Source of the DNA: Microbacterium testaceum
GTDB lineage: Bacteria > Actinomycetota > Actinomycetes > Actinomycetales > Microbacteriaceae
Length of the DNA stretch: 64,000 nucleotides
Reading direction: 5' to 3'
Assembly (NCBI RefSeq): GCF_029761935.1
Contig: NZ_CP121699.1
Span: 2,604,001 to 2,668,000 of the forward strand
Positions 1 through 64,000 of this stretch are shown here, one piece after another. The notes beneath the pieces are model-generated. The model was not told the DNA's origin, searched no databases, and saw only the letters and a program-made list of their open reading frames with translations. The position numbers were made by a program, and so were the translations under genes. Every line of letters starts with the position of its first letter. The stretch's first letter is position 1.

Positions 1-987
1 GGCGTGCGTGCTGCCCTTGAGGACGGCGATCGACGAGCCGCCCCAGTTGCCCGAGACCGCGTCCCCGGCCTTCCACTGCGGGAGGTCGGCGACGGCCCAG
101 CCGCCGGCGGTGTCGGGAGCGCCGCTCGAGATCGAGTTGGCACCCCACACGGCGGAGTTCCACGTCCACACCTTGCTGGAGTTGTAGGCGTTGTTCCACT
201 CGTCGGTCCACGCCGGGTACGTCGAGACGAGGTCCTGGTCGATGAGCGACTGCCAGTAGTCGGCGACCTTCTTCGAAGCGGGGTCGGTCAGCGAGACCGT
301 CCAGCCGTCGGAGTCGTTGCCGAACCACTGTCCACCGGCCTGCCAGACGAAGCCGGCGAACTGGTTGATGTCGGACTGCGAGAAGTTCGTGATGTACCCG
401 CCGAGTGCGCGGACCTTCTTGGCCGCCTCGGTGTACTCGTCCCACGTGGTGGGGATCGCGATCCCGTTCGCCGCGAACAGGTCCTTGCGGTAGAACAGCG
501 CCATCGGGCCGATGTCCTGCGGGATGCCGTAGACGGCGTTGTCCTGGCCGAGAGTGGCCTGGTTCCACGCCCACCCGACGAACTGGTTTTTCGCGGCCAT
601 CACGTCGGCGCAGCCCGCGATGTTCTCGACGCCGTCCTGCACGAGGAAGTTGGGGAGGGCGTCGTACTCGATCTGGCCGAGGTCGGGCGCGTTGCCGGCC
701 GCGATCTGGTTGAAGAAGTTCTGGTAGGTGCCGTTGTTGCCGTTGGGGCCGGTCTGCACCTTCACCTGGATGTCGGGGTTCGCCGAGTTCCACATGTCGA
801 CGACCTTCTCGATGCCCGGGATCCACGAGGTGAACTCGAGCGTGACGGGTCCGTCCGAGGGGGCGCAGTCGGCCGCGGCCGCGGCGCCCGAGCCGGCGCT
901 GTCGCCGCTTCCGCCGCCGGCGCAACCGGCCAGCAGGAGAGCCGACAGGGCGACGCCCGCGGTCGCCGTGAGGATTCTGTTCTTCAT
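1..987 (-). CDS. CUT1 sugar ABC transporter substrate-binding lipoprotein (3' end outside window)
   Basis: Binds a sugar or oligosaccharide outside the membrane and hands it to the MalF/MalG-like permeases encoded just upstream (1060-2915). The 329 visible codons start at an ATG (985-987) and open with a lipoprotein signal: basic residues, a hydrophobic run and the lipobox LLAGC with Cys22, followed by a Gly/Ser/Ala-rich linker. The body has the features of family 1 extracellular binding proteins, including the TTWDEYTEAAKK segment and an aromatic-rich second half (WQAGGQWFG, WTDEW). It is the last visible gene of the GH42 operon and runs off the window edge, so the C-terminus is not seen. 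Substrate is inferred from the linked beta-galactosidase to be a galacto-oligosaccharide; this is not proven. Confidence 0.93.
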   Translation of the reverse strand, partial: MKNRILTATAGVALSALLLAGCAGGGSGDSAGSGAAAAADCAPSDGPVTLEFTSWIPGIEKVVDMWNSANPDIQVKVQTGPNGNNGTYQNFFNQIAAGNAPDLGQIEYDALPNFLVQDGVENIAGCADVMAAKNQFVGWAWNQATLGQDNAVYGIPQDIGPMALFYRKDLFAANGIAIPTTWDEYTEAAKKVRALGGYITNFSQSDINQFAGFVWQAGGQWFGNDSDGWTVSLTDPASKKVADYWQSLIDQDLVSTYPAWTDEWNNAYNSSKVWTWNSAVWGANSISSGAPDTAGGWAVADLPQWKAGDAVSGNWGGSSIAVLKGSTHA

Positions 988-1007
988 GGAATGCCTTTCT
1001 CTGGGTG

Positions 1008-1031
1008 CCCGGGTGGGCCATTCCGCCCGGG
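1008..1031 (-). other. Intercistronic hairpin between permease and binding-protein genes
   Basis: CCCGGGTGG (1008-1016) and CCGCCCGGG (1023-1031) can pair with one G-T wobble around a 6-nt loop. It lies in the 72-bp gap between the malG-like stop and the binding-protein start. No T-run follows, so an RNA-processing or stabilising hairpin is more likely than a full terminator. A similar arrangement precedes the binding-protein gene of the second operon at 16119-16203. Confidence 0.4.
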
Positions 1032-1059
1032 GTGAGGGGCGGCCTGAGCCGCCGAGGGT

Positions 1060-1977
1060 TTACTTCAGGGCGCCGGTCCCGAGACCGTTGCGCCAGAAGC
1101 GCTGGAGGAGCAGGAAGATGACGATGAGGGGGATGACCGACAGCAGGGCGCCGATCAGCACGAGACCGCGGAGCTCCGGGATCTGGTTCAGCTGGTTGTT
1201 CCAGCCGTAGAGACCGAACACCACCGGGAAGAGCTCTTCGCTGCGCAGCATGATCAGCGGCAGGAAGAAGTTGTTCCAGATCGCGACGAACTGGAAGAGG
1301 AACATCGTCACCAGGGCGGGGCTCATGAGGCGCAGGCTCACGGTGAAGAAGGTCCGGATCTCGCCCGCGCCGTCGAGACGACTGGCCTCCAGCAACTCGT
1401 CGGGCACCGACGAGGCGGCGAAGATGCGCGCCAGGTACACCCCGAACGGGCTGACCAACGACGGCAGGAACACGGCCCAGAAGGTGTTCGTGAGCTGCAC
1501 CTGGCTGAAGATGAGGAACAGCGGCAGGGCCAGGGCGGTCGCGGGGACGAGCACGCCGCCGAGGACGACGTCGAAGATGACCTCGCGGCCCGGGAAGCGG
1601 TACTTCGCCAGCGCGTATCCGGCCATCGCCGCCAGCAGCGTCGCGACCGCGCCGCCGAGACCGGCGTAGAGCAGCGAGTTGCCCAGCCAGCGCAGGAAGA
1701 TCCCGTCACGGTAGGCGAACAGGTCGCCGATGTTCGAGAACAGCCGCATGTCGGCGAACCACAGCGGGTTCGTGGTGAGGATGTCGCCGGTGCTCTTGCT
1801 CGAGGCGACCAGCAGCCACCACAGCGGCAGCAGGAAGTAGACCGTGAACACGGCCATGATGAGCATCGCCGAGGTGCGCGAGACCAGCGGCTCGCGGATG
1901 GCGCGCGAGCGCGGGGAGTCCGAGCGCGGAGCGCCGGAACGGCCGACGCGGGGGCGGGAGGTGGTGACGGCGCTCAT
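1060..1977 (-). CDS. CUT1 ABC transporter permease, MalG family
   Basis: Inner-membrane permease subunit, 305 aa, the usual length for MalG-type proteins. After a basic N-terminus a transmembrane segment starts near residue 35 (SAMLIMAVFTVYFLLPLWW). The cytoplasmic EAA loop that contacts the ATPase is visible as EASRLDGAGEIRTFF. The ATG at 1975-1977 overlaps the stop of the MalF-like gene by four bases (ATGA), indicating translational coupling and a one-to-one permease dimer. No ATPase gene is present in this operon, as is usual for actinobacterial CUT1 systems that share an MsiK-type ATPase encoded elsewhere. A longer reading frame in the same phase extends to 2943 but only reads through the neighbouring gene. 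Confidence 0.95.
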   Translation of the reverse strand: MSAVTTSRPRVGRSGAPRSDSPRSRAIREPLVSRTSAMLIMAVFTVYFLLPLWWLLVASSKSTGDILTTNPLWFADMRLFSNIGDLFAYRDGIFLRWLGNSLLYAGLGGAVATLLAAMAGYALAKYRFPGREVIFDVVLGGVLVPATALALPLFLIFSQVQLTNTFWAVFLPSLVSPFGVYLARIFAASSVPDELLEASRLDGAGEIRTFFTVSLRLMSPALVTMFLFQFVAIWNNFFLPLIMLRSEELFPVVFGLYGWNNQLNQIPELRGLVLIGALLSVIPLIVIFLLLQRFWRNGLGTGALK

Positions 1978-2915
1978 GCGTTGCCCTTCTTCTGCATCCA
2001 CTTCATGAACCCGAACGACAGCACGAAGGTGGTGACGGCGAGCACCACGGAGAAGGCCGCGGCGAGGTTGGAGTTGGGGATGGATGCCGTGGCGTAGACG
2101 GTCATGTTCGGGGTGAAGGTGCTGGTGACGGCCGAGCTGAACGAGCGGAACACCTGGGGCTCGGCGAGCAGCTGCAGGGTGCCGATGATCGAGAAGATCG
2201 CGGTCATCACGATCGCGGGCCGCACGAGGGGGATCTTGATGGACCACGCGATGCGGAACTGCCCGGCGCCGTCGAGGCGGGCCGCCTCGTAGATCTCGCT
2301 GGGGATCGACAGCAGCGACGAGTAGATGATCAGCATGTTGTAGCCGACGTAGACCCACGTCACGACGTTCGCGATCGACCACAGCACGAGGTCGGCGCCG
2401 AGGAAGTCGACCTTCTCGGTGAGGGCGGTGAAGGGCGACAGGTTGGGCGAGAACAGCGAGCCCCACATGATCGCGGCGATGACACCCGGAACGGCGTACG
2501 GAACGAAGAAGGCGAGCCGGAAGAAGCGCTTGCCCTTCAGCAGCGGCGAGTCCAGCAGCAGGGCGAACAGCAGAGCGAGTCCGAGCATGATCGGCACCTG
2601 CACGACGCCGAAGGCGAGCATGCGCAGCATCGAGGTCCAGAACGCCTCGTTCTGGAACACGAGCGCGTACTGCGAGAGCCCGCCGAAGACGAGCTCGGCT
2701 TTGCCGAACGTGCCTTCGCGCCGCACCACGAGCAGCGACTGCCCGATGGCGAAGATGATCGGCAGCACGTAGAAGAGCGCGAACAGGATGCCGAAGGGGG
2801 CGAGCAGGATCGCGATGGAGCCCTTGTGCAGCACGCGCGGGCGGCGGCGGGGGCGCGGGGCCCCGGTCGCGCTCGCGCGCTTCGTGCCCGTCGGGGCGGG
2901 GGCGGTGGTGGTCAC
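1974..2915 (-). CDS. CUT1 ABC transporter permease, MalF family
   Basis: Inner-membrane permease subunit, 313 aa, partner of the MalG-like protein. The N-terminus is Thr/Ala/Pro-rich and basic, then hydrophobic segments begin at SIAILLAPFGILFALFYV. The EAA motif reads EAARLDGAGQFRIAW. The chosen GTG (2913-2915) overlaps the TGA of the GH42 gene (GTGA), so translation is probably coupled to that enzyme. The order enzyme, MalF, MalG, binding protein is unusual, since the binding protein is normally first in CUT1 operons; the second operon in this window also has the permeases ahead of the binding protein. Confidence 0.95.
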   Translation of the reverse strand: MTTTAPAPTGTKRASATGAPRPRRRPRVLHKGSIAILLAPFGILFALFYVLPIIFAIGQSLLVVRREGTFGKAELVFGGLSQYALVFQNEAFWTSMLRMLAFGVVQVPIMLGLALLFALLLDSPLLKGKRFFRLAFFVPYAVPGVIAAIMWGSLFSPNLSPFTALTEKVDFLGADLVLWSIANVVTWVYVGYNMLIIYSSLLSIPSEIYEAARLDGAGQFRIAWSIKIPLVRPAIVMTAIFSIIGTLQLLAEPQVFRSFSSAVTSTFTPNMTVYATASIPNSNLAAAFSVVLAVTTFVLSFGFMKWMQKKGNA

Positions 2916-4975
2916 GAGGCCTCCTCGATGATGCGGACGGCACCGCCGGCGACGGCGACCGAGCCGTCGATGGCTTCGCCGCTGATCGCGTCGCGGCCGT
3001 GCGCTGCGATCTCGACGGTGTCGGTGGTGTGGTTGATGACGAACAGGAACGCGCGCTCGGCGTCGGCGCGGCGGACCACCTCGACCCCGGGGCGGGTGTC
3101 GACGGTGCGGATGCCGGCGGCCTCGGCCGCGCGGGAGAGCAGTGCGCGGTAGGCCGACGGGTCGGGGAGGGTCGCGAGGTACCAGGCGTGGCCGTCGCCC
3201 ACCGCGCGGCGGGTGCGGGCGGGGAGTCCCGCGGCCGGGCCGTCGCTGAAACGGGCGTCGACCTCGGCGTCGACGGCGCGCAGGCGCTCCGACCACACGG
3301 TGCCGGTCGAGCCGTCGTCGAGGGTGACCGACTGCGCCGGGCCGAGGGGCGAGAACTCCTCCGACACGATGCCGAGCAGGTCGCGGAACGCGCCGGGGTA
3401 CCCGCCCAGACGGACGCGGTCGTCCTGGTCGACGATGCCGCTGGCGAAGGTGATCACGGCGGTGCCGCCGTCCTCGACGAAGCGCGCGATCGCGGCGGCG
3501 TCGGCGTCGCGCACGAGGTGCAGCGCGGGCACGATGACGAGGCGGTAGTCCGAGAGGTCGGCGGAGGCCGAGACGACGTCGGTGGAGATGCCGGCCGTGA
3601 CCAGGGCGGCGTGCGCGGCGTGCACCTGGTCGAGATAGCGCAGGTCTTCGCTGGGGCGCCCCTCGTTCTCGAGCGACCACCAGCTCTCCCAGTCGAACAG
3701 GACGGCGGCGTCCGACGCCACGCGCGTTCCGGCGATCGGCTGCAACGAACGCAGCGTCCGGCCGACCTCGAGCACGCTCCGCCACTGGGCGGTGTCGGTG
3801 CCCGCGTGGGGGAGCAGCGCCGAGTGGAACTTCTCGGCGCCCTGTGCAGACGCGCGCCACTGGAAGAAGCAGATGCCGTCGGCTCCGCGCGCCACGTGCG
3901 AGACGACGTTGCGCAGCAGCTCGCCCTCGCCCTTGGCGAGGTTGTGCGGCTGCCAGTTGACCGCGCCCGTCGAGGTCTCCATGAGCAGCCAGGGTGTGCC
4001 GCTCGCCAGGCCGCGGGTGAGGTCGGCCGCGAACGACAGCTCGGCGAGCGGGTCGGGGAGGCGCCGGTCGAGGTAGTGGTCGTTGGCGATGACGTCCATC
4101 TCGCCGGCCCACGAGAAGTAGTCGAGAGCGCGGATGTGCGCCGTCACCATGAAGTTGGTGGTGACGGGGGCGGTGCTGCGCTCGCGGATCACGCGCGCCT
4201 CGGCGCGGTACAGCTCGAGCTGCTGGTCGGACGAGAAACGCTGGAAGTCGAGCAGCTGTGCGGGGTTGCGCAGCGACAGTGCGGCCATCGGCGGGAGGAT
4301 CTGGTCCCACGCGCTGTAGCGCTGGCTCCAGAACGAGGTGCCCCAGGCCGTGTTGAGGGCGGCCACCGTGCCGTAGCGGGCCTCGAGCCACTCGCGGAAC
4401 GCGACGGCGCTGGCGTCGCAGAAGCAGAGGGCGTTGTGGCATCCGAGTTCGTTCGAGACGTGCCACATGGCCAGGGCGGGGTGATCGGCGTAGCGCTCGA
4501 CGACGCGGCGGCTGAGCTCCGCGGCGTACCCGCGAAAGACGGGGGAGCTGGGGCAGTAGGCCTGTCGACCGCCCGGGAAGCGGCGTGTGCCGTCCTCGGC
4601 CACGGGAAGGATCTCGGGATGCCGCGTGGTCACCCAGGGCGCGGGGGAGGCGGTCGCGGTTCCGAGGTTGACCCGGATGCCGTGCGCGTGGGCGAGGTCC
4701 ATGACCTCGTCGAGCTCGTCGAAGGTCCAGACGCCGGGGGCGGGGTTGATCCACGACCACCCGAAGATGTTGACGGCGACGAGTCCGACGCCCGCTTCGA
4801 CCATGAGCCGCATGTCGTCGTCCCAGACGGCGCGGTCCCACTGCTCGGGGTTGTAGTCGCAGCCGAAGACGAGACCTTCGCGGGTCAGGGCCGACAGAGC
4901 GTCGCCCGTGCGGGTCAGATCGGCCGAACGATCGCTTTCGCGATCGAGCGGGGCCAGATGTTCGACGGCAAGCAT
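2912..4975 (-). CDS. GH42 beta-galactosidase
   Basis: Hydrolyses terminal beta-galactosides, probably in the cytoplasm, as no signal peptide is seen. The 687-aa length matches GH42. Near residue 40 the typical GCDYNPEQW segment starts the TIM barrel. The acid/base Glu is in WHVSNELG (about residue 176) and is followed by the cysteine cluster CHNALCFC that binds zinc in many GH42 enzymes. The nucleophile Glu is in LLMETSTGAVNW. The ATG at 4973-4975 is chosen because AAAGGAG lies ten bases upstream; a longer frame to 5059 would run through the operators. First gene of an operon with the CUT1 permeases and binding protein. Likely repressed by the divergent LacI protein through the operators at 5002-5060. 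Confidence 0.95.
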   Translation of the reverse strand: MLAVEHLAPLDRESDRSADLTRTGDALSALTREGLVFGCDYNPEQWDRAVWDDDMRLMVEAGVGLVAVNIFGWSWINPAPGVWTFDELDEVMDLAHAHGIRVNLGTATASPAPWVTTRHPEILPVAEDGTRRFPGGRQAYCPSSPVFRGYAAELSRRVVERYADHPALAMWHVSNELGCHNALCFCDASAVAFREWLEARYGTVAALNTAWGTSFWSQRYSAWDQILPPMAALSLRNPAQLLDFQRFSSDQQLELYRAEARVIRERSTAPVTTNFMVTAHIRALDYFSWAGEMDVIANDHYLDRRLPDPLAELSFAADLTRGLASGTPWLLMETSTGAVNWQPHNLAKGEGELLRNVVSHVARGADGICFFQWRASAQGAEKFHSALLPHAGTDTAQWRSVLEVGRTLRSLQPIAGTRVASDAAVLFDWESWWSLENEGRPSEDLRYLDQVHAAHAALVTAGISTDVVSASADLSDYRLVIVPALHLVRDADAAAIARFVEDGGTAVITFASGIVDQDDRVRLGGYPGAFRDLLGIVSEEFSPLGPAQSVTLDDGSTGTVWSERLRAVDAEVDARFSDGPAAGLPARTRRAVGDGHAWYLATLPDPSAYRALLSRAAEAAGIRTVDTRPGVEVVRRADAERAFLFVINHTTDTVEIAAHGRDAISGEAIDGSVAVAGGAVRIIEEAS

Positions 4976-5001
4976 CCGGGAGGCGCTCCTTTGCGGGGTT
5001 C

Positions 5002-5088
5002 TGTGAACGTGCACACATTTGCCCGCCGGTTCTTCCCGACAGAATGTGTGAACGTGCACATACTGACACGGTGTCGCGCGGTCGTCAA
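5002..5088. promoter_or_regulatory. Divergent promoter with two identical LacI-type operators
   Basis: TGTGAACGTGCACA occurs exactly at 5002-5015 and again at 5047-5060, 45 bp apart. It is a near-perfect palindrome around a central CG, typical of LacI-family sites. On the minus strand a TTGACG box (5083-5088) is followed 17 bp later by CAGTAT (5060-5065), so the second operator overlaps the start point and the first lies in the leader of the GH42 gene. The whole element sits between the GH42 operon and lacI at 5116. Confidence 0.8.
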
Positions 5089-5115
5089 CTTCCGCGGCCC
5101 GATAGGGTGAGGAGC

Positions 5116-6132
5116 ATGACGCCTCCTCCGCCCGGGCGCCGGCGCAGCACCGTGCACGACGTCGCCAAGGTCGCGGGGGTCTCGCGGGGCACCGTGAGCC
5201 GCGTTCTCAACGGCGGCTACGTCTCGGACCACGCCCGCGAGGCCATCCAGGCGGCCATTCGCGAGGTGGGCTACGTGCCCAACAACGCCGCCCGGAATCT
5301 CGTGCGCCAGCGCACGCAGGCGGTCGGATTCATCGTCCACGAACCGCACTCGCTGTTCCTCGAAGACCCCAACATCGGTGGAATCATGCTCGGGGCCAAC
5401 ACCGCCCTGTCGAACGCCGACTACCAGATGGTGTGCGTCGTGGTCGATACGGACCGCGACACCGAAAGGGTCGCGCGCTACCTCAGTGGTGGCTTCGTCG
5501 ACGGGGCGGTCATCGTCTCGGCGAGACACCACGACCCGATCACCGACGTCGTCGAACGACTCGGGCTCCCTGTCGCCTACGTGGGCCACCCTCCCGGCAT
5601 CCGTCGCCCCTGGGTCGGCATCGACAACCTCGGCGCCGCCCGGGCCATCACCGAACGCGTGCGCGCATCGGGACGCCGTCGCATCGGCATGATCGCCGCG
5701 GCCCTCGACCGCGACTCCGGCAGCGACCGGCTCGCGGGCTTCCGTGAGGCGCTCGGCGAGGACTTCGACGAGTCGCTGGTCGAGCCGGTGCCGCTCTACG
5801 CCTTCGCCGACGGCGAGGCGGGGATGCGACGCCTGCTCGAGCGCGCTCCCGACATCGACGCGGTGTTCGGAGCTTCGGATGCCTTGGCCGCCGGCGCCGT
5901 GCAGGCCCTTCGCGCGGCCGGTCGCCGCGTGCCCGACGACGTCGGCGTGGTCGGCTTCGACGACAGTGCGTGGGCGGTGCGCACCGATCCGCCGCTCACC
6001 ACGATCGACCAGCCCGCAGAGGGACTGGGTGCCGCGGCCGCCGAGGCCGTGCTGCTGCAGCTCTCGGGCGGGGTGGCCGATGCCGGCGGCATCCTGCTCG
6101 ACGCCCCGATCGTCTGGCGCGCCTCGGTCTAG
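5116..6132 (+). CDS. LacI-family transcriptional repressor of the GH42 operon
   Basis: 338-aa sugar-responsive DNA-binding protein. The N-terminal helix-turn-helix is TVHDVAKVAGVSRGTVSRVLNG (split here only in description: recognition helix in SRGTVSRVL), followed by a hinge and a periplasmic-binding-protein-like domain ending in WRASV. The ATG at 5116 has both a close GAGGAG and a TAGGGT -10-like box seven bases upstream, so leaderless and leadered translation are both possible. Divergent to the GH42 operon and next to two TGTGAACGTGCACA operators, which it very likely binds; the inducer is inferred to be a galactose-containing sugar. Confidence 0.94.
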   Translation: MTPPPPGRRRSTVHDVAKVAGVSRGTVSRVLNGGYVSDHAREAIQAAIREVGYVPNNAARNLVRQRTQAVGFIVHEPHSLFLEDPNIGGIMLGANTALSNADYQMVCVVVDTDRDTERVARYLSGGFVDGAVIVSARHHDPITDVVERLGLPVAYVGHPPGIRRPWVGIDNLGAARAITERVRASGRRRIGMIAAALDRDSGSDRLAGFREALGEDFDESLVEPVPLYAFADGEAGMRRLLERAPDIDAVFGASDALAAGAVQALRAAGRRVPDDVGVVGFDDSAWAVRTDPPLTTIDQPAEGLGAAAAEAVLLQLSGGVADAGGILLDAPIVWRASV

Positions 6133-6168
6133 AGGCGCTCGCCGCCGCCGTCGGTCGCGGTTCTCCGG

Positions 6169-6234
6169 TTCGGGGCGCGATCGTCCGTTCGGGGCGTGAC
6201 ATTCCCGCCCCGAACGCCGGAATTCGCCCCAAAC
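6169..6234. repeat. Four-arm palindromic repeat, family A copy 1 (66 bp)
   Basis: Two direct arms TTCGGGGCG (starting 6169 and 6188) are followed by two inverted arms CGCCCC(G/A)AAC (from 6207 and 6225), spaced about 19 bp apart. It lies between the convergent lacI and tetR genes. Aligns without gaps to the copy at 6268-6333. Function unknown; the geometry could form a large stem-loop or a set of phased protein-binding sites. Confidence 0.75.
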
Positions 6235-6267
6235 GCCGCGACCTCACGTGCCGGTCGATGTCTTGCG

Positions 6268-6333
6268 TCTGGGGCGAGATCTGCAGCTTGGGGCGTGAAT
6301 GTTCTGCCCCAAACGGAAGTACGCGCCCCAAAC
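6268..6333. repeat. Four-arm palindromic repeat, family A copy 2 (66 bp)
   Basis: Diverged second copy of the 6169-6234 element, exactly 99 bp downstream, with arms TCTGGGGCG, CTTGGGGCG, GCCCCAAAC and CGCCCCAAAC at matching offsets. Where the arms changed (G to A), the partner arms changed with them in several places, suggesting that pairing or sequence symmetry is maintained. It ends 17 bp from the tetR stop. Confidence 0.75.
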
Positions 6334-6350
6334 CGGCCGCGTGCCGGGCG

Positions 6351-6935
6351 TCAGCGCTCCTCGTGCCAGCCCTCGTCGAGGATGCGGAAGCCCGCCTCGA
6401 TCGTGGCCTCGGAGTCGTCGTTCTCGAAGGCGAGGATCTGCAGTTGCAGGACCATCCGCGCGTACACGCGCACCGGGGCATCCGGTGTCTCACGCCCCGT
6501 GGTCTCGGCGATCGCCTGGGCGAGGGCGTCTTCGTGACGGACCCACATGCGCGCGGCGTACTCGCGAAGCGCGGGGGTGTCGGAGATGAGTGCCATGAAC
6601 CGCCGGCGGTTGTCGCCGGTCGGGTCGAAGGCCAGGCCGAAGAGCTCGCGGCGATAGAGGTCTCTCAGTGCCTGCGACACCGAGGTTCCCGGGGTGCGGT
6701 CGCGCACCGCGCCGACGAGCAGGTCGCGCTGGGCGTCGTCCTCGTCGAAGACGAGAGCTTCCTTCTGCGGGAAGTGCGCGAACACCGTCGTCGGTGACAC
6801 GTCGGCGGCCTCGGCGACCTCGCGGATGCTGACCTCGTCGAAGCCGCGCTCCACGAACAGGATCGTCGCCGCGTCCGAGATGGCCTTGCGGGTTGCCGCT
6901 TTCTTGCGCTCGCGGCGGCCGATCGTCTCGCTCAT
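6351..6935 (-). CDS. TetR/AcrR-family repressor
   Basis: 194-aa regulator. Residues about 10-55 form the TetR helix-turn-helix (AISDAATILFVERGFDEVSI then VSPTTVFAHFPQKEAL), and the C-terminal part (TPALREYAARMWVRHEDALA) is the ligand-binding helical domain. The ATG at 6933-6935 is preceded by TATTGT six bases upstream and no Shine-Dalgarno sequence, so the mRNA may be leaderless; an in-frame extension to 7013 would run into the divergent promoter. Divergent to the MFS exporter at 7004, which it presumably represses. Ligand unknown. Confidence 0.92.
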   Translation of the reverse strand: MSETIGRRERKKAATRKAISDAATILFVERGFDEVSIREVAEAADVSPTTVFAHFPQKEALVFDEDDAQRDLLVGAVRDRTPGTSVSQALRDLYRRELFGLAFDPTGDNRRRFMALISDTPALREYAARMWVRHEDALAQAIAETTGRETPDAPVRVYARMVLQLQILAFENDDSEATIEAGFRILDEGWHEER

Positions 6936-6941
6936 AGCCCC

Positions 6942-7003
6942 ACAATACCGGGACGACTCTGAAATCGTGTTGACAACAAAACTGGTACGAGTACAGTTAC
7001 GGC
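6942..7003. promoter_or_regulatory. Divergent tetR / MFS promoters with candidate TetR operator
   Basis: On the plus strand TTGACA (6970-6975) and TACAGT (6992-6997) are 16 bp apart, and the MFS GTG begins six bases after the -10, implying a leaderless transcript. Between them ACTGGTACGAGTACAGT (6981-6997) has the inverted core GTAC-GA-GTAC, a good TetR-site candidate that would block RNA polymerase. On the minus strand TATTGT (6942-6947) serves tetR. Confidence 0.65.
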
Positions 7004-8275
7004 GTGACTTCACTTTCGCTCTCTCCTCAGTCGGGCCGCCGCGCCTGGGTCATGCTCGTCGTCATCACGACGCTGACCACCGCCGGCATGACCGTCGTGC
7101 TCCCCGTCCTGCCCTTCGTCGTGCTCCGCTACGTGTCGAACCCGGCCGATCTGGCCGTCTGGGTCGGCATCCTCGAGACGGTCAATGCGCTCTGCGCGTT
7201 CCTCGTCGCCCCCTTCCTCGGCCGCATCTCCGACCGCTTCGGTCGCCGACCGGTGATCATCGTCGCCGGGTTCGGCGCCGCCCTCGGGTTCCTGCTCTTC
7301 GGCGTCGGCGGGGCGATCTGGGTGCTGCTGCTCGGCCGCATCGTGCAGGGCGTCACCGCCGGCGACCTCCCCGCCCTCTTCGCCTACCTCGCCGACATCA
7401 CCCCGCCCGACAAGCGCGCGCGTCGCTTCGGCGTGCTCGGCGCGACCGCGGGTATCGGCACGATGGTCGGCCCCGCCCTCGGCGGCACCCTCGCCGCGAT
7501 CGACGTCGATCTGCCCGTCTTCGTCACCGCCGGCCTCGCGCTGACGGTCGCGATCCTCAGCATCTTCCTGCTGCCCGAGAGCCTCGCGCCCAGCAAGCGC
7601 ATCACCTCGCTCGACCTGCGGGCGGTGCACCCGTTCGCGGTGTTCCGCGGGGTGTTCCGCCGGCCCGAGCTGCGCGGGCTCATGATCGGCCTGATCCTCG
7701 TGGGGCTGCCGTTCGGCTTCTTCGTCAACAACTTCAGCGTGCTCGCGCTCGACGCGATCTCGTGGACCCCCACCGCGATCGGCCTGCTCACCGCGTGCGT
7801 CGGCATCATCGACATCGCGATCCAGGGCGTGCTGCTCGGCTTCCTGCTGCCGCGCATCGGCGAGCGGGGCGTCGTGGTCAGCGGCATCGTCACCCAGGCG
7901 GTCGGGCTGGTCGCCCTCGCCGGGGTGGCGTCGCTGCTCGCCCAGCCGTGGCTGTTCATCGTCGGCGCCCTGACGCTCGCGGCGGGCCAGGGTGCGGCTC
8001 AGGCGACCATGGACGGTCTGCTCTCCAATGCCGTCGGAGACGACGAGCAGGGCTGGATCGCCGGGGCCGCGCAATCCCTCAACGCCGCGGTCGGAACGGT
8101 CGCCCCGCTGGTGGCGGGCCTGCTCTACGCCCATGTCGCCCACGCCGCGCCGTACGTGCTGGGAGCCGTGCTCATGGTCGCCGCCGCCGTCGTCATCGGC
8201 CGGACGCGCTTCACCAGTCCCTCGCTCAAAGCGAAGGTTCCGGATGCCTCGGAGCCCGTACTCGCGTCGGAGTGA
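7004..8275 (+). CDS. MFS drug/metabolite exporter
   Basis: 423-aa major facilitator protein with about 12 hydrophobic segments. The motif A loop between TM2 and TM3 reads GRISDRFGRRPVI, and the N-terminal half resembles the tetracycline/multidrug exporter branch (ITPPDKRARRFGVLGA in the TM4-5 region). The GTG start lies six bases after the -10 box, so it is probably leaderless. Control by the divergent TetR protein suggests induction by the substrate. Substrate cannot be told from sequence. Confidence 0.9.
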   Translation: MTSLSLSPQSGRRAWVMLVVITTLTTAGMTVVLPVLPFVVLRYVSNPADLAVWVGILETVNALCAFLVAPFLGRISDRFGRRPVIIVAGFGAALGFLLFGVGGAIWVLLLGRIVQGVTAGDLPALFAYLADITPPDKRARRFGVLGATAGIGTMVGPALGGTLAAIDVDLPVFVTAGLALTVAILSIFLLPESLAPSKRITSLDLRAVHPFAVFRGVFRRPELRGLMIGLILVGLPFGFFVNNFSVLALDAISWTPTAIGLLTACVGIIDIAIQGVLLGFLLPRIGERGVVVSGIVTQAVGLVALAGVASLLAQPWLFIVGALTLAAGQGAAQATMDGLLSNAVGDDEQGWIAGAAQSLNAAVGTVAPLVAGLLYAHVAHAAPYVLGAVLMVAAAVVIGRTRFTSPSLKAKVPDASEPVLASE

Positions 8276-8289
8276 CGCGACGCCGTGGG

Positions 8290-9546
8290 TCAGCGCAGAG
8301 CGAGACTCGCGGCGTCGCGCACCGTGCGCAACGGCGAGGCCGCCACCCAAACGACGGTGAGTGCCACTCCGACACACCCCACGGCGATACCGGCCCGGGC
8401 CCCCAGCGCCTCGCCAGCGAGACCGCCGAGGCCTGCACCGATCGCGACGACGCCGTACGAGATCCATCGAACGGTCGCGTTCACCCGCCCGAGCAGCTCA
8501 TCGGGTGTACGCAACTGCCGAAGTGTGAGGGCGACGACGCTCGAGAGGGAGGTGCCGGCGCCGTTGATGACGAAGACCGCGACGAGCGCGGCGACGATCA
8601 CGGGTGTCGACCACATGGCATCCACGAAGGGGATGGCCGCGAGCACGAGGCTCTCCGCGCCCGCGCAGGCGACGAGCACGGGTCCGACGCCGAAGCGCCG
8701 CGCACTCGCCGGGGCGGCGGTGGCGCCGATCACTGCTCCCACCGCGCCGAGGCTGAAGATGAGGCCGAGGTGGCCCGCCGTGAGGCCGAGCTCGCGCACG
8801 GCGTACACGAGCAGCAACACGGTGATCCACTGCGCGAAGAGGTTGTAGATCGCTGAAAAACCCACGAGCGAGACGAGGTAGCGGTCTCCACGGACGTAAC
8901 GAAGTCCCTCTCGCAGCTGTGCGAGAGCGCCGCGCCGCTCACGGATCGGGCCGTGCTCCGATGAGCGGATGCCGAGCAGCGCGGCGGCTGAGACGACATA
9001 GGTGACGGCTTGGGCCAGGAGCGCCCAGGGTGCGGTGAGGGTCTGCACGAGCCACCCGCCGAGCCCGGGTCCCCCGACCTGAGCCGCCGAGGCCGTGGCC
9101 TGGAGCCGCCCGTTCGCCCTCTCGAGCTCGTCCCGTGCCACGACGGCGGGGAGGAAGGACTGGTAGGCCACCTCGAAGGCGACGGTGAAGGATCCGATCA
9201 CGAAGATGAGCCCCAGGAGCGCGGGGAGGGTGAGGGCGCCCGTTACAGCGACGACGACGAGAGCGATGAGGAGGGCGGCGCGCGCGAGATCGGCGATGAC
9301 GAGGACGGGGCGCCGCCGCTGCCGGTCGACGAAGACGCCGAGAGGAAGAGCGAGCAGCAGGAACGGGAGCCAGCGCGCGACGCCCACGAGCCCGGCCTCC
9401 ACCGCCGTCGCATGCAGGACGACGACGGCGAGGAGCGGGACGGCGAGGTCTCCGACCTGGCTGCCCACGGCCGAGGTCGTCTGCGCCAACCAGAACCGGC
9501 GGAAATCGCGGCCAAGTTCCTTTCTAATGGGCGTAACGTGATTCAC
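8290..9546 (-). CDS. MFS transporter (EntS/MFS_3-like)
   Basis: 418-aa major facilitator protein. The start of the fold (RFWLAQTTSAVGSQVGDLAVPLLAVV is the TM1 region) and LPLGVFVDRQRRRPVL after TM2 are typical of the enterobactin-exporter-like MFS_3 group. It ends 14 bp from the convergent MFS gene stop. The GTG at 9544-9546 is the only plausible start; CAGTCT and TTGACG at correct spacing upstream make a leaderless transcript likely. Divergent to a CGNR regulator with a shared palindrome in between, so probably a regulated efflux pump. Confidence 0.88.
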   Translation of the reverse strand: MNHVTPIRKELGRDFRRFWLAQTTSAVGSQVGDLAVPLLAVVVLHATAVEAGLVGVARWLPFLLLALPLGVFVDRQRRRPVLVIADLARAALLIALVVVAVTGALTLPALLGLIFVIGSFTVAFEVAYQSFLPAVVARDELERANGRLQATASAAQVGGPGLGGWLVQTLTAPWALLAQAVTYVVSAAALLGIRSSEHGPIRERRGALAQLREGLRYVRGDRYLVSLVGFSAIYNLFAQWITVLLLVYAVRELGLTAGHLGLIFSLGAVGAVIGATAAPASARRFGVGPVLVACAGAESLVLAAIPFVDAMWSTPVIVAALVAVFVINGAGTSLSSVVALTLRQLRTPDELLGRVNATVRWISYGVVAIGAGLGGLAGEALGARAGIAVGCVGVALTVVWVAASPLRTVRDAASLALR

Positions 9547-9610
9547 GCGTTACAGACTGACGTCCAGACTGTAACGCGTCAATGCTTTCTCAGCCATTAA
9601 AATGTGCGGT
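9533..9610. promoter_or_regulatory. Divergent MFS / CGNR promoters with inverted repeat operator
   Basis: ACGCGTTACAG (9545-9555) and CTGTAACGCGT (9569-9579) form a perfect 11-bp inverted repeat with a 13-bp centre. A further half-site, GTAACG, lies at 9533-9538 inside the MFS coding start. Minus-strand promoter: TTGACG (9577-9582), 17 bp, CAGTCT (9554-9559), then seven bases to the MFS GTG. Plus-strand: TAAAAT (9598-9603), seven bases to the CGNR ATG. Both transcripts look leaderless and both start inside or next to the repeat. Confidence 0.7.
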
Positions 9611-10171
9611 ATGGGCACGACGACGTATCCCCGTGTCGGCGGCCATCCCGCCTTCGACCTCGTCGACACGGTGCACTGGCGACTCGACGACACCCGCGCC
9701 ATCGACACGCTGGCCGACTTCGACGCCGTCCTCGACTGGTGCGCCGAGATCGACCTCATCGACCGCGGCGCCGTCGCTTCCACCGCACCCGACGTGGCTG
9801 CGGCGGAGCACGCCGCGATCATCGCGCTGCGAGAAGCCGTCTACGAGGCCGTTTTCGAAGACTCTCCGGATGCCGCGGCCCTCATCGCCCGCGAGCACAT
9901 CGAAGCCCTGAGTCGCTCGAGCCTCGAGCGCGACGACGGCCGGTGGCGCTGGCATCCGCCCGCCGATCCGACCGGTCCGCGCACGGCGATCGCTTTCCTT
10001 GCCCATGACCTCCTGACCAGCGACCTTCGGAGCGCGCGCCGCTGCGGCGATGAGGCGTGCGGCTGGGTGTATCTCGACACTTCTCCGCGTCACAACCGCA
10101 TCTGGTGCACCGCCGCGGGGTGCGGCAATCGCAACCGCGTGAAGCGACACCACGCGCGATCGCGTACCTGA
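9611..10171 (+). CDS. ABATE/CGNR zinc-finger transcriptional regulator
   Basis: 186-aa regulator of the stress-associated CGNR family. The N-terminal ABATE domain carries the GGHPAFDLVDTVHW motif (about residues 9-22), and the C-terminus is the zinc finger C-x4-C ... C-x4-CGNR (RRCGDEACGWVYLD ... CTAAGCGNRNRVKRHH) whose basic tail binds DNA. The ATG at 9611 is preferred to one at 9602 because it sits seven bases after TAAAAT, the spacing seen at other leaderless starts in this window. Divergent to an MFS transporter across a perfect inverted repeat, so it is probably that gene's regulator and autoregulated. Confidence 0.9.
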   Translation: MGTTTYPRVGGHPAFDLVDTVHWRLDDTRAIDTLADFDAVLDWCAEIDLIDRGAVASTAPDVAAAEHAAIIALREAVYEAVFEDSPDAAALIAREHIEALSRSSLERDDGRWRWHPPADPTGPRTAIAFLAHDLLTSDLRSARRCGDEACGWVYLDTSPRHNRIWCTAAGCGNRNRVKRHHARSRT

Positions 10172-10184
10172 AGCGGGTCTCGTT

Positions 10185-10625
10185 TCAGGCGCCGTCGCCC
10201 CAGGGCATCGGACGCTCGGGGTCGCGCGAGCTGTCGTCGGGGATGTGGGGGAGGGCCTCGCCGCCCGCGCGGATGCAGAGCCAGCGCAGTTCGCGGTCGC
10301 TGTCCGGGACCGCGCGCCACGTGCGCCACACGTTCTGCCCGACCCGCACGACGCTGCCGGGGCCGACGTCGACCACGTCATCGTCGAGGCCCATCTGACC
10401 GCGCCCCTCGAGGAACACGTACAGCTCCTCGACGCGGGTGTGCGTGTGCCAGTATCCGGCCTCCTCGCCGGGGGCGAGGGCGTTCGCGGTCATGCCGATG
10501 AACTGCATCGTCAGCTCGTGGTCGACCACGCGGCGCCCGTCGCGCGAGCGGGCGGGGACGAAGCCGCCGAAGTGGTCGCGCCAGGCGTCGAGCCCGCCGA
10601 TCTCGGTGATCTCGTAGTCGCTCAT
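10185..10625 (-). CDS. Cupin-domain protein
   Basis: 146-aa single-domain cupin, probably metal-binding. The first cupin motif is visible as GYWHTHTRVEELYVFLEGRG (His, His, Glu ligands) and the second around VGPGSVVRVGQNVWRTWRA, where the last His is replaced by Trp-containing sequence, so catalytic activity is uncertain. The ATG (10623-10625) overlaps the stop of the PdxH-like gene upstream (ATGA), so the two are translationally coupled. Exact function unknown. Confidence 0.85.
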   Translation of the reverse strand: MSDYEITEIGGLDAWRDHFGGFVPARSRDGRRVVDHELTMQFIGMTANALAPGEEAGYWHTHTRVEELYVFLEGRGQMGLDDDVVDVGPGSVVRVGQNVWRTWRAVPDSDRELRWLCIRAGGEALPHIPDDSSRDPERPMPWGDGA

Positions 10626-11185
10626 CGGGTCTCGCTCTCGGGGTCGGTCAGCTGCCAGCCGTCGTCGGTGCGGCGGTAGATCGTGCGCAGGTGCCTGCGG
10701 TCGGGGGAGCCCTGCCAGAACTCCACGCGGTCGGCGACCAGGCGCCACAGCACCCACTCGCCCGGGCCGGTGCCGTCGCGGGCGGCGGCCGAGCGCGCGG
10801 CGAGATCCGCCACCGACTCCTCGGCCGAGGCCTCCACCACGCGCCCGCGCACGCGAACGCTGCGCAGCACCGCCGGCCACCAGAAGGTCAGCGCCGCGGC
10901 GGGATGTGCGGCCAGCTGCGCCGCTTTCGCGGAGGCCCGTGGCCCGGCGAAAGCCCACCCGTCGGGCCCGAGGTCTTTGAGGATCAGCGTGCGGGCGTCC
11001 GGGACGCCGTGGGCATCGACCGTCGAGAGCGTGGCACCGTGCGCCTCGGCCACGCCGGCGTCGACGGCCTGCCGGATCCACCGCTCGAAGAGCTCCTCCG
11101 GCTGGTCGGGAAGGGGCTCGGCATCCGGGGTCGGTGGGGCGCCGGTGAGGGAGGGGAGCGAGCGGAGCCACGTGGCCATCGTCAT
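10622..11185 (-). CDS. Pyridoxamine 5'-phosphate oxidase-family flavoprotein
   Basis: FMN-binding split-barrel protein of about 187 aa. The order follows PdxH: DARTLILKDLGPDGWAF, then FWWPAVLRSVRVRGRVVEAS (FMN-phosphate region), then a C-terminal WRLVADRVEFWQGSPDRRHL segment like the PdxH dimerisation tail. PdxH makes pyridoxal phosphate from the pyridoxamine or pyridoxine form; this protein is shorter and more divergent, so another oxidase/reductase role is possible. Three ATGs are near the start (11177-11179, 11183-11185, 11192-11194) behind a GGGGGG run; the choice is uncertain by a few residues. Coupled to the cupin gene. Confidence 0.82.
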   Translation of the reverse strand: MTMATWLRSLPSLTGAPPTPDAEPLPDQPEELFERWIRQAVDAGVAEAHGATLSTVDAHGVPDARTLILKDLGPDGWAFAGPRASAKAAQLAAHPAAALTFWWPAVLRSVRVRGRVVEASAEESVADLAARSAAARDGTGPGEWVLWRLVADRVEFWQGSPDRRHLRTIYRRTDDGWQLTDPESETR

Positions 11186-11211
11186 GCCCCCCATCCTGCT
11201 CCCTCTTCTTT

Positions 11212-11277
11212 CGCGTGAGGCGCCAAGAAGTGTCGCCCACGGGTGCCGCCAAGCGACACATCTTGGCGCCTCACGCG
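11212..11277. repeat. 66-bp inverted repeat (long hairpin)
   Basis: Arms of 25 bp (11212-11236 and 11253-11277) pair with a single mismatch around a 16-bp loop; the core is GAGGCGCCAAGA versus TCTTGGCGCCTC. A third, partial arm CGCCAAG occurs inside (from 11247). Lies directly upstream of the PdxH-like gene and downstream end of GH35, where it could also act as a boundary between the two minus-strand units. Similar in size to the repeats at 6169, 6268, 24675 and 24854. Confidence 0.7.
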
Positions 11278-11330
11278 CGGGGAGAGCGGGGTGCGGCGCG
11301 CGGGCGGGCGGGCGGGCGCGCGGCGTCACC

Positions 11331-11402
11331 AGAACAGGGGATGCCACAAGAACAGGCCGATCCGCGCGGGACCGGCCTGTTCTCGGCGCACGCGCCTGTT
11401 CT
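11331..11402. repeat. 72-bp four-arm repeat (AGAACAGG family)
   Basis: Two direct arms AGAACAGG (11331, 11349) and two inverted arms CCTGTTCT (11376, 11395); outer arms extend to about 15 bp (CGTCAC-AGAACAGG against CCTGTTCT-GTGACG) with one mismatch. Same two-forward, two-reverse design as the GGGGCG and GATAAACGC families but with unrelated sequence. It ends ten bases from the GH35 stop codon, so it may also end that transcript. A GGGC simple repeat lies just before it (about 11301-11318). Confidence 0.7.
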
Positions 11403-11411
11403 CGTGACGCG

Positions 11412-13133
11412 TTACTCCTCGAGCTGACCGAGCGACGGCTCCGCGACGAAGCGCGCGACCGGCTCGACGGCGTGCTCCAGCTCGAGGACGACGATCTCGT
11501 TCGCCCCCGCGCGCATCGCGGGGCCGGGCACGTACAGCGTGTTCTGAGGGACGTTGTTCCAGTAGCGGCCGAGGAAGAAGCCGTTGACGAAGGCGTATCC
11601 CTTGCCCCACGAGGTGGTGTCGAGGAACAGGTCGACGGGGGCGTGGAGCTCGAACGACCCGCGCAGCAGAGCGCGTCCAACAGTGCCCGTGCCGCTTCCC
11701 GCGGCGGTCTCGAGGGCGACCGGGGTCGCGGTCCACCCGGTGAGCGCCTCGCCGTTGAGCGTCACGGAGCCGACGAGCCCCTTCGCCTCGCCGAGGCGGT
11801 CGGCGTAGTTCACCCGGCCCTGGTCCTCGACGAGGACGGTGAGCCGTGCGCCCGCGGGGATCGTGAGTGCGCGCTCGTGCAGAGCCCGCGACAGTCGACC
11901 CACCGGGGTCCCGTCCACGTGCACCCACGCGAGGTCGCGGATCTCGTCGAAGACGAGGGCCGCGGGCCCGGCGAACGCGGGGAGGTCGACGTCATAGCGG
12001 ACGAGGGGACCGAGGTGGGCGATCTGCTCGAAGCTCGGCGGGTCGTCGGCGATGGCGGCCGCGTTGAGGGGCGGCATCCAATCGCCCTCGCCCGAGAGGG
12101 CGACCTCAAGGGCGGGGGCGTCGGGCCGGGGGCCGGGGACCTGCTCGGGGACGGGCGCGTACTTGGCGATGACCTCGCGGAACGCGTGGAACTTCGCTGT
12201 GGGGTGTCCCGACTCGTCGATCGGGGCGTCGTAGTCGTACGAGGTGACGATGGGGTCGTAGCGGCCCTTGTCGTTCGCCCCGTTCGTCGTGCCGAAGTTC
12301 GTGCCGCCGTGCACCATGTAGATGTTCACCGAGGCCCCGGCGGCGAGCAGCACGTCGAGGTCGTGGGCGGATGCCGCGGGGTCGGTCGTGTGGTGGATGC
12401 TGCCCCACCAGTCGAACCAGCCGTCCCAGAACTCGCTGCACATCAGCGGTCCGGTGGGCTGGTGCTCGCGGAGGGTGGCGAGCCGTTCCTCGGAGCGCGA
12501 ACCGAACGAGCCGGTGAGGTGCAGCCCGGGAAGGCTGCCGGCCTCGAGCATCCACGGCATCGGCTGGTCGACGGTGGTCAGCGGCACCGTGATGCCGGCC
12601 GCCTCGGTCACGCGGACGAGCTCGCGCAGGTAGGTCTTGTCGGAGCCGTAGGCGCCGTACTCGTTCTCGATCTGCACGAGCACGACGTTGCCGCCGCGGT
12701 CGATCTGGCGCGGGGCCACGATCTCGTACACGCGGCGGAGGTACCCCGACACCGCCTCGACGAACTGGGGTTCTGAGCGACGGATGCCGATGCCCGGCGT
12801 CGAGGTCAGCCACACGGGCAGTCCGCCGTTGTGCCACTCCGCACAGATGTAGGGGCCGGGTCGCACGATCGCGTGCAGGCCCTCGGCGGCGATGAGGTCG
12901 AGGAAGCGGCCCAGGTCGTTCCAGCCCGTGGCATCCCACTCACCGCGCACCGGCTCGTGCGCGTTCCATGCGACGTAGGTCTCGATGGTGTTGAGGCCCA
13001 TCGCCTTCGCCGTCCGGATGCGGTCGGCCCAGTGCTCAGGGTGGATGCGGAAGTAGTGCAGGGTGCCGGAGATGACCTGGTGGGGCTTCCCGTCGAGCAG
13101 GAAGTCGGTCTCGCCGATGGAGAAAGTCGTCAC
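11412..13133 (-). CDS. GH35 beta-galactosidase
   Basis: 573-aa enzyme cleaving terminal beta-galactose, likely cytoplasmic as no signal peptide is present. The barrel opens with SGTLHYFRIHPEHWADR, followed by NTIETYVAWNAHEP and the GH35 signature GPYICAEWHNGGLPVWL. The acid/base Glu is in VQIENEYGAYG and the nucleophile Glu in CSEFWDGWFDWWG. A C-terminal jelly-roll part ends with TSWGKGYAFVNGFFLGRYW, which is conserved in the family. The GTG at 13131-13133 is chosen with a weak GAAAG upstream, 14 bp after the GH51 stop. Last gene of the operon; it complements GH51 in removing galactose from arabinogalactan fragments. Confidence 0.95.
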   Translation of the reverse strand: MTTFSIGETDFLLDGKPHQVISGTLHYFRIHPEHWADRIRTAKAMGLNTIETYVAWNAHEPVRGEWDATGWNDLGRFLDLIAAEGLHAIVRPGPYICAEWHNGGLPVWLTSTPGIGIRRSEPQFVEAVSGYLRRVYEIVAPRQIDRGGNVVLVQIENEYGAYGSDKTYLRELVRVTEAAGITVPLTTVDQPMPWMLEAGSLPGLHLTGSFGSRSEERLATLREHQPTGPLMCSEFWDGWFDWWGSIHHTTDPAASAHDLDVLLAAGASVNIYMVHGGTNFGTTNGANDKGRYDPIVTSYDYDAPIDESGHPTAKFHAFREVIAKYAPVPEQVPGPRPDAPALEVALSGEGDWMPPLNAAAIADDPPSFEQIAHLGPLVRYDVDLPAFAGPAALVFDEIRDLAWVHVDGTPVGRLSRALHERALTIPAGARLTVLVEDQGRVNYADRLGEAKGLVGSVTLNGEALTGWTATPVALETAAGSGTGTVGRALLRGSFELHAPVDLFLDTTSWGKGYAFVNGFFLGRYWNNVPQNTLYVPGPAMRAGANEIVVLELEHAVEPVARFVAEPSLGQLEE

Positions 13134-13147
13134 GGTGTCTTTCGGTA

Positions 13148-14668
13148 TCAGTCGTTGAGGCGCGCGGTCAGGCGCACCCAGGCGAGGGCGGGGAGGGTGA
13201 AGCGCAGGATGCCGTCGGAGCCGGCCTCGACCGCGAGGGCAGCCGGTGCGACGGGCTCGCCGTCGGCGGAGTTGGTGGTGTGTCGGTCTCCGCCCTCGGG
13301 GACGGTGACGATCACGGCCTCGACGTCGGAGACGCGGCCGAGATCCAGCTCGACCGGGGTCGCCGACTCGAGGTCGCGGTGGGCGAGGAACACCGAGACG
13401 GTGTCGCCGTCCACGGTCGCGACCGTGTCGACGGCGTCGACGCGCCCGTGGCGAGCGGTGTCGATCGTGGCACCCTCGACGTGGGGGACGACGACGCGAC
13501 CGGATGCCGCCTTCGCGGTGAGGGCGAAGGGATGGAAGGTGGTCTGGCGCCAGGCGACCCCGCCACCGGGCTCGGTGCGGATGGGGGCGATGACGTTCAC
13601 CAGCTGGGCGAGGTTGGCCATCGACACGCGGTCGGAGCGGCGGATGAGAGTGATGAGGAGAGATCCGACGACGACCGCGTCGGTGACGGTGTAGTCGTCC
13701 TCGATCAGGCGCGGTGCGATGGGCCAGTCGCCCGTGAAGACGCGCGGCTTGTCGACCTCGTTCCACCGCGTCTGGTTCCAGACGTTCCACTCGTCGACGC
13801 TGATGCCGACCGGACGCCCGTCAGGGGTTGTCGCCCCGACCTCGTCGATGATGTCGGCGACCTCGCCGATGTAGCGATCGAGGGCCGCGCCGCTGGCGAG
13901 GAAGCTCGCGGGGTCGGCGGGGTCCTCCTCGTAGTACGCGTGCACGGAGATGTGGTCGATGAGGCCTGCGGTGTGACGGAGCACCGTGCGCTCCCACGCG
14001 CCGAAGGTCGGCATCTCGTGGTTCGAGCTGCCCGCGGCCACGAGCTCGACCGTCGGGTCGATGAAGCGCATCATGCGCGCCGTTTCGGCCGAGAGGCGAC
14101 CGTACTCGTCGGCGGTCTTGTGGCCGATCTGCCAGGGACCGTCCATCTCGTTGCCCAGGCACCACAGGCGGATGCCGAAGGGGTCTTCCCGGCCGTTCTC
14201 GCGCCGGCGATCGCTCAGGGCGGTGCCCGAGGGGTGGTTCGCGTACTCGAGCAGGTCGGCCGCCTCGGCGACGCCGCGCGTGCCGAGGTTCACGGCCTCC
14301 ATGACCTCGAGGCCCGCGGCATCCGCCCATTCGGCGAACTCGTGCAGACCCACCTGATTGGTCTCGGTGCTGTGCCAGGCGGCATCCAGCCGGACCGGAC
14401 GCTGCGAGCGAGCGCCCACGCCGTCCTCCCAGCGGTAGCCCGACACGAAGTTGCCGCCGGGATAGCGCACGACGGTGGCGCCCAGCTCGCGGACGAGCTC
14501 GAGCACGTCGGCGCGGAAACCCTCGGGGTTCGCGGTGTCGTGGCCGGGGGAGTGGATGCCGTCGTACACGCAACGGCCCATGTGCTCGACGAACGAGCCG
14601 AACAAGCGGCGGGGGACGGCGGCTCCGACCGCGGTGCGGTCGACGACGATGCGGGTGGGGGAGGTCAT
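13148..14668 (-). CDS. GH51 alpha-L-arabinofuranosidase
   Basis: 506-aa intracellular enzyme removing arabinofuranosyl residues from oligosaccharides. The start has the family hallmark LFGSFVEHMGRCVYDGI. The acid/base Glu is in WCLGNEMDGPWQIGH and the nucleophile Glu in SVDEWNVWNQ. A C-terminal beta domain ends in ALAWVRLTARLND. No signal peptide, as usual for GH51, so it acts on imported sugars. The ATG (14666-14668) is preceded by an AGGAGAGA-type sequence. Between the binding-protein gene and GH35 in one operon, which ties the transporter to arabinose-substituted galactans. Confidence 0.95.
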   Translation of the reverse strand: MTSPTRIVVDRTAVGAAVPRRLFGSFVEHMGRCVYDGIHSPGHDTANPEGFRADVLELVRELGATVVRYPGGNFVSGYRWEDGVGARSQRPVRLDAAWHSTETNQVGLHEFAEWADAAGLEVMEAVNLGTRGVAEAADLLEYANHPSGTALSDRRRENGREDPFGIRLWCLGNEMDGPWQIGHKTADEYGRLSAETARMMRFIDPTVELVAAGSSNHEMPTFGAWERTVLRHTAGLIDHISVHAYYEEDPADPASFLASGAALDRYIGEVADIIDEVGATTPDGRPVGISVDEWNVWNQTRWNEVDKPRVFTGDWPIAPRLIEDDYTVTDAVVVGSLLITLIRRSDRVSMANLAQLVNVIAPIRTEPGGGVAWRQTTFHPFALTAKAASGRVVVPHVEGATIDTARHGRVDAVDTVATVDGDTVSVFLAHRDLESATPVELDLGRVSDVEAVIVTVPEGGDRHTTNSADGEPVAPAALAVEAGSDGILRFTLPALAWVRLTARLND

Positions 14669-14739
14669 TCGGGTCTCTCCTGGCGAGGGAATGGAAGGGG
14701 CGGGCCGCATGCGTGCACGCGACCCGCCCCGGGAACTTC

Positions 14740-16089
14740 TTACTTGTTGACCGAGAAGCCCTGGTCGTTGCCGTACTGGACGAGCTGGTCCTGCCACGCG
14801 GTCAGGCCCGCGTTGAGGTCGCTCTTCTTCGAGTAGGCCTGGCCCACGGTGTCGCCGTAGATGCTGTTGGCGTACACCTGGAACGGCAGGTAGCTCCAGC
14901 CCTCGCGGACCTCGCTCGAGGCCTGCGTGAGGACCTGGTTGATCTGCTGGCCGCCGAAGTAGTCCGACTTCTTGTCGACGAAGGCGGGGTCGCTCAGCTG
15001 AGCGGTGGTGGAGGGGAATCCACCCGACTCGGCGAAGATCTTCAGGCTCTCGTCATCGTTGTTGAGCCACTTGAGGAAGCCTGCCGCGAGGGCGGGGTTC
15101 TTGCTCTGCTTGGTCACGGCCTGGCCACCGCCGCCGTTCTCGGCCGTCACGGCCTTGCCGTCGTAGGTGGGGATGGGGGCCACGGCCCACTTGCCCGAGC
15201 CGTCCTTCACCGAGGACTCCAGCACGCCGGGCATCCAGGCGCCGATGACGAGCGAGGCGATCGAGCCGTCACCGAGGCCCTTGAACCACTCGTCGCTCCA
15301 GCTGGGGGTGTCCGAGAGCAGGCCGCCCTCGATAAGACGGTTCCAGTTGTCGGCGAACTTCTTCGACCCGCTGTCCTGCAGGTCGATGGTGACGTCGGTG
15401 CCCGAGGTCTTGAACGGGGTGCCGCCGGCCTGCCAGATCATGCTGGTGGTGAAGCCGGAGTCGCCGGTGTCGGCGGTGATGTACTTGGTCGGGTCGGCGG
15501 CGTGCAGCTTCTCGGCCGCGGCGACGTACTCGTCCCACGTGGTCGGGACGGCGATGCCGAACTGGTCGAAGACCGACTTGTTGTAGAACAGGGCCATGGG
15601 GCCCGAGTCCTGCGGCAGGCCGTAGAGCTTGCCGTCGAAGTTGACGGAGCCCCAGGGGCCGGTCGCGTAGTCGCCCTTGAGATCGGCGAACCCGTACGAC
15701 GACAGGTCGAGCAGCGAGTCCGAGAGGGCGAACTGCGGGAAGGCGTAGTACTCGATCTGGACGACGTCGGGGGCACCCGAGCCCGCCTTGATGGCGTTCT
15801 GGAGCTTGGTGTACTCCTCGGTGTTGGTGCCGGCGTTGACGTAGTTGACCTTGACCTTGGGGTACTTCGCCTCGAAGGCCTTGACCTGGGCCTCGGCCGA
15901 GGGGGTCCAGGACCAGTACGTGATCTCGCCACCGGCCTCGAGGGCCTTCTCGATGTCGTCGGCCGATCCGCCGGCGGCGCCGCCGGCGTTACCGCCCGAG
16001 CACGCGGTCAGGGCGCCCACCGTCAGGGCGGTGGCGGCGACGGCGAAGACGGCCCGCCGAGCGGCGGTGCTCTTGCGCATGAATGTCAT
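14740..16089 (-). CDS. CUT1 sugar ABC transporter substrate-binding lipoprotein
   Basis: 449-aa extracellular binding protein. The signal is basic, then AVFAVAATALTVGALTAC with the lipobox Cys at about residue 30, then a Gly-rich linker. The mature part shows the family 1 hallmarks TYWSWTPSAEAQVKAFE, TTWDEYVAAAEKLH and a Trp-rich ligand region. The start at 16087-16089 is chosen because AAGGA lies just upstream; a GTG at 16101 lies inside that ribosome site, and an ATG at 16080 is further away. It serves the permeases at 16224-18079. Linked enzymes suggest an arabinogalactan-derived oligosaccharide as ligand (inference). Confidence 0.94.
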   Translation of the reverse strand: MTFMRKSTAARRAVFAVAATALTVGALTACSGGNAGGAAGGSADDIEKALEAGGEITYWSWTPSAEAQVKAFEAKYPKVKVNYVNAGTNTEEYTKLQNAIKAGSGAPDVVQIEYYAFPQFALSDSLLDLSSYGFADLKGDYATGPWGSVNFDGKLYGLPQDSGPMALFYNKSVFDQFGIAVPTTWDEYVAAAEKLHAADPTKYITADTGDSGFTTSMIWQAGGTPFKTSGTDVTIDLQDSGSKKFADNWNRLIEGGLLSDTPSWSDEWFKGLGDGSIASLVIGAWMPGVLESSVKDGSGKWAVAPIPTYDGKAVTAENGGGGQAVTKQSKNPALAAGFLKWLNNDDESLKIFAESGGFPSTTAQLSDPAFVDKKSDYFGGQQINQVLTQASSEVREGWSYLPFQVYANSIYGDTVGQAYSKKSDLNAGLTAWQDQLVQYGNDQGFSVNK

Positions 16090-16118
16090 CGGTTCCTTCA
16101 CTTCGTTGTTGTGGAGTC

Positions 16119-16203
16119 GGGGCGGGAGCCCCGGGGTGTTGTGGTTTCCGGGGCAGGACGCTCCGGTGGTGCGGTGTTGCGGGTTTCCGGGGCGATGCCC
16201 CGG
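16119..16203 (-). other. Intercistronic hairpins between malG-like and binding-protein genes
   Basis: Two short stems lie in the 134-bp gap: GGGGC/GCCCC with a GGGA loop (16119-16132) and CCGGGGC/GCCCCGG with a 3-nt loop (16187-16203). TTTCCGGGGC also occurs twice. No T-run. They probably separate or stabilise the binding-protein part of the operon transcript, as binding proteins are needed in excess. Confidence 0.4.
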
Positions 16204-16223
16204 TCAGGGGGAGCTCGGGTGGA

Positions 16224-17159
16224 TCACTCCTTGACGCTGCCGGCGGTCAGACCCGACTGCCAGAAGCGCTGGAGCAGCAGGAACGCGGCGACGATCGGGA
16301 TGATCGAGAGCAGCGATCCGGTGATCACGAGGTTGTAGATGGGCTGCGCGGCGACACCGGTCGCCTGCGCGTTCCACTGGTTGAGGCCGACGGTGAGCGG
16401 GTACCACGCGGGGTCGCTCAGCATGATCAGCGGGAGGAAGTAGTTGTTCCAGGTCGCCACCACCGCGAACAGCAGCACCGTGACGATGCCGGGCGTGAGC
16501 AGGCGGATCGAGATGGTGAAGAAGGTGCGGAATTCTCCGGCCCCGTCCATGCGGGCGGCCTCGAGCAGCTCGGTGGGGATGGCGTCGGTCGCGTAGACCC
16601 AGATCAGGTAGAGGCCGAACGGGCTGATGAGCGACGGGATGATGATCGCCCAGGGGGTGTTCGTGATCCCGAGCTGGCTGAACAGCAGGAAGGTCGGCAC
16701 GGCGAGGGCGGTACCGGGGACGGCGATCGCACCGAGCACCACGGCGAACACCGCCTTGCGGCCGCGGAAGTTGTACTTCGCCAGGCCGTAGCCCGCGAGC
16801 GTTGCGAGGAGCGTCGCCCCGCCGGCGCCGACGACGACGTAGAGCAGCGTGTTGCCGAGCCAGCGCAGGAAGATCCCGTCGCGGTAGGTCAGGGTCTGCG
16901 CGATGTTGTCGAACAGCGCGAAGCTGTTGCCCGGCCCGAGGCCGAAGGTGCTGAACAGGTCGGGCTGGGTCTTGGTGGCGTTGATGACCAGCCACGCGAG
17001 GGGCACGAGCGTGTACAGCAGGTACAGCGCCATCACGATGGTGAGGACGACCGATTTCTTGCTGTGCGTGGGCGAGGTGCGCGCGAAGCGGCGGCGGGCG
17101 CCCTGTCGCTCGGTGGTCACGGCGACGGTGTCGGTACGGGGTGCGGTCGCGGTGGTCAT
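16224..17159 (-). CDS. CUT1 ABC transporter permease, MalG family
   Basis: 311-aa inner-membrane permease. The N-terminal 30 residues are polar and basic, then VVLTIVMALYLLYTLVPLAW is TM1. The ATPase-contact EAA loop reads EAARMDGAGEFRTFF. Closely resembles the MalG-like protein at 1060-1977 (both contain YRDGIFLRWLGN and VVATWNNYFLPLIML-type segments), so the two transporters are paralogous. The ATG at 17157-17159 overlaps the MalF-like stop (ATGA). Confidence 0.95.
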   Translation of the reverse strand: MTTATAPRTDTVAVTTERQGARRRFARTSPTHSKKSVVLTIVMALYLLYTLVPLAWLVINATKTQPDLFSTFGLGPGNSFALFDNIAQTLTYRDGIFLRWLGNTLLYVVVGAGGATLLATLAGYGLAKYNFRGRKAVFAVVLGAIAVPGTALAVPTFLLFSQLGITNTPWAIIIPSLISPFGLYLIWVYATDAIPTELLEAARMDGAGEFRTFFTISIRLLTPGIVTVLLFAVVATWNNYFLPLIMLSDPAWYPLTVGLNQWNAQATGVAAQPIYNLVITGSLLSIIPIVAAFLLLQRFWQSGLTAGSVKE

Positions 17160-18079
17160 CGCGCCTCCTGACGGGAGCCGCGCAGCTGCACGACGTAAGC
17201 GATGACGGCGGTGATGACGCCCATGATGATGGCGATCGTGGCCGCGTAGTTGTACTGCTGGCCGGCGAACGAGAGGTTGTACGCGTACATGTTCGGCGTG
17301 AAGAACGTCGAGATCACGTTGGGTGCGAGCGGCTTGAGGATGTTCGGCTCGTTGAAGAGCTGGAAGCTGCCGATGATCGAGAAGATGGTCGCGATGACGA
17401 CCGCGCCGCGCACGGCCGGGATCTTGATCGAGAAGATCGTGCGCCAGGCGCCCGCTCCGTCGATGGATGCCGCTTCGTACAGCTCGTTGGGGATGGTCTT
17501 CAACGAGGAGTAGAAGATCAGCATGTTGTAGCCGACGAACTGCCACGTGACGATGTTGCCGATCGACAGCAGCATCCATTCGGGCAGGAAGGGCTGCACG
17601 AACTGTCCGCCCAACAGGTCGTTGAGGTTGCGCGTCAGGCCGAACTGGTCGCCGTAGATGTAGCCCCACATCAGCACGGCCACGACGGCGGGCACCGCGT
17701 AGGGGAGGAAGATCACCATGCGGTAGAAACCGGCCGCGTGAAGCCGTGCGCTGTCGATCGCGAGGGCGGCGCCGAGGGCCAGCAGCAGCATGATCGGCAC
17801 CTGCACGACGAGGAAGATCAGGACGCGCCCGAAGCCGTCCCAGAACTTCGCGTCGCCGAAGGCCGCGATGTAGTTGTCGAGACCGACGAAGGCGTTGCCG
17901 CCGATGAGCTGGTCGCGGAACAGGCTCAGGTAGACCGAGTACGCCAGCGGCGCCAGGAACACGAGGGCAAAGACGAGGGCGAACGGGGCGACGAACAGCC
18001 AGCCGCGGTCTTCGATTCGGGAGCGCCGCTTGCGCTGGGGGGTGCGCAGGGCGGGCGGGGGTGCCGCAGTGGTCGTCAT
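17156..18079 (-). CDS. CUT1 ABC transporter permease, MalF family
   Basis: 307-aa inner-membrane permease and first gene of the operon that continues through MalG, binding protein, GH51 and GH35. TM1 is LFVAPFALVFALVFLAPLAY and the EAA motif reads EAASIDGAGAWRTIF. The ATG (18077-18079) is chosen over upstream in-frame codons that would fall in the operator region. Transcribed from a promoter at 18138-18166 that is covered by two LacI-type sites. No ATPase is encoded nearby. Confidence 0.95.
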   Translation of the reverse strand: MTTTAAPPPALRTPQRKRRSRIEDRGWLFVAPFALVFALVFLAPLAYSVYLSLFRDQLIGGNAFVGLDNYIAAFGDAKFWDGFGRVLIFLVVQVPIMLLLALGAALAIDSARLHAAGFYRMVIFLPYAVPAVVAVLMWGYIYGDQFGLTRNLNDLLGGQFVQPFLPEWMLLSIGNIVTWQFVGYNMLIFYSSLKTIPNELYEAASIDGAGAWRTIFSIKIPAVRGAVVIATIFSIIGSFQLFNEPNILKPLAPNVISTFFTPNMYAYNLSFAGQQYNYAATIAIIMGVITAVIAYVVQLRGSRQEAR

Positions 18080-18126
18080 CGTCCGGTGCCTCTTCGTTGG
18101 TGCGCATTTCGGTCGGGTTGGCCGAG

Positions 18127-18175
18127 ATGTTGACGTAAACATAACTCGACCCCGCTAGTGTGTCAACGTCAACAT
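18127..18175. promoter_or_regulatory. Divergent promoter with two LacI-type operators (TGTTGACGTCAACA class)
   Basis: ATGTTGACGTAAACAT (18127-18142) and GTGTCAACGTCAACAT (18160-18175) are both close to the perfect palindrome found twice at 19426-19454. On the minus strand TTGACA (18161-18166) and TATGTT (18138-18143) are exactly 17 bp apart and are each covered by one operator, giving an obvious repression geometry for the transporter/GH51/GH35 operon. The plus-strand lacI at 18191 shares the region (TTGACG at 18130-18135, TAGTGT near 18156). Confidence 0.82.
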
Positions 18176-18190
18176 CCCAAGGGGGCATGC

Positions 18191-19237
18191 ATGAGCGAGA
18201 CGACGACGACGTCGACCGCGATTCCGACGCGCGAGCGTCGACGCGAGGTGTCGATGGCCGACGTGGCTGCGGCCGCGGGGGTGTCGGGACAGACCGTCTC
18301 GCGCGTCGCCAATGGTCGCACGAACGTCGACCCCGACACTCGACAGCGGGTGCTCGACGCGATGTCCACCCTGGGGTATCGCCCGAACAGTGCCGCTCGG
18401 GCTCTGCGGTCGGGGCGCTTCCGCAGCATCGGCGTCATCATGTTCTCGCTGAGCTCCTACGGCAACACGCGCACCCTCGACGCGCTCGCGTCGGTGGCCG
18501 CGGCATCCGGATACTCCATCACCCTCATCACCGTGCAGTCGGCCTCTCAGTCCGACGTGTCGGGCGCGTTCCTGCGCCTTCACGAGCACGCGGTCGACGG
18601 GATCGTCATCCTCATCGAGACGCATCGACTCGGCGAGAACGAGCTCTCTCTGCCGACGGGGCTCCCGGTCGTCGTCGTGGACTCGAGTGCCGACTACCCC
18701 TACGCCGTCGTCGACAACGACCAGGCCCAGGGGGCGCGTCTGGCCACGGAGCACCTCCTCGACCTCGGCCACGAGACCGTGTGGCACCTGTCGGGTCCGC
18801 CCGAGTCGTTCGCCGCGGAGCGGCGGCGCGATGCGTGGCGCTCGGCGCTCGAGGACCGCGGATGCCGTGTGCCCGAGGTGCAGATCGGTGACTGGACCGC
18901 CGACTCCGGCCACCGGATCGGTCAGGCGCTCGCCCAGGATCCGGCCGTGACCGCGGTCTTCGCCGCGAACGACCAGATGGCCCTCGGGGTGATCCGCGCG
19001 CTGCACGAGGCGGGTCGCGTCGTGCCCCGCGACGTCAGTGTCGTGGGCTTCGACGACATGCCCGAGGCGGCGAACTTCTGGCCGCCGCTCACCACCGTGC
19101 GCCAGCGCTTCGAGCGCGTCGGTGAAGAGGCGATGAGCGCCCTGATCGCCGACATCGAGGGCGAGGGCGGCGAGCACGCCCGCACCCTCGTTCCGACCTC
19201 GCTGGTGGTTCGCGCCAGCTCCGCGCCGCGCCTCTGA
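18191..19237 (+). CDS. LacI-family repressor of the arabinogalactan operons
   Basis: 348-aa regulator. The HTH is MADVAAAAGVSGQTVSRVAN at about residues 21-40, followed by the hinge segment YRPNSAARALRSG and a sugar-binding domain with VVGFDDMPEAANFWPPLTTV near the end, a typical LacI tail. The ATG at 18191 has AAGGGGG seven bases upstream. It lies between the CUT1/GH51/GH35 operon and the GH30 gene, both of which carry its presumed TGTTGACGTCAACA operators; a related site occurs before the GH43 gene 37 kb away (55755-55768). Inducer unknown, probably a galacto- or arabino-oligosaccharide. Confidence 0.94.
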   Translation: MSETTTTSTAIPTRERRREVSMADVAAAAGVSGQTVSRVANGRTNVDPDTRQRVLDAMSTLGYRPNSAARALRSGRFRSIGVIMFSLSSYGNTRTLDALASVAAASGYSITLITVQSASQSDVSGAFLRLHEHAVDGIVILIETHRLGENELSLPTGLPVVVVDSSADYPYAVVDNDQAQGARLATEHLLDLGHETVWHLSGPPESFAAERRRDAWRSALEDRGCRVPEVQIGDWTADSGHRIGQALAQDPAVTAVFAANDQMALGVIRALHEAGRVVPRDVSVVGFDDMPEAANFWPPLTTVRQRFERVGEEAMSALIADIEGEGGEHARTLVPTSLVVRASSAPRL

Positions 19238-19392
19238 GCCGCGCCTCTGAGTCGCGCACGGGTCGCGCGCCGCGCGGGCGGGCTCGCACCGTCGTGGATG
19301 CGCGCACCGATCGTGCGCGCCGGCTTGCGCCGTGCCTTTGACGAGCCGCTCCGCTCGTGCGCCGCGCGGAGACGACACATTCTGGGGAAACG

Positions 19393-19454
19393 TTGCGGCA
19401 ATCCATAGTGCTCCCTTAGGCTCGGTGTTGACGTCAACATGTTGACGTCAACAT
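19393..19454 (+). promoter_or_regulatory. GH30 promoter with tandem perfect operators
   Basis: TTGCGG (19393-19398), 18 bp, TAGGCT (19417-19422). Immediately downstream two perfect palindromes are placed end to end: TGTTGACGTCAACA (19426-19439) and ATGTTGACGTCAACAT (19439-19454). Their position at and after the start point suits a roadblock or promoter-occlusion mechanism by the LacI protein encoded at 18191. The remainder of the 19238-19425 gap shows only GC-rich sequence with a duplicated GCCGCGCCTCTGAG near the lacI stop. Confidence 0.8.
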
Positions 19455-19490
19455 CCCCACCTGAGGTCGCACCGCTGCGGCCGGATCGGA

Positions 19491-22400
19491 ATGACGATGA
19501 AGTCAGCTCGACTGTTGTCGATGACCTGCGCCGTGGCCCTCGCCGCCGGGGCGATCACCGCCACGGCCGCCGTGGCCCCCGCGCCCGCCGAGGCGGCGAC
19601 CGCCGCCCCCGTGCGCATCACCCCCAACCCCGCCACCGCCTCCGAGAAGCCGTTCGAGGGGTGGGGGACGAGCCTCGTCTGGTTCGCCAACGCGACGGGC
19701 AACTACCCCGCCGACGTCCGACAGAAGCTCTTCGACGCCGTGTTCGGCGAAGACGGGCTCAACCTCAATATCGCGCGGTACAACATCGGCGGCGGCAACG
19801 CATCCGACGTGCCGTCGTACCTGCGCCCCGGCGGAGCGGTCCCCGGCTTCTGGAACCCCGATCTCCCGGCGACGGACGCCAACGGCGCGATCACCTCGAA
19901 CTACGCCGACCGTGCGCGCTACAAGGCGGCCTGGAATCCCGACGACCCGAACGCGTACGACTTCTCGAAAGACTCCGCCCAGCGCTGGTGGCTCGACGCC
20001 CTCAAGGGCAAGGTCACCCACTGGGAGGCCTTCAGCAACTCCCCGCCGTACTTCCTCACCCAGAGCGGGTACGCCTCCGGAGGCATCAACAATGCCACGA
20101 GCGAGCAGCTCGCGCCCGCCGACATGGACAAGTTCGCCGGCTACCTCGTGAACGTCGTCGACGAGCTCGAGAAGAAGCACGGCATCACCTTCGACACGAT
20201 CGACCCGTTCAACGAGCCGAACACGAACTACTGGCAGACCCAGATCCCCAACGGCGCGACCTGGCCCACGGGCGGTCGCCAGGAGGGCGCGCACATCGGG
20301 CCCCAGGCGCAGGATGCCATGGTCAAGGCGCTCGCGGCCCGCCTCGCGCAGCCGAGCACCACCACCGACGCCGTCATCTCGGCGATGGACGAGACCAACC
20401 CCGGCATCTTCGCCACCAACTGGAACGCGTGGTCGGCTCAGTCCAAGAGCCTGGTCGACCAGCTGAACGTCCACACCTACGGCACCGACGGCCGGCAGGT
20501 CGTGCGCGACATCTCCAAGGCCGCGGACAAGCCGCTGTGGATGAGCGAGGTCGAGGGCAACTGGACCGCCCAGAACAAGGGCTTCGTCACCGACGACATC
20601 GAGAACGGCCTCGGCATGGCCCAGCACATCGTGGGCGACCTGCGCGAGCTCGAGCCCGACGCGTGGGTGTTCTGGCAGCCGGTCGAAGACCTGTACAACA
20701 TGGAGAAGGTCGAGAAGCTCAACTGGGGCAGCGTCTTCATCGACTTCGACTGCAACGCCCAGGGGATGTCCGAGCGGCGCCTGAAGGACGGCGACGCCGA
20801 CCCCTCGTGCCAGGTGCTGACGAACGAGAAGTTCAACACGGTGCGCAACTTCACCCACTACATCGCGCCCGGCGACCACCTCATGGCGACCGACAACGCC
20901 CAGTCGACCGCGGCGATCGACGAAGACGGCCAGGGCGCGACGATCGTGCACGTCAACTCCGAGGCCTCGGCCCGCACCGTGCAGATCGACCTGCGCGACT
21001 TCGGCACCGTCGCGCCCGGGGCGACCGTGACCCCGATCGTCACGACCCAGTCGACGGCCGACGCGCCGACGCTCAACGCGCTCGTGAAGGGGCAGCCGGT
21101 CGCGGTGGACGCGGCATCCCGAACCGCGACGCTCACCATCCCCGCCAAATCCGTCGTGACGTTCGAGATCGACGGCGTGTCGGGAGTGTCCTCCGACGCG
21201 GCGGCCTTCCGCGACGGACAGACCGTGCAGCTCTCCGGTCTGCAGAGCGGACTCGCGCTCGACGGCGCCTCGACGCTCGCGGTGCGCACCGCCGCGACGA
21301 CCACCGACGCGGCTCGCGCCCAGTCGTGGACCGTGCGCACGATCGACGGGGCAGGAACGAACCGCCACCGCTTCACGCTTCAGAACGGGTCGGGGAAGTT
21401 CCTCGCCTCGAACGGCACCAACACCGCCCTGGTGGATGCCGACCCGGCCGCGGCCGCGACGAATCCGGCGTTGCAATGGATGGCGTCGACGACCGACGGC
21501 ACCTTCTACTCCCCGTTGAACGTAGCGAGCGAACGCGTGCTCGACGTCAACGGGGCGAGCACCACCCCCGGTGCGTCCGTGGGCCTGTGGACCTCCAACG
21601 GCGGGGGGAACCAGCAGTGGCGCATCGCCGGCACCGCGGTCATCGGCGCCGAGCCGGTCTCGGCGGCGACCGCCGTGGGCGTGAGCCCCACCCTGCCCGG
21701 CACCGTCACGCTGCGCTACGCCGGACGGACGCTCCGCAGCGCCGCGGTGACCTGGCAGACGGACGGCGCGGATTTCTCGCGCCTGGGCACCGTCCAGGTG
21801 CGCGGGACCGGTACCGACCTGTTCGGGGCGCCCTTCGAGGCGACCGCGACAGTCGAGGTGGGGCCGTACACGGCCACGCGCCCGGCATCCGTCACCGTTC
21901 CCGCCGGGAGCGCGCTCGACGTGGTGAAGAGCCAAGCCGACGGCAGCGTCCAGGCCGAGCTCAGCCCCTCGGGCTCCGGATTCTGGGTGCCCGTGCAGTG
22001 GGCCTGGGATGGACTGACTGATGCGGCGTTCGCCGCGACGGGAACCGTCACCGTCACGGGCATCGCGACGGGACCGAGCGGAGAGAAGCTCGACGCGCGA
22101 CTGACGGTCATCGTCACCGCGGCGTCGGAGCGCAATGTGGCCCCGCAGAGCCAGCCGTCGGCGACCTTCACCGAGAGTGCGCAGTACGGCGTCGCCAACA
22201 CGATCAACGGCAGCTCCACCGACAAGGGCTGGTCGAACTGGCGGTCGGGAACGAAGAACGACCAGGACACCCTGAGCTACGTCCTGAAGCAGCGCGAGAC
22301 GCTGACGCACGTCGCGGTGCAGTTCTACCGTGACGGCAACACGCTGAGCTGGCCCACGACGATGCGCGTGGACCGTCGGGTCAGCGGCGGCTCGTGGATC

Positions 22401-23375
22401 GAGGGCGACCCGGTTCCGGTCCCCACGCCCTCGAGCGGTGCGCCCCGGGTCGACGTCCCGGTCGTTGGTGCCGCCGACGAGGTCCGCGTGGTCATGAACG
22501 CCCGGTCGCAGACCCACATGATCGTGTCCGAGGTCGAGATCTTCGCCGCAGCCCCGGCTCCGGCTGGCATCGCCGACCTCGCCCGCTTGACGGTGGGCGA
22601 CGAGCCGGTCGCAGGGTTCGCCGCCGACACGCTCGACTACACCGTCAGCTCGACCGGCGCGGCGTGGCCGACACTGCACGCCCTGGCGGTCGACGAGGAC
22701 GCGAGCGTCGTCGTGACCCAGCCCGGCGCCTCCGCGGGCGCCGCCACCGCCCGTGCGGCAGCCGTCGCCGCGGCGGACAACGTCGGTACCGTGCAGGTCA
22801 CGGCCCCCGACGGCACCTCGCGCACCTACTCGGTGACCGTGGATCGCGTCGTCGGCGTGACCTCTGTCGCTTTGACGGGGGAGGCCCGCGTGGGCTCCAC
22901 CCTGCGTGCGGCCGCCGTGACCGACCCGGCCGATGCCGGAACAACGTTCGTGTGGATGCGCGACGGGGTCGCCATCGGCGGCGCCACCGCCGACGGGTAC
23001 GCGCTGACCGCGGCCGACGAGGGGCGACAGATCACCGTCCAGGTGACGGCGACGGCGGCCGGCTTCACCGAGGGCCGTGCCGTGTCCACGGCGGTCGTTC
23101 CCACGGCGGCCGTCACGGACCCCGGCGCCGGCGGTGGCTCGGGCACTCCGGGCGCGGGAGCGGGCTCCGGATCGGGAGGATCGGATGCCGGAGGCGGCGC
23201 CGGGTCACCGGCGGGCTCCGCGAACAACGCCGCAGGGTCCTCGCCGGCGAACGGTCGCGACCTGGCGACCACCGGTCAGAACACCGAGGGGGTGGCCGGG
23301 TTGACCGTCGGTGCCCTCCTGCTGCTCCTGCTGGGAGCCGCTGCGGTGGTGCTGCGGCGCCGCTCTCGCGCGTGA
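19491..23375 (+). CDS. Secreted, surface-anchored GH30 glycosidase, probable endo-beta-1,6-galactanase
   Basis: 1294-aa multidomain exoenzyme. Signal peptide to about residue 36. The GH30 catalytic domain (about 45-560) begins EKPFEGWGTSLVWFANATG, as in the GH30_5 endo-beta-1,6-galactanase group; acid/base Glu242 is in DPFNEPN and nucleophile Glu353 in WMSEVEGNW. Then follow a ricin-type lectin (about 575-717, with NQQW), two bacterial Ig-like domains (about 720-877), an F5/8 type C carbohydrate-binding domain (about 882-1020), a cadherin-like sandwich, another Ig-like domain, a Gly/Ser linker and a sorting signal: LATTG at 1258-1262, a hydrophobic helix and RRRSRA. LAXTG suggests class E sortase. 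It would cut the beta-1,6-galactan side chains of type II arabinogalactan at the cell surface. Family is firm; exact specificity is inferred. Confidence 0.9.
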   Translation: MTMKSARLLSMTCAVALAAGAITATAAVAPAPAEAATAAPVRITPNPATASEKPFEGWGTSLVWFANATGNYPADVRQKLFDAVFGEDGLNLNIARYNIGGGNASDVPSYLRPGGAVPGFWNPDLPATDANGAITSNYADRARYKAAWNPDDPNAYDFSKDSAQRWWLDALKGKVTHWEAFSNSPPYFLTQSGYASGGINNATSEQLAPADMDKFAGYLVNVVDELEKKHGITFDTIDPFNEPNTNYWQTQIPNGATWPTGGRQEGAHIGPQAQDAMVKALAARLAQPSTTTDAVISAMDETNPGIFATNWNAWSAQSKSLVDQLNVHTYGTDGRQVVRDISKAADKPLWMSEVEGNWTAQNKGFVTDDIENGLGMAQHIVGDLRELEPDAWVFWQPVEDLYNMEKVEKLNWGSVFIDFDCNAQGMSERRLKDGDADPSCQVLTNEKFNTVRNFTHYIAPGDHLMATDNAQSTAAIDEDGQGATIVHVNSEASARTVQIDLRDFGTVAPGATVTPIVTTQSTADAPTLNALVKGQPVAVDAASRTATLTIPAKSVVTFEIDGVSGVSSDAAAFRDGQTVQLSGLQSGLALDGASTLAVRTAATTTDAARAQSWTVRTIDGAGTNRHRFTLQNGSGKFLASNGTNTALVDADPAAAATNPALQWMASTTDGTFYSPLNVASERVLDVNGASTTPGASVGLWTSNGGGNQQWRIAGTAVIGAEPVSAATAVGVSPTLPGTVTLRYAGRTLRSAAVTWQTDGADFSRLGTVQVRGTGTDLFGAPFEATATVEVGPYTATRPASVTVPAGSALDVVKSQADGSVQAELSPSGSGFWVPVQWAWDGLTDAAFAATGTVTVTGIATGPSGEKLDARLTVIVTAASERNVAPQSQPSATFTESAQYGVANTINGSSTDKGWSNWRSGTKNDQDTLSYVLKQRETLTHVAVQFYRDGNTLSWPTTMRVDRRVSGGSWIEGDPVPVPTPSSGAPRVDVPVVGAADEVRVVMNARSQTHMIVSEVEIFAAAPAPAGIADLARLTVGDEPVAGFAADTLDYTVSSTGAAWPTLHALAVDEDASVVVTQPGASAGAATARAAAVAAADNVGTVQVTAPDGTSRTYSVTVDRVVGVTSVALTGEARVGSTLRAAAVTDPADAGTTFVWMRDGVAIGGATADGYALTAADEGRQITVQVTATAAGFTEGRAVSTAVVPTAAVTDPGAGGGSGTPGAGAGSGSGGSDAGGGAGSPAGSANNAAGSSPANGRDLATTGQNTEGVAGLTVGALLLLLLGAAAVVLRRRSRA

Positions 23376-23386
23376 CCCTCTGAACC

Positions 23387-23430
23387 CGAAGGCCGTGACG
23401 GCCGCCTCCCCGCGACCGTCACGGCCTTCG
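23387..23430. terminator. Hairpin terminator after GH30 gene
   Basis: CGAAGGCCGTGACGG (23387-23401) and CCGTCACGGCCTTCG (23416-23430) form a perfect 15-bp stem with a 14-nt loop, twelve bases after the GH30 stop. No T-run, as is common in high-GC actinobacteria. Confidence 0.7.
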
Positions 23431-23555
23431 GCGTTCCCGGGTGGCGGGGGTGGCGGCATCCCACCCCCTCGTCGCACATCCGTGCAACCCCGACCTTCTT
23501 CACCCGCGGGCGGGAGAAGATTGACCGTCCGCAACGATCCCCACTGAGGAGACCC

Positions 23556-24602
23556 ATGCACGTCAACGCCTACGCGGCGTCGTCCGCGACCTCACCCCTC
23601 GAACCCACGACCATCGAGCGCCGCGAGGTCGGCCCGAAGGACGTCCTGATCGACATCGCCTACGCCGGCATCTGCCACTCCGACATCCACACCATCCGCG
23701 GCGAGTGGGGCGACGTCCCCTACCCCCTGACCGTCGGCCACGAGATCGTCGGTACGGTCGCCGAGGTCGGCTCCGAGGTCACCAGCCACAAGGTCGGCGA
23801 CCGCGTCGGCGTCGGCTGCATGGTCAACTCGTGCCGCGAGTGCGAGAACTGCCTCGCGGGCGAGGAGCAGTACTGCGAGAAGGGCAACATCGGCACGTAC
23901 GGCGCGAAGGACGTCGACGGCACGATCACCCAGGGCGGCTACAGCGAGAAGATCGTCGTCGACGAGCACTTCGTGCTGCGCGTTCCCGAGTCGATCCCCT
24001 ACGAGAAGGCCGCTCCGCTGCTGTGCGCGGGCATCACGACCTACTCGCCGCTGAACCACTGGAACGCCGGCCCCGGCAAGAAGGTCGCCGTCGTCGGCCT
24101 CGGCGGGCTCGGTCACATGGCCGTCAAGATCGCCCACGCCATGGGCGCCGAGGTCACCGTGCTCTCGCAGACGCTGAGCAAGGAGGACGACGGCCTGAAG
24201 ATGGGCGCCGACCACTACTACGCGACGAAGGACGACGAGACCTTCGAGAAGCTCAAGAAGCACTTCGACCTCATCATCAACACCGTCAGCGCCCCGCTCG
24301 ACCTCAAGCAGTACCTGGGCCTTCTCGCCCTGAACGGCACGATGGTCAACGTCGGCGCCCCGCCGGAGCCCCTGCCCATCCAGGTCTTCACGCTGTTCAC
24401 CAACCGTCGTTCCTTCGCGGGTTCGTCGATCGGCGGCATCCGCGAGACCCAGGAGATGCTCGACTTCTGCGCCGAGAAGGGCATCGCGCCCGAGACCGAG
24501 CTGATCTCGGCCGATCAGATCAACGAGGCCTACGAGCGCGTGCTGAAGAGCGACGTGCGCTACCGCTTCGTGATCGACGCGAAGACCTTCGCCCCCGCCT
24601 GA
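23556..24602 (+). CDS. Zinc-dependent NAD(P) alcohol dehydrogenase (cinnamyl-alcohol dehydrogenase/YahK type)
   Basis: 348-aa medium-chain dehydrogenase that interconverts alcohols and aldehydes. Catalytic zinc ligands: Cys in [14 protein letters not shown] and His-Glu in [10 protein letters not shown]; the structural zinc lobe is the four-Cys cluster [15 protein letters not shown]. The Rossmann nucleotide site is [17 protein letters not shown]. The ATG at 23556 has GAGGAG five bases upstream. Monocistronic, with a hairpin after the stop. The physiological substrate cannot be told; enzymes of this branch usually reduce aldehydes with NADPH. Confidence 0.93.
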
Positions 24603-24619
24603 TCCGGCACCGGATGCCA

Positions 24620-24651
24620 CGGCCCCGACGCTCCCCGGAGCGCCGGGGCCG
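24620..24651. terminator. Hairpin terminator after alcohol dehydrogenase
   Basis: CGGCCCCGACGCTCC (from 24620) pairs with GGAGCGCCGGGGCCG (to 24651), 15-bp stem with one mismatch and a 2-nt gap, 17 bases after the stop codon. Confidence 0.7.
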
Positions 24652-24674
24652 CGGCGTTCCCGCTGCCCCCGTCG

Positions 24675-24743
24675 CCGATAAACGCTGTCGCTGCTCAGAA
24701 ACGCGGCCTCGCAGCGTGTCTCGCACGGATCGGCGTTTATCGG
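24675..24743. repeat. Four-arm palindromic repeat (GATAAACGC family) copy 1
   Basis: Outer arms CCGATAAACGC (24675-24685) and GCGTTTATCGG (24733-24743) are perfectly inverted; inner arms AGAAACGC (24697) and GCGTGTCT (24714) nearly so. In the 442-bp gap between the convergent adh and pgm genes. Copy 2 is at 24854-24920. Confidence 0.75.
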
Positions 24744-24853
24744 CGTGGTGGGCGGGTGGAACGGGTGGGCGGATGCCGCGGGTCCCGCCGCCGCATCCCC
24801 GCTCCGTCACTCCCTCTGAGTGCCGGGGCGGCGGTATCCCCTGGCCCCTGTCA

Positions 24854-24920
24854 CCGATAAACGCTGTTCGTTCTCAGAAACGCAGCCTCGCCGCGTGTTT
24901 CGTCAGGAATGGCGTTTATC
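24854..24920. repeat. Four-arm palindromic repeat (GATAAACGC family) copy 2
   Basis: Aligns without gaps to copy 1 over 67 bp, with the four arms conserved and the spacers changed: CCGATAAACGC, CAGAAACGC, GCGTGTTTC, GCGTTTATC. The rest of the gap 24603-25044 contains the two terminators and a duplicated CGCCCGAGCAACCGACCGC (about 24933-24972); no gene is seen. Confidence 0.75.
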
Positions 24921-24999
24921 AGTGCCGACCGCTCGCCCGAGCAACCGACCGCCCGCCCGAGCAACCGACCGCGCCGCTCGCAAGGCCGGCGCACGCGAA

Positions 25000-25029
25000 A
25001 GCGGCGCCGCCCCGAGGGGCGACGCCGCT
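25000..25029 (-). terminator. Hairpin terminator after pgm
   Basis: AGCGGCGCCGCCCC (from 25000) pairs with GGGGCGACGCCGCT (to 25029), a 14-bp stem with one mismatch and a 2-nt loop, ending 16 bases beyond the pgm stop. Confidence 0.7.
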
Positions 25030-25044
25030 GACGAACCGTGCGGA

Positions 25045-26691
25045 TCAGGCCTGGCCGAGCGCGGCCGAGACCACGGCCCGCGCCTCTTCCTGCACCTCGC
25101 GCAGGTGGTCCTCGCCGCGGAGCGACTCGGCGTACAGCTTGTAGACGTCCTCCGTGCCCGAGGGGCGCGCGGCGAACCACGCCGACTCCGTCTGCACCTT
25201 CAGCCCGCCGATCGCGGCGCCGTTGCCGGGAGCGTGCGAGAGCTTCGCGGTGATGGGCTCACCGGCGAGCTCGGTGGCCGACACGGCATCCGGAGACAGC
25301 TTCGACAGAGCCGACTTCTGCGCGGGCGACGCGGGCGCATCGACCCGCTGGTACGCGGACGATCCGAACTGCTGCTCGAGCTCGGCGTAGCGCTGCGAGG
25401 GGGTCTTGCCGGTGACGGCGAGGATCTCGGCGGCCAGCAGGCAGAGCAGGATGCCGTCCTTGTCGGTCGTCCACACCGTGCCGTCCTTGCGCAGGAACGA
25501 CGCACCCGCCGACTCCTCGCCGCCGAACGCGACGGAGCCGTCGAGCAGGCCGGGGACGAACCACTTGAACCCGACGGGCACTTCGAGCAGCGTCTTGCCG
25601 AGGGCGTCGGCCACGCGGTCGATGATCATCGACGACACGAGCGTCTTGCCCACGGCGGCGTCGGCCGGCCAGTTCGGGCGGTGCGAGAACAGGTAGTCGA
25701 TGGCGACCGCGAGGTAGTGGTTCGGGTTCATCAGGCCCGCGTCGGGGGTGACGATGCCGTGGCGGTCGGCATCGGCGTCGTTGCCGGTGAGGATGTCGTA
25801 CTCGTCGCGCGCGGCGACCAGCGAGGCCATGGCCGAGGGCGAGGAGGGATCCATGCGGATCTTCTCGTCCCAGTCGAGCGTCATGAACTTCCACGTCGGG
25901 TCGACCTCGGGGTTCACGACGGTGAGATCGAGGCCGTAGACCTCGGCGATGAGCGCCCAGTACTCCACCGATGCCCCGCCCAACGGGTCGGCGCCGATGC
26001 GGACGCCGGCGCTCTTGATGGCGTCGACGTCGATGATGGATGCCAGATCCCTGACGTACGCGTCGCGGAAGTCGTACTGGCCCAGGCCGTCGAGGTCGAT
26101 GTCGGCGTGCCGCGTGCGATGCACGCCCTCGAGCCCTGCGGCGATGAGCTCGTTCGCGCGGTCGGCGATCCAGCCCGTCGCGTCGGTGTCGGCGGGGCCG
26201 CCGTGCGGGGGGTTGTACTTGAAGCCGCCGTCGCGCGGCGGGTTGTGCGAGGGCGTGACGACGATGCCGTCGGCGCGGCCGGGGTCGGAGGCCGCGAGGT
26301 CGCGGTTGTACGTGAGGATCGCGTGGCTAAGCGCGGGGGTCGGCACCCACGCGTCGCGGGAGTCGACGCGCACGTCGACACCGTTGGCGACCAGCACCTC
26401 GATGGCGCTGCGTTCGGCGGGAAGCGAAAGCCCGTGGGTGTCGCGACCGAGGAACAGCGGACCGGTGATCCCCTGCGCTGCGCGGTAGTCGACGATCGCC
26501 TGGGTCGTGGCGAGGATGTGGTCTTCGTTGAAGCTGGTGCTCAGCGACGAACCGCGGTGACCGCTGGTGCCGAAGGCGACGCGCTGCTCGGGCACCGCGG
26601 CATCCGGCTTGCGGTCGTAATACGCCGCGATCAGTTCGTCGATGTCGATGAGATCGGATGCCTCTGCGGGCTGCCCTGCGCGACTGCTCAT
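25045..26691 (-). CDS. pgm: Alpha-D-glucose phosphate-specific phosphoglucomutase
   Basis: 548-aa enzyme interconverting glucose-1-phosphate and glucose-6-phosphate, linking sugar catabolism with polysaccharide and cell-wall precursors. The fold starts with [13 protein letters not shown]; the phosphoserine loop is [19 protein letters not shown], the metal loop DPDAD-like element is seen as [10 protein letters not shown], and the sugar-binding loop as [10 protein letters not shown]. The C-terminal phosphate loop is [16 protein letters not shown]. The ATG at 26689-26691 is preceded six bases upstream by CAGACT and no ribosome site, so it may be leaderless. Relevant to galactose use through the Leloir pathway, whose other genes are not in this window. 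Confidence 0.96.
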
Positions 26692-26856
26692 GCGCCCAGT
26701 CTGCCCGCTCCCTCCGACATGCGCACACGCTGTGACGCATTCTGAGAGAATCCGTGGTCGCGTCGCGGGCGGTCGCCGGTCGATGCGGTCCGCAACGGTG
26801 GCGTGGGCCCGCTGTCGCGGCATCCGGAATCTTCCCCCAGGTCTAGGCTGGACGCC

Positions 26857-27819
26857 GTGCTGCCCGACACAGAGACCGTGCCCGCCCGCCGTACCTACAG
26901 CTACCTGGGCCCGGCCGGCACGTTCACCGAGGCGGCCTTGGCGCAGGTGCCCGAGGCGCGCGATCAGATCTGGCGTCCCGTGCGCAACGTCGGCGAAGCG
27001 CTCGCCGACGTCGTTGAGGGGCGGTCGGATGCCGCGATGATCGCCATCGAGAACTCCGTCGACGGCGGAGTCTCGACCGCGCAGGATGCCCTGGCGACCG
27101 TGCCGGGCCTGCGCATCGTGGGCGAATACCTCGTGCCGGTGAACTTCGTGCTCGTCGGTCGCCCCGGAGCCACCCTCGCCGACGTCTCGCTCGTCGCCGC
27201 GCACCCGGTCGCCTACGGGCAGTGCCTCGGATGGCTCAGCAAGAACCTCCCCGCCCACGCGCACCTCCCCGCCGAGAGCAATGTCGCGAGCGCGCTGGGC
27301 GTGCTCGATGGGACGAGTGCGGCGGATGCCGCGGTGGCGGCCCCCGGCATCGTCGCCCACCACGACGTCTCGGTGCTGGCCGAGAACATCGGCGACAACC
27401 CCAACGCGGTGACGCGTTTCGTTCTCGTCAGCCGCACGGTCGCTCCGGCTCCGCCCACCGGTGCCGACAAGACCTCGCTCATCGTCGAGCTGCCCGAGGA
27501 CCACCCGGGTGCCCTGCTCGAACTACTCGAGCAGTTCGCCACGCGCGGGATCAACCTGAGCCTGTTGGCATCCCGCCCCATCGGCGACGCCCTCGGCCGG
27601 TACCGCTTCGTGATCGACGCCGACGGTCACGTGCTCGACGAGCGCATGGCCGACGCCCTGCTGGGGCTCCGCCGGTTCAGCCCGAAGGTCATCTTCTTGG
27701 GGTCGTACGCCCGCGCCGATCGCGCGATCGTGCGCTACCCGCAGCGCTACAGCGACGACGTGTTCGTCGAGGCGCGCGACTGGCTGCGCGGCCTGCTGAG
27801 TGGTGAGCCCGAGGCCTGA
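26857..27819 (+). CDS. pheA: Prephenate dehydratase
   Basis: 320-aa cytoplasmic enzyme converting prephenate to phenylpyruvate in phenylalanine synthesis. The dehydratase domain begins [15 protein letters not shown], with the [15 protein letters not shown] and [11 protein letters not shown] motifs (the Thr-Arg-Phe is catalytic). A C-terminal ACT domain ([21 protein letters not shown] ... [11 protein letters not shown]) mediates feedback by phenylalanine. The GTG at 26857 is chosen because TAGGCT (26844-26849) lies seven bases upstream with no Shine-Dalgarno sequence; an upstream in-frame ATG would precede this promoter. Confidence 0.95.
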
Positions 27820-27838
27820 CCCGCCGCCAGGCCCCTGT

Positions 27839-27974
27839 GCTCGTCGACGGGCCTAGAGCCCGCGTCGGTGACCGGTGGCCTCGAAAGGCCTAGCCGCCCC
27901 GCGCGCCCCGGTCCCCGAGCTCGTCGACGGGCCTGGAGCCCGCGTCGGTATCGGCGGCCGCGAGAGGCTCAGCC
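27839..27974. repeat. Two-copy direct repeat of about 57 bp
   Basis: GCTCGTCGACGGGCCT-GAGCCCGCGTCGGT appears at 27839-27869 and 27919-27949 with one difference (A/G), each followed by a GGCC-GAAAGGCC-like segment (27876-27895 and 27955-27974). Units contain short internal palindromes (GGGCCT-AGCCC). Between the convergent pheA and flavin-oxidoreductase genes. It resembles the GAGCTNGTCGA intergenic repeats common in Microbacteriaceae, but that comparison is from memory. Confidence 0.6.
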
Positions 27975-28005
27975 GTCTCACCCGCGGCGGCGACGCCGCC
28001 GAGCG

Positions 28006-29043
28006 TCAGGCCGCGACGGTCGCCGGAGCCGCGATGAGCTCGAGGGTCTGCACGCGGCCCTCGGACGTCTCGCCGTCGTAGGCTCCCGCCACCGGCGACA
28101 CCATGATCTCGTCGACGCCGTGCTGCGCGGCGAACGCACTCAACTGCGCGCGCACGTCATCGCCGGTGCCCACGAACCACTTCTGCCGGGTCGAGGCCAT
28201 GATCGATTCGGCCATCGCGTCGAACGGCTCCGCCTTCGCCTGCTCGACCGTCTCGAGCGGAACCATGGGGCGGTTCGTCCGCAGCCGCGCCATCATGCGC
28301 AGCTGCGGCAGCGCGCGGTCCTCGGCCTCTTCGGCGGTCGGCGCGGCGACGACGTTGGCGGTGACGAAGGTGCGCGGGCCCTCACCCGACTCGTTGGGAA
28401 CGAACTGGTCGCGGTACACCCCGAGTGCGTGGGTAAGCCCCTCGCCCGAGAAGTGGTTCGCGAAGACGTAGGGCAGGCCGAAGCTGGCCGCGAGCTGCGC
28501 CGAGTAGTCGCTCGAGCCGAGAAGCCAGACCTGGGGCATCCCGGATGCCGCGGGCGTCGCCTTCACCTGGTACTCGGTGCCCGAGGTGAAGCGCACCGTC
28601 GCCCCATCGGGCGAGGTGAGCGCCATGATGTCGGTCACGTGATCGGGGAAGCGGGAGACATCGCTCGTGGTGCCCGAGCGGTTCAGCAGCTGGGTGATGA
28701 CCGGGTCGCTGCCGGGGGCACGGCCGATGCCGAGGTCGATGCGGCCGGGGGCCAGGGCCTCGAGGGCGGCGAACTGCTCGGCGACGATGAGGGGGGAGTG
28801 GTTGGGCAGCATCACGCCGCCCGATCCGACGCGGATGCGCGAGGTGCGGGCGGCCGCGGCGGCGATCAGCACGGGGGGTGTGGTCGACGCGACCGAGGGC
28901 ATGTTGTGGTGCTCGGCGAACCAGTACCGGCGATACCCGAGGCGGTCGGCGCGCTCGACCAGGTCGAGGGCGGCGCTCACCGCCTGTGCGCTGTTCTGTC
29001 CGCTGCGGACGGGGACGAGATCGAGAACAGAGAGGGAGGGCAT
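28006..29043 (-). CDS. LLM-class (luciferase-like) flavin-dependent oxidoreductase
   Basis: 345-aa bacterial-luciferase-like monooxygenase. It shows the family signature in RYWFAEHHNMPSVAST, GSGGVMLPNHSPLIVAEQFAA and GRIDLGIGRAPGSDP, which is the group often annotated as alkane-type LLM oxidoreductases. It would use reduced FMN and oxygen; substrate unknown. The ATG at 29041-29043 is chosen; the much longer frame to 29694 reads antisense through the Asp23 gene and is rejected. Converges on pheA. Confidence 0.93.
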   Translation of the reverse strand: MPSLSVLDLVPVRSGQNSAQAVSAALDLVERADRLGYRRYWFAEHHNMPSVASTTPPVLIAAAAARTSRIRVGSGGVMLPNHSPLIVAEQFAALEALAPGRIDLGIGRAPGSDPVITQLLNRSGTTSDVSRFPDHVTDIMALTSPDGATVRFTSGTEYQVKATPAASGMPQVWLLGSSDYSAQLAASFGLPYVFANHFSGEGLTHALGVYRDQFVPNESGEGPRTFVTANVVAAPTAEEAEDRALPQLRMMARLRTNRPMVPLETVEQAKAEPFDAMAESIMASTRQKWFVGTGDDVRAQLSAFAAQHGVDEIMVSPVAGAYDGETSEGRVQTLELIAAPATVAA

Positions 29044-29247
29044 GGCGTCGTTCACCCCGACAACAACGCCCGATCGATCCCCGCTATTCCTCTCCGGGCG
29101 TCGCGGCGGGCCGTGAGGGGTGCAGGGCGAAGCGGCATCCATCTTCAGCGTTCTCTCAGGAAAACGGCGTGACGAAAGCGCCGCCCACCGCGTCTCACCT
29201 GTGACATCGCGGGACACACGGTCCCGGAACGACGGAAGGAAGCGAAC

Positions 29248-29670
29248 ATGGCCGAGAACACCACCACCGCCACGACCACCCCCGCCACGAAGGACGGCGG
29301 CTCGACCGTCATCGTCGACGCCGTCGTCGCCAAGGTCGCCGGCATCGCCGCGGCCGAGGTTCCCGGTGTCCACGCCCTCGGCGGAGGAGCAGCCCGCGTC
29401 ATCGGCAACATCCGCCAGGCCGTGGGAGCCAAGGACCACGCGCAGGGCGTGAGCGTCGAGGTCGGCGAGACCGAGGTGGCCGCCGACATCGCCATCCAGG
29501 TCGACTACCCCGAGCAGCTGCAGCGGGTGGCGTCGAACGTCCGCGCGGCCGTGCACCAGGCCATCACCGAGCTCGTCGGCATGAAGGTCGCCGAGATCAA
29601 CGTGACCGTCGTCGACGTGTTCATCCCGGGCGACGACGAGGACGACGCCGACGAGCAGCGCGTCAACTGA
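29248..29670 (+). CDS. Asp23/Gls24-family envelope stress protein
   Basis: 140-aa protein with a Thr-rich N-terminal tail and one Asp23 domain (IVDAVVAKVAGIAAAEVPGV ... VSVEVGETEVAADIAIQVDY ... INVTVVDVFIP), ending in an acidic tail. Family members bind the membrane through partners and help with cell-envelope homeostasis. Good ribosome site GGAAGG before ATG 29248. It stands alone, whereas actinobacterial asp23 genes are often clustered in several copies, and is followed by a strong terminator. Confidence 0.9.
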   Translation: MAENTTTATTTPATKDGGSTVIVDAVVAKVAGIAAAEVPGVHALGGGAARVIGNIRQAVGAKDHAQGVSVEVGETEVAADIAIQVDYPEQLQRVASNVRAAVHQAITELVGMKVAEINVTVVDVFIPGDDEDDADEQRVN

Positions 29671-29677
29671 CAACCGT

Positions 29678-29717
29678 CTTGAGAGGGGTGTCACCGCGAG
29701 GTGACACCCCTCTCAAG
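29678..29717. terminator. Bidirectional terminator
   Basis: Perfect 18-bp stem (CTTGAGAGGGGTGTCACC at 29678-29695 with its complement at 29700-29717) closed by a GCGA tetraloop. Lies between the convergent asp23 and collagen-like genes and is symmetrical, so it can serve both. Confidence 0.88.
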
Positions 29718-29752
29718 CGTCCGGCTACGGACCGCCGGTGCGGTCTGAGGCC

Positions 29753-31141
29753 TCAGTTGCCGGTGGGGAAGATGCCCTGACTACACACGTAGTAGGTCAT
29801 GCCGTTCGGGGTGAGAGAGGTGAGGTTGGGGAGCTGGAAGGTCGTCGCGCCGTTCCCGCCGTATGTCGTGCCGTACAGGGCGAACAGCGCCTGGTTCGAC
29901 GAGACGCTCAGCGTCTGGCCGTTTGCGATCAGCCCGCTGGCGATACGAGAAGCGGAGAGGTAGACGTCGCCCAGTGTGCACTCGGCGCCGCTGCGGCCCT
30001 CTCCAGCCCGCCCCGTGTTCTGTCCGAAACGGTTGTCCACGAAGGTGCTCGATCCAGCCGGCCCCTGCGGACCGGTCGGCCCCTGCGGACCGGTGAGTCC
30101 CTGCGGTCCGGCGGCACCCTGCGCGCCCGGTGCAGCGAGCACCCGCCAGTCGGAGGTCGCCGTGGGGGGAACGTTCGTGTTCGCTCGCGTGGCGATGTAG
30201 GTGCCGCCTTGGTAGGTCACGACGTCAGCCGGCGTCCCCGACTGGTAGGTGCTGGTGCTCGACCACTCGCCTCGGAAGGTCCACGGGGTCTGACCTTGAA
30301 TGCCCTGCGTTCCCTGCGGGCCGGTGGCGCCGGTTTGTCCCGTGGCTCCGGTGGCGCCTTGGGCGCCGGCATCCCCCTTGTCGCCTTTCGCGCCCTTCGA
30401 GGCGACGACGATCCAGCTCGAGTCCGTCCCCGGCGTCCTTCCGACCGAAGACTGCGCGGCGACGTAGGCGCTGCCGTTATAGGTGACGAGTGCGGCGGGA
30501 GGCCCCGCCGTGTAGGTCGACGTCGCGGACCAGGCGGATACTGTGCTCCAGGCGGCCACACCGGGGTCGCCCTTCTCACCGGTGGCTCCTTGCGCTCCGG
30601 TGTCGCCCTTCTCGCCGGTGGCGCCTTGGGCTCCGGTGGCGCCTTGTGCTCCCGTGTCGCCCTTCTCGCCGGTCGCGCCTTGGGCTCCGGTGGCGCCTTG
30701 TGCTCCCGTGTCGCCCTTCTCGCCGGTAGCGCCTTGGGCTCCAGTCGCTCCGTCGGATCCCCCGGCGCCCTGGGCGCCCGTCTCGCCGGTCGCTCCTCGA
30801 GCGCCGCTCGTGCCCCTGTCGCCCGTCGCGCCGCTTGCGCCTGTGGCGCCGGTGGCTCCCGGTGCGCCGGCCTCGCCCTGCGGCCCGGGTTCTCCGGTCG
30901 CGCCGGGCTCTCCAGTTGCGGCGGGGGAGCTCGACCAGGTGACCGGAACCATGCCGCCGTCGCACGTCGACGAGTCGGCGTTCAGAGTGAGCGCTCCCGA
31001 CTGCGTATCGAAGCACCCGTAGGCGGTCAGCGACGATGGCTGGCTCTGTGCCACGGATGACGCGGCCCACCCGGCGCCGGCGCCGACCGTTCCCGCGACG
31101 ACCGCGCCGATGATGATCCAAGAAACGGGTGATGCCTTCAT
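29753..31141 (-). CDS. Collagen-like surface protein with carbohydrate-binding and phage tail-collar-like modules
   Basis: 462-aa protein. An N-terminal hydrophobic helix ([20 protein letters not shown]) acts as signal or anchor, followed by a short Cys-containing head. Then three blocks of Gly-X-Y repeats (about residues 77-195, 250-290, 340-368), rich in [12 protein letters not shown], alternate with two CBM5/12-like modules (each with a [10 protein letters not shown] / [10 protein letters not shown] pattern). The C-terminus (about 385-462: [20 protein letters not shown]) matches the phage tail-collar fold. The design predicts a trimeric fibre with sugar-binding bulges and a collar tip. The DNA has a 54-bp tandem period around 30590-30745. 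ATG at 31139-31141 with GGGAG upstream. Function not known; adhesion is a guess. Confidence 0.85.
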
Positions 31142-31282
31142 GGCGGGGCTCCCAAAGAGACGGGGCTCCTACGCGGTCGCGTCGAGCAGTGCGAAGACGG
31201 CCTAGAACACACTGCACCAAGCTCAGCCCGTAGTCGGACGCTATCGTAGCGACGAAAGTGCACGCTGTGTCGTCGGGGGTCG

Positions 31283-31423
31283 ACGGACAGAGCCGCCATT
31301 GCCGTACTCGCTGTCGGCACGGCGATCGCCTTCGGGCTCCGCGGAGGGGGAACCCCGGGCGACGCCTCGGCTCCGACCGGCGCGGCGACCTCGGGCCCCG
31401 AGGGCGGGCTCAGCCCCCGTGGC
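31283..31423 (+). pseudogene. Possible remnant of a membrane-anchored protein gene
   Basis: The plus-strand frame at 31283 encodes RAAIAVLAVGTAIAFGLRGG followed by a Gly/Pro/Ser/Thr-rich stretch, which looks like an N-terminal membrane anchor and linker. There is no in-frame start and it runs into the antisense of the photolyase gene. GTG codons in another frame at 31259-31277, with ACTATCG-like sequence before, hint at a frameshifted start. Could equally be chance in GC-rich DNA. The rest of the 31142-31409 gap holds the collagen-gene leader and a TACGAT -10-like box (31243-31248, minus strand). Confidence 0.2.
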
Positions 31424-32780
31424 GCACGTGGGCGTAGGCGTCGAGCGCGCGCTTGCGGGTCTCGCCGAGGTCGACCATCGGCTCCGGCGGGTTCTCGCCC
31501 AGGAATTCCGGCGCCCACTCGCGCACGTACTCGTCGTGCGCGTCGAACTTCTTGCGCTGCGTCTCCGGGTTGAACACGCGGAAGTACGGGGCGGCATCCG
31601 CGCCCGATCCCGCGACCCACTGCCAGTTGAAGGGGTTGCTCGCGGCATCCGCGTCGACGAGGCAATCCCAGAACCACTGCTCGCCGTGACGCCAGTCGAT
31701 GAGCAGGTTCTTGATGAGGAACGACGCCGTGACCATGCGCACGCGGTTGTGCATGACGCCGGTGTGCCAGAGCTGGCGCATGCCGGCGTCGACCACGGCC
31801 ACGCCCGTCTTGCCCTGCTGCCAGGTCTTGAGGTGCGACCGGTTCAGCTTCGGCCAGGGGAAGGCGTCGAAGTTACGGCGCCAGTTCACCGTCGCGATGT
31901 CGGGGGAGTGGTAGGTCACGTGCCAGGCGAACTCTCGCCAGACGACCTCCGACAGGAAGCCGCTCGCGCTCTGCGCGTGCTGGCCCGATCCGCGGTGCTC
32001 GAGGGTGTCGTGCCACACCTGGTAGGGGCTGAGCTCGCCCCAGCGCAGGCGGGGCGACAGGTTCGAGGTGGCGCCGCCGGCGAACTCGTCGCGGTACTTC
32101 GAGTAGTCGCCCAGGTCGTCGTCGAGGAACTCCTTCAAACGTGCCTTCGCGGCGGGCTCTCCGGGCTCCCACGTCTCGCGCAGGCCTCCGGCCCAGTCGG
32201 GCTCCGTGGGCAGCAGGCCCCACGAGCCGAGGTCGTCACCGTCGACACTGCCGTCGAAGCCGGGGATCTTCCGTGCTTCCGGCATCGGCGGGCGCGGGGC
32301 GGGGAGCTTCTGCACCGCCCGCGCGAAGGGGCTGTACACCCCGTACGGCTTGTCCGACTGGGTGCGCACCGTCCACGGTTCGTAGAGCAGGTTGGCGGCG
32401 AAAGACGCGACGGTCACGCCGTCGTCGCGCAGCTTCTCTTTGATGCCGGCGTCGATCTCGCGCTCAGCACCGCCGTAGCGCCGGTTCCAGAACACCGCTC
32501 CCGCGCCGATCTCGTCGACCAGCGCGGGCACGACCTCGGCCGCTTTGCCGCGCCGAAGCACGAGCGACCCTCCGCGCTCGCTCAGGCGCTCGCCGAGCGA
32601 GGTCAGCGACCCGTGCAGCCACCACCGCGCCGCCCCGCCGATCTCGCGGACGCCGTCCGACTCCTCGTCCAGCAGGTACAGCGCGACGATCGGCTCGTCG
32701 CGGTCGAGGGCTGCGCGCAGCGCCGGGTTGTCGGTCAGGCGCAGGTCGTCGCGGAACCAGACGATCGAGGGTGATGCCAT
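31410..32780 (-). CDS. phr: Deoxyribodipyrimidine photolyase (cryptochrome/photolyase family)
   Basis: 456-aa light-dependent DNA repair enzyme that splits UV-induced cyclobutane pyrimidine dimers. The antenna-binding N-domain starts IVWFRDDLRLTDNPAL; the FAD domain has the class I signatures LSPRLRWGELSPYQVW, VWREFAWHVTYHSP, then GVAVVDAGMRQLWHTGVMHNRVRM and WHWWA-type FNWQWVAGSGADAAPYFRVFNP. All the conserved Trp and Asn residues of the flavin pocket appear present. ATG 32778-32780 has TAGCGT six bases upstream, suggesting leaderless expression. Confidence 0.96.
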   Translation of the reverse strand: MASPSIVWFRDDLRLTDNPALRAALDRDEPIVALYLLDEESDGVREIGGAARWWLHGSLTSLGERLSERGGSLVLRRGKAAEVVPALVDEIGAGAVFWNRRYGGAEREIDAGIKEKLRDDGVTVASFAANLLYEPWTVRTQSDKPYGVYSPFARAVQKLPAPRPPMPEARKIPGFDGSVDGDDLGSWGLLPTEPDWAGGLRETWEPGEPAAKARLKEFLDDDLGDYSKYRDEFAGGATSNLSPRLRWGELSPYQVWHDTLEHRGSGQHAQSASGFLSEVVWREFAWHVTYHSPDIATVNWRRNFDAFPWPKLNRSHLKTWQQGKTGVAVVDAGMRQLWHTGVMHNRVRMVTASFLIKNLLIDWRHGEQWFWDCLVDADAASNPFNWQWVAGSGADAAPYFRVFNPETQRKKFDAHDEYVREWAPEFLGENPPEPMVDLGETRKRALDAYAHVRHGG

Positions 32781-32854
32781 TCTCCGACGCTATCCACCGC
32801 GGCATCCGGTGCCTCGGGCTTGACACCCGTGCGGCCGGCGCCGCCTGGTGAACG

Positions 32855-34144
32855 TCAGAGCGACGAGGTGTCGTGCCCCTTCGGCAGCGCGACCGAGAGC
32901 CCACCGGGGACGATGCGGGTGTACACGCGCGTCGCTTCGCCGAACTCGTCGCCGTCCAGCTCGATCGGCTGCGCGGGCGCGGTCGCCAACTCGATGCCCG
33001 TGCCCCGCAGGTAGCGCACCGACGAGTCCTTACGACGCTCGAGCACGCGTCGACCGGCGCGGAACTTCCGCAGCACCGAGTTGTCCCACACGATCTTGCG
33101 CCAGACGCCCAACCAGCCGAGCACGCCGCTGGGCTGCAGCACGGCCACGTCGAGGCTGCCGTCGGCGATCGAGGCGTCGGGGATCAGCGCGACGCCGCCC
33201 TGCAGGGCGCCGCAGTTCGCGAACAGCACGCTGTGCACCTTCGCCGAGTGCAGGCGGTGCCCGTCCAGCTGATACATGACGCGGAAGGGTTTGGCCGAGA
33301 CGAGCGACCTCGCCGCTCCGTCGACGTAGGCGACCCAGCCGACCTGCTTCTTCAGATCGTCGCGGGTGTTCTGGATCATCGCGGCATCCAAACCGATGCC
33401 CGCCATGACCGAGAATCCGTGTTCTTCGATCTCGCCGCTGGCGCGGCGGATGCGCGCGATCCCGGTGTCGATCGAGAGGATGTCGCCCTCGAAGGTTGCG
33501 CGGATCATCGCGTCGGTGTCGGCGAGGGGCAGGTTCAGGTTGCGGGCGAGCAGGTTGCCCGTGCCGCTGGGAATGATCGTCAGGGGGACGCCCGTCGAGG
33601 TCAGCGCCTCGGCCACCGCGCGCACCGTGCCGTCGCCGCCCGCCACGAGCACGGCGTCGACCTTCTCGTCGAGGGCTGCGCGGGTGGCGTCGTCGCCCAG
33701 GTCGTCCACGGTCGTCTCGTAGAACAGCGGCTCGGCCCAGTCGGCCGCGGCCGCGAGCTCGGCCACGCGGGCACGCAGCGTGTCGGGGTCGACCTTGACG
33801 GGGTTGTAGACGAGGGCGGCCCTCTTCTTCTGAGTGGTCTCGGCGTCGATGGGCGCCTCTTCGCCCTCGGCGTCAACGCGCTGCGTCTTGCCGGGCAGCT
33901 CCGCCGACGTGTCGGGGTCGACGTCTTCGGGCTGGTGGATGGTGCCGTCGGGCTCCGCGGCGTCCTTCGGGTGAGGGACGTCCTTGCGAGGGTGATCGGC
34001 GACATCGTCGCCGAGACGTGCGGCGTGGAAGTGGTCGCCGGAGCCGTCGGCCGCGGCGGCATCCGCCTTCACCTCGGCGGGAGCATCGGCGGGGACGGTT
34101 TCGGGAGCGTCCGCGTCGTCACGCGGCTCGTCAGGGGCGGCCAT
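32855..34144 (-). CDS. Diacylglycerol/lipid kinase family protein
   Basis: 429-aa protein with an unusually long acidic, Ala/Asp/Pro-rich N-terminal extension (about 100 residues) before the catalytic core. The core has KRAALVYNPVKVD, then the ATP-binding VLVAGGDGTVRAVAEAL and IPSGTGNLLARNLNLPL, and a second beta-rich domain with FANCGALQGGVALIPDA and IVPGGLSVAL. Family members phosphorylate diacylglycerol or related lipids in phospholipid turnover. The ATG at 34142-34144 is preferred over one at 34156 because TATGGT (34152-34157) lies seven bases upstream, giving a leaderless message. Divergent to serS. Confidence 0.9.
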   Translation of the reverse strand: MAAPDEPRDDADAPETVPADAPAEVKADAAAADGSGDHFHAARLGDDVADHPRKDVPHPKDAAEPDGTIHQPEDVDPDTSAELPGKTQRVDAEGEEAPIDAETTQKKRAALVYNPVKVDPDTLRARVAELAAAADWAEPLFYETTVDDLGDDATRAALDEKVDAVLVAGGDGTVRAVAEALTSTGVPLTIIPSGTGNLLARNLNLPLADTDAMIRATFEGDILSIDTGIARIRRASGEIEEHGFSVMAGIGLDAAMIQNTRDDLKKQVGWVAYVDGAARSLVSAKPFRVMYQLDGHRLHSAKVHSVLFANCGALQGGVALIPDASIADGSLDVAVLQPSGVLGWLGVWRKIVWDNSVLRKFRAGRRVLERRKDSSVRYLRGTGIELATAPAQPIELDGDEFGEATRVYTRIVPGGLSVALPKGHDTSSL

Positions 34145-34318
34145 GGCATCCACCATAGGACCGCGGTCGATCCGTCACCCGTCATCGAGACGGGCTTGAC
34201 GGAGGGATGCCGAAGCCGCACTCGCCGTGAGAGGAGCCCGTCTTTCCGCATTCCGGCGCACGCCGCGCGTGCTCGCGACAGCGCAGGACACGTGCCGCCT
34301 CGACCGTAGGATGGACGC

Positions 34319-35587
34319 GTGATCGACCTGACTCTGCTGCGTGAAGATCCCGAGCTCGTGAAGCGCTCCCAGATCGCCCGCGGGGAGTCGCCGGATTCGG
34401 TGGACGACGCCCTCGCCGCCGACCGCGACCGCCGCGCGGCCATCACCGCCTTCGAAGAGCTCCGTGCCGCGCAGAACGCGCACGGCAAGCGCGTCGCGCA
34501 GGCGCCGAAAGAAGAGAAGGCCGCTCTCGTCGCCGAAGCGAAGCAGCTCAGCGAGCAGGTCAAGGCCGCGCAGCACGCCGCGACCGAGGCCGAGGCGGCA
34601 GCCGAGGCGGCCCTGGCGAAGATCGAGAACATCGTCATCGACGGTGTCCCGTCGGGGGGCGAAGAGAACTTCGTCACGCTGCGCACCCACGGCGACGTCC
34701 CGACCTACGACTTCACCCCGCGCGACCACCTCGAGATCGGCGAGCTGCTCGGGGCGATCGACATGGAGCGCGGCACGAAGGTCTCGGGCAGCCGCTTCTA
34801 CTTCCTCACCGGTATCGGCGCGCGCCTCGAGCTCGCGCTCATGACCCTCGCCCTCGACCGCGCGCTGCAGGCGGGCTTCACCCCGATGATCCCGCCGACG
34901 CTCGTGCGCCCCGAGGTCATGCGCGGCACCGGCTTCCTCGGCCAGCACGCCGACGAGGTCTACCACCTGCCGAAAGAAGACCTCTACCTCGTCGGCACCA
35001 GCGAGGTGCCCCTCGCCGGCTACCACATGGACGAGATCCTCGACTTCGAGCGCGGCGCCAAGCGCTACGCCGGCTGGTCCACCTGCTACCGCAGCGAGGC
35101 CGGCTCGTACGGCAAGGACACCCGCGGCATCATCCGCGTGCACCAGTTCAACAAGCTCGAGATGTTCGTCTACACCGACCCGGCCGACGCCGAGGCCGAG
35201 CACGACCGTCTCGTCGCGATGCAGGAGCAGATGCTGCAGGACCTCGGCCTCGCCTACCGCGTGATCGACGTGGCCGCCGGCGACCTGGGGTCCAGCGCCG
35301 CACGCAAGTTCGACATCGAGGCCTGGGTGCCCACGCAGGATGCCTACCGCGAGCTGACCAGCACCTCGAACTGCACGACGTATCAGGCGCGCCGACTCGA
35401 GACCCGCTTCCGTCCCGCCGACGGCGGCAAGACCCAGCCGGTCGCGACCCTCAACGGCACGCTCGCCACCACGCGGTGGATCGTGGCGCTTCTCGAAACG
35501 CACCAGCGCGCCGACGGATCGGTCACGGTCCCTGAGGTCTTGCGGCCGTACCTCGGCGGGCTCGAGGTCATGGAGCCCATCGCGTGA
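34319..35587 (+). CDS. serS: Seryl-tRNA synthetase
   Basis: 422-aa class II aminoacyl-tRNA synthetase that charges tRNA-Ser; two tRNA-Ser genes lie 6-8 kb downstream. The N-terminal coiled-coil arm that reads the long variable arm of tRNA-Ser spans about residues 30-105. Catalytic motif 2 is [24 protein letters not shown] and motif 3 is [18 protein letters not shown]; the serine-specific [10 protein letters not shown] is visible. The GTG start is six bases after TAGGAT (34307-34312), with no ribosome site: leaderless. Overlaps the HAD gene by GTGA. Confidence 0.97.
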
Positions 35588-36483
35588 GCGACGAGGCCGC
35601 CCTCCCCGACACCGGTGCCGTTGAGAGCGCGCCGAAGCAGGAGGCGGCCGATCTGGTCGCCGATCTCGCCGACGCTCCTCACCTCGGGCGTCTGCTCATC
35701 GCCCTCGACATCGACGGGACGGTGCTCCTCGAGGACGACACCCTGAGCCCCGGGGTCGTCGAGGCGATCGCGCACGCGCACCGCGCGGGTCACGAGGTCA
35801 TGCTCGCCACGGGCCGCAGCTGGGACAGCACCCACACGATCATGGACCGCCTCGGCATCCGTCCCGAGTACGCCGTCTGCTCGAACGGTGCCATCGTGAT
35901 GCGCCGGGTGGGGGGACCGGATGCCACGGAGTACGAGCGCGCGCACGTCGAGACGTTCGACCCCCGTGAGGTGCTGACGCTGTTGGGCGAGCACCTGTCC
36001 GGCGCGCACTTCCTGGTGGAGCTGCCCGACGGCACGCGCAAGTTCACCGACTACCTCGACGACTGGAACCTCGAGAAAGCGCACAAGGTGACCTTCGCCG
36101 AGCTGTCCGCCGAGCCGGTGTGCCGTGTGGTGGTCGTCGCGCCCGAGCAGACCGATCAGGACTTCCTCGAACTCGTCGAGCGGATCGGGCTGACGCAGGT
36201 GTCGTACGCCATCGGGTGGACGGCGTGGCTCGACATCGCGCCGCAGGGCGTCGACAAGTCGACCGCGCTCGAGCTCGTGCGCGGGTGGCTGGGCATCGCC
36301 CCCGAGCGCGTCCTGGTCATGGGCGATGGCCGCAACGACATCGAGATGATGCAGTGGGCCGTCCGCAACGGCGGGCGGGCGATCGCGATGCACCAAGGTC
36401 CTCCCGAGGTGCACGCCGCCGCGGGCGAGGTCGGTCTCTCGGTGACCGAGGGCGGCGTGGCCGCGATCCTGCGCGCGCTCTGA
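35584..36483 (+). CDS. HAD-superfamily phosphatase (Cof type)
   Basis: 299-aa hydrolase with all HAD motifs: I in [14 protein letters not shown] (nucleophile Asp), II in [11 protein letters not shown] Lys in [12 protein letters not shown] and IV in [14 protein letters not shown]. The large type-IIB cap between motifs II and III is typical of Cof/SupH sugar-phosphate and cofactor phosphatases. Starts with GTG overlapping the serS stop (GTGA), so co-translated with serS. Substrate unknown; the serS-HAD pairing is common in actinobacteria. Confidence 0.92.
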
Positions 36484-36512
36484 CCCGCTGCAGGACCGGC
36501 GGCCCGAGGGTG

Positions 36513-36803
36513 TCAGACCCGCGCGGACCCGCCCGCCACGTGCGCGGCGCGGTCGGCGAGGTACGCGGTGCGATCCACGACGGTCATCGGGCGACGGGCG
36601 GCGCGACTATCGGCCAGACGGGCCGCTTCCCACGCGAGGAGTCCGACCGGCGGCAACAGGAGCAGCGCGGCGACCCACGTCGCCCTGAGGCCGGGGGACG
36701 CCTGCGGATCGCGGACGGCGACGATCGCGGCGAAGACGGATGCCGCGTAGACGAGCGCGAAGACGGCGAGAAAGATCTGCGCTGACAGCGTGGTGACGAG
36801 CAT
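36513..36803 (-). CDS. Small two-helix membrane protein
   Basis: 96 aa with two hydrophobic segments (about residues 8-29 and 43-62: WVAALLLLPPVGLLAWEA), then a polar, Arg/Ala-rich tail. The arrangement is similar to the N-terminal PLDc_N domain of cardiolipin synthases, but nothing else of that enzyme is present. A strong GAGGAGG precedes the ATG (36801-36803). Function not recognised. Converges on the HAD gene; no clear promoter partner. Confidence 0.7.
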   Translation of the reverse strand: MLVTTLSAQIFLAVFALVYAASVFAAIVAVRDPQASPGLRATWVAALLLLPPVGLLAWEAARLADSRAARRPMTVVDRTAYLADRAAHVAGGSARV

Positions 36804-36933
36804 GGTGACCTCCTCAACTCGGACGGCCCGACGGGTCGTGGGTGTGATGTTCTCGGTCTACGCCGGGCGCGAGCGCGCGGCAATCCCTCCGCCGGGGAGC
36901 GCAGGAAGTCCATAGCTGGGGCGTAGCCGACGC

Positions 36934-38193
36934 TCAGACCCTTTCGCGCGCCCAGGCCTGCCGCACGGCCGCACGCAGGGTGCGCGTGTCGGAGCGATCG
37001 AGCTCCCGACGGCTGCGGTCGAACGCGGCGCGCGCGGCCTCCCGGAAGAGAGGGGCGCGGTCGGGTGAGGATGCGGCGAGCGACGCAAGGCACTTCTGCA
37101 GGCGCACCTGCACCTCGATCACGGCGGCGCCGTCGCGCGCCAGTGGTCGGAAGGCGTCGTTGACGAGATCGATGAGGCGTGGCGCCGGGACGAACACCCG
37201 CTCGAAATCCACGGTGGAATCGATGGGGACGGCGAAGGCCCGCGAGAAGACGCGGTGGAGCGCCGCGATCACCTCGATCGCCGTACCGGGGTCGTTCGTC
37301 GCGGACGAAAGGGCGCGGCTGCCGATCTCGGTGAGGGCGATCACTCCGAATCGCGGATCCTGCTCGTACGTGCGGTGGTTCTCGATCCGGAAGGCTCGCC
37401 GCACCCCCGCGGCGACGTCGGCGTCGACGGGACCGTCGACGAGGGCGAGGGGGACCCGTGCATCGGCGATCCTGCCGGGGACGGCGCGGACGTGCACATC
37501 GATCTGGTGCTGGCGTGCGAGTCGGTCGAGCCCCGCGACGTCGACATGGGTGACGTATCCGACGCCGTCCGCGTGTACGGGCACCGCCCCCGCTGGTGGT
37601 GTCATGGCGGATCGCGCGCCCAGCGTCGGCCGCGCTGCATGCCACTCGAGTGAGGTCGTGGCCGCCTTCTCGACCCGATCGATGACGTCTGCCATCCGTC
37701 CGAAGGTCGACAGGTGGGCGATCCATCGCAGGAGCGTGACGACGACGATGGCGATGATGACGAGGGTCGCCACGAAGAGGATCGTGCGCCCCTGGCTTTC
37801 GTAATACCCGGTGGAGAGGGCGACGATTCCGACGAGCGAGAACGCGAAGGCGCCGACGAACGTCGATACGGCATTCTGCGAGGTCGGGTCGGCGATCAAG
37901 AGCTGCGTCGACCGTGGGGTGGCGGTCGTGGTCGCCGACGAGAAGGCCGTGACCATCGCCGTGACCGAGAAAGTGCTCACGGTGAGCATCGCCGTGGCGA
38001 TGATCTGCAGCAGCTCGTCGACGGAGCCGGCCGCGAGATCGACGCTGAACGAGAAGGGCAGCAGAGGCCCCACGAACCGCGCGGCGAGCGCCACCACGAT
38101 CGAGATCGCGGTGAAGAGCGCAGCGCGCACCCACACCTGCCGTCCGAGCCGGAGGAAGAAGGATGCCAGCGGGCTTCGCGTCATCGTCGCCAT
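36934..38193 (-). CDS. DUF2254-family membrane protein
   Basis: 419-aa protein with about four transmembrane segments in the first 170 residues (AALFTAISIVVALAARFV; LLQIIATAMLTVSTFSVTAM; FVGAFAFSLVGIVALSTGYY; ILFVATLVIIAIVVVTLL) and a large soluble C-terminal half. Matches the DUF2254 family of predicted membrane proteins of unknown role. The ATG at 38191-38193 is chosen because TAACGT lies seven bases upstream (38201-38206), the spacing typical of leaderless genes here; a GTG further upstream would precede it. Confidence 0.82.
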   Translation of the reverse strand: MATMTRSPLASFFLRLGRQVWVRAALFTAISIVVALAARFVGPLLPFSFSVDLAAGSVDELLQIIATAMLTVSTFSVTAMVTAFSSATTTATPRSTQLLIADPTSQNAVSTFVGAFAFSLVGIVALSTGYYESQGRTILFVATLVIIAIVVVTLLRWIAHLSTFGRMADVIDRVEKAATTSLEWHAARPTLGARSAMTPPAGAVPVHADGVGYVTHVDVAGLDRLARQHQIDVHVRAVPGRIADARVPLALVDGPVDADVAAGVRRAFRIENHRTYEQDPRFGVIALTEIGSRALSSATNDPGTAIEVIAALHRVFSRAFAVPIDSTVDFERVFVPAPRLIDLVNDAFRPLARDGAAVIEVQVRLQKCLASLAASSPDRAPLFREAARAAFDRSRRELDRSDTRTLRAAVRQAWARERV

Positions 38194-38238
38194 GGACGCG
38201 ACGTTATCCGGCACGCCCCCGCGAACCCGGGGGCTGGA

Positions 38239-38332
38239 CGGATGAGGGACTCGCCTGAAAACGCGCCCTCATCCGCCTACGGATATGCAATGGAAATGTG
38301 GGGCAACTTGTCGGACATGCCGTGCTGACAAG
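38239..38332. promoter_or_regulatory. Inverted repeats upstream of the cohesin gene
   Basis: CGGATGAGGG (38239-38248) and CCCTCATCCG (38266-38275) are a perfect 10-bp inverted repeat; CTTGTC...GACAAG (38307-38332) forms a second, 26-bp imperfect palindrome. A further GCCCCC/GGGGGC stem is at 38215-38234. They lie between the divergent DUF2254 and cohesin genes and may be operators; no regulator gene is adjacent. Confidence 0.4.
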
Positions 38333-38421
38333 GTCGGGTCACCCAACGATCGTCGGATGCCGAGAGGCCCACGCGGATCCCGGTCGTGCTCGTTCCACCA
38401 CCCGAGGAGCCTGACCCACGC

Positions 38422-39171
38422 ATGTCTGCACACAGCCCCGCATCACGCCCGAGAGTGGCACGCCGCCTCGGCGCCGCCCTCGTGGCGGCCCTGGCCCTGT
38501 TCGGGCCCGTGCTCGCCGCGCCCGCGGCGCACGCCGCCCCTCCCGCGGCGATCCTGTCGCTGTCGGTGAGCCCCACGAGCGTCACCGCCGGTGACGCGCT
38601 CGTCGCCACCATCACCGGATCCGGTGTGAGCGACCTCTACTCGTACGACCTCGAGATCACGTTCGACCCGACGCTGCTCGCTCCCGCGGCCGATGCCCCG
38701 ACCGGTCCCGCCGGGGGGTTCACCTCGACCGTCACGGGCCCCGGCTCCCTCACCGTCTCGCACACCCGCCTCGGTACGTCTCCCGGTCTGAGCGGCGCGA
38801 GCGGTGTGATCCTGGCATCCATCCCCCTCCGGTCGCTCGCGGCCGGGTCGGCCGTCGTCGAGCTGTCGTCGGTGCGTCTCGTGTCGTCGACCGGTGACGT
38901 CGTGACGGCCGCAGCGGTGGCCTCCGGAACCGTCGTCATCGCGGCGGCACCCGTCCCCGTTCCGCAGCCGTCCACGTCGTCACCCGCGCCCTCGCCCGAG
39001 GCGTCCGCGTCCGCGTCGGCGACTCCCGCCCCCGCGGCGAAGGGCCCGGGCGACCTGGCCACGACCGGTGTCGATGCGACGCCGTGGTGGATCGCGGGTG
39101 CTGTCGGTGTCGCCCTCGTCGCCGGAGGCGCTCTGTTCGTGCTCCGCCGCCGTCAGGCGGTGCAGGAATGA
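38422..39171 (+). CDS. Cohesin-domain protein with LAXTG sorting signal (surface scaffold)
   Basis: 249-aa exported protein. Signal peptide to about residue 37 (ending AAPAAHA). One cohesin-type beta-sandwich (about 40-175), beginning LSLSVSPTSVTAGDALVATI, with the cohesin-like LYSYDLEITFDPTLL. A Pro/Ser/Ala linker follows, then LATTG (about 212-216), a hydrophobic helix and RRRQ: a sortase signal of the LAXTG type used by class E sortases. Cohesins bind dockerins; the next gene encodes a dockerin-bearing amidase, so this protein is probably its wall anchor. The ATG at 38422 has GAGGAG about 12 bases upstream. Only one cohesin module, unlike cellulosome scaffoldins. Confidence 0.83.
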   Translation: MSAHSPASRPRVARRLGAALVAALALFGPVLAAPAAHAAPPAAILSLSVSPTSVTAGDALVATITGSGVSDLYSYDLEITFDPTLLAPAADAPTGPAGGFTSTVTGPGSLTVSHTRLGTSPGLSGASGVILASIPLRSLAAGSAVVELSSVRLVSSTGDVVTAAAVASGTVVIAAAPVPVPQPSTSSPAPSPEASASASATPAPAAKGPGDLATTGVDATPWWIAGAVGVALVAGGALFVLRRRQAVQE

Positions 39172-39212
39172 CCGCGTCTCACTCGTCCGTCTTCTCCCGC
39201 GAAGGATCCGTC

Positions 39213-41030
39213 ATGACCCCCCTGGCCCGCCGTGTTCTGGCCGTGTCCGCTTCGATCGGTGTCGTCGTCGCCGGGGCCGTCGTCGCTCCGACCGCAGCTC
39301 TCGCCGCCCCCGCCCCGGCCGCGGCGCCGTTCCTCGCTCCGTACTACACGGAGCTCGACGTCACCGGCGATGCCCAGGTGACCACGGCCGACCTCGAGGC
39401 CCTCGCCCCGCACCTGGGGACGACTTCGAGCGAGGCCGGATGGGCGGATGCCGCGCGCTTCGACCTCGACGACGACGGCGCCGTGACGGCATCCGATCTC
39501 GCCCTACTGTCGGAGCGCATCATCTACGACGACGGTCCGTTCCAGATCGTCGAGGCCGATGCGGTGGCGATGCAGGCGGCGATGAACGCCGGGGTGATCA
39601 CCTCGGTGTCGTTGACCCAGCAGTACCTCGACCGCATCGCGGCCTACGACAAGACCGTCCGTCCGACCGGCGTGCGCCCCTTGAACTCGATCATCACGAC
39701 GAGCACCGTCGCGCTGAAGGCCGCCGCCGCGGCCGACGAGATCCGCGCCGAGAAGGGCATGACCGGGATGCTGCTCGGCATCCCCGTCGCGCTGAAAGAC
39801 AACTACAACACCGCCGACATGCCCACCACCGCCGGCTGCGGCTGCTGGAGCGGCAACCAGACCTCGACCGACGCGACGATGGTCAAGGGGCTCCGTGCCG
39901 ACGGAGCCGTGATCGTGGCGAAGGCCTCGATGGACGAGTTCGCGATCAACCTGTCGTCGCAGTGGTCGGCGTTCCAGCCCGACGGCACCGCGCTGACCGT
40001 GTCGAGCCCGTACGACACGACCCAGACCTCGGGCGGATCGAGCGGCGGCACGGGAGCCGCGATCGCGGCGAACCTCGCCGGCATCGGCTTCGGCACCGAC
40101 ACCGGTGGGTCGATCCGCATCCCCTCGACGTACAACCAGCTCGTGGGCGTGCGCCCGACGGTCGGTCTCGCCAGTCGCGACGGCATCGTGCCCCTCGCGC
40201 TCTCGCAGGACACCGGTGGTCCCATCGCGCGTTCCGTTCAGGATGCCGCGATCGCGCTCGACGCGGTCGTCGGTGAGGACACGGGTGACCCCATCACGGC
40301 GCGCCAGGCCGGCAAGGTGCCCGAGACGTACACGTCGTACCTCGACGGGGAGTCGTTGACGGGCAAGAAGATCGGCTACATCGCGTCGATGCTCGGAACG
40401 AACCCCACCACCCAGCGGCTCTTCGCCCAGGCGAAGGCGTCCATGGAGGCACGGGGTGCGACCGTGGTCGCCGTCACCGCACCCGACGGGTTCTCGGCGA
40501 TCGTGGGAGAGGGGAGCGGCAGCGGTCCCGAGTTCAACCACGACCTGCAGAACTACATCACCGCCTACCTCGACCCGACGGTGAGCGCGCGCAGTCTGCT
40601 CGCCATCTCGCAGTCGCCGAACATCGTGCCGGGGCGCGCGAGCAACCCGTACGGTCAGCGCGCCGCCGTCACCGAGTCGACCTATCAGGCATGGGCCGGT
40701 CCGCAGGGCTCGCACACGCTGCAGCTCGCGAAGGGCAAGCAGATCATGACCGCGTTCATGGACGACCAGAAGCTGGATGCCGTCGTCTACCCGACCGGCA
40801 ACCCTTACGGCACCATCGGCACGAACATGCGTCTGAGCCCGAACACGGGTCTGCCCGCCGTCACGGTGCCGATGGGCCAGGGGCTCTCGACCGAGGCGTC
40901 GACCGGGGGAGTGAACCTCGAGTTCCTCGGCCGCGACTTCGCCGAGGGTCCCCTCCTGGGCCTCGTCTACGGCTTCGAGCAGGCGACGCACGCCCGCACG
41001 ACGCCCGCGGCGTACGGACCGCTCGGCTGA
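39213..41030 (+). CDS. Secreted amidase-signature hydrolase with N-terminal dockerin module
   Basis: 605-aa exported enzyme. Signal peptide to about residue 31. Residues 45-105 form a dockerin: two EF-hand-like calcium loops, DVTGDAQVTTAD (49-60) and DLDDDGAVTASD (84-95), with Asp/Thr at positions 1, 3, 5, 9 and 12 as in type I dockerins. The rest is an amidase-signature domain: Lys195 in PVALKDNYN, GGSSGG with the cis-Ser near 276, and nucleophile Ser300 in GTDTGGSIRIPS. Such enzymes cut amide bonds of small substrates or peptides; target unknown. The ATG at 39213 has AAGGA six bases upstream; an earlier ATG at 39168 overlaps the cohesin stop but gives a poorer signal peptide. Likely held on the surface by the cohesin protein. 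Confidence 0.88.
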   Translation: MTPLARRVLAVSASIGVVVAGAVVAPTAALAAPAPAAAPFLAPYYTELDVTGDAQVTTADLEALAPHLGTTSSEAGWADAARFDLDDDGAVTASDLALLSERIIYDDGPFQIVEADAVAMQAAMNAGVITSVSLTQQYLDRIAAYDKTVRPTGVRPLNSIITTSTVALKAAAAADEIRAEKGMTGMLLGIPVALKDNYNTADMPTTAGCGCWSGNQTSTDATMVKGLRADGAVIVAKASMDEFAINLSSQWSAFQPDGTALTVSSPYDTTQTSGGSSGGTGAAIAANLAGIGFGTDTGGSIRIPSTYNQLVGVRPTVGLASRDGIVPLALSQDTGGPIARSVQDAAIALDAVVGEDTGDPITARQAGKVPETYTSYLDGESLTGKKIGYIASMLGTNPTTQRLFAQAKASMEARGATVVAVTAPDGFSAIVGEGSGSGPEFNHDLQNYITAYLDPTVSARSLLAISQSPNIVPGRASNPYGQRAAVTESTYQAWAGPQGSHTLQLAKGKQIMTAFMDDQKLDAVVYPTGNPYGTIGTNMRLSPNTGLPAVTVPMGQGLSTEASTGGVNLEFLGRDFAEGPLLGLVYGFEQATHARTTPAAYGPLG

Positions 41031-41038
41031 GCTCCGGC

Positions 41039-41074
41039 GGCGGCCCCCGGGCGCGAGTTCGCCCGGGGGCCGCC
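41039..41074 (+). terminator. Hairpin terminator after the amidase gene
   Basis: GGCGGCCCCCGGGCG (41039-41053) and its complement (41060-41074) form a perfect 15-bp stem with a 6-nt loop, eight bases after the stop and before tRNA-Ser. Confidence 0.8.
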
Positions 41075-41132
41075 TCGCGCGGGTCCTGTCGTGCGACCTC
41101 GAGTTCGCGGCTCGGTAGACTCGGGTCGTTCG

Positions 41133-41217
41133 GGAGGGTTGTCCGAGCGGCCGATGGACCTGGTCTTGAAAACCAGTGGGCAGCAATGTCCCGTGGGTTC
41201 GAATCCCACACCCTCCG
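41133..41217 (+). tRNA. tRNA-Ser (anticodon TGA)
   Basis: Acceptor stem GGAGGGT/ACCCTCC, discriminator G, anticodon loop CTTGAAA within stem CTGGT/ACCAG, a long class II variable arm and the GGTTCGAATCC T-arm. No CCA encoded. TAGACT (41116-41121) is a likely -10. Reads UCA and other UCN codons; charged by SerS (34319-35587). Confidence 0.97.
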
Positions 41218-41486
41218 CAACGACGAAGCGGGCCCCGCAGGGGTCCGCTTCGTCGTTATGGCCGGCTGAGCGGGATGAGAACGTCGTTGGGCCCACGCCG
41301 CGCGACTCGTCGACCCGGGTCGTCTCGATCACGCACAGTCGGGACGCCTCCCGCACCCCGCCCCCGGCGAAACGCCCGATCTTCACGGGATTCACAGATC
41401 CTGATCCCTAGTATTACTGCGACCTCCGGCCGTGCCGTGGGTCGACGTGCTGCCGGGCCGGTGGCATCCGTCTCGAAAGGACCCGA

Positions 41487-42776
41487 GTGAGCAAGACCTC
41501 CACCCCGCGCGGTCAGCGGACCGTCGCGCGCCACGGGCGACTCACCTCGCCGGGGCCCCTCGCGCAGCTGTTCCGCGGCGTGGCGATCGCGCTCGCCGTC
41601 CTCCTCGTGTCGGGTGGTGCGGTCCTCGCGTACGCCGCGGTCGACCTCACTCAGAGCTTCACCGCGGACGCGGTCGAGCTCAAGGGTCAGCCGGCGGTCC
41701 CGCCGGACCTCGGCGAGCTCAAGGGCGGCGTCAACATGCTCCTCGTTGGCACCGACGAGTGCGAGCCCAGCTTCGCCCAGCTCTTCGGCGATCGCTGCAC
41801 CGGTGCCGATTCCGAGGGCAGCCTCAACGACGTCAACATGCTGGTCCACATCTCCGACGCGCCCCGCCGGGTCACGGTCATCTCGTTCCCGCGCGACCTG
41901 ATGGTGCCGATCCCCTCGTGCACCGACAAGGACGGGAACGAGACCTCGGCGATGAGCAAGCAGCAGATCAACTCCGCGTTCTCGTACGGTGGCCTCTCGT
42001 GCGTCGTGCAGACGGTCTCGGAGCTCAGCGGCCTCGAGATCCCCTTCGCCGCCAAGGTCAGCTTCGGCGGGGTGATCAACATCACCGACGCGATCGGCGG
42101 TGTCGATGTCTGCATCGCGAACGGGATCAAGGACCGCTACACCGGCATCGACTGGCCCGCCGGCATGCGCACGGTGCAGGGTCTCGACGCTCTGCAGTTC
42201 CTCCGCACCCGTCACGGCGTCGGCGACGGCGGCGACCTGGGGCGCATCTCGAACCAGCAGCAGTACATGTCGCGTCTGGCCAACAAGCTGAAGAGCCAGG
42301 ACGTGCTGTCGAACCCCGCGACGCTCTACAAGCTCGCCTCCACCGCTCTGCGCAACGTCGACCCGTCGACCTCGCTGACGAACCCGCTGACGCTGGTGCA
42401 GATCGCCTCCGCGGTCAAGGACGTGCCGTTCAACGAGATCGTGTTCATCCAGTACCCGACGTACACCGATCCCTCGAACCCCAACCGCGTCGTGCCCGAC
42501 CGTACCGACGCCGACACGCTGTGGGCGGCCCTCGCCGCGAACCAGCCGCTGGAGCTCTCGGGCAACCTCAGCGACGGCAACGGCGTGGTCGTCGACCAGA
42601 ACGCCACCCCGGCGCCCACGCAGGCTCCCGCGCCGGTCGACACCGCCAGCCCGGCGCCCACCCAGACGGCCCAGGCCTCCCCGGCCCCGACATCGGACGC
42701 GATCCAGCTACCGAGCGGCATCGCCGGGCAGACCGCCGCGCAGGCGACCTGCTCGAACGGAAACGTCCGCGGTTGA
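41487..42776 (+). CDS. LytR-CpsA-Psr (LCP) family cell-wall glycopolymer transferase
   Basis: 429-aa membrane-anchored enzyme that attaches wall glycopolymers to peptidoglycan from lipid-linked donors. One TM helix near residues 31-52 (GVAIALAVLLVSGGAVLAYA), then the LCP domain with GGVNMLLVGTDE, RRVTVISFPRDLMVPIP and the Arg-rich site ALQFLRTRHGVGDGGDLGRISNQQQYM. A Pro/Ala/Thr tail ends the protein. GTG at 41487 with GAAAGG upstream; TAGTAT (41409-41414) is a possible -10. Flanked by two tRNA-Ser genes, without cotranscription. Confidence 0.93.
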   Translation: MSKTSTPRGQRTVARHGRLTSPGPLAQLFRGVAIALAVLLVSGGAVLAYAAVDLTQSFTADAVELKGQPAVPPDLGELKGGVNMLLVGTDECEPSFAQLFGDRCTGADSEGSLNDVNMLVHISDAPRRVTVISFPRDLMVPIPSCTDKDGNETSAMSKQQINSAFSYGGLSCVVQTVSELSGLEIPFAAKVSFGGVINITDAIGGVDVCIANGIKDRYTGIDWPAGMRTVQGLDALQFLRTRHGVGDGGDLGRISNQQQYMSRLANKLKSQDVLSNPATLYKLASTALRNVDPSTSLTNPLTLVQIASAVKDVPFNEIVFIQYPTYTDPSNPNRVVPDRTDADTLWAALAANQPLELSGNLSDGNGVVVDQNATPAPTQAPAPVDTASPAPTQTAQASPAPTSDAIQLPSGIAGQTAAQATCSNGNVRG

Positions 42777-42871
42777 CCCTCGCCGCCCGGCATCTCGGAC
42801 GTGGTTCGAATGCCGGGCGGCATCCGGTTAGTATGGACCGGTGTGTTCGCGCCGCAGGGCGCCGATCACCT

Positions 42872-42960
42872 GGAGACGTCGCATAGTCAGGCCTAGTGCA
42901 CCACCCTGCTAAGGTGGAGTCCCCGTAAGGGGACCGAGGGTTCAAATCCCTCCGTCTCCG
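42872..42960 (+). tRNA. tRNA-Ser (anticodon GCT)
   Basis: Acceptor stem GGAGACG/CGTCTCC with discriminator G, anticodon stem CCACC/GGTGG with loop CTGCTAA, a long variable arm (CCCCGTAAGGGG) and T-arm GGTTCAAATCC. TAGTAT (42829-42834) is a likely -10. Reads AGC/AGU. A terminator follows directly. Confidence 0.97.
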
Positions 42961-42964
42961 CAGA

Positions 42965-42992
42965 AAAAGCCCCGGTTCGCCGGGGCTTTTCT
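42965..42992 (+). terminator. Rho-independent terminator after tRNA-Ser(GCT)
   Basis: AAAAGCCCCGG, loop TTCG, CCGGGGCTTTT: an 11-bp stem with a T-run, the most classical intrinsic terminator in the window. Confidence 0.92.
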
Positions 42993-43043
42993 GGTTCCTG
43001 CCGACGGCGCCCGCGGGGTGCCGCGAGCGCCGTCGGGTGGCGG

Positions 43044-43880
43044 TCAGGAGCGGATGAAGGCCAGAATGTCGGGGTTGATCACGTCGGCGTGCGTGGTGAG
43101 CATGCCGTGGGGGTAGCCCTCGTAGATCTTCAACGTCGCGTTCGACAGCAGCTCGGCCTGCTTGAGGGCGGCGGCCTGGTAGGGCACGACCTGGTCGTCG
43201 TCCCCCTGCAGTACGAGCACGGGCACCGAGATCGCTTTCAGATCCTCGGTCTGGTCGGTCTCGGAAAACGCCTTGATGCCGGCGTAGTGGGCGAGGGCGC
43301 TGCCGGTCATGCCCTGGCGCCACCAGTTGTCGATCACTCGCTGTTGCACCTCGACGCCCTCGCGGTTGAACCCGTAGAAGGGTCCGGATGCCACATCCTC
43401 GAAGAATTGCGCGCGGTTGGCGGCGAGGGCGTCGCGGAACCCGTCGAACACCGACATCGGGAGACCCTCGGGGTTGTCGTCGGTCTGCAGCATCAGAGGC
43501 GGAACGGCCGCGACGAGCACGGCTTTGGCGACACGGCCCTGGGGCTCGCCGTACTTCGCGACGTAGCGGGCGACCTGTCCGCCACCGGTGGAGTGGCCGA
43601 CGTGGACGGCGTTGCGCAGGTCGAGGTGCTCGACGACAGCGTTCACGTCGCTCGCGTAATAATCCATGTCGTGACCGGTGCCGATCTGCGACGAGCGACC
43701 GTGGCCGCGTCGGTCGGTCGCGATCACGCGATAGCCCTCGTTGAGGAAGTAGAGCAGTTGCGCGTCCCAGTCATCGGATGACAGGGGCCACCCGTGATGG
43801 AACACGATGGGCTGAGCGTCGTGATCGCCCCAGTCCTTGAAGAAGATCTCCGCGCCGTCGTCCGTCGTGACGTACCCCAT
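43044..43880 (-). CDS. Alpha/beta hydrolase, cofactor-free chloroperoxidase type
   Basis: 278-aa cytoplasmic hydrolase, the usual length of non-heme haloperoxidases/esterases. The oxyanion region is VFHHGWPLSSDDW, the nucleophile elbow is GHSTGGGQVARY (Ser), the acid is in LQGDDDQVVP and the His in YPHGMLTTH. These proteins are esterases with perhydrolase side activity. The ATG at 43878-43880 is selected because AAAGG lies seven bases upstream; an in-frame ATG at 43895 is inside that region. The 43881-44084 gap shows a partial GAGCGC inverted sequence but no clear element. Confidence 0.92.
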   Translation of the reverse strand: MGYVTTDDGAEIFFKDWGDHDAQPIVFHHGWPLSSDDWDAQLLYFLNEGYRVIATDRRGHGRSSQIGTGHDMDYYASDVNAVVEHLDLRNAVHVGHSTGGGQVARYVAKYGEPQGRVAKAVLVAAVPPLMLQTDDNPEGLPMSVFDGFRDALAANRAQFFEDVASGPFYGFNREGVEVQQRVIDNWWRQGMTGSALAHYAGIKAFSETDQTEDLKAISVPVLVLQGDDDQVVPYQAAALKQAELLSNATLKIYEGYPHGMLTTHADVINPDILAFIRS

Positions 43881-44084
43881 GAGTGAACCTTTCATGTTCT
43901 GCTACTCGGCGGTAAGTGGAGCGAGCGCCTCTGGGAGCGCTCACACAACAGCATGAAACCCTCCACGTCGCCCCGTGTCCAGCACGAGTGAGAAGTGTTC
44001 AGCCTCGATGCACCTGAAAGGCACGCGAGTGGTGACCGGATCATCGGTCACGGCGCCGCGGGATCGTCGTCACCGGCCGGGTGA

Positions 44085-44474
44085 TCAGCCCTGCCGCTCG
44101 AACACCATCGTGGCCTGGATCCGGTCGCCGCCGCCGAAGCCGGTGCTCCCCGACGAGGCGGTCGTGATCGTGTGCAGGCGGTAACCGAGCGCGGCTTGGC
44201 GGTTGATGACGTTCTCGAGTTCGGTCAGGTTGCCCGAACCGGTGCCGAAGAACTTCTCCCTCAGCACCACCTGGAGCACGACGTAGCTGAACCCGTCCTG
44301 GGCGGGACGCGGCTGCGCGCCCGAGAAGGCGTCGGCCTGCGCCCGTTCGATGAAGCCCGCGACGCCCGGTTGCGGGGCGGCCGGCTCCTGGAACTGCTCA
44401 GTCCACCGCTGTCCGTCCCACCAGCGCATGCGCCCGGAACCGTCGTCGTACCACCCTGCCTGCGCGTCGCTCAT
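44085..44474 (-). CDS. DUF2510 / DUF4177-like protein
   Basis: 129 aa. The N-terminus is the short DUF2510 motif (AGWYDDGSGRMRWWDGQRWTE), common at the ends of actinobacterial membrane or secreted proteins. The C-terminal half (SYVVLQVVLREKFFG ... LENVINRQAALGYRLHTITT) looks like DUF4177, a small alpha-beta domain. No signal peptide or TM. A good AGGGGG ribosome site precedes the ATG. Role unknown. Confidence 0.82.
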   Translation of the reverse strand: MSDAQAGWYDDGSGRMRWWDGQRWTEQFQEPAAPQPGVAGFIERAQADAFSGAQPRPAQDGFSYVVLQVVLREKFFGTGSGNLTELENVINRQAALGYRLHTITTASSGSTGFGGGDRIQATMVFERQG

Positions 44475-44567
44475 CGACCGCCCCCTGTTCGTCGCTCCGG
44501 ACCCCACGGCCGGGTGCCGCTGGGCTCGAGTATCTCGGAGCCTGCTGCTCCGCTGCAACGCGCGGGG

Positions 44568-44828
44568 TCAGGCGCGGTGCATCTCCACCGCACTCACGCC
44601 CGAGAGCCCCAACCAGGAGCGGCCGTCGGGACCGTCGACCACGGTGAGGAGCACGGCCTCGCACCCGCGGCACCGCGCGACGGCCCCCATCGCCGAGGTG
44701 TAGACGGCCGCCGTCGCGAGCAGTCCCGTCAGCCCGCAGTGCGTGCATCGAACTCCGGATGCCGTGGCGTCCCAGCCGAGCAGATCGTCGAGGCGTCCAG
44801 CGAGGGCGTTGCCGTCGAGAAGCGTCAT
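44568..44828 (-). CDS. Small zinc-ribbon protein (DUF6510-like)
   Basis: 86 aa with a central treble of C-x2-C pairs (CTHCG and CRGCE) that would bind one zinc. The N-terminus MTLLDGNALAGRLDDLLG fits the DUF6510 family. Its ATG overlaps the flavin-oxidoreductase stop by one base, so it is co-translated with that enzyme and the molybdo-oxidase. Possibly an accessory protein of that redox pair; function not established. Confidence 0.8.
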   Translation of the reverse strand: MTLLDGNALAGRLDDLLGWDATASGVRCTHCGLTGLLATAAVYTSAMGAVARCRGCEAVLLTVVDGPDGRSWLGLSGVSAVEMHRA

Positions 44829-45559
44829 CAGGAGCCTCCGAATCGCTCGGTGCGGATGCGGGTGGATGAGTGACCCGCCTCGATGAGCCAGCCCGCGACC
44901 GCCTCGACGAACGGAGTCGGTCCGCAGACGAAGACGCGCGGCTGTTGATCGGCGGGGATGACCGCGGCGCGCAGGTCGTCGGCGGTCAGTCGCGCGGGTG
45001 CCCGTTTCGCGTCGGCCGGCGCCCGGCGCGTGTAGACGAGGTCGAGGGCGAAGCGATCGTCGACCAGTGCGGCGAGCTCATCGGCGAAGAACACGTCGTC
45101 GGGGGAACGGACGGAGTACAGGAGTCGAAAGAGGGTCTCGTCGGCGCTCGCCGCGTGCGCGGAGGCCATGGCGAAGAGCGGGACGACCCCGGAGCCACCC
45201 GCGATCAGCTGCACCCGAGCGGGGTCGTCGGACGGCGTCCACACGAAGAACGCTCCGAGCGGCCCGTGCACCTCGATCCGATCGCCCTCGCGCAGATCGT
45301 GGACGAGGAACGGTGAGACCTCCCCGTCGGGCACCTCGTCGACGGCGAGCACGATGCGCGTGCCCGGCCCCGCCGATGCGATCGAGTACGACCGGCTCGC
45401 CTGGTAGCCGTCGGGTGCGGTGAGGCGCACGTCGAGGTGCGAACCCGCCTCGTTGCCCGGCCACGTGGGCACGTCGAGCTCGATGCGTCGGGCGGTCGCG
45501 GTCTCGGGGCGCGAGGCGACGACGATCGCGGTGTGCCAGGCCGCGGTGCGCGCGGTCAC
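44828..45559 (-). CDS. FAD/NAD-binding oxidoreductase (ferredoxin reductase-like)
   Basis: 243-aa flavoprotein reductase without an attached iron-sulfur domain. The FAD site is SRSYSIASAG, the nucleotide-binding part opens LIAGGSGVVPLFAMASAH, and the C-terminus has FVCGPTPFVEAVAGWLI. It would pass electrons between NAD(P)H and a partner, presumably the adjacent molybdopterin protein. The GTG (45557-45559) overlaps that gene's stop (GTGA). Electron direction and acceptor are unknown. Confidence 0.92.
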   Translation of the reverse strand: MTARTAAWHTAIVVASRPETATARRIELDVPTWPGNEAGSHLDVRLTAPDGYQASRSYSIASAGPGTRIVLAVDEVPDGEVSPFLVHDLREGDRIEVHGPLGAFFVWTPSDDPARVQLIAGGSGVVPLFAMASAHAASADETLFRLLYSVRSPDDVFFADELAALVDDRFALDLVYTRRAPADAKRAPARLTADDLRAAVIPADQQPRVFVCGPTPFVEAVAGWLIEAGHSSTRIRTERFGGS

Positions 45560-46146
45560 CCGTACCGTTCCTCGCGCCAGGGGTCGCCGTGCAGGTGGTA
45601 GCCGTTCTGCTCCCAGAATCCGGGCTTGTCGGCGGGCATCGTGATGAGCCCCTGCACCCACTTCGCGCTCTTCCAGAAGTACAGGTGCGGCACCAGCAGG
45701 CGGGCAGGTCCCCCGTGCTCGGGCGTGAGAGGCGCCCCGTCGGCCTCGAAGGCGATCCAGCTCTTGCCACCGAGCAGATCGTCGAGGGCGATGTTGGTCG
45801 TGTACCCGCCGAACGAGTGCACCATCGCGAAGCGGTGGGAGGTGTCGACCTCGGCGAAGAGACGATCGAGAGAGACGCCGCGCCAGGGCATGTCGAGCTT
45901 CGTCCAGTGCGTGACGCAGTGGATGTCGACGGAGATGTCCTCGACCCCGAGGGCCTCAAGCTCTGCCCGCGTCCAGCGGTGCACGCCGTTCTCGGTGCCG
46001 ATCGCGAACTCCCAGCCGTCGTCGTCGACGCGGGGTGTCGGGCCGGCCGACAGAACGGGCCAGTCCCCGACGAGCGTCTGACCGGGCGGGAGTCGGGGGT
46101 CGCGCTCGCGTCGTCGTCCCGAGAATCCGCGTGTGATGAACGACAT
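45556..46146 (-). CDS. Molybdopterin-dependent sulfite oxidase-like protein
   Basis: 196-aa single-domain member of the SUOX/YedY fold. The molybdenum-ligating Cys is in DIHCVTHWTKLDMPWRGV, and the substrate-pocket region runs through YTTNIALDDLLG and LTPEHGGPARLLVPHLYFWKSAKWV. No twin-arginine signal, so cytoplasmic, unlike MsrP/YedY. First gene of a three-gene coupled operon with the flavin reductase and zinc-ribbon protein. A strong AGGAG lies before the ATG. Substrate unknown. Confidence 0.92.
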   Translation of the reverse strand: MSFITRGFSGRRRERDPRLPPGQTLVGDWPVLSAGPTPRVDDDGWEFAIGTENGVHRWTRAELEALGVEDISVDIHCVTHWTKLDMPWRGVSLDRLFAEVDTSHRFAMVHSFGGYTTNIALDDLLGGKSWIAFEADGAPLTPEHGGPARLLVPHLYFWKSAKWVQGLITMPADKPGFWEQNGYHLHGDPWREERYG

Positions 46147-46384
46147 GGGTCTCCTCTGCGGTGGCGGTGGCTTCACCCTAGCCACGGTCGCGTGGCGGCG
46201 ACAGGGCGCCGAGTGCCGGGGTCTGCCGACGCTGGACGACGCGTGCGCGATGCGACCTCTCGTCGCCGGAACACCTCCCATGGCCATCCGGCCCGGCGCC
46301 AGCCCGTCGGCGACGTCCTCGCTCCCCGATAGGGTCGTGCCTGCGGTGCGCACCTCGCGCGCCCTCGCACCCCGGGAGAAGCGC

Positions 46385-47272
46385 ATGTCCGTCGGACTCC
46401 TCGCCGTCGTCGATGACATCCTCAGCGCCGCGATGCGCGCGAGTGCCAAGACGGCCGGTGTCGTCATCGATGACGCCGCCGTCACTCCGCAGTACGTGCA
46501 GGGGCTGACGCCCGCGCGCGAGCTGCCCGTGGTCTGGAAGATCGCGCTGGGCAGCATCATCAACAAGTACGTGATCATCATCCCGATCGCGTTGCTGCTC
46601 ACGTCGTTCGCCCCGTGGGTGCTTCCCTACCTGCTCATCATCGGCGGCGGGTTCCTGTGCTTCGAGGGGGCCGAGAAGGTGCTCGAGTGGTTCGGCGTGC
46701 ACCACGAAGACGCCGAGTCCGACGAGCCGCGCGACGAGAAGAAGCTCGTGCGGGGGGCCGTGCGCACCGACCTCATCCTCAGCACCGAGATCATGCTCAT
46801 CGCCCTCTCGAGCCTCGACCCCGACTTCGGCATCTGGATGACGCTCGGGGCGCTGCTCATCATCGGGCTGGCCATGACGGTGGTCGTCTACGGCGCGGTC
46901 GCGCTCCTGGTCAAAATCGACGACATCGGCCTGCGCTTCATGAAGAGCGAGTCGCGGGGCGTCCGCCGCTTCGGTGCCCGGGTCGTGGCATCCATGCCCG
47001 CTGTCTTCCGCGTGATCAGCGTCATCGGCACGGTCGCCATGCTGTGGGTCGGGGGGCACCTGGTGCTGCAGAACCTCGCCGACACTCTCTGGTCGGGCCC
47101 GTTCGACCTCGTGCACGTCGTGACCCACGCGATCGAGGCCGCGGGACCGGTCGTCGAGTGGATCGTCGAGACGGCGATGTCGGCGGTGTTCGGGCTGATC
47201 CTGGGGCTGATCATCGTGGGCGTCGTGACGGGCATCTCGCGACTGACGCGCCGCGGCGCAGCCGCGCACTAA
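46385..47272 (+). CDS. DUF808 (YedI-like) inner-membrane protein
   Basis: 295-aa polytopic protein. The family features are visible: SVGLLAVVDDILSAAMRASA, KTAGVVIDDAAVTPQYVQG, ARELPVVWKIALGSIINK, then about six TM segments. Function of DUF808 is unknown. The ATG at 46385 follows GGGAGAAG; a longer frame to 46133 overlaps the divergent sulfite-oxidase promoter and is rejected. Confidence 0.9.
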   Translation: MSVGLLAVVDDILSAAMRASAKTAGVVIDDAAVTPQYVQGLTPARELPVVWKIALGSIINKYVIIIPIALLLTSFAPWVLPYLLIIGGGFLCFEGAEKVLEWFGVHHEDAESDEPRDEKKLVRGAVRTDLILSTEIMLIALSSLDPDFGIWMTLGALLIIGLAMTVVVYGAVALLVKIDDIGLRFMKSESRGVRRFGARVVASMPAVFRVISVIGTVAMLWVGGHLVLQNLADTLWSGPFDLVHVVTHAIEAAGPVVEWIVETAMSAVFGLILGLIIVGVVTGISRLTRRGAAAH

Positions 47273-47365
47273 GGCCCGGGTGCGGGCGATTGAGAGGCGC
47301 TCGCGGTATGGGCGTGATCGGCGTTGCCGACGCCCGCGGAGGCCGCTGGGCGCCCAGATGGTGCG

Positions 47366-47929
47366 TCAGTCGTCGAGGCGCGAGTGCTCGCCCAGGCGGT
47401 GCCAGGCGCGGTTGTGGTAGACCAGCGCGGCACCGGATTCGCCGGGCTCGAGGTCGCGTTCGACGTCGACCTGCAGGGCTTGAGCGGCGATGACCGTGGA
47501 GCCGCCGGCATCCATTCTGCTGACGACCTTGCACCGGAGCCACGCGCGCACGCCGTGGTAGACCGGCTCGCCGGAGGGCAGGCGCGACCACGTCGAGGTG
47601 TCGGCGAAGCGGTCGAGACCGCTGGTGGCTCCTGCGCGGGCGAGCGAGATGTCCTCGGCGTCGAGCAGGTGCACCACGATCGTGTCCGCTGCGATGATCG
47701 TGGGCGTCGCCGACGACAGCGCCGACACCGAGAAGATCAGCAGCGGCGGGTCGGCGCTCACCGACGACACCGACGAGGCGGTGAGCGCGACGGGGCCGTT
47801 CTCGCCGAACGCGGTGATGACGGCTATGCCGCCGGGGTGGCCGCGGAAGGCCCTCTTGAAGTCGTCCGCCGAGACGGAGGTGCCGATGGCGGGGGTGCTC
47901 TCGGGGGCGCCGTGCGGAAGCGAAGTCAT
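47366..47929 (-). CDS. Flavin reductase-like domain protein
   Basis: 187-aa FMN-binding split-barrel protein of the flavin reductase/HpaC family, which supplies reduced flavin to monooxygenases. Typical motifs: FKRAFRGHPGGIAVITA, GPVALTASSVSSVSADPPLL and a C-terminal HNRAWHRLGE. The ATG at 47927-47929 lies seven bases after TACCGT (47937-47942), hence probably leaderless. No monooxygenase is adjacent; the luciferase-like protein at 28006 could be a distant partner (guess). Confidence 0.9.
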   Translation of the reverse strand: MTSLPHGAPESTPAIGTSVSADDFKRAFRGHPGGIAVITAFGENGPVALTASSVSSVSADPPLLIFSVSALSSATPTIIAADTIVVHLLDAEDISLARAGATSGLDRFADTSTWSRLPSGEPVYHGVRAWLRCKVVSRMDAGGSTVIAAQALQVDVERDLEPGESGAALVYHNRAWHRLGEHSRLDD

Positions 47930-48073
47930 GAATACGACGGTAGGCGCTCGTGCGGTGCGAAGGCCCCGTGGGCGCAACACGGCGAAACGCTCTGAGCGAT
48001 CACGACAGCACTGATCTCTGCCGTGTGAGGCTTCACATTTATCAATCCGTGATCATTCGCGGCCCGGAATTGC

Positions 48074-48104
48074 TTGACACGGCGCGTTCTGTGAGCGCTA
48101 ACAT
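48074..48104 (+). promoter_or_regulatory. ytfQRT-yjfF promoter with LacI-type operator
   Basis: TTGACA (48074-48079) is followed by TAACAT (48099-48104). TGTGAGCGCTAACA (48090-48103), a palindrome around AGCGCT, overlaps the -10. The identical 14-mer occurs before the GH43 gene (55786-55799) and a near-copy before the second ATPase gene (53004-53017). Presumed site of the LacI protein encoded at 54571. The rest of the 47930-48176 gap shows no gene. Confidence 0.8.
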
Positions 48105-48176
48105 TCACACACGGCTCACCCGAGGGGCTGCATCACATGACCGGCATCGGAGCCGGCGAAACGAGGAGGTTTCATC

Positions 48177-49160
48177 ATGAAGGCGAACAAGATCATCGCG
48201 GGCATCGCGCTCGTCGGCGCGATCGCGTTCACGGCCACCGGCTGCGCCGGAGCGGGCGGCGGCGGAAACGCCGGCGGTGGCAGCGGCGACAAGATCACGG
48301 TCGGCTTCGCCCAGACCGGTTCCGAGAGCGGATGGCGCAGCGCCAACACCGAGTCGATGAAGGAGGCGTTCAGCGAGGCCAACGGCTTCAACCTCGTCTT
48401 CAACGCGGCCGACAACAAGCCCGAGGCGCAGATCGCCGCCGTCCGCAGCTTCATCAACCAGGGCGTCGACGCGATCGTCCTCGCACCCATCGTGAGCGAC
48501 GGCTGGGACGACGTCCTCAAGGAGGCCAAGGACGCCAACATCCCCGTCATCCTCGAGGACCGCACGGTCTCGGCATCCGAGGACCTCTACGCCAGCTGGA
48601 TCGGCCTCGACTTCAAGCAGGAGGGCGAGACCGCCGGCAAGTGGGTCGCCGACAACTTCGGCACGACGCCCACCAACATGGTCGTCCTCGAGGGCACCAC
48701 CGGTTCGTCCGCCGCCACCGACCGCGCCACCGGCTTCAACGACGCGATCAAGGGCACCGACATCAAGGTCCTCGACTCGCAGACCGGTAACTTCACCCGC
48801 GCCGACGGCAAGACGGTCATGGAGGGCTTCCTCCAGAAGTACGGCTCGCAGATCAACCTGCTCTTCGCCCACAACGACGACATGGGCCTGGGCGCCCTCG
48901 AGGCGATCAAGGCCGCCGGCCTCAAGCCCGGCACCGACATCAAGATCGTCACGATCGACGCGGTGAAGGACGGCATGACCGCCCTCTCGAACGGCGAGTT
49001 CAACTACATCGTCGAGTGCAACCCGCTCCTCGGTGAGAAGACCGCCGAGGTCGTCAAGAAGGTCGTCGCCGGCGAGTCCGTCGACAAGAGCTACATCGTC
49101 GAGGACCAGGCGTTCGACCAGGAGCAGGCCAAGAAGGTTCTGGACAGCCGCCCCTACTGA
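48177..49160 (+). CDS. ytfQ: Galactofuranose-type ABC transporter substrate-binding lipoprotein
   Basis: 327-aa CUT2 binding protein. Lipoprotein signal ending ATGC (Cys about 23). The mature start, KITVGFAQTGSESGWRSANT, is strikingly like E. coli YtfQ, which binds galactofuranose; later come VRSFINQGVDAIVLAPIVSDGWDDVL and a C-terminal hinge region. Gene order YtfQ, YtfR, YtfT, YjfF is the same as in E. coli. In an arabinogalactan setting, arabinofuranose or a furanose-containing sugar is also a plausible ligand. Strong GAGGAGG ribosome site; promoter under the TGTGAGCGCTAACA operator. Confidence 0.93.
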   Translation: MKANKIIAGIALVGAIAFTATGCAGAGGGGNAGGGSGDKITVGFAQTGSESGWRSANTESMKEAFSEANGFNLVFNAADNKPEAQIAAVRSFINQGVDAIVLAPIVSDGWDDVLKEAKDANIPVILEDRTVSASEDLYASWIGLDFKQEGETAGKWVADNFGTTPTNMVVLEGTTGSSAATDRATGFNDAIKGTDIKVLDSQTGNFTRADGKTVMEGFLQKYGSQINLLFAHNDDMGLGALEAIKAAGLKPGTDIKIVTIDAVKDGMTALSNGEFNYIVECNPLLGEKTAEVVKKVVAGESVDKSYIVEDQAFDQEQAKKVLDSRPY

Positions 49161-49296
49161 TCCGCAGGGATCCGTCGCCGACTCCCCTCGGCGACACCCC
49201 GTCCGATCGCCCCGGCATCGACGGAACATCCTCCCCGGCGTGCGGGGTCGGTATCCACCGGCCCCGCACGCTCCCGATCCGAGAAAGCGATCGACA

Positions 49297-50900
<1,604 letters not shown>

Positions 50901-50904
<4 letters not shown>

Positions 50905-51944
50905 AGAAATTCCTCACCCACCGCCTCGTGTGGCCGATCGCGGCTCTGCTCGCGCTCATCGCCATCAACACGATCTCGCGGCCGTCCTTCCTCAGCATCA
51001 CCATGCAGAACGGTCAGTTCTACGGGTCGCTGATCGACATCCTGCGCAACAGCGCGCCGCTCATGCTCGTCGCCCTCGGCATGACCCTGGTCATCGCCAC
51101 CCGGGGCATCGACCTCTCGGTCGGCGCGATCATGGCCGTCTCGGGTGCCGTCGCCCTCACGGTCATCGAGGCCTCGCCCGACCCCGGCAACCTCGGCGTC
51201 GTGTTCACGGCGATCGCCGCGGCCGTCGGCGTGGCCCTGCTCCTCGGAGTCTGGAACGGCTTCCTCGTGTCGGTGCTCGGCATCCAACCAATCATCGCCA
51301 CGCTCGTGCTGATGCTCGCCGGTCGCGGCGTGGCCCTGCTCATCACGGGCGGCTTCATCACCACCATCAACAGCGACCCCTACAAGTTCATCGCCGGCGG
51401 ATACGTCCTGGGGCTCCCCTTCGCGTTCTTCGTCGCGATCTTCGCGGTGATCGTGGTCGGCGTGCTCGAGCGTCGAACGGCCCTCGGCATGCTGACCGAG
51501 GCGGTGGGCATCAATCCCGAGGCCAGCCGGCTCGCGGGAGTCCGTTCGCGCGGCATCATCTGGGGCGCTTACATCGCGAGCGGCGCTCTCGCCGGTATCG
51601 CGGGCATCCTCTACAGCTCGAACATCATGGCTGCCGACGCCAACGCGGCGGGTCTGTACATCGAATTGGATGCCATCCTCGCGGTCGTTCTGGGCGGAAC
51701 CTCCCTCGCGGGCGGCAAGTTCAGTCTCGCCGGCACGGTCGTGGGCGTCTTCACGATCCAGACGCTGAAGAGCACCATCACGTTCCTCGGCGTCCCCCCG
51801 GCGGTCAGCCCCGTGTTCATGGCCGCGGCCGTGCTCATCGTCGTGCTGCTGCAGTCGCGTCGCTTCCGCGCCTATTTCCACACGGCGGGGCGCAGTGCTC
51901 TCCGTCCGATCACCCGACGTCCTGACGCAAAGGTGCTGTCCTGA
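50901..51944 (+). CDS. ytfT: Furanose ABC transporter permease, YtfT type
   Basis: 347-aa CUT2 inner-membrane permease with about ten hydrophobic segments. Diagnostic stretch: PLMLVALGMTLVIATRGIDLSVGAIMA, and the ATPase-contact region GVRSRGIIWGAYIASGALAG. Similar to E. coli YtfT. The ATG overlaps the ATPase stop and its own stop overlaps the next start, so the four-gene cluster is tightly coupled. Confidence 0.94.
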
Positions 51945-52963
51945 TGGCCACTCTCACCGAAGAACGACGCTCGACGTCGTCGTCCGCGGTCTCGTACCGC
52001 CGCTTCCTCAGCCGTCACATCTCGTGGGTACCGGTCTTCGCCGCGGTGATCATCCTGGTCGTGATGATCGCGGGAGCGATGTGGTACTTCCCGAACTTTC
52101 AGCTGAACCGCATCATGTCGTCGATCCTGCTCGACAACGCGTACCTGCTCGTCCTCGCGGTGGGGATGACGTTCGTCATCCTCACCGGCGGCATCGACCT
52201 CTCGGTCGGTGCGGTCATGGCCTTCACCGGCATCCTCTGCGCGAAGATGCTCGGCGACGGCGTGCCGGTCGCGGTGGCGATCCCCGCGATGGTGCTCATC
52301 GGCGCCGCGATCGGCCTGCTCATCGGCATCCTGGTGCAGTTCTTCGACGTGCAGCCGTTCATCGCCTCGCTGATCGGCATGTTCCTCGCTCGCGGTCTCG
52401 CCTTCGTCGTCAGCCTCGAATCGATCAAGGTCGACAACGAGGGTCTGCTGTGGCTCCAGTCGACGCGCTTCTCGTTCGCGGGGTGGTACATCACCCCCAC
52501 CGGGATCATCGCGTTGCTGACCGTCGCTCTCGCCGCGTTCGTGCTGCGCTACACGCGCTTCGGCCGAACGGTCTACGCCGTCGGCGGCAACGAGCAGTCG
52601 GCTCGCCTCATGGGACTCCCCGTCGTCCGAGCGAAGCTGTCGGTCTACGTCATCAGCGGGGTGTGCGCGGGTCTGGCCGGGATCGTCCTGACCGCGTACT
52701 CCGGCGCCGGCTACCCGCTGAACGGTGTGGGCACCGAGCTCGACACGATTGCCGCGGTGGTCATCGGCGGCACCCTCCTGACCGGCGGCAGCGGGTTCGT
52801 CATCGGGTCGATGATCGGCGTCTTCGTGTACGGCCTCATCCGCACGATCATCTCGTTCTCGGGTGCGGAGCAGTCGTGGACGCGCATCACCGTCGGCGCC
52901 CTGCTGCTGCTGTTCGTCGTCGTGCAGCGGGTGATCGTCTCGCGCTCCGCCCTCAGCAGGTGA
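51944..52963 (+). CDS. yjfF: Furanose ABC transporter permease, YjfF type
   Basis: 339-aa CUT2 inner-membrane permease, the second half of the channel. GMTFVILTGGIDLSVGAVMAFTG and YAVGGNEQSARLMGLPVVRAK are close to E. coli YjfF. The ATG overlaps the YtfT stop (TGATG). The two permeases are different from each other, consistent with a heterodimer. Confidence 0.94.
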   Translation: MATLTEERRSTSSSAVSYRRFLSRHISWVPVFAAVIILVVMIAGAMWYFPNFQLNRIMSSILLDNAYLLVLAVGMTFVILTGGIDLSVGAVMAFTGILCAKMLGDGVPVAVAIPAMVLIGAAIGLLIGILVQFFDVQPFIASLIGMFLARGLAFVVSLESIKVDNEGLLWLQSTRFSFAGWYITPTGIIALLTVALAAFVLRYTRFGRTVYAVGGNEQSARLMGLPVVRAKLSVYVISGVCAGLAGIVLTAYSGAGYPLNGVGTELDTIAAVVIGGTLLTGGSGFVIGSMIGVFVYGLIRTIISFSGAEQSWTRITVGALLLLFVVVQRVIVSRSALSR

Positions 52964-53003
52964 GGCCTTCACCCGCGGCGGCGCGAAACATGCTCCGCGG
53001 CGG

Positions 53004-53035
53004 TGTTAGCGCTCTCGCTCCGTCGCGGGCATGAT
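53004..53035 (+). promoter_or_regulatory. Promoter and operator of the second ATPase / lacI unit
   Basis: TGTTAGCGCTCTCG (53004-53017) is the reverse complement of the TGTGAGCGCTAACA operator with changes in the last four bases. CATGAT (53030-53035) is a -10-like box exactly seven bases before the ATG at 53043, so the operator covers the -35 region. It implies an internal, autoregulated promoter. Confidence 0.6.
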
Positions 53036-53042
53036 GGACCCC

Positions 53043-54578
53043 ATGCCCGCCGCCGTCGCCCCGCCCCTCCTCGAGGTGCGCGGGGCGTCGGTGCGTTTCG
53101 GGGTCGAGGCGGCCCTGTCCGGAGTGGACTTCCGTCTGCGAGCCGGCGAGGTCCACTCGCTGATGGGCGAGAACGGGGCCGGCAAGTCGACGCTGATCAA
53201 GGCGATCACCGGGGCGTTGCGTCTCGACGACGGCGAGATCCTCATCGAGGGACGATCGGTGCGGCTGGCGTCTCCGGCCGAAGCCCAGGCCGCCGGCATC
53301 TCGACGGTCTACCAAGAGATCGATCTGCTGCCCAACCTCACGGTGGCCGAGAACATCTCCCTCGGACGTGAGCCCCGCCGGTGGGGGATGATCGACCACG
53401 CCGAGATGCGCCGGCGCGCCTCTTCGGCCCTGGCGGCTCTCGGCGTCGACGTCGACCCGGCGTCGGTCCTGTCGTCCCACCCGCTCGCGGTGCAGCAGCT
53501 CGTCGCGATCGCCCGCGCGGTGTCGGTCGAGGTAAAGGTGCTCGTCCTCGACGAGCCGACCTCGAGTCTCGACGCCGACGAGGTCGCCGAGCTCTTCCGC
53601 GTCATCCGCGAGCTCAAGGACACCGGTATCGCGGTGGTGTTCGTCTCGCACTTCCTCGATCAGGTCTACGAGATCTGCGATCGCGTCACCGTGCTGCGCG
53701 GCGGCCATCTGGTCGGCGAGTACGCCACGCGCGAGCTTCTGCGGATCGATCTCGTCGAGAAGATGCTGGGCGCCGCCGCGGGGGTCCTCGCCCCGCTCGG
53801 GCAGCGTACCGTCGACGACAGCGAGGGGCCGGCCGTGGTCAGCGCGCGCGGACTCACCGCCGGACCGCGGCTACGTGAGGCCGACCTCGACCTCGCCGAG
53901 GGTGAGGTCATCGGCGTCGCGGGCCTGCTCGGATCGGGTCGCAGCGAACTCGCACGGGCGCTGACCGGGGTCGACCGCCCGGGATCGGGCGAGGTGTTCG
54001 TCGACGGTGCTCCCGTGCGCTTCGGCTCGCCGCGCGAGGCGATGAGCCGTCGCATCGCCTACTCGTCCGAGAACCGGCGCACCGAGGGGGTCATCGGCGA
54101 CCTCAGCGTGCTCGACAACATCAGTCTCGCCCTCCAGGCGCAACGCGGCGTGCTGCGCCGGATGAGCACCGCGCGACGCCGTGAGTTGGCGACCAGCTGG
54201 GTCGAGGCTCTGCACATCCGCCCCGCGGACATCGATCGCCCCGTCTCGACGCTGTCCGGGGGCAATCAGCAGAAGGTGCTCCTCGCACGGCTTCTGGCGC
54301 TCTCTCCCCGCGTGATCGTGCTCGACGAGCCCACGCGCGGCATCGACGTCGGTGCCAAGGCCGAGATCCAGCGCCTCGTGGGGGAGCTGTCCGACAACGG
54401 TCTCTCGATCATCTACATTTCGGCAGAGCTCGACGAGGTGCTGCGCGTCGCCCACCTGGTGGCCGTCATGCGCGACGGCGTCCTGGCGCAGATCGTCCCC
54501 GCCGCCGACCTCACCCCCGATGCCCTCCTGGCTCTCGTGGCCAAGCCCGAGAGTCCCGGTGAGGCGGCGAATGGCTGA
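53043..54578 (+). CDS. Second CUT2-type sugar ABC ATPase without own permease
   Basis: 511-aa protein with two ABC domains: Walker A GENGAGKST, VLVLDEPTSSLDADE, then LLGSGRSELARAL, LSGGNQQKVLLARLL and VIVLDEPTRGIDVG. Homologous to the YtfR-like ATPase at 49297 (similar length and motifs) but clearly diverged, so an old duplication. No permease or binding protein accompanies it; the permeases just upstream are already served by YtfR. It overlaps the lacI gene by eight bases. The ATG at 53043 is chosen by the leaderless spacing to CATGAT; ATGs at 53031 and 53034 are inside the -10. It may be an alternative ATPase for YtfT/YjfF or for a distant transporter. Confidence 0.92.
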   Translation: MPAAVAPPLLEVRGASVRFGVEAALSGVDFRLRAGEVHSLMGENGAGKSTLIKAITGALRLDDGEILIEGRSVRLASPAEAQAAGISTVYQEIDLLPNLTVAENISLGREPRRWGMIDHAEMRRRASSALAALGVDVDPASVLSSHPLAVQQLVAIARAVSVEVKVLVLDEPTSSLDADEVAELFRVIRELKDTGIAVVFVSHFLDQVYEICDRVTVLRGGHLVGEYATRELLRIDLVEKMLGAAAGVLAPLGQRTVDDSEGPAVVSARGLTAGPRLREADLDLAEGEVIGVAGLLGSGRSELARALTGVDRPGSGEVFVDGAPVRFGSPREAMSRRIAYSSENRRTEGVIGDLSVLDNISLALQAQRGVLRRMSTARRRELATSWVEALHIRPADIDRPVSTLSGGNQQKVLLARLLALSPRVIVLDEPTRGIDVGAKAEIQRLVGELSDNGLSIIYISAELDEVLRVAHLVAVMRDGVLAQIVPAADLTPDALLALVAKPESPGEAANG

Positions 54579-55608
54579 CGACAAAGCGGCGCGCACGGCG
54601 AACATCTTCGATGTCGCCCGGTTGGCGGGCGTCTCGCACCAGACGGTCTCGCGCGTGCTCAACAACATGCCGAACGTGCGTCCCGCCACCCGAGCACGCG
54701 TCGAGCAGGCCATCGCCCAGCTGCGGTACAGCCCCTCGCCGGCGGCGCGCGCCCTCGTGACGCGGCGCACCCGCACGATCGGTCTGGTCACCCCGGGCAA
54801 CGTCGACTACGGTCCCTCGTCTATCGCCATGAACTTCAACTTCGCCGCGCGCGCGGCGCGGTACAACGTGGATGCCATCAGCTCCCCGCAGAGCGACGCG
54901 GTCGCTGTGCGCGCCGCGATCGACGGTCTTCTCAAACAGCGCGTGGATGCCATCGTGCTCATCGTCGTCGACACCGAGGTGCTGGCATCCGTCCAGGCCC
55001 TCGACCTGGACATCCCCATCGTCGCCTCGGCCACGACCAGTCGTCCGCACCCTCGGCTCGTCGCGATCGATCAGTATCGCGCGGGCCGCAGCGCCGTGCG
55101 GCACCTGCGCGAGGCGGGGTACGGTCCGATCCGTCATATCGCCGGTCCCGCGCGCAACCCCGACGCGGTGGAGCGCATCCGCGGATGGCGCGAGGAGCTC
55201 GCGTCCTCGCGCAGCGAATCGACCGCCCTCGTCCACGGCGACTGGTCGGCCGAGAGCGGCTACCGCATCGCGAGCGAGGCCGACATCGCCCCCGGCGAGG
55301 GGATCTTCGTCGCCAACGACCACATGGCGATCGGTGTGCTCTCGGCCCTGCGCGAACGCGGACTGCGGGTGCCCGAGGACGTCGGTGTCGTCGGGGTCGA
55401 CGACGTCCCCGAGGCGGCGTTCCTGTACCCGTCGCTGACGACCGTGCGGCAGGACTTCGCGGCCCTGGGCGAGATCCTCATGCAGAAGGTGCTGTTGGCC
55501 GTCGAAGAACCCGACACGGTGAGCGAGAGCACGCCGCTGCCCACGCGCCTCATCGTGCGCGACTCGGCGCCGGTCGAACGGCCCGTGGGGTCACGCCGCT
55601 CCCGCTGA
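54571..55608 (+). CDS. LacI-family repressor of the furanose transporter / GH43 regulon
   Basis: 345-aa regulator. HTH is IFDVARLAGVSHQTVSRVLN (about residues 12-31), then the hinge LRYSPSPAARALVTRRTRTI and a sugar-binding core with GVVGVDDVPEAAFLYPSLTT. The ATG has GAGG upstream and overlaps the ATPase gene, so both are co-translated. Presumed to bind TGTGAGCGCTAACA sites before ytfQ, before its own operon and before the GH43 gene directly downstream. Inducer unknown, probably arabinose- or galactofuranose-related. Confidence 0.94.
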   Translation: MADDKAARTANIFDVARLAGVSHQTVSRVLNNMPNVRPATRARVEQAIAQLRYSPSPAARALVTRRTRTIGLVTPGNVDYGPSSIAMNFNFAARAARYNVDAISSPQSDAVAVRAAIDGLLKQRVDAIVLIVVDTEVLASVQALDLDIPIVASATTSRPHPRLVAIDQYRAGRSAVRHLREAGYGPIRHIAGPARNPDAVERIRGWREELASSRSESTALVHGDWSAESGYRIASEADIAPGEGIFVANDHMAIGVLSALRERGLRVPEDVGVVGVDDVPEAAFLYPSLTTVRQDFAALGEILMQKVLLAVEEPDTVSESTPLPTRLIVRDSAPVERPVGSRRSR

Positions 55609-55754
55609 CCTCGAGCTCGCCGCCGGTGCAGCGGGGTGATCGGGGCGGCCCGAGACCCCACCGCCCGCGCGCCGAGAACGTCAGCGGAGCGGGATGCCGC
55701 GGTGGCCGGGAAACGCGATGTGATGACATGCCATCGGGGCGCCGGGCCTACTGC

Positions 55755-55800
55755 TGTTGACGTAACCATGCTGGTGGTCTGGGCGTGTGAGCGCTAACAT
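55755..55800 (+). promoter_or_regulatory. GH43 promoter with two different LacI-type operators
   Basis: TGTTGACGTAACCA (55755-55768) matches the TGTTGACGTCAACA class of the GH30/GH51 operons in 11 of 14 bases (the differences are in the right arm). TGTGAGCGCTAACA (55786-55799) is identical to the ytfQ operator. TAACAT (55795-55800) is the likely -10, as at ytfQ. This places the GH43 gene under two repressors. No other element is evident in 55609-55754. Confidence 0.72.
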
Positions 55801-55861
55801 GCGAGGACCGTCGAAGACGACGGTTCCTGCAATGACGCACCCACGAGAGGACCCCACCCCC

Positions 55862-58800
55862 GTGACCCCTTACGATCGCTCGGCGCCGCCACGACGTCGT
55901 TCTCGCTGGACGCTCGCCGTCCCCGTCATCGCCGCCCTCGTCGCGGCACCCCTCACCGCCCCCGTGATCGCCGGCGCCGTCGCCGCCGACGCGGGCCTCG
56001 TCGCCTCCTACCCCCTCGACGAGACCTCCGGAACGGTCGCGCGCGACACCTCCGGCAACGGCCGCAACGCCACATTCGAAGGCGGCCCGACCCTGACGGG
56101 CGCTGACGGCGTCCGCCTCGACGGAAACGACGACGACGTCAAGCTGCCTAACGACATCCTCAAGGGTCTCGACTCCATCACCGTCAGCACCGACGTCATC
56201 GTGCGCCCCGAGCAGAGCGGCAACTACTTCATCTGGGGTCTCGGCAACACCAAGGCGCCGGACGGAAACGGCTACCTCTTCTCGACGGGCAACCCGGCGC
56301 GCACCGGCATCGCCCTCGGCAACTGGACCACCGAACAGAAGGGCGAGAGCACCACCGCCCTCGAGCGCGGGGTCTGGAAGAAGTTGACCTACACGCTCGA
56401 TGCGGCGTCGAAGACATCGCGTATGTACATCGACGGCGTCCAGATCGCCGAGAACACCAACACGACCTCCCTGCCGAGCATGATCGGCGGCGGAACCACG
56501 ACGGCGAACTACCTCGGCCGGTCCAACTACACCCCCGACAAGCGCCTGGCCGGAAGCCTCCGCGACTTCCGCATCTACGACCGCGCGCTCACCGCAACCG
56601 AGGTGAAGGGCCTGGTCAAGACCCCCGAGGACAGTGCCGCGGTGCAGTCCGCGCTCAGCGCGCTGGCGGTCACGAACATCGACGACGTCCGCGGCAACCT
56701 CACGCTGCCGGGCACCTCGCAGGGGCTCCCCGTCACATGGACGACCTCGAACGCCTCGGTGGTCACCGCCGACGGCGTCGTCACGCGACCGAGCGCGGAT
56801 GCGACGGTGACCCTCACGGCATCCATCACGAAGAATGCCGTCACCTCGACGCGAGCGTTCGCCGCGACCGTCCGAAAGGCCGCGCAGATCGGGCCCTTCG
56901 AGGGGTACACGTTCGCCTACTTCACGGGTAATTCCGTCGCGGGAGAGAACATCTACTTCGCGGCGAGCAACGGCAACAACGCGCTGTCGTGGACAGAGCT
57001 CAACAGCGGGCAGCCGACGCTCACCTCGACCTTCGGCGAGAAGGGTCTCCGCGACCCGTTCCTCATCCGCTCCCCCGAGGGCGACACGTTCTACCTCATC
57101 GCCACGGATCTCTCGATCGGTCGCGACGGCAACTGGGACCGCGCGCAGCGCACGGGATCGAAGTACCTCGAGGTGTGGGAGTCGCACGACCTCGTCACCT
57201 GGAGCGCTCAGCGCCACGTCAAGGTGTCGCCGGACACGGCGGGCAACACCTGGGCCCCCGAGGCCTACTGGGACGAGTCCCTCGGCCAGTACGTCGTCTT
57301 CTGGGCCTCGAAGCTCTACCCCGAGAACGACCCCAACCACACCTCGAACGTCGCCAACAGCATGCTGTACGCCACCACGCGCGACTTCGTGACCTTCAGC
57401 GACACCAAGGTCTGGCAGGGCGGCATGTCGCGCATCGACTCCACCGTCATCAAGGCGAACGGCGTCTACCAGCGCTTCACCAAGGACGAGGGCGCCGGCA
57501 CCACCGGGTGCAGCGACATCATCCAGGAGAGCTCGGCCGTGCTGACGGCACCGCTCGACCAGTGGAAGCTCGTCACCTCGTGCATCGGCAAGAAGGCCGG
57601 CACGCAGGCCGTCGAGGGACCGAGCATCTTCAAGTCGAACCCCGGCGACGTCAACGGAGACAAGTACTACCTCTTCGTCGACGAGTACGGCGGACGCGGG
57701 TACATCCCCCTCGCGACCACCGACATCGCCAACCCGGACTGGAAGGTCCCGGCCTCGTACCGCCTGCCCGGCAGCCCGCGGCACGGAACCGTCATGCCCG
57801 TCACCCAGGCCGAACTCACGGCCCTGCGTGCGAACCTTCCGCAGCCGCTCGCGGCCAACGAGAAGGGCGAGCTCCTGCGGTACGACTTCACCGACGGGTC
57901 AGGGTCGACCCTGCACGACCGCTCCGGTGCGGGGCGCGATGCGCAGATCAAGGGCAACGCCGTGTGGAACGCCGACACCCTCACCTTCGACGGCACCGAC
58001 GACTACGTCGACCTGCCCGACAACGTGCTCGCGGGCACGACCGACATCACGGTCCAGGCCGAGATGCGCGTGGACGCCGCGCAGAAGAACCCGTACTTCC
58101 TGTACGCGTTCGGAAACACCGCGCAGGATGGCACCGGCAACGGCTACCTCTTCGCGACGGGGAACAACCAGTTGCGCGGGGCGCTCACCACGGGCAACTG
58201 GTCGGGCGAGCAGAACGCGCAGTCCTCGGCCGCCCTTCCGCGCGACCGGTGGGTGAACGTCACCTACACGCTCAGCGGGTCGACGGCGCGCCTGTACCTC
58301 GACGGGCAGCAGGTGGCGGAGAACACCAACGTCACGGTGCGCCCCGGCGATATCGGCGGCGGTCGCACCCTCGCCAACTACATCGGCAAGTCGGTCTACA
58401 ACGCCGACAACCTGCTCCGTGGACAGGTTCGCGAATTCGCGCTCTACAACCGGGCGCTGTCGGCCGACGAGATCGTCGCGCAGTCGGGTAACGGATCGAT
58501 CCTCGGGGCGGTGAGCCTGCAGGACCCCAGCGTTCTCAAGGTCGCACCGATGATCGACGCCGCCACCCACACGGTGACCTTCCCCGTCAAGCCCGGAACC
58601 GACCTGACGAAGCTCCGTCCGACCTTCACGACCGCGTCGGGGACGACGGCGACCCCGGCCTCGGGGACGCTGCGCAACCTGAGCTCCCCGGTGACGGTCA
58701 CGCTCAAGACGGCGGGGCAGGATGACACGGTCTGGACGCTGACGGCAGTCGAGATGAAGAGCCCGGTCCTGCCGGGGCTGTACGCCGATCCGAACATCGC

Positions 58801-60208
58801 GGTGTTCGGCGACACGTACTACATCTACGCGACGACCGACGGCACCCCGGGCTGGGGCGGTAACACCTTCTACGTCTGGAAGTCCAAGAACCTCGTGGAC
58901 TGGACGCGGTCGGACAAGCCGTTCCTCACGCTCGACGGCGCCAAGGGCAACGTCCCCTGGGCCACCGGCAACGCGTGGGCCCCGACGATCATTGAGAAGG
59001 GCGGGAAGTACTACTTCTACTTCAGCGGCCACGAGCCGAACGCCAACCGCAAGATGATCGGTGTGGCCGTCGCAAACAGCCCCGAGGGCCCGTTCATCGC
59101 CGAGGCGCAGCCGATGATCACCAACGGCGAGAGCGTCAACAGCGGGCAGGCAATCGATCCGGCCGCGTTCCGTGATCCTCAGACCGGCAAGTACTACCTG
59201 TTCTGGGGCAACGGCAAGCCCGTCTACGGCGAGCTGTCCGACGACATGAAGAGCATCAAGGCGGGCACGATCAAGCCGATCACCGGTCTGCCGGACTTCC
59301 GAGAGGGGCTCTTCATGAACTTCCGAGACGGGACGTACCACCTGACGTACTCGATCGACGACACCGGATCCCCCGACTACCGCGTCGGCTACGCCACGTC
59401 GACGAGCATCGACGGACCGTGGACCTACCGCGGCATCCTGCTGCAGAAGGATCCTTCGCAGGGCATCCTCGGACCGGCGCACAGCTCGATCATCAACGTG
59501 CCCGGCACCGATGAGTGGTATATCGCATACCACCGCTTCGCGATCCCCGGCGGTGGCGGGACCAACCGCGAGACGACGATCGACCGGATCCAGATCGGCT
59601 CCGATGGGCTCTTCCAGACCGTGAAACCGACGCTCACCAGCGTCGCCCCGCGCGAGGTCCCCACGGAGACGAACCCGGAGCCGAGCCCGTCGCCGTCGCC
59701 CAGCGGTTCCTCGACCGGGAGCCCGTCGCCCGCGCCGAGCGATGCGCCCACCGGGACACCGTCGCCGACCGTCGCCCCGACGGGGCAGCCCACGGCGCAG
59801 CCGACGGCGTCTCCGGCTGGGCCCTCGGCCTCGACGTCGACGTCGACCGTCGAGCGCGGCGGCACGGTGCGGGTGACCGTGGCGGGCCTGAAGGCCGGTG
59901 AGCAGGTCACCGCCGAACTGCGCAGCACGCCGATCCGCATCGCCGGCATCCCCGTCGCCGACGCGGCAGGTCGGGTCGTCTTCGACGTCCGCATCCCCGC
60001 GGACCTCGAAGCGGGCGCGCACACGATCGTCGTCTTCGCGGCGGATGGCTCGATCATCCAGCGTCTGCCGATCACGGTCGTGCCGAAGGGTCAGCTCGCC
60101 GCCACCGGTGCGCAGGGCCCGCTCGGGGGAGTGCTGCTGGCGACGTTCCTGCTGGTCGCGGGAGCGGCGGTCTGGATGATGCGTCGACCGCGAGGCGCCC
60201 GGGCGTAA
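55862..60208 (+). CDS. Secreted, surface-anchored bimodular GH43 glycosidase with two LamG domains
   Basis: 1448 aa counted from GTG 55862. That start is chosen because in-frame GTG 55787 and ATG 55799 lie in the operator and -10, and AGAGGA lies ten bases before 55862; ATG 55832 is an alternative. Basic signal peptide, then LamG (about 47-253), Ig-like (about 260-340), GH43-1 (about 345-647: LRDPFLI, IDSTVIK, VEGPSIF holding Asp, Asp and Glu), LamG-2 (about 667-873), GH43-2 (about 970-1256: YADPNIAV, AIDPAAFRD, EGLFMNF), a Pro/Ser/Thr linker, an Ig-like domain and LAATG (about 1412-1416), helix and RRPRGARA. GH43 enzymes mostly remove alpha-L-arabinofuranosyl units; two different modules suggest two linkages. 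Probably debranches arabinogalactan on the cell surface. Confidence 0.9.
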   Translation: MTPYDRSAPPRRRSRWTLAVPVIAALVAAPLTAPVIAGAVAADAGLVASYPLDETSGTVARDTSGNGRNATFEGGPTLTGADGVRLDGNDDDVKLPNDILKGLDSITVSTDVIVRPEQSGNYFIWGLGNTKAPDGNGYLFSTGNPARTGIALGNWTTEQKGESTTALERGVWKKLTYTLDAASKTSRMYIDGVQIAENTNTTSLPSMIGGGTTTANYLGRSNYTPDKRLAGSLRDFRIYDRALTATEVKGLVKTPEDSAAVQSALSALAVTNIDDVRGNLTLPGTSQGLPVTWTTSNASVVTADGVVTRPSADATVTLTASITKNAVTSTRAFAATVRKAAQIGPFEGYTFAYFTGNSVAGENIYFAASNGNNALSWTELNSGQPTLTSTFGEKGLRDPFLIRSPEGDTFYLIATDLSIGRDGNWDRAQRTGSKYLEVWESHDLVTWSAQRHVKVSPDTAGNTWAPEAYWDESLGQYVVFWASKLYPENDPNHTSNVANSMLYATTRDFVTFSDTKVWQGGMSRIDSTVIKANGVYQRFTKDEGAGTTGCSDIIQESSAVLTAPLDQWKLVTSCIGKKAGTQAVEGPSIFKSNPGDVNGDKYYLFVDEYGGRGYIPLATTDIANPDWKVPASYRLPGSPRHGTVMPVTQAELTALRANLPQPLAANEKGELLRYDFTDGSGSTLHDRSGAGRDAQIKGNAVWNADTLTFDGTDDYVDLPDNVLAGTTDITVQAEMRVDAAQKNPYFLYAFGNTAQDGTGNGYLFATGNNQLRGALTTGNWSGEQNAQSSAALPRDRWVNVTYTLSGSTARLYLDGQQVAENTNVTVRPGDIGGGRTLANYIGKSVYNADNLLRGQVREFALYNRALSADEIVAQSGNGSILGAVSLQDPSVLKVAPMIDAATHTVTFPVKPGTDLTKLRPTFTTASGTTATPASGTLRNLSSPVTVTLKTAGQDDTVWTLTAVEMKSPVLPGLYADPNIAVFGDTYYIYATTDGTPGWGGNTFYVWKSKNLVDWTRSDKPFLTLDGAKGNVPWATGNAWAPTIIEKGGKYYFYFSGHEPNANRKMIGVAVANSPEGPFIAEAQPMITNGESVNSGQAIDPAAFRDPQTGKYYLFWGNGKPVYGELSDDMKSIKAGTIKPITGLPDFREGLFMNFRDGTYHLTYSIDDTGSPDYRVGYATSTSIDGPWTYRGILLQKDPSQGILGPAHSSIINVPGTDEWYIAYHRFAIPGGGGTNRETTIDRIQIGSDGLFQTVKPTLTSVAPREVPTETNPEPSPSPSPSGSSTGSPSPAPSDAPTGTPSPTVAPTGQPTAQPTASPAGPSASTSTSTVERGGTVRVTVAGLKAGEQVTAELRSTPIRIAGIPVADAAGRVVFDVRIPADLEAGAHTIVVFAADGSIIQRLPITVVPKGQLAATGAQGPLGGVLLATFLLVAGAAVWMMRRPRGARA

Positions 60209-60225
60209 GTCTCGGACCCTGAAAC

Positions 60226-60265
60226 GAGAAGGACCCCGGATGCCATGGCATCCGGGGTCCTTCTC
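60226..60265. terminator. Perfect 40-bp palindromic bidirectional terminator
   Basis: GAGAAGGACCCCGGATGCCA followed by its exact reverse complement. Between the convergent GH43 and citrate-transporter genes, with AAACGAGAAGG / CCTTCTC ends. Extruded as RNA it makes a very stable stem in either direction. Confidence 0.88.
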
Positions 60266-60274
60266 CGTTCGGTG

Positions 60275-61801
60275 TCAGCCCAGCAGCGGCACCGCGCCCA
60301 CGAGCACGCCCACCGCCAGCATGACGAGCGAGACGACCGTCGCGCGCCACAGCACCTTCTTGTGGTGGTCGCCGAGGTTGACCCCGGCCAGCGAGACGAG
60401 CAGCAGGATCGCGGGGACCAGCGGGCTCTGCAGGTGCACCGGCTGGCCGGTGATCGAGGCGCGGGCCATCTCGACCGGGGCGATGCCGTAGTTCGCGGCG
60501 CTCTCGGCGAGCACCGGGAGGATGCCGAAGTAGAACGCGTCGTTCGACATGAAGAACGTGAACGGGATCGACAGCACACCGGTGATGACGGCGAGGAACG
60601 GCCCCATCGACGAGGGGATGACCTGGGTGATCCAGTCGGCCATGGCGGTGACCATGCCCGTGCCGTTGAGCACGCCGACCAGCACACCGGCCGCGAGCAC
60701 CATCGACACGACCCCGACGATGCTGGGCGCGTGGGCGACGATCTCGTCGGCCTGCGAGCGCAGCTTCGGGAAGTTGACCACGAGCGCGATCGCGGCGCCG
60801 ACCATGAACACGAAGGCCAGGGGGAACAGGTCGAGCACGAGCAGCACCATCACCGCGACGGTCAACGCGAGGTTGAACCAGATGAGCTTGGGGCGCAGGG
60901 TCGCCCGGTTGGGGTCGAGCATCGTGTCGGCCATCGCGGTGTCGGCGGCCTCCATGAGCTGCGGGGCGGCGACGGCTCCCTGTCCACCGCGGACGGTGAC
61001 GATGTTGCCGGTGCGCAACGACGCGAGGGCGCCGGGCTTGTGCTCGGCTCCGCGGAAGATCTTCGGGGCGCCGAGGCGACCGAAGCCTCCTGTGCCGTCG
61101 ATCTTGGCGGTGTCGATCGAGCCGGCCAGGCGCTTGCGCTCCGACAGGCCGAGGAACCAGGCGAAGGCGAGCGAGACGACCAGGCCCGCGAGCAGCGAGG
61201 GGATCATCGGCACGAAGACGTCGGTGGGCTGAAGCCCCAGGGCGGTGGCGGCGCGAACGGTCGGGCCACCCCACGGCACGATGTTCAGCGTGCCGTTCAT
61301 GAGGCCCGCGACGCAGGTGAGCACGACGGGGCTCATACCCAGGCGCAGGTAGAGCGGCAGCATCGCCGAGGTGGTGATGATGAAGGTGGTCGAGCCGTCG
61401 CCATCGAGCGAGACCGCGCCCGCGAGGATCGCCGTACCGAGCACGATCTTGGCCGGGTCGTTCCCGAGGAAGCGCGTGATCACACGGATCAGCGGGTCGA
61501 ACAGCCCGACGTCGATCATGATGCCGAAGTACATGATGGCGAACAGCAGCAGCGCCGCCGTGGGGGCCATCTTGCCGATCGCGTCGATCACCATGTCGCC
61601 GAGGCCGAAGCCGGCGCCCGCGATGAGGCCGAACACGGTGGGCACGATGATGAGGGCGACCATCGGGGTCATTCGTCGCGTCATGATCAGCGCCATGAAC
61701 GACAGGACCATGAGGAAGCCGAGGGCGACGAGCACACCGTCGGCGGGCGTGTAGGCCACCGCGTACTCTTCGGCTTCGGCCGCAAGGATCAGGGGGGTCA
61801 T
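60275..61801 (-). CDS. CitMHS-family citrate:Mg2+ (metal) transporter
   Basis: 508-aa polytopic symporter importing citrate complexed with a divalent metal. The fold starts VLVALGFLMVLSFMALIMTRRMTPM; ILAGAVSLDGDGSTTFIIT and MNGTLNIVPWGGPTVRAA are typical, and a second repeat has STPFTFFMSNDAFYFGILPV-like sequence. ATG 61799-61801 with GAAGGAG. Divergent to a CitA-type sensor kinase, the standard arrangement for citrate-induced transport. Confidence 0.93.
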   Translation of the reverse strand: MTPLILAAEAEEYAVAYTPADGVLVALGFLMVLSFMALIMTRRMTPMVALIIVPTVFGLIAGAGFGLGDMVIDAIGKMAPTAALLLFAIMYFGIMIDVGLFDPLIRVITRFLGNDPAKIVLGTAILAGAVSLDGDGSTTFIITTSAMLPLYLRLGMSPVVLTCVAGLMNGTLNIVPWGGPTVRAATALGLQPTDVFVPMIPSLLAGLVVSLAFAWFLGLSERKRLAGSIDTAKIDGTGGFGRLGAPKIFRGAEHKPGALASLRTGNIVTVRGGQGAVAAPQLMEAADTAMADTMLDPNRATLRPKLIWFNLALTVAVMVLLVLDLFPLAFVFMVGAAIALVVNFPKLRSQADEIVAHAPSIVGVVSMVLAAGVLVGVLNGTGMVTAMADWITQVIPSSMGPFLAVITGVLSIPFTFFMSNDAFYFGILPVLAESAANYGIAPVEMARASITGQPVHLQSPLVPAILLLVSLAGVNLGDHHKKVLWRATVVSLVMLAVGVLVGAVPLLG

Positions 61802-61968
61802 CGCGACTCCTTCGTCGTGGATGCCGGCACGGGGCGCGCCGTCGATTCGGTGACACTACGGATGCGGGGTGCTCAGCCGCGCGCTTGCTCGCATTGCGGG
61901 GCGTTATGCGCGTACCGTGTGTTCTGCGCATTTCGCGCACGATGGTGTCGCGGAGCGAGGAGGTGCGC

Positions 61969-63600
61969 ATGAGGTTCGCCACGCGAATGCTCCTCGTGCA
62001 GATCGCCACCCAGCTGGTGGTCGTGGCCGTCTGCACCGCCGTCTTCGCGTGGCTCGGCGTGCAGCAGCTCAAGGCCGAGGCGGATTCCTCGGCCCTCAAC
62101 ATCGCCCGCTCCGTGGCCGAAGCGCCCGAGGTGCGCGAGCGCGTGGCACAGTACTCGGCCGATCCCGGCACTCCGGATGCCGCGGGCCTCCGCGGCGGCG
62201 AGCTGCAGCAGTACGCGGCCGACGTGACCGCCCGCACGCAGGGCTTGTTCGTCGTGATCACCGACGACCACGGCATCCGTCTCGCGCACCCCGATCCGGA
62301 CCGCTTGGGCGAGGTCGTCAGCACGAGCTTCGTCGACGCGCTCGCCGGGCGCGAGGTCGTGACGTGGGAGACAGGGACGCTCGGCGAATCGGCCCGCGCC
62401 AAAGTGCCGGTGTATCCGCCCGGTGGGGGAGCGCCCGTGGGCGAGGTGAGCGTCGGTTTCGAGCGCGCGAGCGTGTTCGACGACCTCCCGGCCCTCATCG
62501 GTGGGATCGCGGTCGCCGTGGCGCTCGCCGTGGCGATCGGGGCCGTGGTCGCCCTGCTGATGCGCCGCCGACTCGAGCGACTGACCCTCGGCGTCCAGCC
62601 CGAAGAGCTGGTGTCGCTCGTGCAGACGCAGACCGCCGTTCTCGAGAGCGCCGACGAGGGAGTGCTCGCCCTCGACGACGCGGGTGTCGTGCGGGTGTGC
62701 ACGCCCTCCGCCGAGCGGCTCCTCGGGATCACGGATGCCGTGGGCCACCGCCTCGACGAGCTGGGCCTCCCGGCGGCCGTCGTCGACGCTCTGTCGGAAT
62801 CGGGTTCGTCGAGCGGCCTCCCGCTGGGTGATCGCGTGGTCTTCCTCGACGTGCGTCCGGTGCGCCGCGGAACGCGCACGCTCGGCCGGGTGGCGACGCT
62901 GCGGGACCGCACCGACGTCATCGCCCTCTCGGGGCGCCTCGACAGCGTGCGCGCCATGGGCGATGCCCTGCGCGTGCAGCGCCACGAGAACGCCAACCGC
63001 CTGCACGCCGCGGTGGGTCTTCTCGACGCCGGACGCACCGACGAAGCGCGAGCGTTTCTCGCCGACCTCGTCGACCGCGGGTCGGTGGACTGGGCCGTGC
63101 CCGGCATCGAACTCGTCGGCGACCCCATGCTGCAGTCGTTCCTCGGTGCCAAGGCGCTGTCGGCGCGTGAGCGCGGCGTCGCCCTGCGCGTGGCCGACGA
63201 CACGTTCTCGGCCGCCTCGATCGACGACGTCGAAGACGTGGTCGCCGTGCTCGGCAACCTCATCGACAATGCCGTGACGGCCGCGGCGTCCGCTCCCGAA
63301 CCCCGCGGGGTCGAGGTGAGCGTGCTCGACGACGCCGACGCGGTCGTGTTGACGGTGGCCGACACGGGTCCCGGCATCGCCGACGTCGAGGCGATCTTCG
63401 CGCCGCGCGAGCGCGGAGATGATCCGGATGCCGTGCACGGACTCGGCATCGGACTCCCGCTCTCGCGCGAGTTCGCCCGGCGCCGGGGCGGCGAGGTGTG
63501 GGTGGTCGACGCGGGCGGCGGTGACCACGGCGCGGTGGTGGCGGCGCGACTGCCAGGCGTGCGAGGCGGGACGAGCGAGCGAGAGGGAACGAGCGAGTGA
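61969..63600 (+). CDS. CitA/DcuS-family sensor histidine kinase
   Basis: 543-aa membrane sensor. TM1 (about residues 9-29), an extracellular PAS-like domain (about 30-170, with GLFVVITDDHGIRLAHPDP, the di/tricarboxylate sensor fold), TM2 (about 175-200), a cytoplasmic PAS domain and the kinase core. The phosphorylated His is in VQRHENANRLHAAVGLL, with ATPase motifs LGNLIDNAVTAA, DTGPGIAD and HGLGIGLPL. GAGGAG before ATG 61969; earlier in-frame starts lack it. Divergent to the citrate transporter and overlapping the response-regulator start (GTGA). Likely senses extracellular citrate. Confidence 0.94.
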   Translation: MRFATRMLLVQIATQLVVVAVCTAVFAWLGVQQLKAEADSSALNIARSVAEAPEVRERVAQYSADPGTPDAAGLRGGELQQYAADVTARTQGLFVVITDDHGIRLAHPDPDRLGEVVSTSFVDALAGREVVTWETGTLGESARAKVPVYPPGGGAPVGEVSVGFERASVFDDLPALIGGIAVAVALAVAIGAVVALLMRRRLERLTLGVQPEELVSLVQTQTAVLESADEGVLALDDAGVVRVCTPSAERLLGITDAVGHRLDELGLPAAVVDALSESGSSSGLPLGDRVVFLDVRPVRRGTRTLGRVATLRDRTDVIALSGRLDSVRAMGDALRVQRHENANRLHAAVGLLDAGRTDEARAFLADLVDRGSVDWAVPGIELVGDPMLQSFLGAKALSARERGVALRVADDTFSAASIDDVEDVVAVLGNLIDNAVTAAASAPEPRGVEVSVLDDADAVVLTVADTGPGIADVEAIFAPRERGDDPDAVHGLGIGLPLSREFARRRGGEVWVVDAGGGDHGAVVAARLPGVRGGTSEREGTSE

Positions 63601-64000
63601 ACGGCATCCGGGTGCTGGTCGTCGACGACGACTTCCGCGTGGCGGGACTGCACCGCGACGCGGTGGCGGCGCGGCCGGGCTTCGTCGCGCTCGAGCCCGC
63701 GCGCACGGTGGGTGAGGCGCGCGCCGCGGTCGCCGCGCACGCGCCCGACCTCGTGCTGGCCGACGTGTACCTGCCCGACGGTGACGGCATCGAGCTCGTG
63801 CGCTCGCTCGACGTCGACGCGTTCGTGCTGTCGGCGGCGACGGATGCCGCGACCGTGCGCCGCGCGTTCTCGGCCGGCGGGCTGGCCTATCTCGTCAAGC
63901 CGTTCGATACGCGGGTGCTCGCCGAGCGCCTCGACCGCTTCGCCCGATACCGCAATCTGCTGTCGAGTTCGCGCCCGCTCTCGCAGGACGACATCGACCG
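63597..64000 (+). CDS. CitB/DcuR-family response regulator (3' end outside window)
   Basis: 134 visible codons starting with a GTG that overlaps the kinase stop. The receiver domain has VLVVDDDFRVAG (acidic pocket), phospho-acceptor Asp in LVLADVYLPDGDG, Thr/Ser in LSAATDA and Lys in YLVKPF. The region following (RFARYRNLL ... LSQDDID) leads into the C-terminal HTH, which is not visible. Expected to activate the citrate transporter at 60275-61801. Confidence 0.93.
   Translation, partial: MNGIRVLVVDDDFRVAGLHRDAVAARPGFVALEPARTVGEARAAVAAHAPDLVLADVYLPDGDGIELVRSLDVDAFVLSAATDAATVRRAFSAGGLAYLVKPFDTRVLAERLDRFARYRNLLSSSRPLSQDDID

Follow-up and report, generated by a model that had tools for sequence, protein, structure and literature searches.

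Binding between cohesins and dockerins is what holds the large cellulose-degrading complexes of anaerobes together, and cohesins and dockerins which are not part of cellulosomes also exist, an example being the cohesin 2xdh of Archaeoglobus fulgidus. We know of no described one-to-one operonic cohesin-dockerin pair that includes its enzyme and is conserved across an order. The actinobacteria in which we find such a pair here are mostly aerobic, dwelling in soil and on plants. Two described systems come closest to it, as far as the accessible parts of the respective papers go. In Clostridium perfringens, toxin complexes use single cohesins, with X82 cohesins present in NagJ and NanJ and a dockerin in NagH (PMC12997984), and in Ruminococcus flavefaciens, ScaE has a single cohesin and an LPXTG motif and is linked by sortase (PMC5301203). 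The accessible part of PMC5148588 describes class E sortases as specific for LAXTG. A 2024 survey of bacteria that display cellulosomes uses none of the terms actinobacteria, actinomycet-, microbacterium and amidase in its main text (PMC11557425). We found no publication on the pair described below; the subscription literature lay mostly outside this search and an earlier description is possible. The accessible part of PMC5817068 does not deal with this cohesin-dockerin-amidase pair, and that of PMC7071664 is not relevant to it.

We analysed a window of 64,000 nucleotides from Microbacterium testaceum (contig NZ_CP121699.1, positions 2,604,001 to 2,668,000), in which a cohesin gene and a dockerin-amidase gene lie on the same (+) strand, separated by 41 nt (Table 1). 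The genome is a single contig of 3.38 Mb, and profile searches of the whole of it detected one cohesin and one dockerin, which are these adjacent two. The original prediction had also looked towards further dockerin proteins, none of which was found in this genome beyond the dockerin-amidase. Neighbouring genes encode a seryl-tRNA synthetase, a HAD hydrolase, a DUF2254 membrane protein, a tRNA-Ser, a LytR-CpsA-Psr protein and an alpha/beta hydrolase, and none of these is an obvious partner of the pair. The hairpin after the second gene is the probable end of a two-gene transcript. An alternative GTG start of the cohesin gene lies upstream, at 38386. The in-frame ATG at 39168 overlaps the stop of the cohesin gene (ATGA), so a longer form of the amidase is possible.

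Table 1. Positions of the features of the cohesin and dockerin-amidase genes, numbered from the first nucleotide of the window.
Feature	Position	Strand	Basis or remark
Cohesin gene	38422..39171	+	249 aa; open reading frame and Pfam search
Signal peptide of cohesin protein	38422..38535	+	cut after AHA; called by eye from sequence
Cohesin domain, residues 47-173	38560..38940	+	PF00963, 26.8 bits
LATTG sorting motif	39055..39069	+	NF058582, 31.7 bits
Membrane stretch and basic tail of sorting signal	39070..39168	+	sequence; design shared by 66 of the 71 named loci with a cohesin
GAAGGA, likely ribosome-binding site of amidase gene	39201..39206	+	6 nt 5' of ATG 39213
Dockerin-amidase gene	39213..41030	+	605 aa (620 aa from ATG 39168)
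Signal peptide of dockerin-amidase	39213..39305	+	cut after ALA; called by eye
Dockerin domain	39357..39521	+	PF00404, 31.2 bits
First calcium loop DVTGDAQVTTAD, residues 49-60	39357..39392	+	Asp in all 68 loci at columns 11, 15 and 22
Second calcium loop DLDDDGAVTASD, residues 84-95	39462..39497	+	Asp in all 68 loci at columns 50 and 61
Amidase-signature domain; K195, S276/S277, S300	39531..41009	+	PF01425, 260 bits
G+C-rich hairpin	41034..41084	+	-46.9 kcal/mol, z -3.8; no subsequent T-run

The domain content that had been read from the letters of both genes was borne out by profile searches. The first product, for which a signal peptide, a single cohesin and an LATTG signal had been predicted, is assigned the jelly-roll fold of cohesins and scores above the curated Pfam cut-off for this family (PF00963, cut-off 24.1 bits) as well as above that for the sorting domain (NF058582, cut-off 27); a Pro/Ser/Thr-rich linker joins the two, and Pfam finds no catalytic domain in this protein. 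For the second product, 41 bp downstream, the signal peptide, the two calcium loops and an amidase with Ser-Ser-Lys motifs were likewise confirmed. Its dockerin exceeds the cut-off of Dockerin_1 (PF00404, 22.9 bits) and has the two calcium-loop repeats with acidic ligands of a type I dockerin, whilst the amidase combines the PF01425 profile with the Lys-Ser-Ser motifs of amidase-signature enzymes (K195, GGSSGG at 274-279 and DTGGSIR with S300); the Lys and the two Ser presumably have the catalytic roles known for this family. The claim that sugar-active domains are lacking also held, as Pfam gave none in either protein at E<=1. A glycosidase model of NCBIfam touches the first product at 15.6 bits (cut-off 900), a match which we take as spurious because its alignment is confined to the linker and sorting signal. 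The Pfam scores of the window are modest at 26.8 and 31.2 bits, and when solved structures are searched with the dockerin profile calmodulins come first, as might be expected if an immunoglobulin-like surface protein merely stood next to an EF-hand amidase. Such a misreading of both domains is, however, highly improbable, given that both scores are above their curated cut-offs, that the cohesin profile matches the ScaB and NagJ cohesins in a solved-structure search, and that cohesins lead the match list for the fold predicted for a relative.

The nearest solved enzyme to the amidase is the peptide amidase 1m21 (E 8.4e-71). Its best NCBIfam match, NF006006 (PRK08137), reaches 320 bits, which is below the equivalog cut-off of 534, and among the 25 matches listed no other named NCBIfam model exceeds its own cut-off. 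An extracellular peptide or amino-acid amide, or a wall amide, is our guess for the substrate. Among the amidases compared, that of an uncultured Microbacterium is the nearest (97% identity), followed by those of Microbacterium testaceum strains. Judged from sequence, the pair is probably a one-receptor/one-enzyme device which displays this amidase on the wall. In the mechanism that we propose, both proteins would be exported, as their signal peptides suggest, and class E sortase would attach the cohesin protein by its LATTG motif to the wall, so that a single cohesin is exposed; here the motif and the presence of the enzyme are the guide. The amidase, whose gene appears to come second in a short operon with that of its receptor, would use its N-terminal dockerin with calcium loops to bind this cohesin, a step to which the comparative genomics described below points. 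The docked enzyme may then be held at the surface, where it could cleave the amide of a peptide, of an amino acid or of the wall. Calcium might also decide, as the original prediction supposed, whether the enzyme is retained or set free. In a few lineages, the pairing of cohesin and dockerin seems to have been turned into one polypeptide.

We examined the co-occurrence of the two modules in three surveys, which partly cover the same genomes (198 of the genus, 398 of the family and 198 of the order). At E<=0.01, the Pfam model of each module matches in 25 of the 198 genus genomes, and above the Pfam cut-offs the cohesin is found in 23 and the dockerin in 17. Seventeen genomes are on both Pfam lists, 16 of them with the two modules at one locus. 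In 24 cohesin loci, an odd contig in G109 apart, an amidase follows downstream or in the same frame and is preceded by a dockerin; the weak cohesin of G109 was set aside, as the protein on that contig is unlike the others and probably represents contamination. The dockerin-amidases found by the Pfam dockerin list alone have a cohesin upstream, with G171 cut by a contig end. The two lists differ because the dockerin is frequently underscored by Pfam, and we built profiles for the cohesin (A1) and the dockerin (A2) from the genus loci. A1 was made from 26 cohesin rows (L060, L071, L077 and L083 were excluded, and L082 has no cohesin on its contig) and A2 from 26 of the 31 dockerin loci then available (L060, L071, L077, L082 and L062 were excluded, the last for its degenerate dockerin). 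Since they come from the pairs of this genus, A1 and A2 detect relatives of those pairs, and the Pfam searches provide the independent starting point.

With these profiles, the cohesin was found in 32 and the dockerin in 33 of the 198 genus genomes (32 shared), and in 31 and 30 of the 398 family genomes (29 shared), where each module occurs in 17 of 85 genera. In the order survey, nine of 198 genomes have each module, and these are the identical nine, from five families. The union of the surveys holds 66 genomes with both modules, the window genome included, and two with the dockerin alone. One of the latter (G253) has 154 nt between its dockerin and the start of the contig; in the other (G138) the amidase begins mid-dockerin in a truncated locus, and a search of the entire genome at E<=1e-4 gave no cohesin. 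Cohesin-only matches in G272 and G557 are spurious, covering 46 model columns with a stop inside. The hypergeometric probabilities of co-occurrence are 4e-36 (genus), 1e-40 (family) and 9e-16 (order), in a calculation that ignores shared descent, and an adjacent pair can pass down as a block. The pairing of cohesin and dockerin is more than chance. A dockerin lies within 4 kb, on the same contig and strand, for 65 of 69 cohesin matches, and 65 of the 67 credible cohesins adjoin a dockerin-amidase, the pairs of G171 and G351 being split by contig ends; G136 carries two pairs. The adjacency that had been expected among Microbacteriaceae is kept across genomes and reaches beyond this family.

A second draw was led by the enzyme, scanning named species with the amidase-only patterns MDEFAIN and Q[AS]AMNAGV and keeping 80 of 98 relatives. 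A dockerin match is present in 79 of these 80 loci (partial in L202 and L242) and a cohesin in 71. Seven of the nine loci without a cohesin begin at a contig end, with the match no more than 450 nt from it, and the other two are decayed: L242, a remnant like that of G138, has no cohesin within its 3-kb flank, and L261 lacks the cohesin, the dockerin and part of the amidase. These two and G138 could represent joint loss, though a single deletion accounts for each. The pair occurs in Microbacterium, Cellulosimicrobium, Curtobacterium, Cellulomonas, Leifsonia, Herbiconiux, Mycetocola, Georgenia, Isoptericola, Oerskovia, Demequina and Frigoribacterium, among other genera; a match in a Stenotrophomonas assembly falls among those of Microbacterium and probably stems from contamination. 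At the protein level, where 8000 candidates were scored, A2 finds a dockerin in all 120 of the best 120 of 5297 amidase relatives, of which precomputed Pfam annotation flags only part. The dockerin of one Cellulosimicrobium protein (P0059) scores 19.6 bits, less than the Pfam cut-off, and such scores may be why dockerins of this type are overlooked. The accessible parts of two papers report no dockerin or cohesin domain in the genome data of Cellulosimicrobium cellulans F16 (PMC4562250) and no cohesin or dockerin in three Cellulomonas genomes (PMC3544764). Other members of both genera carry the pair, which qualifies these statements as they stand there: it is present in C. cellulans strains other than F16 (L212, L214 and L215) and, outside the three published genomes, in Cellulomonas telluris, Cellulomonas phragmiteti and Cellulomonas avistercoris.

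In the alignment of 68 named loci which underlies the invariant Asp columns of Table 1, position 3 of loop 1 is Thr in 67 of the 68; in classical dockerins this position is Asn or Asp. Position 1 of the same loop is Glu in a deep-branching clade (L074, L079, L083, L084, G328 and G380). Co-variation of cohesin and dockerin beyond that with the amidase is weak over these loci (residual r 0.125, permutation p 0.0185). The co-variation and loop counts cover 68 of the 80 loci, with L183, L202, L206 and loci without both matches excluded. A segment alignment (A6) stands in place of A5, in which MAFFT had overlaid dockerins on the cohesin end. Such weak co-variation would be in line with a dockerin that is a mere calcium stalk or binds some other partner, and a cohesin with another target, the two being adjacent through regulation or co-inheritance. 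Predicted structures can be read in the same way, as AlphaFold2 gave no confident cohesin-dockerin interface. For the cohesin-dockerin segment of a natural fusion, both modules were well folded (pTM 0.61) and no interface measure was output; for the whole of another fusion (pTM 0.52), the cohesin and dockerin were good and the amidase part poor. Neither model placed the two modules confidently against each other, and as the output has no interdomain error the predictions speak neither for nor against binding.

Against this reading stand the 66 genomes with both modules and, in particular, the rearrangements of the locus, in which one open frame holds both modules in three lineages and the gene order is reversed in two. 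The two-gene order of cohesin then amidase is the commonest, making up 81 of 101 rows and occurring in both halves of the midpoint-rooted amidase tree, from which L202 and rows with fewer than 420 residues after the dockerin were excluded. An anchorless cohesin-dockerin-amidase fusion, with a conserved linker and no sorting signal, makes up a single derived clade within Microbacterium (7 of 7 rows, support 93) and is seen in 13 proteins among the best 120 of the 5297 amidase relatives. A single frame in G531 encodes, in turn, a cohesin, a sorting signal, an internal signal peptide, a dockerin and an amidase, and one in G768 encodes dockerin, amidase, cohesin and LAVTG; the position of the latter in the tree is unsure because of its long branch. 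The amidase gene comes first in G345 and in Isoptericola (G629, the same record as L203). We did not count G153 (L202) as a fusion; its cohesin and amidase share a frame owing to an out-of-frame cohesin end, and most of its second dockerin loop is lost. Fusions and order swaps which retain both modules are the strongest evidence for a joint function, and we consider it very unlikely that the two modules are neighbours without a function in common.

What the joint function entails depends on how general wall anchoring is. An LxxTG-type signal with a membrane stretch is present in 66 of the 71 named cohesin loci, and 54 of the 66 classified signals are LAxTG; L257 has LTATG with a membrane stretch. 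The cohesin is in one frame with the amidase in L183 and L202, and no anchor is visible in L203 or L206, the cohesin of L206 being split between frames. Inspected by eye, the deep-branching clade shows a further domain-like region together with a membrane stretch, and no visible sorting motif. The window genome has three sortase-domain matches, one of them a class E sortase (NF033747, 235.9 bits, cut-off 160), and the window cohesin protein has the LAxTG motif, membrane stretch and basic tail of a substrate of this class. The sortase that the original prediction called for is hence encoded, but docking to the wall is not universal, as the fused clade and the Isoptericola cohesin have no anchor. 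These anchorless forms, and the G768 chain, whose own sorting signal makes docking unneeded for attachment, would suit a cohesin that mainly folds, stabilises or regulates the enzyme, with anchoring being secondary or specific to some lineages. As a general account this seems unlikely to us, given the prevalence of sorting signals with membrane stretches among the named cohesins and the restriction of the anchorless fusion to a single derived clade among the sampled rows. The anchorless fusions nonetheless suggest a role beyond anchoring, at least in their own clade. Display of the amidase on the wall remains our preferred reading, to which we add, tentatively, that the pair may be an undescribed one-receptor/one-enzyme system across Actinomycetales in which the contact is more than a tether and the cohesin controls or protects a surface amidase. 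This addition draws on the presumed retention of the contact in one-chain fusions, whether anchored or anchorless.

The significance of the locus lies in its being a two-gene device with one receptor and one non-carbohydrate enzyme, in actinobacteria rather than in the cellulose complexes of anaerobes. Should binding be confirmed, the pair would be a simple natural setting in which to study how cohesins and dockerins recognise each other specifically. It might also serve as a tag for wall display in actinobacteria, and would give an answer that can be tested to the question of what stray cohesins are for. It is not a cellulosome, in that one cohesin was found in the genome in place of a scaffoldin with several, and the sole dockerin found sits on an amidase and not on carbohydrate enzymes. 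Both halves of the idea have precedents, in the single cohesins of C. perfringens and in the sortase-linked ScaE, as the accessible descriptions of these systems present them. The C. perfringens cohesins are carried by glycoside hydrolases, whereas the cohesin protein of the window has a sorting signal and no catalytic domain, which sets it apart from the X82-type system, and the enzyme of the pair is an amidase. The cohesin protein shares LAxTG with the described class E sortase substrates, but what would be anchored here is a docking module and not the enzyme itself; the amidase, unlike the peptide amidase 1m21 and PRK08137, has a signal peptide and a dockerin. The likeness to ScaE, as far as it is described in the available text, is that of a single-cohesin wall anchor for dockerin proteins that is fixed by sortase, which for the window is a prediction from sequence. 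ScaE serves a whole cellulosome with several partners, whereas the window has one enzyme, no scaffoldin or carbohydrate enzyme, and an LAxTG motif; most probably, the pair works like ScaE-type docking cut down to one enzyme.

The dockerin-amidase recovered from the Stenotrophomonas maltophilia P13 record (locus L233), which lies on a short contig, clusters with those of Microbacterium, and its presence in that record is probably contamination. Contamination is also the probable origin of a contig in another surveyed genome (L075, G109:C5), which carries a 1595-aa repeat protein that has a weak cohesin match and does not resemble the other cohesin proteins. Weak dockerin-like repeats were seen in proteins of more than 1100 residues at L080, L081 and L085 (genomes G071, G137 and G128, respectively), and no amidase motif was found at these three loci.

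The genes around the pair in the window are listed below.

Genes around the cohesin and dockerin-amidase pair
Gene	Window position	Location relative to pair
Seryl-tRNA synthetase	34319-35587	upstream
tRNA-Ser(TGA)	41133-41218	downstream
LytR-CpsA-Psr protein	41487-42776	downstream

The same flanking genes as in the window occur in the Microbacterium testaceum StLB037 record (L261, 2968-4260), where a remnant of the DUF2254 membrane-protein gene runs straight into the middle of the amidase; this junction, which reflects either a deletion or an assembly error, leaves neither the cohesin gene nor the dockerin and lacks most of DUF2254. In Microbacterium sp. MYb45 (L242, 3091-4671), the dockerin-amidase is truncated, lacks a signal peptide, has no cohesin nearby and is flanked by dnaN-like and recF-like genes (names assigned by eye).

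In L069 and the fused cohesin-dockerin-amidase proteins among the relatives P0021-P0043, a conserved linker rich in Lys, His and Arg (LPGKRHAASKAD..) occupies the expected place of the sorting signal. The pairs at L074, L079, L083 and L084 form a deep-branching clade whose cohesin proteins show no visible LPxTG-type motif and carry an additional domain-like region and a membrane stretch. Genome G136 harbours two pairs, one of this deep-branching type and one of the common form.
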